Virus record (IMG/VR): IMGVR_UViG_3300036945_000386 | Span: 1-36,928 of that record | Strand: one strand, 5' to 3' | DNA: 36,928 nt | Source: a virus | Shown here: one piece after another, positions 1 through 36,928 of the stretch | Layout of the letters: each line of letters begins with the position of its first letter | Numbering within the stretch: position 1 is the stretch's first letter | The notes under the pieces: generated by a model | The model's input: the letters and a program-made list of their open reading frames with translations, nothing else | Database searches by the model: none | Told to the model about the DNA's origin: nothing | Translations under genes and position numbers: made by a program

Positions 1-127
1 GGGCATTTTGGAAGCCCCTCTCCCCGGCTGCATGTCAGCAGTCATGGCCACACCCTTACGCATGGCGAGGAACCGAAGTTCCGAGTAAGCAAAGGGCAGT
101 CCGCTCATATCGCGAACACCATTCGTG
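1..127. repeat. Terminal direct repeat (copy 1), assembly overlap of a circular genome
   Basis: Bases 1-127 are identical to 36802-36928. The repeat lies inside a single reading frame that continues across both ends, so the window is a circle opened at an arbitrary point with a 127-base overlap. That length equals a common de Bruijn k-mer, so an assembly overlap is the likeliest explanation. A true short terminal repeat is possible but would have to sit inside a gene. Confidence 0.93.
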
Positions 128-396
128 AACTGGTGAATACCAATCCGGTCGCATTGAATCTTGGATACCATTTCATCCAATGTCTCTTGGACAAGAGTAT
201 CAGCGGTGATCTGACGCTCAAGCTGCTCTTTTTCTTTGGCTGGCTTGGGGAAATGCTCCACGATGTATTGCATGTTCTTCCAGAATACGAGGGCGATGCC
301 AAGCCCCAGAAGTGTCACGCAGACGATCAGGGCGGCGACAAGGTTTTCGGATGCCAGTTTGATGAGAGCCATCAAGGCATTAAAGATACGTTCCAT
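1..396 (-). CDS. Membrane-anchored phage protein, N-terminal part (continues at 36801->36463)
   Basis: Joined across the circle end this gene runs 396->1 then 36801->36463 and encodes 244 aa. It starts MERIFNALM at an ATG with an AAAGGG ribosome-binding site 5 bases upstream. Residues 19-39 (LVAALIVCVTLLGLGIALVF) are one strong membrane span, followed by a charged helix and a soluble domain containing an F-T-N-G turn followed by SGLPFAYSELR. That layout resembles phage membrane proteins with a GAF-like domain and an 'F-H-N-G' motif, but I know of no proven function. It is divergent from the 496-1135 pair and probably co-transcribed with 36179-36487. A host-membrane or signalling role is inference. 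Confidence 0.8.
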   Translation of the reverse strand, partial: MERIFNALMALIKLASENLVAALIVCVTLLGLGIALVFWKNMQYIVEHFPKPAKEKEQLERQITADTLVQETLDEMVSKIQCDRIGIHQFTNGVRDMSGLPFAYSELRFLAMRKGVAMTADMQPGRGASKMP

Positions 397-410
397 ATTG
401 ACCCTTTAAC

Positions 411-469
411 GGGTCTAACCGGACCCTTTTACTGAGTAATTATTTAGGAACATTCTGGGTGAGAATGTT
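411..469. promoter_or_regulatory. Divergent intergenic region with two hairpins
   Basis: Between the divergent genes at 396 and 496. GGGTC/GACCC (411-415/422-426) has a 6-base loop and is followed by TTTT on the plus strand. AACATTCT/AGAATGTT (449-456/462-469) is a perfect 8-bp inverted repeat with a 5-base spacer. The second looks like an operator or leader hairpin. A CTAAATA copy lies at 441-447 on the minus strand. I see no convincing -35/-10 pair. Confidence 0.45.
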
Positions 470-482
470 ACCACTTAACCAA

Positions 483-498
483 GCTAAATAGGTGCATG
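483..498 (+). promoter_or_regulatory. Gene-start element CTAAATAGGTGCATG (plus copy)
   Basis: Exact 15-mer ending in the ATG of the 73-aa gene. AGGTG serves as the Shine-Dalgarno sequence. The same 15-mer precedes genes starting at 14342, 26259 and 30180 on the minus strand. Three of the four copies share the longer form AAGCTAAATAGGTGCATGAA. Confidence 0.7.
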
Positions 499-717
499 AA
501 CATTACTTGTCGCACCTTTGTAAACGAAGTTCTCTACGAGCAAACCGATGTATCCGGTGAGGATAGCATTGATGCTTGGAACATGGCCGCTGAGTGGATT
601 GCTCAATCTTATGGTCGAGCAAGTCCAGCCCATGGTATTGTTTCGAAACTTAGCTTCGACATGGAAGTATCGGTTGCGACCGACGACTTCGACGAAAGTT
701 TCTGGGACATTGATTAA
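496..717 (+). CDS. Small acidic hypothetical protein
   Basis: 73 aa, starting MNITCRTFVN and ending DESFWDID. The start is fixed by the CTAAATAGGTGCATG element. It is acidic, with no membrane segment or recognised motif. It is the first gene of a two-gene plus-strand unit with the GIY-YIG nuclease, whose ATG follows the stop by 7 bases through another TAAATA stretch. Function unknown; a small early host-interacting protein is possible. Confidence 0.7.
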   Translation: MNITCRTFVNEVLYEQTDVSGEDSIDAWNMAAEWIAQSYGRASPAHGIVSKLSFDMEVSVATDDFDESFWDID

Positions 718-724
718 ATAGCGT

Positions 725-1135
725 ATGACATGGTTTCACCAAGACAACGAAGTATTGGGAGTTCCTGACGGCTACATCGGATTCGTTTATCTGATCATCC
801 GCCTTCGGGACAACAAGAGGTATGTCGGCCAGAAGGTATTTCACTCCAAGGTCACCAAGCCACCTCTCAAGGGTCAAACGCGGAAGAGGCGGTCCCTGAA
901 AGAATCGGATTGGCAGCAATACTTTGGATCGAACGCGGAGCTAAAGGCTGACGTGCTGTCGGAGGGCAGGGATGGGTTCCGCCGTGAAATCCTCCATCTC
1001 TGCAAGACCAAGAGCGAGTGCAACTACCTCGAAGCCAAAGAAATCATGGTTAGAGATGCGATCATCTCGGATGATTACTGGAATGGCTGGTTGTCGATTA
1101 CTCTCCGAGAAAAGATGCTTACCAGTTTGAAATGA
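725..1135 (+). CDS. GIY-YIG family nuclease (homing-endonuclease-like)
   Basis: 136 aa. Residues 19-24 (GFVYLI) and 33-37 (YVGQK) match the two halves of the GIY-YIG core. W63-Y66-G68 and the YLEAKE segment (E103) fit the conserved tryptophan and metal-binding glutamate of small Seg-like phage nucleases. Such enzymes cut DNA and often spread their own genes; others trim phage or host DNA. It lacks a clear separate DNA-binding domain, as expected for the compact versions. It ends just before a strong terminator facing the late block. Confidence 0.8.
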   Translation: MTWFHQDNEVLGVPDGYIGFVYLIIRLRDNKRYVGQKVFHSKVTKPPLKGQTRKRRSLKESDWQQYFGSNAELKADVLSEGRDGFRREILHLCKTKSECNYLEAKEIMVRDAIISDDYWNGWLSITLREKMLTSLK

Positions 1136-1137
1136 CA

Positions 1138-1169
1138 AAAGGCCCCTTCCATTACTGGTCGGGGCCTTT
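1138..1169. terminator. Bidirectional rho-independent terminator
   Basis: AAAGGCCCC (1138-1146) pairs perfectly with GGGGCCTTT (1161-1169) across a 14-base loop. It sits between the convergent plus unit (ends 1135) and the long minus late operon (ends 1173), so it can stop transcription from both sides. Confidence 0.85.
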
Positions 1170-1172
1170 GCT

Positions 1173-2591
1173 TTAGTTGCTATACCCAAGTGTGCCCTTA
1201 TTGCGTGGGTCGTTGGGATCGTATACGAAATCAGGGACGGCCGGGGACGGATTGCCGTTAAGGAAGTTTTCAAAGCCCCCACCGATCAATCCAGCCTTAC
1301 GCCCGGTAAGGTTACCGAACGAATTCTGCATCCAAGCGGGACGGTCGCCCATCAGAACATCACGGGCAACTTTCTGACCCGGATTAGAGTAAAGAGCACG
1401 ACCAGCACCGTAGGCCGGAGCCACGTGTCCACCCGACAACCCAGCCGCATGTCCAAGGTAACCAGCAGCGGCCAAGTCTTCGAATGAAGCCTTCGTTCCA
1501 CCACCGGGGCCGAGGACACGCATAGCATCGTCGATGTTGCCAGTATAGGTCGGAGCGATGTCATCGAATGCTGCACGAGCCGCATCGCGACCAGTATTAG
1601 CACCATCGAAGACTTTGCCAATCATTTTCTCGGGATAGCCGAGAGTTTGCCCCGGAGTGATGGGAACACCCGCCCGATACAGAGCTTGCTTGGCCGGATC
1701 GAGGATCGGAGCCTCCGACAGGAACTTGTTGCCACCATGCAGCACAGAACCACCCAGAGCACCGAAACCAGCGTCCGCAGCAATGCCCATCGGATCGCGT
1801 GAGTCAGTCAGTGCAGCACCCGAGTAAGCACCCGTCAGAGCAGCCCCAGCAAGGCCCTCTGGGGCCAAGAGAGCCAGTGGGGCAGTGCCGAGCACTTCAC
1901 CACCAAATTGCCCCACACGGCCCGGAAAACGACCTTCCTGTGCCTGTTGGTCGAAGTAGGCTTGCTGAGCCTCCCGAGCACCCTGAACACCATTGGCCAT
2001 GCCCAGATTGTCATGGCTCCACTGGTTGATCGCGTCAACCGGAACGCCGACTTTCTTCAAGCCCCATTCACCAAATTCGGCAACATTATTGAAAGGCTTC
2101 ATCACGCCTTTCTGAACACCAAGTCCTTGGTCCATCTGGCCCGGCACTTGAATTTTGTTACCATCGGCATCGACATACCACTGGCCCGGATCGGGCTGAA
2201 TACCCGGCTGACCAAGGAACGGGCGAGTTTCAGTTCCCCACTGACCAATACCGTCGAGTTCACCACGCTTGGCGGCTGCTTGGTAATACTGTGTCTGAGC
2301 ATCAGAGGCACGATCACCCGTCGCCGCGTTAACCACAGAGCCATCACCCAGCTTCGCAGCTTCCTTGGCTACGAGATCATCGAGTTCTGCATCAGACATC
2401 GAAGAGTAAGGGTTGGTCGTGATCGGAGCTTCGTAGCCAGCTTGACCTTGCATGGGGGCAAGACCCTGCGAGGCCGCAAGATCAGACTGAGCATAGCCAG
2501 CCTGATCTTGCGGAGCATACGCGGCCCGAGCTTGTTGCTGAGCAATGAAGGCATCAAGCTCTTCATCGCTCATCTTCGAGTAATCGACCAT
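1173..2591 (-). CDS. Probable internal virion / DNA-ejection protein
   Basis: 472 aa. The N-terminus carries two copies of a short motif, YSKMSDEELDAFIAQQ (about 4-19) and YSSMSDAELDDLVAKE (about 62-77). The middle (about 225-290) is a glycine/alanine-rich, membrane-compatible stretch. The remainder is low in predicted structure. Such Ala/Gly-rich proteins with amphipathic or hydrophobic middles, placed at the distal end of a podovirus structural operon, are typically packed in the head and ejected ahead of the DNA. It starts by TAATG overlap with the stop of its upstream neighbour. The call rests on position and composition, not a firm family match. Confidence 0.6.
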   Translation of the reverse strand: MVDYSKMSDEELDAFIAQQQARAAYAPQDQAGYAQSDLAASQGLAPMQGQAGYEAPITTNPYSSMSDAELDDLVAKEAAKLGDGSVVNAATGDRASDAQTQYYQAAAKRGELDGIGQWGTETRPFLGQPGIQPDPGQWYVDADGNKIQVPGQMDQGLGVQKGVMKPFNNVAEFGEWGLKKVGVPVDAINQWSHDNLGMANGVQGAREAQQAYFDQQAQEGRFPGRVGQFGGEVLGTAPLALLAPEGLAGAALTGAYSGAALTDSRDPMGIAADAGFGALGGSVLHGGNKFLSEAPILDPAKQALYRAGVPITPGQTLGYPEKMIGKVFDGANTGRDAARAAFDDIAPTYTGNIDDAMRVLGPGGGTKASFEDLAAAGYLGHAAGLSGGHVAPAYGAGRALYSNPGQKVARDVLMGDRPAWMQNSFGNLTGRKAGLIGGGFENFLNGNPSPAVPDFVYDPNDPRNKGTLGYSN

Positions 2592-4105
2592 TAGTATCCC
2601 CGTGCTTTACGACGAGCCGCTTGTTCTGCAAGAGCACCCTGAATGTCAACTGCCGGGGCACGAGTATTGATCGTGCTTCCCGAACGATTGGCGATCTGTG
2701 CATTCTTTGCGTCGATTGCTTGTTGGTTATACTTCGCAATCTCAGTGAGACGCTGGCGAACCAGTTGCGGATCGTTCGTGTTGTCCAGAATGGCCTTCCA
2801 CGCACGGTTCGCGTCACCCTCGGTCTGAGTGCCCTTGTTGAGCATCAGGCTTTCGTTCATCATGCCTTGCAGGTCAGCTTGGAACGAAGCGTAGTTACGC
2901 GACTTGGCATCCGAAGCACCGATGAAGTTACGGCCCTTGGCAACCACGTTGTTGACCAGTCCAAGGTCCAGTTGATCCTTGTCGATCATCGTGGCATAGT
3001 TGGTCAGCTTGTTGTTGTTGCGTTGCAGAGTATTGATCTCATCCGACGCAGTAGTATTCGCAGCACGGCCAGCAGAGTCCAGACCATAGATCGGGCCAAA
3101 GGCACCGGCCTGATCCAGAACTTGCTGACGAGTCATGGTTACCGGACCATTGACACCCTGAACAGTCTCGACTGCATAAGGAGCCTTAGCTTTTTCGTTG
3201 GCAGTAGTCGTTGCACTCGCAATACGCGGATCGTAGTCAAGAGCAACTTTCTTCTTGGCCGTTTCAGTAGCTCCGGCGATGCGGGGGTCATAGGCGAGAT
3301 CGACACCTTTCTTCTGACCATACATCGTCACATCTGCATTGTTCTCAGCCGTCTTCTTGGCGGTCGTCACAGCAGCGATAGCCGGATTGAAACCTTCGGC
3401 CGCACGAGCGATGACTTGACCGTTCGGGCCAATCTCAGTATAGATGCCGGTTCCATTGTCCATACCCGTGCCGACACGACGCGATCCAGCAGTGGGATCA
3501 TCCGAGTTGACATTGAAGTATTGGTCGTTATGGAAGTCCCACTTTGCTTGACGTTCCTTGGCAGCATTGCTCCAAGCACTAAGCATCTTGGATGCTTCGG
3601 GATCGTTCTGGAGAGCAATGAAGCGACGGTCACCCTGTAGTTCTTGGTAAGAACGGGGCGTTCCATCGGCCTTGTAGAGCAGGTTGCCACTCGAACCCGG
3701 AATGCCACGGTCGCCACCGAACGCACCACCATTGTAGGCCATGGCCCCAGCGGCGCCAGCAGCGGGGCGTTGCGTCATACCAGATGCGGCCAAGGCACGT
3801 TCATCATTAACCGCGTTCTGAGATGCTTCCAGCGTCTTCGGATTGACAGTATAGCCCGGATCGGTTTTGTCCGGGGTAATATTGCCGCGATTGGCGAGAG
3901 CACTATAACCGAAGTCATTGCCGAATGCTTCACCATACAGTTGAGCCTTCATAGCCGCAGAAGCAGCGGCCTGCTTGCGGGCCAAGTCGCGTTGTTCCCA
4001 CAGGTCATTGACCGCCGAGGGAGCAAGTCCCCCAGCCGTCAGTCCCAGAGCGTAATCCCACCAGCGGGGTTTGGGAGCACCTGACCCAAAAGTTCCATCA
4101 GCCAT
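2591..4105 (-). CDS. Probable internal virion / ejection protein
   Basis: 504 aa starting MADGTFGSGAPKPRWWDYALG. It has a helical Ala/Lys/Gln-rich body, an internal duplication built on YDPRIA.AT.TA (two copies at about 265-300), and a C-terminal segment (SLMLNKGTQTEGDANRAW) resembling ejection proteins of several podoviruses. It lies between two other Ala-rich large proteins at the end of the late operon and shares a TAATG junction with the 472-aa gene. The start has an AAGGAG site (TCAAGGAGATTATCGAAATG). Confidence 0.6.
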   Translation of the reverse strand: MADGTFGSGAPKPRWWDYALGLTAGGLAPSAVNDLWEQRDLARKQAAASAAMKAQLYGEAFGNDFGYSALANRGNITPDKTDPGYTVNPKTLEASQNAVNDERALAASGMTQRPAAGAAGAMAYNGGAFGGDRGIPGSSGNLLYKADGTPRSYQELQGDRRFIALQNDPEASKMLSAWSNAAKERQAKWDFHNDQYFNVNSDDPTAGSRRVGTGMDNGTGIYTEIGPNGQVIARAAEGFNPAIAAVTTAKKTAENNADVTMYGQKKGVDLAYDPRIAGATETAKKKVALDYDPRIASATTTANEKAKAPYAVETVQGVNGPVTMTRQQVLDQAGAFGPIYGLDSAGRAANTTASDEINTLQRNNNKLTNYATMIDKDQLDLGLVNNVVAKGRNFIGASDAKSRNYASFQADLQGMMNESLMLNKGTQTEGDANRAWKAILDNTNDPQLVRQRLTEIAKYNQQAIDAKNAQIANRSGSTINTRAPAVDIQGALAEQAARRKARGY

Positions 4106-4124
4106 TTCGATAATCTCCTTGAGT

Positions 4125-4134
4125 CAGTATTTAG
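4125..4134 (-). promoter_or_regulatory. Gene-junction element CTAAATACTG
   Basis: The TAA is the stop codon of the 766-aa gene, and the element lies 20 bases upstream of the next ATG (4105). The same 10-mer recurs at 6817-6826, 16667-16676 (minus) and 33146-33155 (plus), always in a gene junction. Confidence 0.6.
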
Positions 4135-6431
4135 AGCTTGAGAGAGCCGCCGAGCAGCCCACCAAACACGTTCTTGGTAATGCCCGAGAGCAATCCGTTC
4201 ACGAGACCCGGTTGCTGAACAGACTGAACGTTGTTGGACGTTCCGTTGACAGTTCCGTTAGTCGTTCCCGAAGTATTCTGCGTGCCGTTGTTCGTCGTGG
4301 TCTGACCAGTAAAGTTGCCAGCATTGACACCCAGAAGACCCTGTTGCAGTTGAAGCTGCGTGTAGGGGTCGAGCAGTTGGTTCTGAGCAGTTTGCTGTTG
4401 CTGCGATCCGGCATTCAATTGAGTATTGACAGCTTGATTCTGGTTAGAAGCAACGTTCTGACCAATGTTCCCGAACAGTGAACCAGCATTCAGAGCAGTC
4501 GAAGCAGCATTCTGTGCTTGCGTGTTCTGAGCACCGGTGTTGAACAGGTTGGTCTGTTGTTGGTTGCCAGCATTGAACTGGTTGTTGTTCTGAGCAAGCT
4601 GAGCATTCGTCTGGTTAGCATTGTTCAGAGCACCAGCATTGAACTGGTTGTTACCGGCCGCAAGAGTAGCGTTCTGGGAATTGACCCCCAGTTGACCTTG
4701 CTGGTTAGCAAGAGCCGCCTGCTGTTGCAGTTGAGCGTTCTGCGACGCGAAGTCGTTGTTTGCCCCTTGGTTGGCCAGAGCCGCTTGCTGTTGAAGCTGA
4801 GCCTGCGTGAGGTTCGAGTCATTCTGAGCAGCAGTATTGGCAAGACCAGTTTGCTGGTTCAGTTGAGCCTGTGCTTGTGCAGCAGCGTTCTGTGCAGCAA
4901 TGTTCTGGCTGGTCATGTTGTTCGACTGACCAACGTTGAACTGGTTGCCCGAGTTCGTCGCCGCTTGGTTCGCCAGAGCGGTTTGCTGAGCCAGAGCCGC
5001 GTTCTGCTGAGCAGTGTTGTTCATGGCACCAGTATTCGTCTTCGACGCATCTTGGTTCAGAGCAGCTTGTTGCTGAGCAGTCGTGTTCTTAGCCCCGGCG
5101 TTGAACTGGTTGTTCGCCGCTTGAAGCTGTGCTTGGGTCAGTTGGTTCTGGTTGCTGGCATCTTGGTTCGCAAGGTTCGTCTGCTGTTGCAGAGTGGCCT
5201 GTTGCTGCTGGTTCGCATTCTGAGCAGCAGTATTAGTCAGGCCAGTTTCCTGAGCCAGTTGAGCCTTGGTCTTCGAGAAGTCATTCTGAGCCGACGTGTT
5301 GAACTGGTTGTTCGACAGGTCCATGTTGCCCTGTTGCAGAGCAAACTGGTTGTTCGACGCAGCATTGGTCGTGCCAGCATCTTGACGACGGGCAGTGTCT
5401 TCATTCGAGCGGCTGAAAGCAGAGTCAGTCGAAGCCTTACGCAGGTTCGCTTCCGCAGCAGCCTTGGCCGATGCTTGCTGAGCCGTCAGGTTCGATTGAG
5501 CCAGACCAAAACGCGAGTTGCCGAGCGATCCAGCCAGAGCAGCTTGGGCCTTTTGAGCAGCCAGAGCCTTGGCGTTCGTCTTGTCAAGGTTTTGAAGAGT
5601 AATGTTCGTGACATCTTCGTCATACTTGTTCTTGTATGCGTCAAGATTATCGAGTTGCGACTGAGCCGTAACCTGTGCAGCATTACCCAGCTTCACGCCA
5701 GCAGCCTGAGCAGCCGGGTCAAGGTTGGTTCCAGCATATTGCTGAGCAGCACCGACCTGAGCGGCCTGAGCCTGCTGAGCCGGGGTAAGGTTAACATCGG
5801 CCGCAGTATTGGCAGCACCAATCTGAGCAGCGTTGAACAGGTTCGTGTTCTTGATCTGCTGGGCTTGGGCTTGAGCCGTCTCAGCCTGAGCAGCCGTTCC
5901 AGTCTTGGTCGGTGCAATAGTCGTGCCACCATACTGAGCCGTGGGGTTCAGTTGAGCAGCAGTAACGTTTTGAGCAGCACCAGTATTCGAAGCCGTAACG
6001 GTCGGAGCATCCTTGACCGTCGTCGGACCAGCCGTAGCCACGTTGCTGATCTGCGAGCCCGTCGCCGATGCAGCAGCAGCCTGAGCAGCCGGAGTATTTG
6101 CCTTGTCAACAGCCGACTGAGCCTGAGTAGCAGCCTGACCGAACAGGTTGGTTACTTGAGCATTGTTGCCGAGGTTAGCCGCAGCATTGTAGGCTTGGGT
6201 TTGCAGAGCCGAGTCACCAGCCGTGACCGAGCCGCCCTTGTTGATTTGGGCCGCAACGTTTCCGTAGTATTGCTTGGCGGGATCAGCGATGAACGAAGCA
6301 ACGTTCGGAGTCGTCGTAGACGTTCCGTTGTTGGTCGTGGTCCCCGTGGTCGTGCCAGTCGAGGTCTGGGTGGTGGTCCCATTGTTCGTGGTCCCTCCGG
6401 TTTTCTTCTTGCTATTGCTCAGCCAAGACAT
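4131..6431 (-). CDS. Asn/Gln/Ala-rich repeat structural protein (probable internal virion protein)
   Basis: 766 aa made almost entirely of A, N, Q and T. After a Thr/Asn-rich linker (10-45) come irregular units of roughly 11-22 residues built around AQLQQQAALANQ, ..NNQFNAG.. and ..TNTAAQN... A short Asp/Lys segment (about 265-285) interrupts. The pattern predicts long amphipathic helices or a prion-like aggregate-prone chain. By position it is one of three head-internal or ejection proteins. The start directly abuts the upstream stop (TAAATG), with AAAGGA as ribosome-binding site. No enzymatic domain is visible. Confidence 0.65.
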   Translation of the reverse strand: MSWLSNSKKKTGGTTNNGTTTQTSTGTTTGTTTNNGTSTTTPNVASFIADPAKQYYGNVAAQINKGGSVTAGDSALQTQAYNAAANLGNNAQVTNLFGQAATQAQSAVDKANTPAAQAAAASATGSQISNVATAGPTTVKDAPTVTASNTGAAQNVTAAQLNPTAQYGGTTIAPTKTGTAAQAETAQAQAQQIKNTNLFNAAQIGAANTAADVNLTPAQQAQAAQVGAAQQYAGTNLDPAAQAAGVKLGNAAQVTAQSQLDNLDAYKNKYDEDVTNITLQNLDKTNAKALAAQKAQAALAGSLGNSRFGLAQSNLTAQQASAKAAAEANLRKASTDSAFSRSNEDTARRQDAGTTNAASNNQFALQQGNMDLSNNQFNTSAQNDFSKTKAQLAQETGLTNTAAQNANQQQQATLQQQTNLANQDASNQNQLTQAQLQAANNQFNAGAKNTTAQQQAALNQDASKTNTGAMNNTAQQNAALAQQTALANQAATNSGNQFNVGQSNNMTSQNIAAQNAAAQAQAQLNQQTGLANTAAQNDSNLTQAQLQQQAALANQGANNDFASQNAQLQQQAALANQQGQLGVNSQNATLAAGNNQFNAGALNNANQTNAQLAQNNNQFNAGNQQQTNLFNTGAQNTQAQNAASTALNAGSLFGNIGQNVASNQNQAVNTQLNAGSQQQQTAQNQLLDPYTQLQLQQGLLGVNAGNFTGQTTTNNGTQNTSGTTNGTVNGTSNNVQSVQQPGLVNGLLSGITKNVFGGLLGGSLKL

Positions 6432-6812
6432 TTACAGTTCCTTCGCAAAAGTTGTGTGGAGAACCTTGTATCCCACGCGGGACAAGGGTCGCTCCCAAGC
6501 AGCCCGGCCGGAGCCGATAATATAGTTGAACCCGTTTGCTACGGCCCAAGTAGAAATTTCGGGTTCGAGAATACCCATGATCTCTTTGATGGCCCCGCCC
6601 GTAGCCCAGAGGCTAACGATCCGAGTGTGTCTAGAGATGAACTCGCAGAGGCACGCAGATTTCGGTGAAAACCAAATCCCGTAGCCCCCGGAGCACAGCA
6701 TATCCCAAACTTCGTCCTTGGAATTGGGGGAGCCCCCTACATCCTTGGACATTGCTTCCTCAAGGAAAGGCCAGCAATACTCGAATTCTTCTCGGGTGGT
6801 CACAATACTCAT
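6432..6812 (-). CDS. GNAT-like small phage protein (T7 gp13-type position)
   Basis: 126 aa starting MSIVTTREEFEYCWPFLEEA. The region around 80-116 (WAVANGFNYIIGSGRAAWER then LSRVGYK) resembles the last strands and helix of GNAT acetyltransferase folds, as in the small GNAT-like proteins next to podovirus tail genes. An acetyl-CoA loop is not obvious, so it may be a degenerate structural relative. It lies between the propeller tail protein and the ejection proteins, and its stop abuts the next ATG. Confidence 0.55.
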   Translation of the reverse strand: MSIVTTREEFEYCWPFLEEAMSKDVGGSPNSKDEVWDMLCSGGYGIWFSPKSACLCEFISRHTRIVSLWATGGAIKEIMGILEPEISTWAVANGFNYIIGSGRAAWERPLSRVGYKVLHTTFAKEL

Positions 6813-6816
6813 TGGT

Positions 6817-6826
6817 CAGTATTTAG
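6817..6826 (-). promoter_or_regulatory. Gene-junction element CTAAATACTG
   Basis: Exact copy of the 10-mer found at 4125-4134. It lies in the 16-base gap between the stop of the 725-aa gene (6829) and the ATG of the 126-aa gene (6812). Confidence 0.55.
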
Positions 6827-6828
6827 GT

Positions 6829-9006
6829 TTACCGAGAACCACGCGAGCCAGCCTTGACAGCATCGAACGCCGGGGCACCCATACGCAAGGATGCCGGAGC
6901 ACCATTGCCCGAATACTGGAACGAGAACATCTTGCCCGTCGCCATGAAATCCACGCGGTCAATGCCGGGTGTAAGCTGGAACGGACCAAGTTCTTCGTAG
7001 TCCACGTCCTGCGGGTTCATGAATACTTTGACCTTCAAGTATACAAAACCTTGCTGATCAATGAAGTCAGGGTAGAACCCACGGATCAGCCAAGTAGAGT
7101 TGGCATCATCCAAAGCAAATACGTTGGTTTCCAAAGACCAGTTCATCGGAGCACCATCCCAGTTCGTCCCGAATTCTTCGTAGTAGAACTCGGAGATCGT
7201 CTGAGGATAGATCAGGTTCGAGATGAAACGAGCATAGTTGTCATACAGCGATCCATCTTCCGGGTCAGGGGTCCAGCCAGTGCAAGCTGCACCCTTCTCA
7301 ACCTTGATGTCCGTGATCTCAAGAATAGTTTCGTCAGGAACAGTCAAGATCAACTGGATTTCAGCATTGGTCAGGTTGGCCGGGAGGAAGATGTTCTCCA
7401 GTTTGAAGGTCTGCATCGTCTTGGTGATGGTGAACGCACGGGTGTCGATGTTCTCGACAGTTCCGGGGTAGTGGACCACCCCGAGGAAACCATCCAAGGA
7501 ATCAACGCCAGCATCAATCTTGGCCCGGAAACTCACGGAAGCAACTCCCGAAGCAGGCAAAGTCATGTTCGAGACACGACCCTGAGCTTCGAGGCCAACA
7601 CCAATCATACGGAAGCCCCAGAGGGAATCTCCAGCATAGTTGTTCTCGATGGCCACGTTGTCCGGTTGCGGAGTATTCGCCAGATCGCGGTTAACATAGT
7701 TAATGCCCGAGATCGTGGGAAGATTGTCCTGAGCAGCAAGTAGAGCCGCCTTGGCCGAAGCATTGTCGTAGATGTTTCCGACGTGCGGAAGGGTCCGCTC
7801 GAACGGGCGGCTCGACAGCGGATACTGGAATTGCTTGGCTTCCGAGAATGCCGTGCGGGTTTCGATACCTTGCGACCACGCCCCGTTGTCGAGCTTGAGC
7901 GTCACGTATCGGGAGTTTTCCAAGCCTTCTGCATCACGAAGATCAGGATAGTCAACCCGAAGTTCATTAGTAGTTGCAATGAACGAAACAACAACTTTGT
8001 CCCCTTGGGAAGCAGCGATGTGCCCGAAGGTATTGTCCTGAATAGCACAGTCAATACGAGTGGGCGATCCACCAGTTGTGCAGGTCCAGATTTGGAAGTC
8101 GGGGGACATCCAGAATGCAGAGTCACCAATGATCGTCACGGCGTTCGGTCCAAGAAGACCAGCCCCACCCGACACCGGGTCGAAACGATAGACAGTTCCG
8201 GGGTCACCCGTGAAGGTTCCCATGAACAGTCCAGCTTGGGTCCAGACACCGATTTGCTCACCCCAGTTTCGGGCAGCAATGATCGAGCCACCACCCGGAA
8301 GAGTTACTTCAAAGGCGTTGTTGAAATCAGTCGTGGCCCAGTCCCAGATGCTTTCGAGGTCAGAACCACGGATGGTCATGGTCGAGAACGGGCCGGGGGT
8401 CGAGCCGTCATCCGCATACTCGCGGATCGTGCCGAACGCCAATACTTGACGCTGGGAAGTAACGAGGGAGTAATCGCAGACCTCTGGAACCGAAGCTGCA
8501 TTCGGAAGGTCCGACAGTTTGATGGCACGCGACAGCATGTTGTTGCCCCAGAAATACAGGGGACCACGACGCGGTGATGCTACGATTGCTTGACCGAATT
8601 CAGAGAAAGCCCAAGTCTTGACAGCATAGCCGCCATTACCCGAGTAAGTTCCGTAAGGACCATTGCCATACGGACCCTTGCCGTAACCCGGTGCAGTTCC
8701 GTTGTTGACACCACCGGTCGCATAGTCTTCCGGGGTGATGTCGGCCGTGGTTCCTGCACGCCAGATATAGAGGTGCGAATTCGACCCGAGGATAATGTTC
8801 GAGGCCGTGATCTGGTCTTTCCAACCATGAATGTTACGAACCAGACCGGGGATCAAGTCAAACGAAACACGTTCGTAACCCTTGTTCACCTCAGCCCGGT
8901 CTTTGTCGAAACGAACGTGGTCTGCCGTCCGATAAGTCCCCTGAGACGAAAACGAAGTATCATTCGCTTTCAGACCCGGAGGGAGAGTGACGGGAATCCT
9001 CGCCAT
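6829..9006 (-). CDS. P22 gp10-like tail hub / 'stabilisation' protein with inserted carbohydrate-binding-like domain
   Basis: 725 aa. The N-terminal about 400 residues have the beta-propeller pattern of podovirus head-completion and tail-hub proteins: repeated strands with motifs such as LGSNSHLYIWRAG (73-85), WDWATTDF (221-228), IGVWTQAGLFMGTF (252-265) and AFWMSPDFQIWTC (297-309). Residues 110-119 carry GPYG repeats. A segment at about 430-583 ends in ITDIKVEKGA..TGWTPDPED, the typical closing strand of carbohydrate-binding beta-sandwich domains in phage fibres; the propeller-like pattern then resumes. The protein probably joins the neck to the tail tip and may itself touch host glycans. 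The propeller call is fairly firm; the insertion is my inference. Confidence 0.7.
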   Translation of the reverse strand: MARIPVTLPPGLKANDTSFSSQGTYRTADHVRFDKDRAEVNKGYERVSFDLIPGLVRNIHGWKDQITASNIILGSNSHLYIWRAGTTADITPEDYATGGVNNGTAPGYGKGPYGNGPYGTYSGNGGYAVKTWAFSEFGQAIVASPRRGPLYFWGNNMLSRAIKLSDLPNAASVPEVCDYSLVTSQRQVLAFGTIREYADDGSTPGPFSTMTIRGSDLESIWDWATTDFNNAFEVTLPGGGSIIAARNWGEQIGVWTQAGLFMGTFTGDPGTVYRFDPVSGGAGLLGPNAVTIIGDSAFWMSPDFQIWTCTTGGSPTRIDCAIQDNTFGHIAASQGDKVVVSFIATTNELRVDYPDLRDAEGLENSRYVTLKLDNGAWSQGIETRTAFSEAKQFQYPLSSRPFERTLPHVGNIYDNASAKAALLAAQDNLPTISGINYVNRDLANTPQPDNVAIENNYAGDSLWGFRMIGVGLEAQGRVSNMTLPASGVASVSFRAKIDAGVDSLDGFLGVVHYPGTVENIDTRAFTITKTMQTFKLENIFLPANLTNAEIQLILTVPDETILEITDIKVEKGAACTGWTPDPEDGSLYDNYARFISNLIYPQTISEFYYEEFGTNWDGAPMNWSLETNVFALDDANSTWLIRGFYPDFIDQQGFVYLKVKVFMNPQDVDYEELGPFQLTPGIDRVDFMATGKMFSFQYSGNGAPASLRMGAPAFDAVKAGSRGSR

Positions 9007-9017
9007 GAATACGCTCC

Positions 9018-9695
9018 TTAGATAGTAATGTTGCGGGGATCGGCAGTATAGAATTCGACAACCAGAAGACCACCATGCGGAGCCATCAAAGGATCGCCGG
9101 TAACGTTACCGCGTGCTCCACCCGAACCAAACCCCTGAGCGTCCTTGTTACCAGCAAGTCCACCTTGAGCACCAACGCCGTAGAGACCGAGGCTCTGAGC
9201 ATCGTTCAAGTCATTGCCCGGATCGCCGCCATTACAGGTCGGAGGTGTGGTAGTATTGTCACGACGGCCAGAAATACCGGGACGCTTGACAGTTCCGACG
9301 CAAGACGACGTGAGACCACCTTGACCAATACCAGTCGAGGATGCACCTTGACCGGCTTGGATGATGATCGAAGTTCCACGCTTGAGAGCCGTGTCACGAG
9401 CCACGCCAACGGTAGCCAGCAAGATTTCATTGCCAGCAACCGGGAAGTATTCACGAGCATACGCACCACCGCCACCAGCAGCACCGTAAGCATTCGCAGC
9501 ACCGCCCGACCCAATGGCCGAGGCGATTGCAAACCCAGCAGTGCCGGGCACGATTACTTGCGATGCTCCGGCTCCACTGTCAGAGACGTAAACACGAGAG
9601 ATCAGCTTGGGGGCAGATGCAGTCGAACCTCCGGCGGATTTCTTTGACCCACCGATGCCCTGCATTCCCCGATTGTATGAGGGCATACCGGTCAT
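9018..9695 (-). CDS. Glycine-rich tail fibre/tip protein
   Basis: 225 aa, with glycine-rich stretches (GSGGAANAYGAAGGGGAYA at about 62-80, QGGLAGNKDAQGFGSGGARG at about 178-197) and a final strand LLVVEFYTAD. Glycine-rich fibre-tip domains with GGGGAYA motifs form packed polyproline-II helices in phage adhesins. It starts just inside the stop of the 143-aa gene. A receptor-binding role is probable but not proven. Confidence 0.6.
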   Translation of the reverse strand: MTGMPSYNRGMQGIGGSKKSAGGSTASAPKLISRVYVSDSGAGASQVIVPGTAGFAIASAIGSGGAANAYGAAGGGGAYAREYFPVAGNEILLATVGVARDTALKRGTSIIIQAGQGASSTGIGQGGLTSSCVGTVKRPGISGRRDNTTTPPTCNGGDPGNDLNDAQSLGLYGVGAQGGLAGNKDAQGFGSGGARGNVTGDPLMAPHGGLLVVEFYTADPRNITI

Positions 9696-10126
9696 TAGTA
9701 AGTCTCGAATTCGACGATCACGTTGATGCCGACCGCGACCGACGAGCCAATGGCGAACGAAATCTCTTCGTTCGGAGCCACGATCATCGGGTTATCCGGG
9801 GTGTAGGCAAACGAAGCCTTCGACGGAGCCGTGATCGACGAAACCGTGTAGGACGGAAGCATAACCATGTCGGTCAGGTAGTAGTTGTTGACCTTGGCCG
9901 AGTCTTGCGGATACCGGCGATAGCACTGGATTTGCGTATCCGAAGTAACTGCACCACGCGGGATGGCAGTGATCTTCGTGATGCGTGCTCCGTTAACCAT
10001 AAGGGTATCAGGGATCGCGACGACAACCGACGAAGAGTTCGTCAGGTCGGTCTTTTGGTTCGTCAGCGTAATGACGTTAGTCTTAACGCCCTGCGGAAGA
10101 ACAGCTTTGTTCGTGGTATAAGCCAT
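9695..10126 (-). CDS. Small all-beta virion protein, unknown
   Basis: 143 aa starting MAYTTNKAVLPQG and ending VIVEFETY. Alternating hydrophobic strands and many Thr/Ser/Val residues suggest a small beta-sandwich, such as a decoration or fibre-linking protein. The opening MAYT and overall character resemble the 108-aa protein at 18198-18524. It sits between fibre-like genes. No specific family recognised. Confidence 0.6.
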   Translation of the reverse strand: MAYTTNKAVLPQGVKTNVITLTNQKTDLTNSSSVVVAIPDTLMVNGARITKITAIPRGAVTSDTQIQCYRRYPQDSAKVNNYYLTDMVMLPSYTVSSITAPSKASFAYTPDNPMIVAPNEEISFAIGSSVAVGINVIVEFETY

Positions 10127-10139
10127 GGTTCAGTATTCC

Positions 10140-10763
10140 TTAAAAGATGAGAGCGAAAGCGAAAGATTGGTCGGCAAGATCGGACAGGGTGTCCTCAAGT
10201 GTTGCCACATCTGCAATGGTGGGCTGTTGCCAGCTACCGTTGGTTCCATTGGTTTGCAGGAACTTACCAGCGTTGCCCGACTGACCCGGAAGCTCACCGG
10301 CCACAGTATCGAACACGAGGGATTCAGCATACGCACGCTCAGCCGCCAGACCATCGTCAATGTATGCTTTGGGATCACCACCGAAACCTTCTTGGTATAC
10401 TTTACCATCACCAGTGTTGATGATTACAGAAATACAGTTCGGTTGAATAGTTGCGATGGATTCACCATCGACAGTAAAGACCACGTTGCCGGTCGCCCCG
10501 TTGCGAACCACGTAGGTCGCCTGCACCGGCTGCATGAGGACACGTCCACCAATACCACCAGCCACGTTGATGACTGCGAAATGGCTTTCGTCCGAAGCAT
10601 CGTTCGAGTAAACCAAGTTACGGTCGCCGTTCACGGAGAACGCGATCACGCCCTTGGTCGATTGGTCGATACGGGTCAGAGTGCGGTTCTGCGTTTCGCC
10701 CCAGAGGTCGATCTGCGTGCCCGGCGTGATTTGCTCGTAACGGTTAAGAGAAGTATAAGGCAT
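10140..10763 (-). CDS. Probable tail-fibre-associated protein
   Basis: 207 aa. The C-terminal third contains AYIDDGLAAERAYAES (a trimeric-helix-like stretch) followed by LPGQSGNAGKFLQTNGTNG, a repeat type common in phage tail fibres. The N-terminal half is beta-rich and may bind the virion. It overlaps the upstream gene by one base (TAATG-like junction). Confidence 0.6.
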   Translation of the reverse strand: MPYTSLNRYEQITPGTQIDLWGETQNRTLTRIDQSTKGVIAFSVNGDRNLVYSNDASDESHFAVINVAGGIGGRVLMQPVQATYVVRNGATGNVVFTVDGESIATIQPNCISVIINTGDGKVYQEGFGGDPKAYIDDGLAAERAYAESLVFDTVAGELPGQSGNAGKFLQTNGTNGSWQQPTIADVATLEDTLSDLADQSFAFALIF

Positions 10764-11032
10764 CAGATAGGTGTCCCCAAAGTAGTGATCCAGTCCGTTC
10801 CATCAGAGTAAGCAGGCCCGGCGTATCCGCTCGGATCATTTACTGGACGGACCCAAATGTAGCAGGCCGTGTATTTTGTCGGATCAGGCAAACCCAATCC
10901 AGTAGGGCCGTCCCGATCAAACACCGGAAGACGAAGAGGGCTCGTTGGAACAACATCCACGAACCCTCGCTCAATCTGTCGAACAACATTCACGGCCCAT
11001 TGGGGAACCCCGGCGGGTAGCGTGATTTTCAT
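10763..11032 (-). CDS. Small neck/tail protein, unknown
   Basis: 89 aa starting MKITLPAGVPQWAVNVVRQIERGF, with an amphipathic first helix and a Pro/Gly-rich remainder ending TDWITTLGTPI. It shares one-base overlaps with both neighbours, so it is translationally coupled inside the neck/fibre cluster. Function not recognised. Confidence 0.6.
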   Translation of the reverse strand: MKITLPAGVPQWAVNVVRQIERGFVDVVPTSPLRLPVFDRDGPTGLGLPDPTKYTACYIWVRPVNDPSGYAGPAYSDGTDWITTLGTPI

Positions 11033-11412
11033 TAGACAACAGCCCCGTTCGGAGTAGCGTCAATCCGGTCGTAACCAGACATGGCCAAGTCAGCAAGAAT
11101 CTCACTGTATTTAGACTGGTAGAGACCCATCATCTCGGGGTCACGCAAGTATCCAGCAATCTCGACCAAAGTTCCGTAGAGATACGCATACGGGTCGTAG
11201 TTCAGGAGAGCGTTGGAGTCCGTATCGTTCTCCAGAGTATAGACCGGTTCATCCGGGTCAGAACCCGAAGTAACGAGCGGGCCGACATACTCTTGCAGGC
11301 GGATGTGGACCCGGCGAACGAAAATGTCCATCACGTCCGTCAAGTCACGACGCTTTGCCCAGTCAGCAGCCGCTTGCTTCAATTCACCATAGTTCGCAAT
11401 CGTTCCGGCCAT
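11032..11412 (-). CDS. SU10-type head-tail adaptor protein
   Basis: 126 aa when started at MAGTIANYGELK (ATG at 11412, with TAAGGAA upstream). A longer frame exists, but its extra residues overlap the previous gene without a good ribosome-binding site. The helix Y.ELK.AAADWAKRRDLTD (8-26) followed by F..R...R(L)..Y is typical of phage adaptor proteins that sit under the portal ring in SU10-like podoviruses. It is adjacent to other neck genes and the capsid module, as expected. Confidence 0.7.
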   Translation of the reverse strand: MAGTIANYGELKQAAADWAKRRDLTDVMDIFVRRVHIRLQEYVGPLVTSGSDPDEPVYTLENDTDSNALLNYDPYAYLYGTLVEIAGYLRDPEMMGLYQSKYSEILADLAMSGYDRIDATPNGAVV

Positions 11413-11423
11413 CGTAGTATTCC

Positions 11424-11762
11424 TTAAGTCAAACGCCCACCGCCAACGCGGAGAGCGGCCCATTCCGGGTCATCGAGGAGCTTGAGCACGGCTTCGGAAT
11501 GATCTTGGTCATACACGTCAACGCCATACATATTCTTCCACATGGAGATCACGATGTTCGGAATGTGACCGACGTGAACCATGCCCTTTTGCGAGCCATC
11601 AACATAGTTGAGTTTTCGCGTAGTATTGTTCTGGACAGTCTTGATGTCTTCCAAGACTTGAGTGATGTCGCTCTGTTCGTGAACAGTGATCTCACCCTTT
11701 TCGTCCATGGTCAGAGCACGACGAACGGGGCCTTTGCCACCAATGAGATGGTAATCACTCAT
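11424..11762 (-). CDS. Conserved-looking structural-module protein, unknown
   Basis: 112 aa starting MSDYHLIGGKGPVRRALTMDE. The C-terminal half (YGVDVYDQDHSEAVLKLLDD then PEWAALRVGGGRL) resembles small proteins found between capsid and adaptor genes in podoviruses. It is coupled to the 82-aa gene by overlap at 11762. Head-completion or assembly role inferred from position only. Confidence 0.6.
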   Translation of the reverse strand: MSDYHLIGGKGPVRRALTMDEKGEITVHEQSDITQVLEDIKTVQNNTTRKLNYVDGSQKGMVHVGHIPNIVISMWKNMYGVDVYDQDHSEAVLKLLDDPEWAALRVGGGRLT

Positions 11763-12010
11763 TACTCGCCCTCTGCCAGACCTTCGGTGATCGTAACAAG
11801 ACCCTTGCGTTCAAGAGCCAGACCAATTTCCTTGGCAATCACAAACTCGACGAGAGCCGGGTAGAAAGTATATTTCTTGTCTTCATCATGCAGGCCGGTA
11901 GCAATCTTGCCCCCAGCGTTACGAAGGACCATGCAGCGAACGTGGCCAATAGGCAACACATCAGAAATTTCGGGAGTGGTATTCTTGACAGTCTTGGTCG
12001 TGGCAGTCAT
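11762..12010 (-). CDS. Small hypothetical protein after the major capsid gene
   Basis: 82 aa starting MTATTKTVKNTTPEISDVLPIGH. No motif recognised; probably a small alpha/beta virion or assembly protein. It is the first gene after the terminator-like hairpin downstream of the capsid gene, so its expression may be set lower than that of the capsid. Confidence 0.55.
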   Translation of the reverse strand: MTATTKTVKNTTPEISDVLPIGHVRCMVLRNAGGKIATGLHDEDKKYTFYPALVEFVIAKEIGLALERKGLVTITEGLAEGE

Positions 12011-12043
12011 GGTTGGTTCTCTTTCTTGGGTCTATAAAAGGGC

Positions 12044-12077
12044 AAAAGGAGCCCCTCGTTTCCGAAGGGCTCCCTTT
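12044..12077 (-). terminator. Terminator-like hairpin downstream of the major capsid gene
   Basis: On the minus strand GGGAGCCC pairs with GGGCTCC across about 12 bases and is followed by TTTT. It lies in the 75-base gap between the capsid stop and the next ATG. A partial terminator here would give high capsid and lower downstream expression, a common arrangement. Confidence 0.7.
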
Positions 12078-12085
12078 ACTTAGTC

Positions 12086-13033
12086 TTAGGCAGTCAGTGC
12101 GTAGATAACGCCGATGCCCTTTTCGTTCAGGACTTGCAGACCAGCTTCGTTGGTCATCAGGAACGCCTTCGAGTCGCCGGAAACCGGCAGTTCTTCGGAG
12201 GTCATCGGACGCAGAGTTGCTTCCTTGATCAGTTCCTTATTGTAGATGACCACTTCGTTCGTCAAAGCGAACTGGTGCGGCACGATGGTCACGGCTCCAA
12301 AGTCACCGACGTAAACGTCAGCACCATTGTAGATCGTGGCTTGATCGGTTCCCTTGACCTCAGCACGGTTAGCTGCAATGCCGGTGAAGGCAGAGAACTT
12401 CGGCTTTTGGTTGTAGCCCATCAGAGCAGTCTTGCCCGACTTGGCGCCAGCGGCGAACATCTTGCTCATGACATCGTTGAACAGGTCAACGGTCAGGGCA
12501 CGAGCGGTTCCGGGGACAGCGGCGTGAACCGTGCCGTCCGCGTTGTAACCACCAGCCGAACCACCCGAACCGAAGTTCGTGCAGGTCGAGGCCCAAGCGA
12601 GCACACCAGCGGTCAGACGGGCATTAGCACCGTTCTCGACACGCGACGGGCTGTTGCTCAGGTAAGCCAGTTCCTTGTCACGCTTCACTTCCAGACCAAC
12701 ATTGACCTTGGCACGAGCATACAGGTCACGGGTGCCTGCGGTCGTGATGGCCTGTTGGGTGTTGGCAATCGAGCCTTCGCCCTTGAACAGTTGGATGTAG
12801 GTGCCGACACGCGACGGAGCACGAGCAGCTTCAATCGAGGCCGCGAAGCCTTCGAGGTTGGCGTTGACAGCCGGAGCACGGAGTGCTTCAACTTGCCAAT
12901 CAGTGCGAGTGTTGGTCGCCTTCGTTCCGCCGATGGACGACAGGAACGGGGTCTCTTCGGGAGAGACGCGGGTGATGATGTCCGACAGGTCTTCGCGGTT
13001 ACCCGCAACTGCCGCACTCTTGAGCATAGCCAT
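12086..13033 (-). CDS. Major capsid protein, SU10-like (HK97 fold)
   Basis: 315 aa. The N-terminal signature NREDLSDIITRVSPEETPF (12-30) followed by S.IGGTKATNTRTDWQVEAL matches the SU10-type major capsid family. The later Y.GDFG.V.IVPH and YNKELIKEATLRPM segments fit its P-domain and C-terminus. The next gene upstream in transcription is a typical acidic scaffold, and a terminator-like hairpin follows. No cleavable delta-domain is seen; the protein starts close to the mature-type N-terminus. Confidence 0.85.
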   Translation of the reverse strand: MAMLKSAAVAGNREDLSDIITRVSPEETPFLSSIGGTKATNTRTDWQVEALRAPAVNANLEGFAASIEAARAPSRVGTYIQLFKGEGSIANTQQAITTAGTRDLYARAKVNVGLEVKRDKELAYLSNSPSRVENGANARLTAGVLAWASTCTNFGSGGSAGGYNADGTVHAAVPGTARALTVDLFNDVMSKMFAAGAKSGKTALMGYNQKPKFSAFTGIAANRAEVKGTDQATIYNGADVYVGDFGAVTIVPHQFALTNEVVIYNKELIKEATLRPMTSEELPVSGDSKAFLMTNEAGLQVLNEKGIGVIYALTA

Positions 13034-13038
13034 AGTAA

Positions 13039-14061
13039 TTATTTCCTTTTGGATTCTTTGGCGAGCATCAAAGCCACAGCGTCATCGACAGAGCGTGTCT
13101 GAGCGAGACGATTGCTGAGCTTTTCAACCGACCGAGAGGTTGAGGTTTGCCCCGGAACAGAAGGTTTCTTCATGGGGGCGGAGTTTTGAGCGGGCTTCGG
13201 TGTGGCCGGAGCCCCGTTTGGTGAGTTCTTCCCTGCCGACTTGGCAAGAAGGTCGTCGTAGAGCTTGGCCTTATAAGCAATGACCAACTCGTCGGCTCCG
13301 ATATGATCGAGTCGATCCGCATCAAAACCATGTTGGTTAAGATACGAAGTTACTTCTTCAAGTCGTGCCTGTGCTTTCTCGGGTTCGATCAACTTGGCTG
13401 CGATGGGATCAGCTTCACCCCGAGCCGCCAGCTTTTGTTTCTCTTCTGCCCAATAGGCTTGCATAGCAACCTGATCTGCATTGATCTTCACTTGCTCGAA
13501 GTGCTTGACCGCCGCCACATCTTGTTCGTATGCTTGTTTGGCTCGTCGATAGGTCTCGGCATCAAAGCCGTCCCAATTGACTTGCTCCCACTTTTTAACG
13601 AAAAGCATACCCGCCTGTTCGAGGGCTTCATCCAGTTGGGCACGGTGTGCCACAAAGGTCTGACCTTCGACTTCGGCTTGCTTACGGGCATTTGCCGCTT
13701 CCGTTACTTTTGCTTCCGAGTAAGAGCGGAACTTCGTTTCTTGCTTGAGCAGAATGGCCTGAGCCTTCGGATCAAGGTCATCGAAGACCTTCTTATCATC
13801 TGCGTCCCAAAACTCCGGGGCTTCGAGTGCCGGAAGATCATCGTCTTCCAGTTCGTCCTCACCATCGTCCTCAACGTCGTCTTCGGGTGCCGTTTCCAGT
13901 CCGTCCTCGTCGTCGATCACAAGCTCTTCAAGGGGATCGGCTTGTGAAATCTCTGTAGAGTCAGTCGCCGCTTCGTCGGCGCCATCCTCGATAATTGTAT
14001 TTACCCGCGAAGGGTCCGTCATTGCGGCTACCGCATCGTCAAGTGTAAAAGCGTCGCTCAT
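13039..14061 (-). CDS. Capsid scaffolding protein
   Basis: 340 aa. A very acidic N-terminal third (about 35-85, runs of D/E) is followed by a long Ala/Gln/Lys/Glu helical body (90-250) and a basic, Ser/Pro-rich tail (265-340, ending LAKESKRK). This acidic-helical-basic layout, directly upstream of the capsid gene, is characteristic of podovirus scaffolds whose basic tail binds the capsid protein. It overlaps the preceding 94-aa gene by 4 bases (ATGA). Confidence 0.75.
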   Translation of the reverse strand: MSDAFTLDDAVAAMTDPSRVNTIIEDGADEAATDSTEISQADPLEELVIDDEDGLETAPEDDVEDDGEDELEDDDLPALEAPEFWDADDKKVFDDLDPKAQAILLKQETKFRSYSEAKVTEAANARKQAEVEGQTFVAHRAQLDEALEQAGMLFVKKWEQVNWDGFDAETYRRAKQAYEQDVAAVKHFEQVKINADQVAMQAYWAEEKQKLAARGEADPIAAKLIEPEKAQARLEEVTSYLNQHGFDADRLDHIGADELVIAYKAKLYDDLLAKSAGKNSPNGAPATPKPAQNSAPMKKPSVPGQTSTSRSVEKLSNRLAQTRSVDDAVALMLAKESKRK

Positions 14062-14342
14062 TTTTGGTCCTTGTTAAGGTTAATGATGGTGGCGGCTGTG
14101 TCTCCCGAAGTAATCAAATCTTCGAGCGAAGTAATGAGGTGGTCTACCACTTTCACCGTGGCGATCATTTCCAGCCGGTATTCAGGAGCCGCCGGATCGC
14201 AATAGATCGCAGCGTGCGTCGCCTGAGTGCGGAGGTCTGCAAGAATAGATTTGCAGACCTCCAGTTCTTGTGCAGCCTTCCGTCCCTTAGCGTAGTCTTG
14301 GGCGGCGATCTGCTCTTCCGAGAAGTATTCGTTTTCTTCCAT
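14058..14342 (-). CDS. Small helical protein between portal and scaffold
   Basis: 94 aa starting MEENEYFSEEQIAAQDYAKG; two or three helices, acidic. The start follows the exact CTAAATAGGTGCATG element. The product could aid portal or scaffold assembly by position; no family is recognised. Confidence 0.6.
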   Translation of the reverse strand: MEENEYFSEEQIAAQDYAKGRKAAQELEVCKSILADLRTQATHAAIYCDPAAPEYRLEMIATVKVVDHLITSLEDLITSGDTAATIINLNKDQK

Positions 14343-14354
14343 GCACCTATTTAG
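14340..14354 (-). promoter_or_regulatory. Gene-start element CTAAATAGGTGCATG
   Basis: Exact minus-strand copy ending in the ATG at 14342. Here, unlike at two other copies, the element's TAA/TAG is not the upstream stop codon (the portal stops at 14363), so the conservation is not explained by a shared stop. Confidence 0.65.
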
Positions 14355-14362
14355 TCCAAGAA

Positions 14363-16642
14363 TTAACCCGGATCGCCCCCGAGATACACATCCGTCAGAT
14401 TTACGCTGGGCGGCGGGTTGTCGATGGAGGTGGTGCGTTGCTCAGCCAAGATACGGAGCTTTTCATTCTCGTTCTCGACTTCGATACGCTTGTTCTCAAG
14501 CTCTGCTTCGAGGTTGGCGATCTGAGCCTTGAGGTCCAGTTCCTTGTCAACCTGATCAGTGCGAAGCGAACCCTGCATCTCCAGTTTACGAAGTTCGATC
14601 TCGTAGTTCAGTTCGATCTCACGTTGCTTGATGGCAAGCTCGGCCTGTGCAGTCTGTTCTTTGAACTGCATCTCGGCTTGGAACTTCATCTGCTCCAGTT
14701 GCAGCTTTTGCTGTTGGATTTGAAGATCAGCCTGAGCCTTTGCTTGATCAAGTTGAGCCTGCGTAGTATTCTTGGCAGTGTCGATCTGAGACTGCATCTG
14801 AGCTTTCATCTGCTCGATCTGCATCTTGTTGTTCATCTCGGCTTGCAGAGCGAGAGCTTCCGGTGCTTGGCTCGGGTCTTGGGGCTCTTGGGGAGCGGCC
14901 GGGGCCGGTTCCTTGAAGTAAAGCTCCGGCTTACGCACACCCGAACGCTGAGCAAGACGCTTAGCAGCCTGTTGGATGTTCTCTTGCGAGACGAACGCAC
15001 CATCTGTTCCACCCTGAGCCTGCACGAGCTTTTCTTGCAGGGCCATGACTTGCTGGATGACGGCCACATCATACTCACGACCACCAGCATTGCCGATCTC
15101 GACTGCCATGGTGTCACGCACGCCCCACGAAGCAGGGTTAACGGACACGATCTTGCCACGAAGGCGGGCGGTCATGGCCATGGTTGCATTTTCACGCAGA
15201 GTATTATGGACACCGAGGAACAAGTCCTTGATGCCGGTCTCGATGAAATTGCGGACGATGTAACGGGTCCGAACTTGGCCCTTGTCCATCATCGCGGTCA
15301 TGCCAGCAGCAGTCTCGTGCAGAGCGTCAGGGTTCAGGCCCATACCGCTACGCATGATGCCCGTGCGTTGCTCAGAGACCACGGAGAAATGCTCAATGGC
15401 GTTCAGGGGATCAAAGCCCAGCGAACCGCTTTGCAGGGGCATGATGCCACCGGGGAGCTTCGTGCGGACAGGAGCACCGGGCCGGTTGGCAAGGAGATCG
15501 TTCAGGGTGTGCTTGGAGACGTGGGACTCCGGCAGTTCATAACGCTGGTTCAGGGCGTAATAGCCTTGGTCGAGCGTCATACGGGTCAGAGCCGTCTTCA
15601 CACGCTGGATCGGGGCCATGATGTCCGAGAGCGACTGTCCGTAGAACCGGTGAGGGATCGGGAAGGCACAGATCGACGCAGCATCGACTTGCTTGACTTC
15701 CTTACGCTCAAGGATGCTGTCTTCGGTCAGTTGGTGAGTGTTACCCGAGGCCGTGACGACACGCAGCAGCTTGTCTTCACCATCTTCCCAGACCTTGACG
15801 TAGTGATACGTGATCTCTACGATGTCGTAGTCTTCGGTCGATGATCCCGAGTTGATACGAGCATTTTGCTCACCAGCAGTGTCGCGTGCAAGATCAATGC
15901 CAGTCTCAACCGAGTCGTAACGCGGGATTTCCATGACTTGATCTTCGCTATATCCTGCTTCGAGCAATTCATAACGACGCATACGGGTGCGGAAAGCACA
16001 GTAAGTGCCCTTGCCCAGCTTAACCGTGTCATACGAGACCGTCACGTCATCCGGCGGATACACGTCGATGCAGACCTTGCCCTGCTTGGGGCGGGTCAGC
16101 GTGAAATTGACAGTGCCATCTTCGTTCTGCGAAGCATCCGACAGTTGATCGGGAACGCTCTCAAGTGCAGAGTTGTAATCTTCGAGGCCAACACTTGTGA
16201 ATACTTGCGTCTCCATCTCCGGCTCGTCCCAAGACCAGACGAAGAACCCACGCTTAAGCATGAGAGCATCCCAGAATGCTGCGTTCCAGAGTTCAAAGCC
16301 ACTGTTCTGCTCATTGATAACGTAGTTAATGAAGTCAGACTCTTGCTGGGCCGCCTCGATGTCTGCATCATTCATCGGAACGAACGTGCAGAGGTCTTCT
16401 TCCATCATGACTTCAACCAACTCAGGCATGAGTTGTTGCATGGCGTCGTGAAGGTCCGTGCTGACGAACGAAGAACGGTTCTCAAGCGACGGCATGTCGG
16501 GCATGAGACCCTTGTAGTAATTCAAAGCCTGTTGGCGGCTCGATTGAAGTTCTTCTGACTCTTCATCACCGTCCATACCAATGGAACGCGACATCTCGTC
16601 GCCGATGATTTTAATCAGTTCTTCGTCAGTGATCTTGGCCAT
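14363..16642 (-). CDS. Portal protein (SU10/P22-like) with long C-terminal coiled coil
   Basis: 759 aa when started at MAKITDEELIK (ATG 16642, GAGAGAA upstream); a TTG 12 bases earlier is less likely. The body holds portal-type segments: NYYKGLMPDMPS.ENRSSFV (about 44-63), FWDALMLKRGFFVWSW (about 122-137) and Q.GIMRSGMGLNPDALHETAAG (about 437-457). Residues from about 600 to 735 are an unbroken Q/K/E/L heptad-rich coiled coil, the 'barrel' that projects into the capsid in long portals. It forms the 12-mer DNA entry ring. Confidence 0.85.
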   Translation of the reverse strand: MAKITDEELIKIIGDEMSRSIGMDGDEESEELQSSRQQALNYYKGLMPDMPSLENRSSFVSTDLHDAMQQLMPELVEVMMEEDLCTFVPMNDADIEAAQQESDFINYVINEQNSGFELWNAAFWDALMLKRGFFVWSWDEPEMETQVFTSVGLEDYNSALESVPDQLSDASQNEDGTVNFTLTRPKQGKVCIDVYPPDDVTVSYDTVKLGKGTYCAFRTRMRRYELLEAGYSEDQVMEIPRYDSVETGIDLARDTAGEQNARINSGSSTEDYDIVEITYHYVKVWEDGEDKLLRVVTASGNTHQLTEDSILERKEVKQVDAASICAFPIPHRFYGQSLSDIMAPIQRVKTALTRMTLDQGYYALNQRYELPESHVSKHTLNDLLANRPGAPVRTKLPGGIMPLQSGSLGFDPLNAIEHFSVVSEQRTGIMRSGMGLNPDALHETAAGMTAMMDKGQVRTRYIVRNFIETGIKDLFLGVHNTLRENATMAMTARLRGKIVSVNPASWGVRDTMAVEIGNAGGREYDVAVIQQVMALQEKLVQAQGGTDGAFVSQENIQQAAKRLAQRSGVRKPELYFKEPAPAAPQEPQDPSQAPEALALQAEMNNKMQIEQMKAQMQSQIDTAKNTTQAQLDQAKAQADLQIQQQKLQLEQMKFQAEMQFKEQTAQAELAIKQREIELNYEIELRKLEMQGSLRTDQVDKELDLKAQIANLEAELENKRIEVENENEKLRILAEQRTTSIDNPPPSVNLTDVYLGGDPG

Positions 16643-16660
16643 GTGTTCTCTCAAATAGGT

Positions 16661-16689
16661 GGTCCCCAGTATTTAGGGCACTGGGGACC
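16661..16689. promoter_or_regulatory. Perfect 10-bp hairpin with CTAAATA in the loop, upstream of the portal gene
   Basis: GGTCCCCAGT (16661-16670) and ACTGGGGACC (16680-16689) are perfect inverted repeats with a 9-base loop. The CTAAATACTG element (16667-16676, minus) spans loop and stem. There is no U-run on either side, so it is not a standard terminator. An RNA-processing or stability hairpin, or an operator, is possible. Confidence 0.65.
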
Positions 16690-16708
16690 GAATTACTTTG
16701 GTGTATGC

Positions 16709-17002
16709 TTACTCTTCCGGCGGGTCTTCGGGCGGATCAACAGGCGGGTCTTCCGGCTCGGGCTCGTGCCACATCAGGTCGTAGATCAGGGCGACATACG
16801 GGATGACGAAGGTCTCAAGATCGGCGAACCAAATGCTCAGGAGCCAGCGTCCTGTTCCTTCTTCGTCGAACCAAGTCCAGTTGACCGAAGAATGCGGGGC
16901 ACCCGGCAAGTAATCCATTGCCGAGAGCATGTTTGTCTCAGTCTCGAATTCATAAATCTGCGACGTTGGGTTGTATGCGTCGGTAGTTTGGCTGTTGGCC
17001 AT
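16709..17002 (-). CDS. Small protein with proline/acidic tail
   Basis: 97 aa when started at MANSQTTDAYNPTS (ATG 17002, GAGG six bases upstream); the longer frame would overlap the RCC1-like gene. Trp-rich centre (SVNWTWFDEEGTGRWLLSIWF), then a hydrophobic stretch and a tail of E/D and PP repeats. The gene sits immediately after the RCC1-like adhesin, so a fibre chaperone or fibre-bound partner is possible but unproven. Confidence 0.6.
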   Translation of the reverse strand: MANSQTTDAYNPTSQIYEFETETNMLSAMDYLPGAPHSSVNWTWFDEEGTGRWLLSIWFADLETFVIPYVALIYDLMWHEPEPEDPPVDPPEDPPEE

Positions 17003-17010
17003 GGTTAACC

Positions 17011-18195
17011 TCACTGGTAAAAGATGATGCAAGTATCGTTGTAAGCAGCCCGAACATTGGAGATCGGATGAACGCCATTGTTCTGGATATTGTTTGCCGC
17101 CGTTGGGAAATTGGCGATAGAGTTCGAGCCACCCAACCAAATACGGTTTGAAGTATCAATGATCACCAGACCACAGTTGCTTGTGCCGGAGAACACCGTG
17201 AATACTTGACGAACACCACCGGTTGAAGAAATGAGGTTGGGGGTCACCGGGACAGTCCAAGTCAAAGCACCCTGAATGGTGTAGGGTGTGCCGAAGCCTT
17301 GGCAACGAACCGAAGTATCCGAACGACGGCCCATGAACATAGGTCCACCACCAGAATTCGCATCGAGCCAGTCAGCATTAGCACCGACTTGCGTGAAGGT
17401 TGAAGTCGTTCCCGAGTTCGTGCCAAGTCCAGTTCCGTATCCAATATTAGAACCGGCAACATATAGCTTCCCATCGACAATGATCATGAAGCAGTTCTGC
17501 ATGTTCTGCCCGATGGCCGAGATCGTCGTGCCCAGAGCACCAGATGCCACAACCAGTTGAGGAGTCGTGCTCGTTCCAGCGGTATTCAGACCATTGATCG
17601 TGTTGTTTCCCCAAGTATAGAGGTTGCCGTCCGTGCCGAGAGCGTAAGCCGCACCAATACCTGTTCCGATCAAGCTGTAGGTAGATGACCCAACCTGCGT
17701 CGGAGTGGCCGTGGTGCCGCTGGTCGTGCCCTGAGCGGTTAGTCCAGTCGCATTCGAACCCCACGACCAAAGAGTGCCATCAGTCTTCAAACCAATGGCA
17801 TAGTTGGCAGAAGTAGAGATCGTTGCCCAATCGGTGGCCGATCCAACTTGACGAATAGCATTTGCCGGGTTAGCAGTATCTACGGTTCGGCCAAGCGGTG
17901 TCGAAACAGTTCCCCACGACCATAGCGTGCCATCGGTAGCAATACCGAACATGCTCGTGCCCCCACCGTGGATTTTGGTCCACGTCTTGCCGCTCTCGAC
18001 GTAACGCGACCCGGACAGTGATCCGTAACGACCCTGCAACCAAGAAGAGTTGTTAGACGAAACGGTGAACGCAGTATCGGTGTCTGGCACAACATAGCCG
18101 AGCGACATCACATACAGCATTTCAGCCGGGTTGTATAGCTGGGCTTTGGGAGCAACGTCCCAAATACTGTTGGGGAATACGTTAGGGATACGCAT
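17011..18195 (-). CDS. RCC1-like beta-propeller protein (probable adhesin)
   Basis: 394 aa. Propeller blade motifs are clear: TDGTLWSWG (87-95), TDGTLWSWGSN (138-148), TDGNLYTWGNN (188-198) and VDGKLYVAGSN (240-250), with weaker later blades (IWLGGSNSI near 350-365). RCC1 repeats form seven-bladed propellers that bind proteins or surfaces. In this gene block, among collagen-like and LamG-like fibre proteins, it is most likely a receptor-binding or fibre-tip propeller. No signal peptide. The first about 70 residues may attach it to the virion. Confidence 0.8.
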   Translation of the reverse strand: MRIPNVFPNSIWDVAPKAQLYNPAEMLYVMSLGYVVPDTDTAFTVSSNNSSWLQGRYGSLSGSRYVESGKTWTKIHGGGTSMFGIATDGTLWSWGTVSTPLGRTVDTANPANAIRQVGSATDWATISTSANYAIGLKTDGTLWSWGSNATGLTAQGTTSGTTATPTQVGSSTYSLIGTGIGAAYALGTDGNLYTWGNNTINGLNTAGTSTTPQLVVASGALGTTISAIGQNMQNCFMIIVDGKLYVAGSNIGYGTGLGTNSGTTSTFTQVGANADWLDANSGGGPMFMGRRSDTSVRCQGFGTPYTIQGALTWTVPVTPNLISSTGGVRQVFTVFSGTSNCGLVIIDTSNRIWLGGSNSIANFPTAANNIQNNGVHPISNVRAAYNDTCIIFYQ

Positions 18196-18197
18196 GA

Positions 18198-18524
18198 TTA
18201 CGACCGTTCGACAGCAGAACCGATGACTACGATAGCTGAGTTTGCACTGGCTTGGATGCGGAGCTTGTCATTCTCTTCCAAGATGATTCGGCCATTGTTG
18301 AGGATCGAATACATCGCGTTGGCCGGAATCGTCACTGCCGAAACGATTTCATACGACGTGGTTGCCGAGTCATCGTAAAGGAACAAAGTAATCGTTTGTG
18401 GAGTTCCAGTTTTGTTTGCGGCTTGCAGGTGAACGACCTGAGTTGCACCAGTAGCAGACGGTGCGTAGAGGTCAGCCGCCGAGGTCGTGGCGACCCCGGC
18501 AAAGTTCTTTTCAGTATAGGCCAT
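18198..18524 (-). CDS. Small beta-rich virion protein, unknown
   Basis: 108 aa starting MAYTEKNFAGVATT. Strand-rich with TITLFLYDDS and IVSAVTIPANAMYSI patterns, which suggests a small jelly-roll like phage head/tail decoration or fibre-cap proteins. It lies between the collagen-like fibre and the RCC1-like protein with gaps of 2-3 bases, so it is part of the same translational unit. Confidence 0.6.
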   Translation of the reverse strand: MAYTEKNFAGVATTSAADLYAPSATGATQVVHLQAANKTGTPQTITLFLYDDSATTSYEIVSAVTIPANAMYSILNNGRIILEENDKLRIQASANSAIVVIGSAVERS

Positions 18525-18527
18525 GAA

Positions 18528-21335
18528 TTAGACTCCAAAGAGGGACGAGTAATACATCACGTCGTCGAGGTTGGTTGTTCCGCCACTGCTCGTTCCGTTC
18601 GCAGCAGCCGTGATACGTCCCTTTTCATCCACCGTAATGTCGGCAGAAGTATAGGTTCCGGGGGTTACAGCAGTATTTACCAGAGTAGTGACCACGGAGT
18701 TGGACCCAGAGCCAGTCACGTCCCCCGTTAGGGTTACCGAAGAGATCGACGGAGCCGTATTGGCCCAGACTCGCTCACCATTACCCGACGCAATGGTCAG
18801 GACTTGCCCGTTTGAGCCACCCAGTGGCACGTAAGCACCCGGCGTGAACAGCGGGATGCCCGTTACCGAATTCGGGCCAGCGAAATAGATGCCCTGATCG
18901 TCCGCCGTGCCATTGACAATAGTAATCGAACCACCATGAATATGGTTCAAGATCACGTTGCCAGCCATGTCCTTCAATGCCCGAACGTTGGGAACGCCGT
19001 AGATCGAAGTCATCGACGGCCATTGAGCAATGATCGTGTCCGGTTCACCAAACGGCGAGCCGATGAACGTCAAGGTGACTCCATTAACCGTAACCGTAAT
19101 ATGGTTACCGAGCGTGTCGTCGAACGCGGTGTAACCGTAGTGCATGGCCGTAGTATTCGCAACAGCAATAGTGCCACCCGGAAGTTCAGTGGTCAGTTGC
19201 TCAGTAGCAGCCGTGATCAGACCTTTGGAGTTAACCGTGAACTCACCGTTCTTGAACGTGCCGGGAGAAAGGCTGGCCTGCGTCTTGAGAGCCAGTTTCA
19301 CTTCTTGCGGAGTGCTTCCAGCACCATCTACGATTACTTCACCGGACAAATCCGTGGCGAAGAATTCACCCAACGCGAACCAGTCAACAGCAACGTTCCC
19401 AGAACCATCATTGATCGACACCGGAACCTTGTTGTCAATCGAGGTCGGGTTCGGGATGATCGTGTTGTTTGCCCACTCGGTGTCATAATCCGTGCCACTC
19501 TTCTTGCGAAGAATTTGGCCGGTCACACCAGCATTAGCAACGCCGGGTCCAGCAACGCCGTTCGCACCAGCAGGACCGACAGCCCCGTTTGCACCGGCAA
19601 CACCATTCGCACCAGCCGGGCCTTGCGGACCCACCAGAGATGCCAGCCAGACGGTCGTGTTACCCACGAAACCATCTTCGACGGCCACTTCGTAAGCCGA
19701 GAGGCCGTCAGCACCATCTGCACCGGCAACACCGTTGGCACCAGCCGGTCCAACAGCACCGTTGGCTCCTGCGGGACCGACCACGTATCCAGCGTCGATA
19801 GTCGCAGCATTGCTCAGCGTCGTGATCAGGTGTCCCGAACCATCGACGTTAACGTTAACGACAGAAACCCCGGCGTTACCCTGCGGACCAACCGTTACAC
19901 TGGCATTTGCCCAGTAAGAAGCATAGTCCGTCCCCGAGAGCTTGGTCAATACTTGGCCAGCAACACCACCAGTCGGGATGCCACCAGCAATCGGGCCAGC
20001 ATCTTGGAAATAGTATACCCCACCCTGCGTGTAAGTAAAGATCAGGTGGTTGACCGGGAATACTTGCGGAAGAAGGGGAGGTGAAGCATATGCGGAACCA
20101 ATAGTCGTGTTGGTGACCGTTTCACCCGGACCCGGCTCATAGATCGGGATGACATACTTGCCACCGACGAACGTGATCGAGCACTGACCGTTGGCCTGCG
20201 GCGAGGATGCAGCCTCAGCGTCTTCGTAAGTATCGTAGACGACCGTTACCGTGCAGTTACCTGCCCACGGGTCAGCAAGACTCCAGTCGAAACCGGGAGA
20301 TTGCAGTTCGTAAGTCCACAGCAAAGCATTCGCCGAGAAATCTGGCACGACAATTGCATTCGAACCGTCAGAAACGTCCATGGACTGCACCATGGCTCCG
20401 TCAACGCCCTGAGCACCAATCGGGCCTTCGGCTCCACGCAGGTTTTGTCCAGTCGAGGCCCACGGAGTATTGTCGTCAGTCCCACGAGGACCATAAACAT
20501 CACCCGTGAGAAGATCAAGCCAAGTATCACCCGGCTTCCCGATGATGTTGTTTGCTCCAGAACCCGTGGTGCTGTCACCAATATTCAAATTGGGATCACC
20601 AGTTCCGGCCAAGAACGACTTGCCTTGCAGACCTCCAACGAACGCACCGCTGAACGATCCCGAACCATCGGGGCTCCAAGTATTGTCGAACGGCTTCGGA
20701 CCCCAAAGGACAGTCATCCCTTGCTGACCATTGGCATTCAGAGTATAGACCATATCCCCAGCGAGGCCGAGGGAATCATACGGAACACCGTCAGTGTGCC
20801 CCGTATCGCCGTTCGACACGTTGCCAGTCGATGCGTCAATGGTCCAGATCGTTGCACCAGTGTCACCCTTAACACCCGTGTTACCGACCGGGCCTTGAGC
20901 ACCAACCACGTGGCCAGCATCAATCGTGCCACCGAAGCTCATGGTCAGGATAAGGTTTCCCGACTCGTTAACCACAGCATTATCAATAGAGTTACCGGCG
21001 ATGCCAGACACGAGGCCGACATCGTAGTAAGTTCCATCAGTCATGTAAGTGCCGAGGTGACCTTCGGGCAGGACTACGGAAGCATTGCCAATAGCAGTCT
21101 CGCCGTCACCAAGCCAAATATAGTCAATGCCGACACCGACCGGGCCTTCGAGGAAGTTCGTGTCACCCTTTAGGCCACGCTCTCCCTGCGGTCCAGTCGG
21201 GCCTTGTGCCCCAACAGTTCCGTTCGCACCGGTGGGTCCAACCGGTCCCTGCACACCCTGCGGGCCTTGAACGCCCTGCGGTCCTTGAATACCCGGTTCG
21301 CCCTGCGGCCCCTGCGGTCCAATAATATCAGCCAT
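18528..21335 (-). CDS. Large collagen-like tail fibre protein
   Basis: 935 aa. It opens with G-x-y triplets (residues 6-55), has further collagen-like blocks near 140-165, 500-530 and 560-610, separated by beta-rich globular segments and short '[17 protein letters not shown]' type fibre repeats. The C-terminus (about 860-935) carries [12 protein letters not shown]...VVTTLVN and [18 protein letters not shown], typical of phage fibre shafts. It probably forms a trimeric fibre for host attachment. AAGGAT lies upstream of the ATG. The coding DNA is naturally repetitive because of the triplets. Confidence 0.85.
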
Positions 21336-21351
21336 GTCTTACTTATCCTTA

Positions 21352-22965
21352 TTACTTGGGGTGCAAATTGCTGTAACCATCAGTCGAAGTCCACAACGGG
21401 AACCCCTCAACCGAGGTCGTAATCGTGTTAGCAGTATGGTCGTATACTGCTGCACGATAGACTTGCAGGTTTCTCATGTAGTAATTGGCTTGAACAGTTG
21501 AAGAAAAGATGTCATCGTTCCCCAAGTATAGCCGCTTATAGTCATTGTAAACGTCGGGGAGATCAGTCACGGTCATGGTCGCACGTTTGGTGGCCACCGA
21601 TGCTCCATACCAGAAATTGATCGTGTCGTTCTTCTTCTGGATGATGAACACAGTAGCCCAACCGGCCCCAATCCCACCACCAACAGAATCCGAAGTAACC
21701 ATCGTCCCATTGTAGTATAGTTGGTAACGAGGGTATGACGGGTTCGGGGCAACGCCCGCCACTACCTTGATGTAGAACCCTTGGTCATCGTTCGTGGCGA
21801 CCGGGTTATGACCAAAGAACAGAGGGATGCAGCCGGGGACCAACTTGTTTCCAGTCGTGGTATCAGCATCTCGAAGCTGGAAAGAAATCGTCCAGTCATT
21901 CGACAGCACACGCCAGTCACCCTCGATGTCCGTCCGCTTCCAGTGATGGTAGGTATAGGTTCCAGACCCGTAGCCAGACGCGGTAAGGTTACCGGTCGAG
22001 TATCCGAGCTTGAGGCCTTGGTTCGGTGTCGTGGCATCACCATAGAACTCAGCGTTCCAGACCTTGGGGACCGAAGCATAGTCACCAACGATGTCCGTGG
22101 GCATCGAGTAAGACGATCCGTAAGCATCCGGGTCACGAGTATTGGTGTAGTTTCCGAGGTTGTCGTATTTAGAGAGACCAGTCGTCGTCGGGAACATGCC
22201 ATGGTAGGAAAGATCGTGCTTCCATGCCGACGCGACACCACCCGATGCCCACGCACCACCCAGTTCAAGGTTGTTCTGGCCAGCCAAAGCAATGCCACCA
22301 ACATAGGGTGAAGTAATGATGGACCCAACAGGTGTAGTTCCGCGACCAACAAGTGACTGCCCAGTGGTGAACGGCGAGGCGACCATAGTGATAGGACGCG
22401 GCGTCGCACCAGATGTTGCAATAAGGTCACTGTCAAACGAAAACTGGTAAAGCAGACGGTCATCTGCGAACATCATGCGGAAGAACTGGGTCGTCGCCGA
22501 AGTGGTCTCACCAATTGCCTTACCAATACGCACGGCCATGTAGAACGACTTGTCGAGGATGTCGTTCGTAGTAAAGACGAAAGCATTCAGCAGAGCACGC
22601 ACAGCAGCTTGCGTCGTGCCGGTGTAAGTCCATACACGAGTATTGGCAGGCGTGGTGACAACCGACCACGTTCCCGTAGCCGTTCCCCCACCGTTGGGTA
22701 GGGTGATTGTCTTGTTCTCCAGCAAAGCAGAGGTGGTGAAATTCGTGCTGGTCGGGTAGTTCTTTGGCGTGTATACAGTAATGGTCCCGTTGAGGCTAAG
22801 GCTCTGCTCGGCCGGGCCACCATTCATCTCGAACCAATCGGTTGCGAAGGTGTATTCGGTCTTGGCCCTGACGCGATACAGGTGATAACCATTCCAAGAC
22901 ACGTAGGGGCGAAAGTTCCCCACGTATTCCTTGTCATCACGCAGATATTTCACGAGAAGAGTCAT
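21352..22965 (-). CDS. Fibre-associated protein with LamG/concanavalin-like lectin domain
   Basis: 537 aa. The N-terminal 130 residues are beta-rich (YVSWNGYHLYRVRAKTEYTF). Residues about 355-520 fit a LamG-type sandwich: DWTISFQLRDADTTTGNK, YPRYQLYYNGTMV, WATVFIIQKKNDTINFWYG, KRLYLGND and NLQVYRAAVYD. Such domains bind glycans or proteins. It starts by TAATG overlap with the stop of the 281-aa fibre gene, so the two products are made together. Confidence 0.7.
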   Translation of the reverse strand: MTLLVKYLRDDKEYVGNFRPYVSWNGYHLYRVRAKTEYTFATDWFEMNGGPAEQSLSLNGTITVYTPKNYPTSTNFTTSALLENKTITLPNGGGTATGTWSVVTTPANTRVWTYTGTTQAAVRALLNAFVFTTNDILDKSFYMAVRIGKAIGETTSATTQFFRMMFADDRLLYQFSFDSDLIATSGATPRPITMVASPFTTGQSLVGRGTTPVGSIITSPYVGGIALAGQNNLELGGAWASGGVASAWKHDLSYHGMFPTTTGLSKYDNLGNYTNTRDPDAYGSSYSMPTDIVGDYASVPKVWNAEFYGDATTPNQGLKLGYSTGNLTASGYGSGTYTYHHWKRTDIEGDWRVLSNDWTISFQLRDADTTTGNKLVPGCIPLFFGHNPVATNDDQGFYIKVVAGVAPNPSYPRYQLYYNGTMVTSDSVGGGIGAGWATVFIIQKKNDTINFWYGASVATKRATMTVTDLPDVYNDYKRLYLGNDDIFSSTVQANYYMRNLQVYRAAVYDHTANTITTSVEGFPLWTSTDGYSNLHPK

Positions 22966-23810
22966 TAACGGTAATTCTTTCCGATCAGCGTCAGCAGGAT
23001 CGTTGCACCAGCGTCACCCGTGAACACCGTGTAGAGATCGACAGCATTGTTGGGGGTGGACATAGTATAGACGGCATCGTTCTGAGTAAGACACACGGAC
23101 GGCCAAGTAACGCTGAACGACGATGTGGCCGATTGCTTGATCTCGATCACCGAAGAATAGGTGCGAGCGTTGCTCAAGGTTCCACTGAATGCGAACGTAG
23201 TATTCCCTGCCAGCGTGATCTTGTAGTAAGTATTGCCCGAGAGATCGAGAGTAACCGTTCCGGCGGCTCCGGGAATCGCGGTGATCTCTTCGTAGGTGGG
23301 GCCGGTCAAGCCGATGGGGCCGACGATGCCTTGGATACCAGTCTGGCCCTGAATACCTTGGATGCCACGCTCGCCCTGCACGCCTTGGATACCTTGCGGA
23401 CCTTGGACCCCCTCGATGCCCTGCACACCTTGCAGGCCTTGGGGACCGACCGGGCCATCACCGAAGTAAGTAGCGGGCGACCATCCACCGGGCACGCGGA
23501 AGTAGATCGCTCCGTGGTCAACAGCAAGGAAGCTGAAACCACGGGGCTGATTGTCGTAGGTCGAGCGTTCCGAGAAGAACCCTGTGACGGATGCCGTGAA
23601 GTCTTGACCAGCCGGGCCAATGGGACCGATGGGACCGACCTCTCCTTGGGCACCAGTCGGGCCTTGGGGACCACCGGGATCGCCACGGTCGCCCTTCTCA
23701 CCGCGAGGACCGGGCGGTCCTTCGACGACGATGTAGCCTTGGTTGTCAATGTTATCGACATTGCCTACAGTGTCGGTCTCAGCATCGGGGTTCGTGAAGC
23801 CACTGGGCAT
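22965..23810 (-). CDS. Collagen-like fibre protein
   Basis: 281 aa. Two collagen-like blocks (about 31-67 and 120-168, the second a run of GxQG triplets) flank a beta domain (70-117, WSPATYF). The C-terminal domain (175-281) has [20 protein letters not shown] and FSVTWPSV, the usual strand pattern of phage fibre knob domains. It is the first adhesion gene downstream of the terminase. Confidence 0.8.
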
Positions 23811-23822
23811 GAACGTTTCTCC

Positions 23823-25328
23823 TTATACGGCCCCGAACTTGGGCACCTTGATTTCTTTGACGTTGAAGCCAGAGTCTTCGTGGTCGATGGGCTCGCGGGC
23901 AACGGCTCCCGTTCGGAAAGCGTCGGCTGCGTGCGAATACTTGTCATGCTTGGGCTGATTACTCCAAGTTCCGAGCTTGTCGTTCCATTCCTTCGTATAC
24001 TTCATCAATGCTTCGATACCTTTTTCGCATCGAGTCTCATCGAAGTAACACTTAGGCAAAACGTTACGAACTGCTTCGATACCGGCTTGCAAACCAATAG
24101 AGGGAGCGACCTCCCAAGGTTTCATCCCCAAACTCTCAGCAGTTTCCTTGCGGGTCTTGCCAGTGCCAAGCTCTCGGACATTGCTGTCATGAGGACCAAT
24201 GTGGCGAGAATAGCGGTAACCATACTCTGCTTTCCAATCGTCGAGGACGTTGGCATAGTGTGCGAGACCATGGCCACTGTTCTCATAGTAATTGATATAA
24301 CGAAGCTCACCACCCGGTCCACGTTGTCTGGCCCAGAGCACCATGCTATCATTCATACCCAAATCCCAGTGAGTCTCGACCATCATCATGGGATCGAATG
24401 GCACACTACCGATCCGACCTTGACGATGTGCTTGGGCCATGAGGCTACCGTAGTAATTCCCTTCCGGGGCTGCGGCGAATGCTTCATCAGGATGGCTCGG
24501 GAATTCCCGGTGCATCCCTTCACCCATCTGCTTGTCTTTACTTACATACCAAGCCTTCTGCTCCATCGAGAGTTCGATCCCGTAATGATCCGAGAGCTTG
24601 GTGAAGTATTTATCGAGGTCACGGGGGATAATCAGCCCAGCCGTATCCAGAACGTAGGTGTGATCTTTATACCACGGGAAGAAGAAAAACTTGTTGTCCA
24701 TCTTCCCGAGCTTCTTGCCAACGTTGGCCCGAGCGGTGGTAACCATGTCAAAGAACCGTCCACTCTGACCCTCGGCCGTGGACTCGATGAATACATGACC
24801 ATTACTTGAGAGGGTGTTGAGCGAGCCGGTCACGATTTCTTCTGCACGCTCGGGGAAACGTGCGGCGATCTTACCGAACTCCGAGATGTGCAAGTATTGG
24901 AGCGTGCCACCACGAAGTGAAGTGCCGACCCGCATGGAGCTACCGTTTGCCCACTGCATCTCGGTAGTGTTCCGCTTGGTCAGTGGAGCCATCATCTTGA
25001 CAAGATCAGGCAAGTAATCGTAGGCGAACTGTGCTTTAGACGCAAAGATAGTCGTAGCATCATCCAAGGTGTGGGCAATGAACCCGCAAGAAGTATTGGG
25101 GTTGAACATGCACACGTCGAGCATGAAGATTTGCAGGAAGGTTGACATCCCAAGCTGGCGAGCTTTCAGGATGATGTTCTGGTAGTGGTGTTCCTTAAGG
25201 AACTGCTGCTGAGCCCAGTTGAGCTTGAACGGAACCTGTTTACCATCTCTGTCAATGATCGTGTAGAGGTTGTTCAGCCGCCAGTCTCGGTCTCCGAGGT
25301 GGGCCAATACTTCTTTAATACTGTTCAT
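23823..25328 (-). CDS. terL: Terminase large subunit
   Basis: 501 aa. ATPase half: adapted Walker A KARQLGMST (55-63), Walker B LQYLHISE with catalytic E150, and motif C IESTAEG (181-187). Nuclease half: THWDLGMNDS with D322, HDS with D381, and a C-terminal D..SHAADAFR. It pumps DNA through the portal and cuts concatemers. It starts by TAATG overlap with the zinc-ribbon gene. Packaging type cannot be read reliably from sequence; the circular assembly fits headful packaging or circle-derived ends. Confidence 0.93.
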   Translation of the reverse strand: MNSIKEVLAHLGDRDWRLNNLYTIIDRDGKQVPFKLNWAQQQFLKEHHYQNIILKARQLGMSTFLQIFMLDVCMFNPNTSCGFIAHTLDDATTIFASKAQFAYDYLPDLVKMMAPLTKRNTTEMQWANGSSMRVGTSLRGGTLQYLHISEFGKIAARFPERAEEIVTGSLNTLSSNGHVFIESTAEGQSGRFFDMVTTARANVGKKLGKMDNKFFFFPWYKDHTYVLDTAGLIIPRDLDKYFTKLSDHYGIELSMEQKAWYVSKDKQMGEGMHREFPSHPDEAFAAAPEGNYYGSLMAQAHRQGRIGSVPFDPMMMVETHWDLGMNDSMVLWARQRGPGGELRYINYYENSGHGLAHYANVLDDWKAEYGYRYSRHIGPHDSNVRELGTGKTRKETAESLGMKPWEVAPSIGLQAGIEAVRNVLPKCYFDETRCEKGIEALMKYTKEWNDKLGTWSNQPKHDKYSHAADAFRTGAVAREPIDHEDSGFNVKEIKVPKFGAV

Positions 25329-25576
25329 TACTCGTCAACCCAGCCCATCGTGCCAATGTCGGAGTTGCAAGCCGCACAGACGACCATGGCCACGGCGATC
25401 TCGGAATCTTCGTGCTCCGGGCGGGGCTCCAGCTTGTAGGTGGCGTTCTTGCAGTTGGTGCAAGCAAGTCGGATCACTTCTTCGGCCTCTTCTTCACCCT
25501 CCGGCTCGAATACGATTGTATACTCGGGCTCTTCTTGGCGAGACTTTGGGTCGAAAGGGATTACGATGCCGGTCAT
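25328..25576 (-). CDS. Zinc-ribbon protein between terminase genes
   Basis: 82 aa with CTNC (38-41-like) and CAAC near the C-terminus, two CxxC knuckles about 28 residues apart, after an acidic stretch (EGEEEAEEV). This is a small zinc ribbon. It is coupled to terL by overlap and follows the probable small terminase, so it may help packaging or be a regulatory protein. Function inferred from position only. Confidence 0.6.
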   Translation of the reverse strand: MTGIVIPFDPKSRQEEPEYTIVFEPEGEEEAEEVIRLACTNCKNATYKLEPRPEHEDSEIAVAMVVCAACNSDIGTMGWVDE

Positions 25577-25596
25577 GGGGTGGGTTCTCGTTAAGG

Positions 25597-25974
25597 TTAC
25601 TCAGTGTCGGTGGGCGGCTTGGGACGACCTTGCTGGGCAAGGAACGCCAAGAATTGGGTGAACATCTCTGCTGTGTTCTGGCCCTCTTCTGCTTCAATGT
25701 GCTTGAACGGTGCGGCACAGTATCGAGTGAGGTCTTTGTCGATGTCCACGGCCAGCTTGAACTCGCCACGTGCCTCGGCCGCGAGGGAAGCGTTCTTCAA
25801 ACGTTCGATAGGGTCGTAACCTTGGCTCCGCAAGTATTCGAGCACGTTGATACGCTCCCGACGCTTAGCACCGGGGCCTGCCTTCTCGACTTCGGGCACA
25901 ACGTCAGCCACGATGCTGGTGGGAGCCTTCTTCTGACCGCCACGCTTACGCTTGGGCTTGATCTCTTCTTCCAT
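25597..25974 (-). CDS. Probable terminase small subunit
   Basis: 125 aa. Basic N-terminus (KPKRKRGGQKK), then helical NVLEYLRSQGYDPIERLKNA and a Glu/Ala-rich helix ending LTRYCAAPFKHIEA, which resembles the 'GYDPIE..' central domain of small DNA-binding subunits upstream of podovirus terL genes. The C-terminus is short. DNA recognition would be through the basic/N-terminal part. Confidence 0.65.
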   Translation of the reverse strand: MEEEIKPKRKRGGQKKAPTSIVADVVPEVEKAGPGAKRRERINVLEYLRSQGYDPIERLKNASLAAEARGEFKLAVDIDKDLTRYCAAPFKHIEAEEGQNTAEMFTQFLAFLAQQGRPKPPTDTE

Positions 25975-26016
25975 AATATTTCGGGCCTCTTTATTCCCTA
26001 CTGTTTGTGTGGGTAT

Positions 26017-26259
26017 TTACTCGATGGGCTGGGCGGGTGGTGCCCAAGCGATTGCTTCACGGGCCATCTGCTCATCTGCCATGAACATCATGTATGCTGC
26101 ACCGGCTTCCGGGTAAGACTTGGTTGGATACTTCTCGTGGAATTCACGGAGGAACTGGATCATCGGATCACCGTCCTTAAAGTCTACGGTTCCGGTGGAG
26201 ATTGCCGTGGTCCCGTAAAGGACACGACGCAGTTTGGCGGCAAGGTGGTTCTGGTTCAT
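26017..26259 (-). CDS. Small hypothetical protein
   Basis: 80 aa when started at MNQNHLAAKLRRVLYG, using the CTAAATAGGTGCATG element; a longer frame starts inside the HNH gene without a good site. Helical, with EFHEKYPTKSYPEAGAAYMM. It lies between the HNH gene and the packaging genes. No family recognised. Confidence 0.6.
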   Translation of the reverse strand: MNQNHLAAKLRRVLYGTTAISTGTVDFKDGDPMIQFLREFHEKYPTKSYPEAGAAYMMFMADEQMAREAIAWAPPAQPIE

Positions 26260-26271
26260 GCACCTATTTAG
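26257..26271 (-). promoter_or_regulatory. Gene-start element CTAAATAGGTGCATG
   Basis: Exact copy within the longer AAGCTAAATAGGTGCATGAA, shared with 483-498 and the copy at 30178. The TAG inside it is the stop codon of the upstream HNH gene, so stop and start are only a few bases apart. Confidence 0.7.
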
Positions 26272-26677
26272 CTTGTCGAATACTGTCTTCACGATCTATG
26301 TATTCGATGATGGACTGGAACTCTGGCTTGGTTCCGTCCGACTTGAGCCCGTTGGCTCTGTTGGAAATCACCCTGACGTTGCCGGGGATGTATCCCTTAG
26401 TATTGTCGATACGGTCTACTGACGGTGAGTCGTCGAGGTTTGTCTTGTCGGGGTATAGTGTGAGTGGAATTCCGAGGACAGGACAGTTGTCGGGTAGTGG
26501 GATGTCTTCTGGGGTGATGGAGAACTCGTGGCCTTGCATCTTGGCTCTGTGCTTGATCTTTGGGAGGACTTTCGTTGACCACCACTGTCGATCTTGGGCC
26601 AATCGGTTGGCTTGTTCGACCTTCTCACGTGTCCATCGTTCGGCACGCTTAGCCCTATCGTATACACGCTTACTCAT
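26264..26677 (-). CDS. HNH-family endonuclease-like protein
   Basis: 137 aa when started at MSKRVYDRAKRAER (ATG 26677). The basic helical N-terminus would grip DNA. The core CPVLGIPLTLYPDK followed by PSVDRIDNTKGYIPGNVRVI and SNRANGLKSDGT matches phage HNH/endonuclease-VII-like proteins, with D-R-I-D-N as the central His-Asn region equivalent. It follows the lysis cassette, is separated from it by a strong terminator, and is typical of a mobile free-standing nuclease inserted between modules. Confidence 0.75.
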   Translation of the reverse strand: MSKRVYDRAKRAERWTREKVEQANRLAQDRQWWSTKVLPKIKHRAKMQGHEFSITPEDIPLPDNCPVLGIPLTLYPDKTNLDDSPSVDRIDNTKGYIPGNVRVISNRANGLKSDGTKPEFQSIIEYIDREDSIRQAK

Positions 26678-26693
26678 ACTGACCCGCTCAAAC

Positions 26694-26722
26694 AATAATA
26701 GACCCAAAATGGGTCTATTATT
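26694..26722. terminator. Bidirectional terminator after the lysis cassette
   Basis: AATAATAGACCCA (26694-26706) and TGGGTCTATTATT (26710-26722) form a perfect 13-bp stem with a 3-base loop. It separates the holin gene (ends 26740) from the HNH gene (starts 26677). Confidence 0.85.
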
Positions 26723-26739
26723 TACTTGAAAATGCGAGC

Positions 26740-27066
26740 CTATTCTGCCTTCGGTTGATCTTCTTCGTCATCAAATGCAACCGATCCACCAATACTGTTG
26801 GGTCCGGTGAACGACAGGTTCTTAATCTTGCCGAATGCGAGTGCGATGATGACCAAGCCGATGAGGCCAAGACAGATGCACAGGGCCAGTCCGAGGTTGT
26901 TGACGCGGGCTTCTGCCACGCTGTCGGGCCACTTATGGTAGGCGAGGATGGTGACGAGCCACGTGGACATGGCAGTCAGGGTTACGCCCGCACCCAGCAT
27001 CAGTGCGAACGTGATGGCGGGCAGCATTTTGAGGCTGTTGAAGAAAGACTTGAAGTTAGCGGGCAT
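26740..27066 (-). CDS. Holin-like membrane protein
   Basis: 108 aa with two membrane segments (about 14-42 and 57-80: NLGLALCICLGLIGLVIIAL) and a charged, acidic C-terminus (FDDEEDQPKAE). Size, topology and position with endolysin and spanins fit a class II-type holin that opens the inner membrane at lysis. It is the last gene of the cassette before the terminator. Confidence 0.7.
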   Translation of the reverse strand: MPANFKSFFNSLKMLPAITFALMLGAGVTLTAMSTWLVTILAYHKWPDSVAEARVNNLGLALCICLGLIGLVIIALAFGKIKNLSFTGPNSIGGSVAFDDEEDQPKAE

Positions 27067-27080
27067 ACGCTTACTTATCT

Positions 27081-27269
27081 TTATTCGGTGTTTGCGAGAC
27101 TCACGACGATGGATGATACGTCCATGAAATACTCGTCGATCTGGACCAAGAACGCCAAAGTCTCGGCATCATACTGGCCATTCCGTGACTTGATGTATTC
27201 GTTACGTTGGGCGAACAATTGTTTTGAGCGTTTATCGAACGCATCTACCATCTTGTCTTGAAAAGTCAC
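27081..27269 (-). CDS. Small hypothetical protein in lysis cassette
   Basis: 62 aa starting MTFQDKMVDAFDKRSKQLFAQRNEYIKS. Helical and soluble; overlaps the lipoprotein gene's 3' end by 4 bases (ATGA). Could be an antiholin-like or regulatory partner by position only; no family match. Confidence 0.6.
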   Translation of the reverse strand: MTFQDKMVDAFDKRSKQLFAQRNEYIKSRNGQYDAETLAFLVQIDEYFMDVSSIVVSLANTE

Positions 27270-27559
27270 TTCTTGTTCCTTGCTTCAATGTCTTTGGCCT
27301 GTTGGTCGTTTTGTTTCTTGATCTGCATCCGCGTCTCGTGCTCACACAACCAAGACGAATACGCGGCCAGAATCCAATCCGAGCCGTCGAGATCAGTTCC
27401 GGTCGTGGTGTGGTCTGCTTTCTTTGGCCACGGACACTTGTTCTCGTCGAGGAATTCTTCGTTGACCTTGACGGGAACGAAATGGTTCTTCTCGATGGTC
27501 GTGGGCTTGGTGGCACAACCGGTGAGCACGAGAGCGGCGATGATGATCAGACGCTTCAT
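27266..27559 (-). CDS. Outer-membrane lipoprotein, probable o-spanin (Rz1-like)
   Basis: 97 aa. The signal MKRLIIIAALVLTGCATK has a clear lipobox (L-T-G-C), with lipidated C15. The mature part has NKCPWPKK and a second Cys (WLCEHE), a paired-Cys pattern seen in Rz1-like o-spanins, then a charged C-terminal helix. With the i-spanin it would bridge both membranes and disrupt the outer membrane at lysis. Two small genes separate it from the i-spanin, unlike the usual nested arrangement. Confidence 0.7.
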   Translation of the reverse strand: MKRLIIIAALVLTGCATKPTTIEKNHFVPVKVNEEFLDENKCPWPKKADHTTTGTDLDGSDWILAAYSSWLCEHETRMQIKKQNDQQAKDIEARNKK

Positions 27560-27756
27560 TTGCCGGTGTATTCCATGGGATGTTCAACCTGAGTCATCAA
27601 TTCAAGGGACATGACGATAGTTTCAGCCGCACCATAAGCGAACCGGTCCCAATCTTCATTGCCTTCACCGGCAAATTCGATCTCGGCATCGGCTGTCATG
27701 TCGATCAAATCTTTGATGTGTTGAACGAATGCTTCTTTGCGAGTTTTGCGAGTCAT
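27556..27756 (-). CDS. Small acidic hypothetical protein
   Basis: 66 aa when started at MTRKTRKEAFVQHIKDL (ATG 27756, ATGA overlap with the upstream stop). A longer frame lacks support. Helical, acidic (EIEFAGEGNEDWDRFAYG). Unknown; expressed with the spanins. Confidence 0.6.
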   Translation of the reverse strand: MTRKTRKEAFVQHIKDLIDMTADAEIEFAGEGNEDWDRFAYGAAETIVMSLELMTQVEHPMEYTGK

Positions 27757-27959
27757 CTGTATTTCACCAATCCAGACCGGCGGTTGCACTCGGGGCACGA
27801 TACATCGAACGTATTGGTCTCGGTAGGATCGTTGCAAAATGAACAATCATTACGGATCGGACGATGTTGTGGACCGGAAACCGTAATGGGTTTCATCTCG
27901 ACTACTTCAATCTGTCCAAATTCGCTGATGAAAACGTGGTTGGTGAATTTCTCGGTCAT
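27753..27959 (-). CDS. Small zinc-finger protein
   Basis: 68 aa with CSFC (39-42) and CPEC (55-58) knuckles, so probably one zinc ribbon or finger. ATGA overlaps at both ends place it firmly in the lysis operon. Role unknown. Confidence 0.65.
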   Translation of the reverse strand: MTEKFTNHVFISEFGQIEVVEMKPITVSGPQHRPIRNDCSFCNDPTETNTFDVSCPECNRRSGLVKYR

Positions 27960-28330
27960 TTCATTCGTTCCTTTTCCAACTGTTCGGTCTGGTCGATGGC
28001 TGCTTCGATGGTCGGGCTCAAGGAACCGTTAGGAAGCTCACCAGAGGCCACTCGCTCATGGATGACAGTGCGAGACGCCTGCACTCGTTTCAGGGCATCA
28101 GTGAGCGTCTGACGAAGTTCTTGGGCCTGTTCCTCTGACTTCTTCTGCTGGGCTTCGGCGAAGGCTTTGTCTGCCTTCGCGTCCTCAACGGCTTTGGTCA
28201 GGTCACGCACCTGATACTCGATGCGGACCTCTTGGCGGGCTGATTCCTTGAGGGAATGGATGGCCCGGTTGCCTCCGAAAATCAGAGCCGCAATCAGGGC
28301 AAGGGCCGCTCCGATCTTCCAGTAAATCAT
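27956..28330 (-). CDS. Inner-membrane spanin (Rz-like)
   Basis: 124 aa. One N-terminal membrane segment (about 5-22, IGAALALIAALIFGG), then a long coiled coil (28-95) rich in A/E/K/Q and a polar C-terminus. This is the standard i-spanin layout. It would pair with the lipoprotein at 27266-27559. ATGA overlaps with both neighbours. Confidence 0.75.
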   Translation of the reverse strand: MIYWKIGAALALIAALIFGGNRAIHSLKESARQEVRIEYQVRDLTKAVEDAKADKAFAEAQQKKSEEQAQELRQTLTDALKRVQASRTVIHERVASGELPNGSLSPTIEAAIDQTEQLEKERMK

Positions 28331-28680
28331 TTGGAGTTTCGTGCTTGCGACGCAAACGGATTGGTATACTGTGTTTGTGCAGCATTACGCTGGGCCTGAC
28401 TTACCTGATCTGCCATAGTTGCCATTCCAAGGTTTGTTTGCTTCGGAACCAAACCTTTGGCCAATTGCTTGAGATCGTTGGCGACGCTTTCTTGCCACGT
28501 CATGCCGACATTCTTGACCCGAACTTCATTGAGGGTTCGGTCGTAAAGATGGGTTTCCTTACCGATCCACTTACCGAAAGCGAATGGAGTAGGCACTATC
28601 CGCAGAGCGGCTTCCCACGACGGGCGGTCAGTATAGAACTCGAACATTCCGCCTTCTTCGCGGGTAATTAGATAGATCAT
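28327..28680 (-). CDS. Hypothetical protein next to the tRNA
   Basis: 117 aa when started at MIYLITREEGGMFEFY (ATG 28680; AAAGAGAAC upstream). The N-terminal half is mixed, the C-terminal half is Gln/Ala-rich (QVSQAQRNAAQTQYTNPFAS). No family recognised. It begins about 20 bases after the tRNA gene and is probably processed from the same transcript. Confidence 0.6.
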   Translation of the reverse strand: MIYLITREEGGMFEFYTDRPSWEAALRIVPTPFAFGKWIGKETHLYDRTLNEVRVKNVGMTWQESVANDLKQLAKGLVPKQTNLGMATMADQVSQAQRNAAQTQYTNPFASQARNSK

Positions 28681-28702
28681 GAAATGGTTCTCTTTCAAAA
28701 AT

Positions 28703-28777
28703 TGGAGCGGCGAGGGAGGATCGAACTCCCGACATCTTGCTTGGAAGGCGAGCGTTCTACCTCTGAACTACCGCCGC
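28703..28777 (-). tRNA. tRNA-Gly (anticodon UCC)
   Basis: 75 nt including an encoded CCA (complement at 28703-28705). The acceptor GCGGCGG pairs with TCGCCGC (one G-U). The T-arm GGGAG-TTCGATC-CTCCC is perfect. The anticodon loop CTTCCAA gives UCC. The anticodon stem CTCGC/GCAAG has a C-A mismatch at the third pair. It may supply GGA/GGG decoding for the glycine-rich fibre genes. Confidence 0.93.
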
Positions 28778-28788
28778 TCATTGTTGTC

Positions 28789-29040
28789 TTAAGTATTGAT
28801 GATACCAGCATCGACCAGCCATTGTCCATAGATGGAAACCAGCGTGGTCATATTGATTTCTCCGGTGATGAACACACGGTTGGTCGGAGTTTCGTTCTCG
28901 AATACTTGGCGGATATTTCCACCAGCATCTTCCAGAGCCACGAACATTGCGTGCTCGAAATCTTCCAGCGTGAACTTGTGCTGGACTTCTTCCGGCACTT
29001 TCTGGATCAGCGTGTAGCTCACGTTAAGGGAGTCCGTCAT
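28789..29040 (-). CDS. Small hypothetical protein
   Basis: 83 aa starting MTDSLNVSYTLIQKVPEEVQHKF; mixed alpha/beta. Overlaps the 3' end of the 81-aa gene by 17 bases. Its stop lies about 12 bases before the tRNA gene in transcription order. Function not recognised. Confidence 0.6.
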   Translation of the reverse strand: MTDSLNVSYTLIQKVPEEVQHKFTLEDFEHAMFVALEDAGGNIRQVFENETPTNRVFITGEINMTTLVSIYGQWLVDAGIINT

Positions 29041-29269
29041 CAGTCACCTCAAAGTCATCTTCGGTTCCGGCGGTGACAGCAGAGGCCAGTCGGGTCTGCT
29101 GTGTCTTCCACCAAGTTTGTTGTTGTTCACTGGTCAGCAACGGCATCCTGTCCATAATCTCTATAGAGATTGGGTAGGTTCCGACTGGGGTTTGCCAGTA
29201 TCGGTCACCATCATGGTTGTAATCGCTGTAGCGTTTCGGGGGTGTGGGCGGGTAGCCTTCGTCGGACAT
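29024..29269 (-). CDS. Small hypothetical protein
   Basis: 81 aa when started at MSDEGYPPTPPKRYSDYNHDG (ATG 29269 in the context TAAATAGAGTCATG, a variant of the start element). Pro/Tyr-rich N-terminus, then a helix EQQQTWWKTQQTRLASAV. No family recognised. Follows the endolysin gene. Confidence 0.6.
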   Translation of the reverse strand: MSDEGYPPTPPKRYSDYNHDGDRYWQTPVGTYPISIEIMDRMPLLTSEQQQTWWKTQQTRLASAVTAGTEDDFEVTDDGLP

Positions 29270-29277
29270 GACTCTAT

Positions 29278-29772
29278 TTACGCCTCGTTCTGGGACATTG
29301 CGGCCGACAGCGTGGCGATCATGCGGCCAGTCTTCGGGAGAGGAACGGCGGTGGGCCAACGAGCACCGGCCAGTCGATCCTTAGCAATTCGAGTAATGCT
29401 GACAGCATTGCCTTGATTTCCACCAAGGACGTGGTAAGATGTGTCATCTTCCGAAACGTAGAAACCGACGTGTCCGCCGCCATCCCGAGTAAAGACCAGA
29501 ATTGCTCCCGGCGTGGGAACAGCGAGGCGTTGGCCCCAGTCGAGATACGCGGATGCACGCACGGCGATCTGCGGTGGGTGGATGCCATTGGTCTCAAGGC
29601 AGTATCCGACGAACACACCACACCATGCCGTGTCATCATTGGTATAGCTGACTCCCAGCCACTTCCAAATCTTCTTGGCCATGTCGATGATCTTGGGGTT
29701 CGACTTGGCACCCGGAATTTCCTTGATGCCGATGCTGGCTCGTGCTGTAACCATCCATGCTGGTTGTGTCAT
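29278..29772 (-). CDS. Endolysin, NlpC/P60-CHAP-like peptidase (TIGR02594 type)
   Basis: 164 aa. Catalytic Cys51 in DDTAWCGVFVGYCLE, His101 in DGGGHVGFYV, and a third polar residue in GGNQGN (N119). This is the compact cysteine-peptidase family that cuts peptidoglycan peptides. No signal peptide, so it needs the holin. It is the first recognised gene of the lysis group and overlaps its upstream neighbour by 4 bases. Confidence 0.85.
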   Translation of the reverse strand: MTQPAWMVTARASIGIKEIPGAKSNPKIIDMAKKIWKWLGVSYTNDDTAWCGVFVGYCLETNGIHPPQIAVRASAYLDWGQRLAVPTPGAILVFTRDGGGHVGFYVSEDDTSYHVLGGNQGNAVSITRIAKDRLAGARWPTAVPLPKTGRMIATLSAAMSQNEA

Positions 29773-29912
29773 TTGAATGTGTCCTTCAAGCAGACATTGA
29801 GTGCGTCTGCAAATCGTTCGAAAAATTCTTGGGTCTCGCCATTAACCTTAACGATCCACCCATCTTTGGTTTTATGGACAGAGTGTTCCTTATGGAACAT
29901 CTTGACCGCCAT
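29769..29912 (-). CDS. Very small hypothetical protein
   Basis: 47 aa from MAVKMFHKEHSVHKTKDGWIVK (ATG 29912, GGGACGG upstream); an earlier ATG at 29945 would add 11 residues. The pattern W.VKVNG.TQEFFERFADAL resembles short DUF2188-like strand-strand-helix proteins. It overlaps both neighbours and sits upstream of the endolysin. Confidence 0.5.
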   Translation of the reverse strand: MAVKMFHKEHSVHKTKDGWIVKVNGETQEFFERFADALNVCLKDTFK

Positions 29913-30180
29913 GCGGCCCGTCCCTTTGTAAATCTTTCTTTGCATTTCGTTTCGTCCGTTCCCCCTCCAGCTTGGCCTGATACTTAGCTGGATTATCGAG
30001 CCGCCACTGAATCCAGTCGGCTCGTGCCTTCTCTCGGTTCCGGGCTCTATAGCCCTCGTTATACTTCCGCTGGTGAGTGGCTTCACATGGGGAACAGCGG
30101 GACTTACGTGACTTCTTCATCGCCTCCGAATAGGTCTGGGGAATCTCCAATTCCACTCCACAGGTGATACACGTCTTCAT
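29890..30180 (-). CDS. Cys-rich HNH / endonuclease VII-like protein
   Basis: 96 aa. CITCG (4-8) and CSPC (31-34) form a zinc knuckle pair, followed by a strongly basic helical region (ATHQRKYNEGYRARNREKA, then RADWIQWR). This arrangement is typical of short phage HNH or recombination-endonuclease-VII-like proteins, although the full catalytic motif is incomplete in this length. The start is fixed by the CTAAATAGGTGCATG element. Confidence 0.6.
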   Translation of the reverse strand: MKTCITCGVELEIPQTYSEAMKKSRKSRCSPCEATHQRKYNEGYRARNREKARADWIQWRLDNPAKYQAKLEGERTKRNAKKDLQRDGPHGGQDVP

Positions 30181-30192
30181 GCACCTATTTAG
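30178..30192 (-). promoter_or_regulatory. Gene-start element CTAAATAGGTGCATG
   Basis: Exact copy in the longer AAGCTAAATAGGTGCATGAA. The TAA in it is the stop of the 136-aa gene, and the ATG starts the Cys-rich nuclease. Confidence 0.7.
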
Positions 30193-30599
30193 CTTGCGGA
30201 GATCAATTCCATCTTCTGCTTGACTTCATTGAACGTCACGACGCGGTTCTCACCATACGACCGGTTCTGACGCTGGAAGAACATCAACCACCACGTCATC
30301 TTTTCAAGGCTGTGCCAGTATTCGTCTTCGGCTTCGATACGCAGGTTCTTGATCCGACCAGATGGCGTGGCCTCGAAATGGACGGTCAGGAGTTTGGCTT
30401 CCGGGTGCTTGGTGTAATCGTGCATGAAAATGATGGTCCGCCAGCCCTTGGGCAACGGATCGTATGCCGGGCCTTGCGACCAGACCTCGACTTCCTTGAG
30501 GCGGAACGACTTGCCCTTGGCGAGGGAGACCTTGGCCTTGATCATCATGGAGATCAGGGCGGAAACTTCTGGGATCAATCGGATGAGGACGAGGGACAT
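30189..30599 (-). CDS. Hypothetical protein, first gene of the minus-strand block
   Basis: 136 aa starting MSLVLIRLIPEVSALISMMIKAK; hydrophobic first helix, then beta-rich central part (WRTIIFMHDYTKHPEAKLLTV) and a Trp/Arg-rich C-terminus. No family recognised. It lies directly behind a good minus-strand promoter, so it is the first product of the long block. Confidence 0.65.
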   Translation of the reverse strand: MSLVLIRLIPEVSALISMMIKAKVSLAKGKSFRLKEVEVWSQGPAYDPLPKGWRTIIFMHDYTKHPEAKLLTVHFEATPSGRIKNLRIEAEDEYWHSLEKMTWWLMFFQRQNRSYGENRVVTFNEVKQKMELISAS

Positions 30600-30634
30600 A
30601 ATGCTTCTCGGGAATTTGGTTTACCAATGTGTCC

Positions 30635-30662
30635 CTTATAGAGCGTATAAAAATGTCGTCAA
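30635..30662 (-). promoter_or_regulatory. Sigma70-type promoter for the minus-strand block
   Basis: Minus strand -35 TTGACG (complement at 30657-30662), 16-base spacer, -10 TATAAG (30635-30640). Predicted start near 30628, 29 bases before the ATG at 30599. The -35 overlaps the left arm of an 8-bp inverted repeat, suggesting repression. Confidence 0.65.
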
Positions 30663-30681
30663 CCAAAATTAAATGGTTGAC
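30658..30681. promoter_or_regulatory. Operator-like inverted repeat GTCAACCA...TGGTTGAC
   Basis: Perfect 8-bp arms (30658-30665 and 30674-30681) with an 8-base A/T spacer. The left arm is the -35 of the minus promoter. The right arm holds a plus-strand TTGACC with a weak -10 (CATACA) 17 bases on. It could switch early and late transcription. ATGGTTGAC also occurs at the 32251 promoter. Confidence 0.55.
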
Positions 30682-30748
30682 CAAACTTTCTGGAACCGGC
30701 ATACAGATGGCGGGGCGGATTTAACCGGACGCTCCATTCAGTAGATGG

Positions 30749-30782
30749 TTCCCCAGACCCGCGTCAGTAAGGGTCTGGGGAA
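30749..30782. terminator. Strong hairpin in the divergent early region
   Basis: TTCCCCAGACCC (30749-30760) pairs perfectly with GGGTCTGGGGAA (30771-30782), 10-base loop. There is no long U-run; AATTC follows. It could be a terminator, attenuator or insulator between the minus promoter and the 252-aa gene. The 329-base gap 30600-30928 otherwise holds only the promoter/operator and the GGAG site before the GTG at 30929. Confidence 0.6.
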
Positions 30783-30928
30783 TTCATATTGGTAAACGAT
30801 AAAACGTGTGGCAATTACGACACGTATTCGAACTGGTTCACCGAATTCGCAAATCTCTTGGAGATTTTGGTAGCCAAACAGGTTGACCCCAGATTAAGTA
30901 GTATCACGAACATTTTGGAGAACCATTC

Positions 30929-31687
30929 GTGATCTACGATTTTGACCAAACCGGCGGCCTGACCGAAGAAGACTTCATGCACAAACTTCGCCTGAAAATG
31001 GAAGACCCAGCGTCGGCGAGCGCGCTCGCCTACAAGTATCCGTGGTTTCATTCCGCCTGTTCGGACTTCCTCTACCGAGCCAAGACCATCGCGAACGCAG
31101 AGCCGTTCCCCGACGTTGACAAGATCACGGCGGTTCAGGTCAACCTTTTCGACAACTGGCCCAACGGTGTCAGAGTCGAAAACTTCCCCAACCAATATAC
31201 GGCTTCTGTCGAGGTCTGGATTTCCGAGAAAATCAGCATCGAACGGAAGGGCGACTACCAGCACAAATCCAACGTGATCCTGATGAACGCCAAGAACCTG
31301 ACCGAGAGCGTCAATCGGAACCTCAAGAAGAAATCCATTCGAGCCGACTGGGGAAACGACCTGCTGAACTTCGCGGGTGGCATGACCGAGGATCACCTGA
31401 CGGGCATCATCACGACCAAGGGACTGAGCGGAAAAAACGGAGCCGGTGGGACGAAGCTGCACGCCAACCAAGCCGTGCTGGCCACGATGAAGCCGGGTGA
31501 ACCGGAGGGCTTGGCTCTTCGTCTCTTCCTGAACGGGAAGACGCTCGACCTTCCGCCCTTCGTCAAGACCACGGCATCCGGCAAAAAACTTCCGGCCAAA
31601 GTTGTTGTTCAATCACGGCTCGACGTGATTGGTTTCTCTGCCGACTGGTCCACGAAGTGGGACACGAGGCCTGTTGTGGTCGAATGA
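30929..31687 (+). CDS. Unknown early-region protein (252 aa)
   Basis: Starts at GTG 30929 with GGAG eight bases upstream. Begins MIYDFDQTGGLTEEDF and ends KWDTRPVVVE. Mixed alpha/beta, soluble, basic patches (NRNLKKKSIRADW), Gly-rich loop (GKNGAGGTKLHANQ). No motif I can name; not a polymerase, helicase or recombinase by visible motifs. It sits just before the candidate origin repeats, so a DNA-binding or replication accessory role is possible but only inferred from position. Confidence 0.75.
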   Translation: MIYDFDQTGGLTEEDFMHKLRLKMEDPASASALAYKYPWFHSACSDFLYRAKTIANAEPFPDVDKITAVQVNLFDNWPNGVRVENFPNQYTASVEVWISEKISIERKGDYQHKSNVILMNAKNLTESVNRNLKKKSIRADWGNDLLNFAGGMTEDHLTGIITTKGLSGKNGAGGTKLHANQAVLATMKPGEPEGLALRLFLNGKTLDLPPFVKTTASGKKLPAKVVVQSRLDVIGFSADWSTKWDTRPVVVE

Positions 31688-31697
31688 GGTCGAAGAC

Positions 31698-31757
31698 CGA
31701 ATCTCTTGTATAATGGAAGAAAGAACTTACAAAGAAACAATTTATACAAGAGATTCG
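31698..31757. repeat. Perfect 16-bp inverted repeat with A-rich 28-base spacer
   Basis: CGAATCTCTTGTATAA (31698-31713) and its exact reverse complement (31742-31757). The spacer is almost free of T (GGAAGAAAGAAC, AAAGAAACAA). It begins 10 bases after the stop of the 252-aa gene. TTGTATAA in each arm could also act as -10-like convergent elements. A third TTGTATAAT lies near 32190. Candidate cruciform, origin component or transcript end. Confidence 0.75.
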
Positions 31758-31848
31758 ATGCTCGACGTGCCGACGAGCAAATCTCGATTACAAAGCGGTT
31801 TTTCAAACCGGGGCAGAGGGAAGAGCCTCGTTGCACTCGGCCAAACGA

Positions 31849-31955
31849 GAACTCGCGTTGCTCGTCCTCGAAGACAAAAGAACTCGCGTTGCTCGTCGGA
31901 AGAAAAAGGTTTGCCTCGTCGGAAAGAAAATTTGGCTCGTGGCAAAAGAGAGTTT
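31849..31955. repeat. Iteron-like direct repeats, candidate replication origin
   Basis: GAACTCGCGTTGCTCGTC occurs exactly twice (31849-31866, 31880-31897; period 31). The core TTGCTCGTCGGAAGAAAA recurs in degenerate form near 31889, 31911 and 31933. No credible gene covers 31688-31964. Together with the adjacent 16-bp inverted repeat this looks like an iteron-type origin. No experimental or family evidence. Confidence 0.5.
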
Positions 31956-31964
31956 TGCCGGGGC

Positions 31965-32168
31965 TCAACCGGCGATTGCACCGAGCCGAACCAGAGCCGC
32001 GTCCCATTCCGCCTTGGTCCCACCGACATGATCTCCGTTCAGTGCCCAGAAATCATCGGTGTCTTGTTCGAGTTCACCGTAGAGCCAGTAACGCAGGCGG
32101 ACATGCGTCTCGCCATTGACTTGTTTGGCTTCGATGATTTGGGCTGGTTCGCCGCCGAAAGTGATCAT
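31965..32168 (-). CDS. Small hypothetical protein
   Basis: 67 aa starting MITFGGEPAQIIEAKQVNGE; compact alpha/beta with HVRLRYWLYGELEQD and a C-terminal ALNGDHVGGTKAEWDAAL. AGGAGAG lies upstream of its ATG. It is the only minus gene among plus early genes and ends beside the repeat cluster. Function unknown; regulation of the origin is possible by position. Confidence 0.65.
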   Translation of the reverse strand: MITFGGEPAQIIEAKQVNGETHVRLRYWLYGELEQDTDDFWALNGDHVGGTKAEWDAALVRLGAIAG

Positions 32169-32223
32169 GTCGTCTCTCCTTGTGGTGTGCTTGTATAATA
32201 GCAGGCGAAATTCTTTTGTCTAC

Positions 32224-32250
32224 CCATCTGAAATATTTTTGTTCAGATGG
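32224..32250. promoter_or_regulatory. Operator-like inverted repeat upstream of the early plus promoter
   Basis: CCATCTGAA (32224-32232) and TTCAGATGG (32242-32250) are perfect 9-bp arms with a 9-base A/T-rich loop. The right arm touches the -35 at 32251. Between divergent genes at 32168 and 32321, so probably a control site. Confidence 0.6.
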
Positions 32251-32278
32251 TTGACACCCAATTCCAGTGTGCTATTGT
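32251..32278 (+). promoter_or_regulatory. Sigma70 promoter for the 32321-33149 cluster
   Basis: -35 TTGACA (32251-32256, consensus), 16-base spacer, extended -10 TGCTATTGT (hexamer TATTGT 32273-32278). Predicted start near 32285, 36 bases before the ATG at 32321. Confidence 0.75.
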
Positions 32279-32320
32279 CTGGTCATCGAAACAAGCAACG
32301 CCATCCTCGTTGGAGACCAC

Positions 32321-32839
32321 ATGACCCGCTCTACTTTCCTCTGGAACGTTTTCGACCTCGACGACGAAGTAAACGCAACCGGCAAGATGGTTGCCAAGGC
32401 AGTCGTGACCAAGAGCAAGCCGCTCACGGTCGATCTCGAAAACACTTCGTTCCTCGAAGCCTTCGGTGAGTTCGACCATCGCCAGCGTGTTCTGATGGTC
32501 TGGATGGTCATGACGGAACTTTACGAAGGCCCGTGGACCCCGGCTCTGACCAACCGCTTGGAAATCCTCCAAGACTGGATGATCAATGAATACGACGGCC
32601 CGGTTATTGGCAATCAGGACATGGCGTTCTTCTACGCTCCCGAGATCGCTGAGCACGCCGACACTGACGGCGAGTATTCGTGGGCCACGCGGACCTACAA
32701 CAATCTGTGCGGAACCAAGATCACGGGTGTCAAGTCTCTTCCGGTCAAGACCTCGTATCCCGAGAAAATCCGTCTGGTCAACGCCGAGACTGGCAAGGCC
32801 ATGCGTGATCCGTGGGGCGGCAAGCGGGAGATCGGCTAA
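32321..32839 (+). CDS. Early-region hypothetical protein (172 aa)
   Basis: Start at ATG 32321 (MTRSTFLWNVFDLDDEV) with GGAG six bases upstream; a longer frame upstream would begin within the promoter. Mixed alpha/beta, acidic centre, C-terminal basic patch (MRDPWGGKREIG). No motif recognised. First gene of a three-gene coupled unit; TAATG overlap to the HTH gene. Confidence 0.7.
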   Translation: MTRSTFLWNVFDLDDEVNATGKMVAKAVVTKSKPLTVDLENTSFLEAFGEFDHRQRVLMVWMVMTELYEGPWTPALTNRLEILQDWMINEYDGPVIGNQDMAFFYAPEIAEHADTDGEYSWATRTYNNLCGTKITGVKSLPVKTSYPEKIRLVNAETGKAMRDPWGGKREIG

Positions 32840-33024
32840 TGGGTGCTCCTGCACAAACCGGGGTCCACGAGACCCGTGCTGAACTCGTCTTCTCGATCCT
32901 GTGCGGGTGGGGCTCTGGCCCACCCGCCAAGGCAATGGTCGCTGGATATGGATACTTGGCGGCTATCAACGGCGTGTCGGTGATGACTGTCCGACGCATC
33001 CTGAAAGAGGCTGGGAAAATCTGA
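32839..33024 (+). CDS. Mini helix-turn-helix DNA-binding protein
   Basis: 61 aa starting MGAPAQTGVHETRAELVFSI. Residues 40-58 (LAAINGVSVMTVRRILKEAG) form a clear helix-turn-helix: GVS turn followed by a TVRR.LKEAG recognition helix. It is coupled to genes on both sides (TAATG, TGATG). A regulator binding the inverted repeats at 30658, 32224 or 34451 is plausible but inferred. Confidence 0.65.
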   Translation: MGAPAQTGVHETRAELVFSILCGWGSGPPAKAMVAGYGYLAAINGVSVMTVRRILKEAGKI

Positions 33025-33149
33025 TGCACTATCGCTGGAAGTTCTTCTGGATCGTTTTCTGTGGCCTCGGAGCATTCGTCTTCCCACCCTTGGTCATCCC
33101 GTTCGTCTTCATGACGTGCAGTCCATCGAAAGAAGACTTGATGCCCTAA
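33024..33149 (+). CDS. Very small membrane protein (41 aa)
   Basis: MHYRWKFFWIVFCGLG... with one long hydrophobic segment (residues 6-31) and a short polar tail (SPSKEDLMP). The ATG overlaps the HTH stop (TGATG). The TAA stop is part of the CTAAATACTG element (33146-33155). Size and topology fit small phage membrane proteins such as superinfection-exclusion factors; that role is speculation. Confidence 0.6.
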   Translation: MHYRWKFFWIVFCGLGAFVFPPLVIPFVFMTCSPSKEDLMP

Positions 33150-33198
33150 ATACTGTGGACCGGCTTGGTCCCCGGTCAACGAGGTGGTTCTCAAATGG

Positions 33199-33232
33199 AG
33201 CGGTGTGGCAGAGATGTCACGCCGTTCTTTTT
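33199..33232 (+). terminator. Rho-independent terminator
   Basis: AGCGGTGTGGCA (33199-33210) pairs with TGTCACGCCGTT (33215-33226) in a 12-bp stem with some G-U pairs and a GAGA tetraloop, followed by CTTTTT. It ends the 32321-33149 unit. A further 8-bp inverted repeat GGTTGTTA/TAACAACC lies at 33239-33246/33268-33275. Confidence 0.75.
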
Positions 33233-33329
33233 GTTTGTGGTTGTTATTGACTGCTGGCGTTAGTGGGTAACAACCAAAGCTAAATACTTTCGGGCACAGA
33301 GAACCACCGCCCCGAAGGAAATATTCATA

Positions 33330-34043
33330 ATGAATTTCAAGGACCGTTACGCCGCCATTACGCAGCGACAATTGCTCGACATTTACCACTACGATTCCGA
33401 GACTGGCATCCTATCATGGGGAAGCCGGGGCAAGTATATCGGTGCTGGTAAGTTTTCAACGAAGTATGCTGGCAAACTCGCAACCCATTTTGATGTTTAC
33501 GGATACGAGCAGGCCAGTCTGGCGATGTTGATGCCAGAAGAGCCCAGAGGCGCGAAGCGCATTCGCCACAAGATCATGGCCCAGAACATCATCTGGATGA
33601 TCGTCCACGGTTCGTGGCCTGAACACATGATTGACCACGCCGACCGCAACCCGTCCAATAACAAGCTCTCGAATCTTCGTGAAGCCACGCTGTCCCAGAA
33701 TGCTCACAACAGCAGCATCCGGTCTGACAATGGCTCTGGTGTTCGCGGCGTGTGTTGGAACAAGGCTCGATCCGTCTGGGAAGCTGCGATCAACTGTGAG
33801 GGCAAACGAATCTTCCTCGGATATTACCACACCTTGGACGAAGCCGCAAAGGTTCGTCTTCTGGCTGAGGTCAAATACTTCGGTGAGTTCCGTCCCCCGG
33901 CCTCGGATGAACTGGAGGCATGGTTGGCTGAGCGTCAGGCTCACAATGCCAAGATGCTCTCGGAAGTCGTCATGAGGACGATGCCAGATCAGCCGTTCCA
34001 GACGAAGAAAAACGTTGACCGTATCAAGTGCAATATGGGATAG
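33330..34043 (+). CDS. HNH-AP2 homing endonuclease
   Basis: 237 aa. HNH core: MIDHADRNPSNNKLSNLREA (100-119; H103 and the two N-rich turns). AP2 DNA-binding domain: GVRGVCWNKARSVWEAAI through FLGYYHTLDEAAKV (137-175). This pairing is a classic free-standing phage homing endonuclease. Its leader carries CTAAATACTTT (33280) and TTCGGG/CCCGAA arms that could mask the AAGGA site. The C-terminal about 50 residues are helical and basic. Probably a mobile intruder in the early region. Confidence 0.88.
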   Translation: MNFKDRYAAITQRQLLDIYHYDSETGILSWGSRGKYIGAGKFSTKYAGKLATHFDVYGYEQASLAMLMPEEPRGAKRIRHKIMAQNIIWMIVHGSWPEHMIDHADRNPSNNKLSNLREATLSQNAHNSSIRSDNGSGVRGVCWNKARSVWEAAINCEGKRIFLGYYHTLDEAAKVRLLAEVKYFGEFRPPASDELEAWLAERQAHNAKMLSEVVMRTMPDQPFQTKKNVDRIKCNMG

Positions 34044-34146
34044 TGGGTAATCCACTGGAATGGTTACTTCGTTAGACAAGCCATCGAATCCCACGCCGCT
34101 CAAAAGTATGGAATTCTCCAAAAGTTGATGGCCCCGACGAAGGGGT

Positions 34147-34178
34147 AAGGCCCAGTCCCACGAAGACTGGGCCTTTTT
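34147..34178. terminator. Rho-independent terminator between convergent genes
   Basis: AAGGCCCAGTC (34147-34157) pairs with GACTGGGCCTT (34165-34175), followed by TTTTTCTT. It terminates the HNH-AP2 transcript and, in reverse, the 82-aa minus gene whose stop is at 34180. Confidence 0.88.
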
Positions 34179-34179
34179 C

Positions 34180-34428
34180 TTATGCGGACGCGCCTGCGGC
34201 GAGAATGGCCTGTAGTTCGTCCCGCACGACCTGAGTTTCATCGTCGAGGACTCCGACATAATGTTCGTAGATGTTGCGAAGTTCCATCCCCGTTTCATTC
34301 CAGTTCACCGGGTCACGACCATTTCGGAAACAATCGTTCTCGAAGTAGTGCATCGCCTGCTCGATTGCCGTGAGGGCATTATCGAGATCGACAATCGGAG
34401 TAGATATAGTAGGCATCTTAGCAGCCAT
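34180..34428 (-). CDS. Small helical hypothetical protein
   Basis: 82 aa when started at MAAKMPTISTPIVDLDNAL (ATG 34428, GGAGG five bases upstream); an ATG 12 bases earlier is possible. Helical, acidic, ending LQAILAAGASA. No motif. It has its own promoter flanked by inverted repeats, which suggests tight control, e.g. a small regulator or inhibitor, but this is inference. Confidence 0.7.
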   Translation of the reverse strand: MAAKMPTISTPIVDLDNALTAIEQAMHYFENDCFRNGRDPVNWNETGMELRNIYEHYVGVLDDETQVVRDELQAILAAGASA

Positions 34429-34450
34429 TATGGCCTCCATGGTTGAAGAC

Positions 34451-34493
34451 GCAACTATGCAGTATTCACGGTGCGTGTCAACTCGATAGTTGC
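34451..34493 (-). promoter_or_regulatory. Promoter flanked by 8-bp inverted repeats
   Basis: Minus strand -35 TTGACA (complement at 34476-34481), 16-base spacer, -10 CATAGT (34454-34459). GCAACTAT (34451-34458) and ATAGTTGC (34486-34493) are perfect inverted arms, one on the -10 and one just upstream of the -35. A dimeric repressor bound to both would close the promoter. Drives the 82-aa gene. Confidence 0.65.
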
Positions 34494-34543
34494 TTCAATA
34501 TGAGTGTGGCAAAAATACAACACCTATTAACCATAGAAAGTCG

Positions 34544-34571
34544 TTGACGACCTTTGCAGACCTGATATGTT
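34544..34571 (+). promoter_or_regulatory. Promoter for the AAA+ gene
   Basis: -35 TTGACG (34544-34549) within GTCGTTGACGAC, 16-base spacer, -10 TATGTT (34566-34571). The 16-base spacer and TTGACGAC context match the minus promoter near 30650. Predicted start near 34578, leaving a leader of about 320 bases before ATG 34899. Confidence 0.55.
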
Positions 34572-34577
34572 GATCTC

Positions 34578-34898
34578 GAAATTAGCTGGCCAGCGAAATC
34601 ACGGAGCCTCGGACACCCCTCTGAGGAATTCCACTCACTACCCGCTTTCATGGGGAAGAGGATAAAAAGGCAATCATCCGGGTCATCCCCCTTGGTGATT
34701 GAAGACAGAGATTGGAGGTAGAAGCCCAATCGACCGTATACCACCGCCATCCTCGGTGGTCCCGGCTGTGAGCCCTGTCCGAAGGCTCGCGTCAAACCCC
34801 GCCTCACGCCAACCTCGTGAGGGCTATAGTAGAAGTGTTCCTACGAGCACTTTGACGAAGCAACGGGACCGGTCCCAACTTTCTTCTGAAAGACGAAC
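34578..34898 (+). promoter_or_regulatory. Long structured leader of the AAA+ gene
   Basis: No gene is visible. Hairpins: CCACCG/CGGTGG near 34741-34759, CCTCACG/CGTGAGG near 34801-34821, the 12-bp palindrome GGGACCGGTCCC near 34864-34876, and CTTTC/GAAAG just before the start codon, which may partly mask the weak AAAGA site. Such leaders in plasmid replicons control initiator synthesis; here the role is inferred. Confidence 0.5.
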
Positions 34899-36287
34899 AT
34901 GACCTACGAACTGATCGAACGAAACACTCTGAGGCTCTGGCAAGCGGTTTCCAAAGCAAACCCGGTGAACCTCGAAATGCAACGAGCCCAGCGATGGGTG
35001 GAAGATGCGTGTCTCGGACTTCGACCCGGCGTGATGCTGAGCGGCGAAGCTGGTGCAGGCAAAACACATTTGGTTGACGAAGCCATGGCGGCTGTTACCG
35101 CCAAGGGCGTGAAGCCTATTCGTCGAATTCTGCGGGACGACCGTATGCTCTTGGAGACCATCCAAGACAGCAAGGGCGTGACTCCGATTATTCTGGAAGA
35201 GTGTGATGCACTGTTCCGGTCGCCCAACCAGATCAACATCCTCAAGATGGCGACGGACGACGGCAAGCGTGCCCCGAAGATGATCATGACCAAGATCGGC
35301 ACTGTCCGGTTCGGAGCCCCGATCATCCTCGTGACCAATTCGAACCCAAGTGACGACCGCAACTTCGACCGTAAATTGGTTGACGACATTGCGGCGATCC
35401 GTTCGCGTATGCCGCCCATCCACATCAAGACCGATCCTCTTGCCATGTGGGAATATACGTGCTATCTGGCCATCGTCCACAACCTGATCCGGCACTCGAA
35501 GTTCGTCAACAACGGAAAGATCGAGCGTCGTTCTGTGACGGCCGACCAACAGAACACGGTCCTGCGGTTCTACGCCGAAAACCTGTTCCGTCTTGGGGAC
35601 CGTTCGCCCCGTGGTCTGACCCGGATCGCACAAGCGGTCTACCTGACGAAGAACAAGAGCCAGCGTGACACTGACCTGAACGCTCTTCTGATTCGGACGC
35701 GGGCCGATGCGGAAGCCATGGCTCCTGACGGATGGCCGCCCTACGTTCCGACGCTGTTCGGTCCTGACGGTCCCCGTGGCACGTCGGAGCCCATCGTTCT
35801 CGGCAAACCGGCACCCACGGTGTCCGTGAAGCCCACGCGTGTTCCGAAGAGCCCGATGTCGATCCCCGAAGCCTTGGAAGTGATGGAGGGCGTGGTCGCT
35901 GACCTGACCCCGACTGAACTGCGTAACCGGGCCACGGGCAAGATCATCCCGATCACGCCCTTGGTGAAAGATGTGTTTCGTATGGCTGGCCTCGGCGGCG
36001 GCTCGGCGAAATACATCGCGGAGGAAATCCCGTATTCGGTGGCCACGATCCGATCCATCCTCCACGCTCTGGTGGATGCGGGCGTTCTCGAAATGATTAC
36101 TGTGAAGGCCATGCAACAGTTCTTGCCGGTTACGGGCCTTGAGGGGTCGAAGCTGGCTCTTGAGCGGACCCTGATGGATCAGCCGCTCATCCCGAAGATC
36201 ACGAAAGTCGATCCGAAGAAGAAGCTGTCCAAGTATTGGGAAGCAATCCCCGACCTTAAGGCCCAACCCCCGCAAGAAATAGTGTAG
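34899..36287 (+). CDS. AAA+ ATPase with C-terminal winged helix (candidate replication initiator or helicase loader)
   Basis: 462 aa. Walker A GEAGAGKT (49-56); Walker B PIILEECD (96-103), with Glu100-Glu101 where Asp-Asp/Glu is usual; sensor 1 ILVTNSN (N147); Arg finger candidates in IRSR (168-170). Residues about 353-402 form a winged helix (YSVATIRSILHALVDAG as recognition part). This matches a phage/plasmid AAA+ family with 'DALF.SP..INILK' signatures. It is the only recognised candidate replication enzyme here. A role at the candidate origin near 31.7-31.95 kb is inference; packaging or transcription roles are alternatives. Confidence 0.75.
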   Translation: MTYELIERNTLRLWQAVSKANPVNLEMQRAQRWVEDACLGLRPGVMLSGEAGAGKTHLVDEAMAAVTAKGVKPIRRILRDDRMLLETIQDSKGVTPIILEECDALFRSPNQINILKMATDDGKRAPKMIMTKIGTVRFGAPIILVTNSNPSDDRNFDRKLVDDIAAIRSRMPPIHIKTDPLAMWEYTCYLAIVHNLIRHSKFVNNGKIERRSVTADQQNTVLRFYAENLFRLGDRSPRGLTRIAQAVYLTKNKSQRDTDLNALLIRTRADAEAMAPDGWPPYVPTLFGPDGPRGTSEPIVLGKPAPTVSVKPTRVPKSPMSIPEALEVMEGVVADLTPTELRNRATGKIIPITPLVKDVFRMAGLGGGSAKYIAEEIPYSVATIRSILHALVDAGVLEMITVKAMQQFLPVTGLEGSKLALERTLMDQPLIPKITKVDPKKKLSKYWEAIPDLKAQPPQEIV

Positions 36288-36487
36288 TCCCACCAAGTCT
36301 CAAGGAACGGTGCAGCGTCGTCTAACCAGACACGAAACATCGTTCCTTGGGCGAATGGGGCTTCATCGTCCCACAGATCATTGAACGCGAGTTTCTGGTC
36401 TGTGGCCCATTCGACGAATACTTCGCCCGCCGGTTTATCGAACCTTAAGACGATGTTTGCCTTCACTGGGGCGGGAACCAGAGCCAC
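36179..36487 (-). CDS. Hypothetical protein overlapping the AAA+ gene in antisense
   Basis: 102 aa from a GTG at 36487, 25 bases inside the end of the membrane-protein gene; an in-frame stop lies just upstream, so no earlier start exists. Strand-rich with VEWATDQKLAFNDLWDDEAPF and FRVWLDDAAPFLETWWDY. The last 109 bases run opposite to the AAA+ 3' end. The first two thirds look like real protein; the tail is less convincing. If real, it forms a minus-strand pair with the membrane protein. Confidence 0.5.
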   Translation of the reverse strand: MALVPAPVKANIVLRFDKPAGEVFVEWATDQKLAFNDLWDDEAPFAQGTMFRVWLDDAAPFLETWWDYTISCGGWALRSGIASQYLDSFFFGSTFVIFGMSG

Positions 36488-36928
36488 GGTTTCTTAGGAG
36501 AAGAGACGGCGAGCAAGTATCCAGCGATGTCCTGTGCTTTCTCGGCAAGGTTTTCTTGGATTTGTTCGTCAGAAATATTGTGCGAAGAGGGCTTGGCACG
36601 GTCGAGATAAGTTGCTACCATGATGCCGACTGGCATCTTCCTGATGTTCAGGATGGGGGTCGCGTAGATTACATCGGACCCGTTCTCAGTCATCATGTTA
36701 TACATCGTCGGATTCTTGAACTCTTCGACGAACATCTTGGCAGCGGTGGGCTCCAAGCCCGGTCGCCACATATTTTTCAGAAGATCATTGAAGTTGGACA
36801 AGGGCATTTTGGAAGCCCCTCTCCCCGGCTGCATGTCAGCAGTCATGGCCACACCCTTACGCATGGCGAGGAACCGAAGTTCCGAGTAAGCAAAGGGCAG
36901 TCCGCTCATATCGCGAACACCATTCGTG
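36463..36928 (-). CDS. Membrane-anchored phage protein, C-terminal part (gene starts at 396)
   Basis: Continuation of the 244-aa gene whose start is at 396; bases 36802-36928 duplicate 1-127. This part contains SGLPFAYSELRFLAMRKGVA, a central PLSNFNDLLKNMW, an IYATPILNIRKMPVGIMVATYLD strand-helix pattern reminiscent of a GAF/PAS-like fold, and a C-terminal helix plus PKKPWLWFPPQ. The 148-aa reading frame beginning at 36909 is only an internal ATG. Confidence 0.8.
   Translation of the reverse strand, partial: TNGVRDMSGLPFAYSELRFLAMRKGVAMTADMQPGRGASKMPLSNFNDLLKNMWRPGLEPTAAKMFVEEFKNPTMYNMMTENGSDVIYATPILNIRKMPVGIMVATYLDRAKPSSHNISDEQIQENLAEKAQDIAGYLLAVSSPKKPWLWFPPQ
36802..36928. repeat. Terminal direct repeat (copy 2)
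   Basis: Exact second copy of bases 1-127. Removing one copy gives a 36,801-bp circle. Confidence 0.93.

Follow-up and report, generated by a model that had tools for sequence, protein, structure and literature searches.

Replication origins of the lambdoid phages follow a layout in which an AT-rich tract that undergoes melting is next to the iterons (PMC7466680, PMC5043065), and both lambda ori in gene O and P22 ori in gene 18 consist of at least four short repeats adjoining such a tract within the early region (PMC5043065, PMC7466680). Published descriptions of lambda and of iteron origins (PMC7466680, PMC5043065, PMC10797057) provided the basis for the comparisons made here. In lambda the iterons are inverted repeats spaced about 20–24 nt apart within the initiator gene. 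Iteron plasmid origins of the RK2, R6K, P1 and F type combine direct repeats with an AT-rich stretch and have no coding function, and DnaA boxes are usual in these plasmid origins. To our knowledge, lambda-type origins need no DnaA box. Bidirectional intrinsic terminators, a further kind of element found at convergent gene junctions, place hairpins right behind both stop codons. The 277-nt stretch described here shares features with each of these systems, and our favoured reading, to which we assign a probability of roughly 0.43, is that a small podovirus-like phage, relying on the replisome of its host, has its replication origin here. The stretch departs from lambda in that its units are degenerate, lie 21–34 nt apart and occupy non-coding DNA, with no O- or P-like protein recognised, and from the iteron plasmids in that no Rep protein was recognised and in that it has no DnaA box, no strict helical phasing and two exact repeat copies only.

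The window analysed here, 36,928 bases long, is the whole of an IMG/VR virus record, the ends of which (1–127 and 36802–36928) carry an exact 127-base direct repeat. Because 127 is a common largest assembler k-mer, this repeat is probably no biological terminal repeat and instead indicates that the genome, of about 36.8 kb, is circular or circularly permuted. The − strand carries the portal, scaffold, capsid, terminase and virion genes, and the few genes of the + strand encode a 252-aa protein, a 172-aa protein, a short possible helix-turn-helix protein (a very weak assignment), an HNH protein and an AAA+ protein. The proteins of the record that were scanned include no recognisable polymerase, primase, helicase or integrase; since no DNA polymerase, primase or helicase was found in this set, host enzymes are expected to serve an origin somewhere in the genome. 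The record also holds a phage-borne tRNA-Gly with anticodon TCC (28703–28777, − strand), and a 12-bp inverted repeat, TTCCCCAGACCC, with a 10-nt spacer (30749–30782) lies in the divergent region that precedes the 252-aa gene. Back-to-back sigma-70-like promoters are located at 32222–32195 on the − strand and 32251–32278 on the + strand, and between them, at 32224–32250, lies a 9-bp operator-like palindrome, CCATCTGAA-N9-TTCAGATGG. A canonical bidirectional intrinsic terminator with an 11-bp stem, a 7-nt loop and a T-tract (34147–34175, the feature extending to 34180) sits between the HNH gene and the − strand gene at 34180.

Exactly 277 nt (31688–31964) separate the end of the + strand gene at 31687 from the end of the − strand gene at 31965, which bears out the proposal in the initial annotation of about 280 bases without a gene in the early region, with the correction that the flanking genes are convergent and the AAA+ gene lies some 3 kb away. 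The + strand neighbour (30929–31687) is the 252-aa gene, an orphan early gene for which no homologue was found, and the − strand neighbour (31965–32168) is a 67-aa orphan gene convergent with it. Gene bounds, codon-usage scores and the lack of an Rfam match together mark the intervening stretch as non-coding and as a candidate origin or regulatory element. A protein-coding role was rejected on the grounds that frames crossing the 277 nt score below zero for codon usage and match nothing in Pfam or PHROG, and a known structured RNA was likewise rejected, as 31600–32250 gave no Rfam match at the gathering threshold or at E ≤ 1. A conserved RNA or protein in the region had been put forward as evidence that would speak against an origin; neither was found, which does not in itself settle the origin question, and nor does the skew result given below. 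Three record-wide extremes coincide within these 277 nt: in the whole record no perfect inverted repeat or short-range direct repeat is longer, and no 60-nt duplex is less stable.

The perfect 16-bp inverted repeat with an A-rich spacer is present where it had been described, with arms at 31698–31713 and 31742–31757 separated by 28 nt. It is the longest perfect inverted repeat of the record with a spacer of at most 80 nt; when the whole record was dinucleotide-shuffled 60 times, the maximum was 14 bp. Pairing extends imperfectly to 25-nt arms (31689–31713 and 31742–31766, 88% complementary), and as a DNA hairpin the repeat has an energy of −18.5 kcal/mol (z −5.2). Its arms and spacer make up the AT-richest 60 nt of the record (31700–31759, 44/60 A+T), and the duplex-stability minimum falls here whether 40 or 60 nt are considered, giving an AT-rich, DUE-like unwinding element, with the first exact repeat about 90 nt away. 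The inverted repeat also bears on a different explanation, in which the stretch is the 3′-end region of two convergent transcripts, the hairpins behind the 252-aa and 67-aa stop codons end, protect or process the mRNAs, and the repeats are incidental spacer. Both convergent stop codons do have a hairpin 1–5 nt downstream, as at a bidirectional terminator: the extended inverted repeat (31689–31766) starts 1 nt past the 252-aa stop codon, and a 7-bp hairpin, GGCAAAA-GAGAG-TTTTGCC (31941–31959), lies 5 nt past the 67-aa stop codon on the − strand. RNA of the stretch folds better than shuffled sequence on both strands (z −3.5 and −4.2), and the other convergent junctions of this phage have inverted repeats too, in the form of the terminator at 34147–34175 and a 9-bp repeat at 36301–36349. 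However, once the inverted repeat is left out, the fold is barely above chance (z −2.0 and −0.9), and the 16-bp repeat itself is unlike the textbook terminator of the same phage, having an A+T-rich stem, a long 28-nt loop and a U-tract on neither strand; the terminator scan passed over it. Transcript ends would account for where the inverted repeat and the small hairpin lie but leave both the direct repeats and the stability minimum unexplained, and we consider this explanation possible but somewhat unlikely.

The direct repeats, which an origin would account for along with the melt-prone stretch and the early-region position, lie on the 67-aa side of the inverted repeat. Two identical copies of the 19-bp sequence AGAACTCGCGTTGCTCGTC occur 31 nt apart on the + strand (31848–31866 and 31879–31897), and no exact repeat at such close range (within 60 nt) is longer anywhere in the record; shuffling the whole record 15 times gave values of 9–13. 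A second pair, CTCGTCGGAAGAAAAA, at 31892–31907 and 31915–31930, is 88% alike. At a word length of 11 nt with up to two mismatches, the degenerate unit TTGCTCGTCG recurs five times in the stretch, with four direct copies on the + strand (31857–31942, starting at 31857, 31888, 31911 and 31932) of the form TTTGCTCGTCG, the reverse complement of CGACGAGCAAA, and one inverted copy, CGACGAGCAAA, on the − strand at 31771–31781. This count of five compares with at most four in 40 shuffles and at most four in 26 other sampled segments, although at 12 nt with three mismatches 2 of the 26 sampled segments equal the stretch. The repeated and degenerate units reported by the initial annotation are where it had placed them, but exact copies number just two and the remainder are degenerate; set against the iteron requirement of at least three closely similar, initiator-bound repeats, there are two exact 19-bp copies, and five units only at 11 nt with up to two mismatches. 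The spacings of 34, 31, 23 and 21 nt are not multiples of the helical turn, and spread the units over as much as about 137 degrees at 10.5 bp per turn.

Further observations weaken the specific designation of the locus as an iteron-type origin, while its general anatomy remains comparable to that of lambda and P22: a single non-coding stretch next to an orphan early gene combines repeats and a hairpin with AT-rich DNA prone to melting. GC skew, which had been suggested as a check, has no significant turning point (p=0.75), and AT skew gave p=0.28. The DnaA box TTWTNCACA occurs nowhere in the record, and no recognised initiator family was found among the early proteins scanned. To calibrate these comparisons, the same scan for repeats and duplex stability was applied to lambda and P22, the origins of which are annotated. 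Each of the two origins yielded four units spaced 14–24 nt apart, and in a genome-wide ranking by instability their AT-rich DNA fell in the top 4% for lambda and the top 2% for P22; the 277-nt stretch yielded five units and ranked first for instability. Repeat count by itself is unspecific, as scan intervals equal to or above the focus numbered 18 of 524 in this record, 42 of 689 in lambda and 27 of 593 in P22 (3–6%), and the top scorers among the 18 in this record lie in repetitive coding genes. The case for an origin accordingly rests on the coincidence of independent features and on no single one of them, and because these features were picked post hoc, no proper p-value can be attached to their combination.

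If the stretch is an origin, two early proteins are candidates for acting upon it. The AAA+ ATPase gene (34899–36287, + strand, with a possible start at 35034) encodes a protein with a possible C-terminal helix-turn-helix, assigned from matches to AAA_16 (E 2e-4, below the gathering cut-off), HTH_36 (E 0.01) and phrog_1250 (E 3e-8), a family of unknown function; these matches are weak. By these similarities the AAA+ protein is a candidate helicase loader or initiator. The 252-aa protein matched no family in the profile collections searched, and structure prediction without an alignment gave unusable models for two proteins (mean pLDDT 32 and 36). A plausible sequence of events is that a phage-encoded initiator, which may be the 252-aa or the AAA+ protein, would bind the TTGCTCGTCG units at about 31857–31942 and at 31771–31781, that the strained initiator complex would open the AT-rich inverted-repeat segment at 31700–31759, and that the AAA+ protein could help to load the host helicase. 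A bolder version, which we judge unlikely, holds that the locus is the origin of an undescribed, self-contained initiation module outside the known initiator families, in which the orphan 252-aa protein, the AAA+ protein with its possible helix-turn-helix, or both recognise the units and recruit the host replisome. As an origin, the stretch would be an ordinary kind of element inside an unusually orphan early region; it would locate the start of DNA synthesis and point to two candidate proteins in a phage without a recognisable replication gene, making the orphan early region directly testable. A 3′-end or control region would be ordinary.

Short motifs shared with neighbouring control regions raise the prospect of an operator-type element, in which a phage DNA-binding protein would occupy the inverted-repeat arms and related sites nearby and coordinate the early genes, perhaps by looping. 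CTTGTATAAT has exact copies at just two positions, 31705 and 32190, the second of which overlaps the −10 end of the promoter at 32222–32195 on the − strand, and AATCTCTTG is found only in both arms and at 30852, as part of a 7-bp palindrome that precedes the 252-aa gene. These motifs are short, however, and at one mismatch CTTGTATAAT is found three times against 0.7 expected, a count reached by 2 of 100 shuffles. The inverted repeat also sits behind genes and not at a promoter, and an operator, while accounting for the shared arm motifs, leaves the TTGCTCGTC units unexplained; we consider this reading decidedly unlikely. The readings are not fully exclusive, as an initiator that also controls its own region could yield both an origin and shared arm motifs.

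The structural genes have relatives at 25–46% identity, whose early regions are unrelated to that of this phage. A portal-based search gave 80 loci with a best identity of 40%, and in the 43 of these whose whole records were searched, structural genes are shared but no relative of the 252-aa or AAA+ protein was found. Searches with the 252-aa, AAA+ and 172-aa proteins, each in its own set of collections, returned no relative; empty single-sequence scans are weak evidence of absence, as they depend on exact 8-residue peptides. In the collections searched, the stretch itself has no DNA relatives in phages, where, as in plasmids, only chance matches of 27–33 nt were obtained, and the element is not conserved in any sequence found. 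A search of IMG/VR for the inverted-repeat pattern returned five stretches with differing spacers, of which the one examined (L004) is AT-rich, unrelated sequence, and the 18-mer repeat had a single match there, within a coding gene of another phage. Literature retrieved for the repeat core consisted of unrelated papers.

Matches in bacteria bear on the last alternative, that the stretch is another repeat element such as a partition or packaging site, a structured RNA, or a decaying intergenic repeat of the CTCGC..GCTCG type, which some bacterial genomes contain. Intergenic arrays in three unrelated bacterial MAGs likewise have two neighbouring copies of ACTCGCGTTGCTCG, and across 149 genomes of one phylum the 14-mer is about 2–3 times commoner than its reversed control. 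Yet a generic bacterial repeat was rejected because the match is limited to the 14-bp core, with flanks and context that differ, and neither a ParA/ParB-like protein nor an Rfam match was recognised; such an element is in our estimation decidedly unlikely. Tandem intergenic arrays built on CTTCGACTCGCGTTGCTCGCTCAGG were additionally observed in planctomycete MAGs (L095:3109–3460 and L094:2723–2776).
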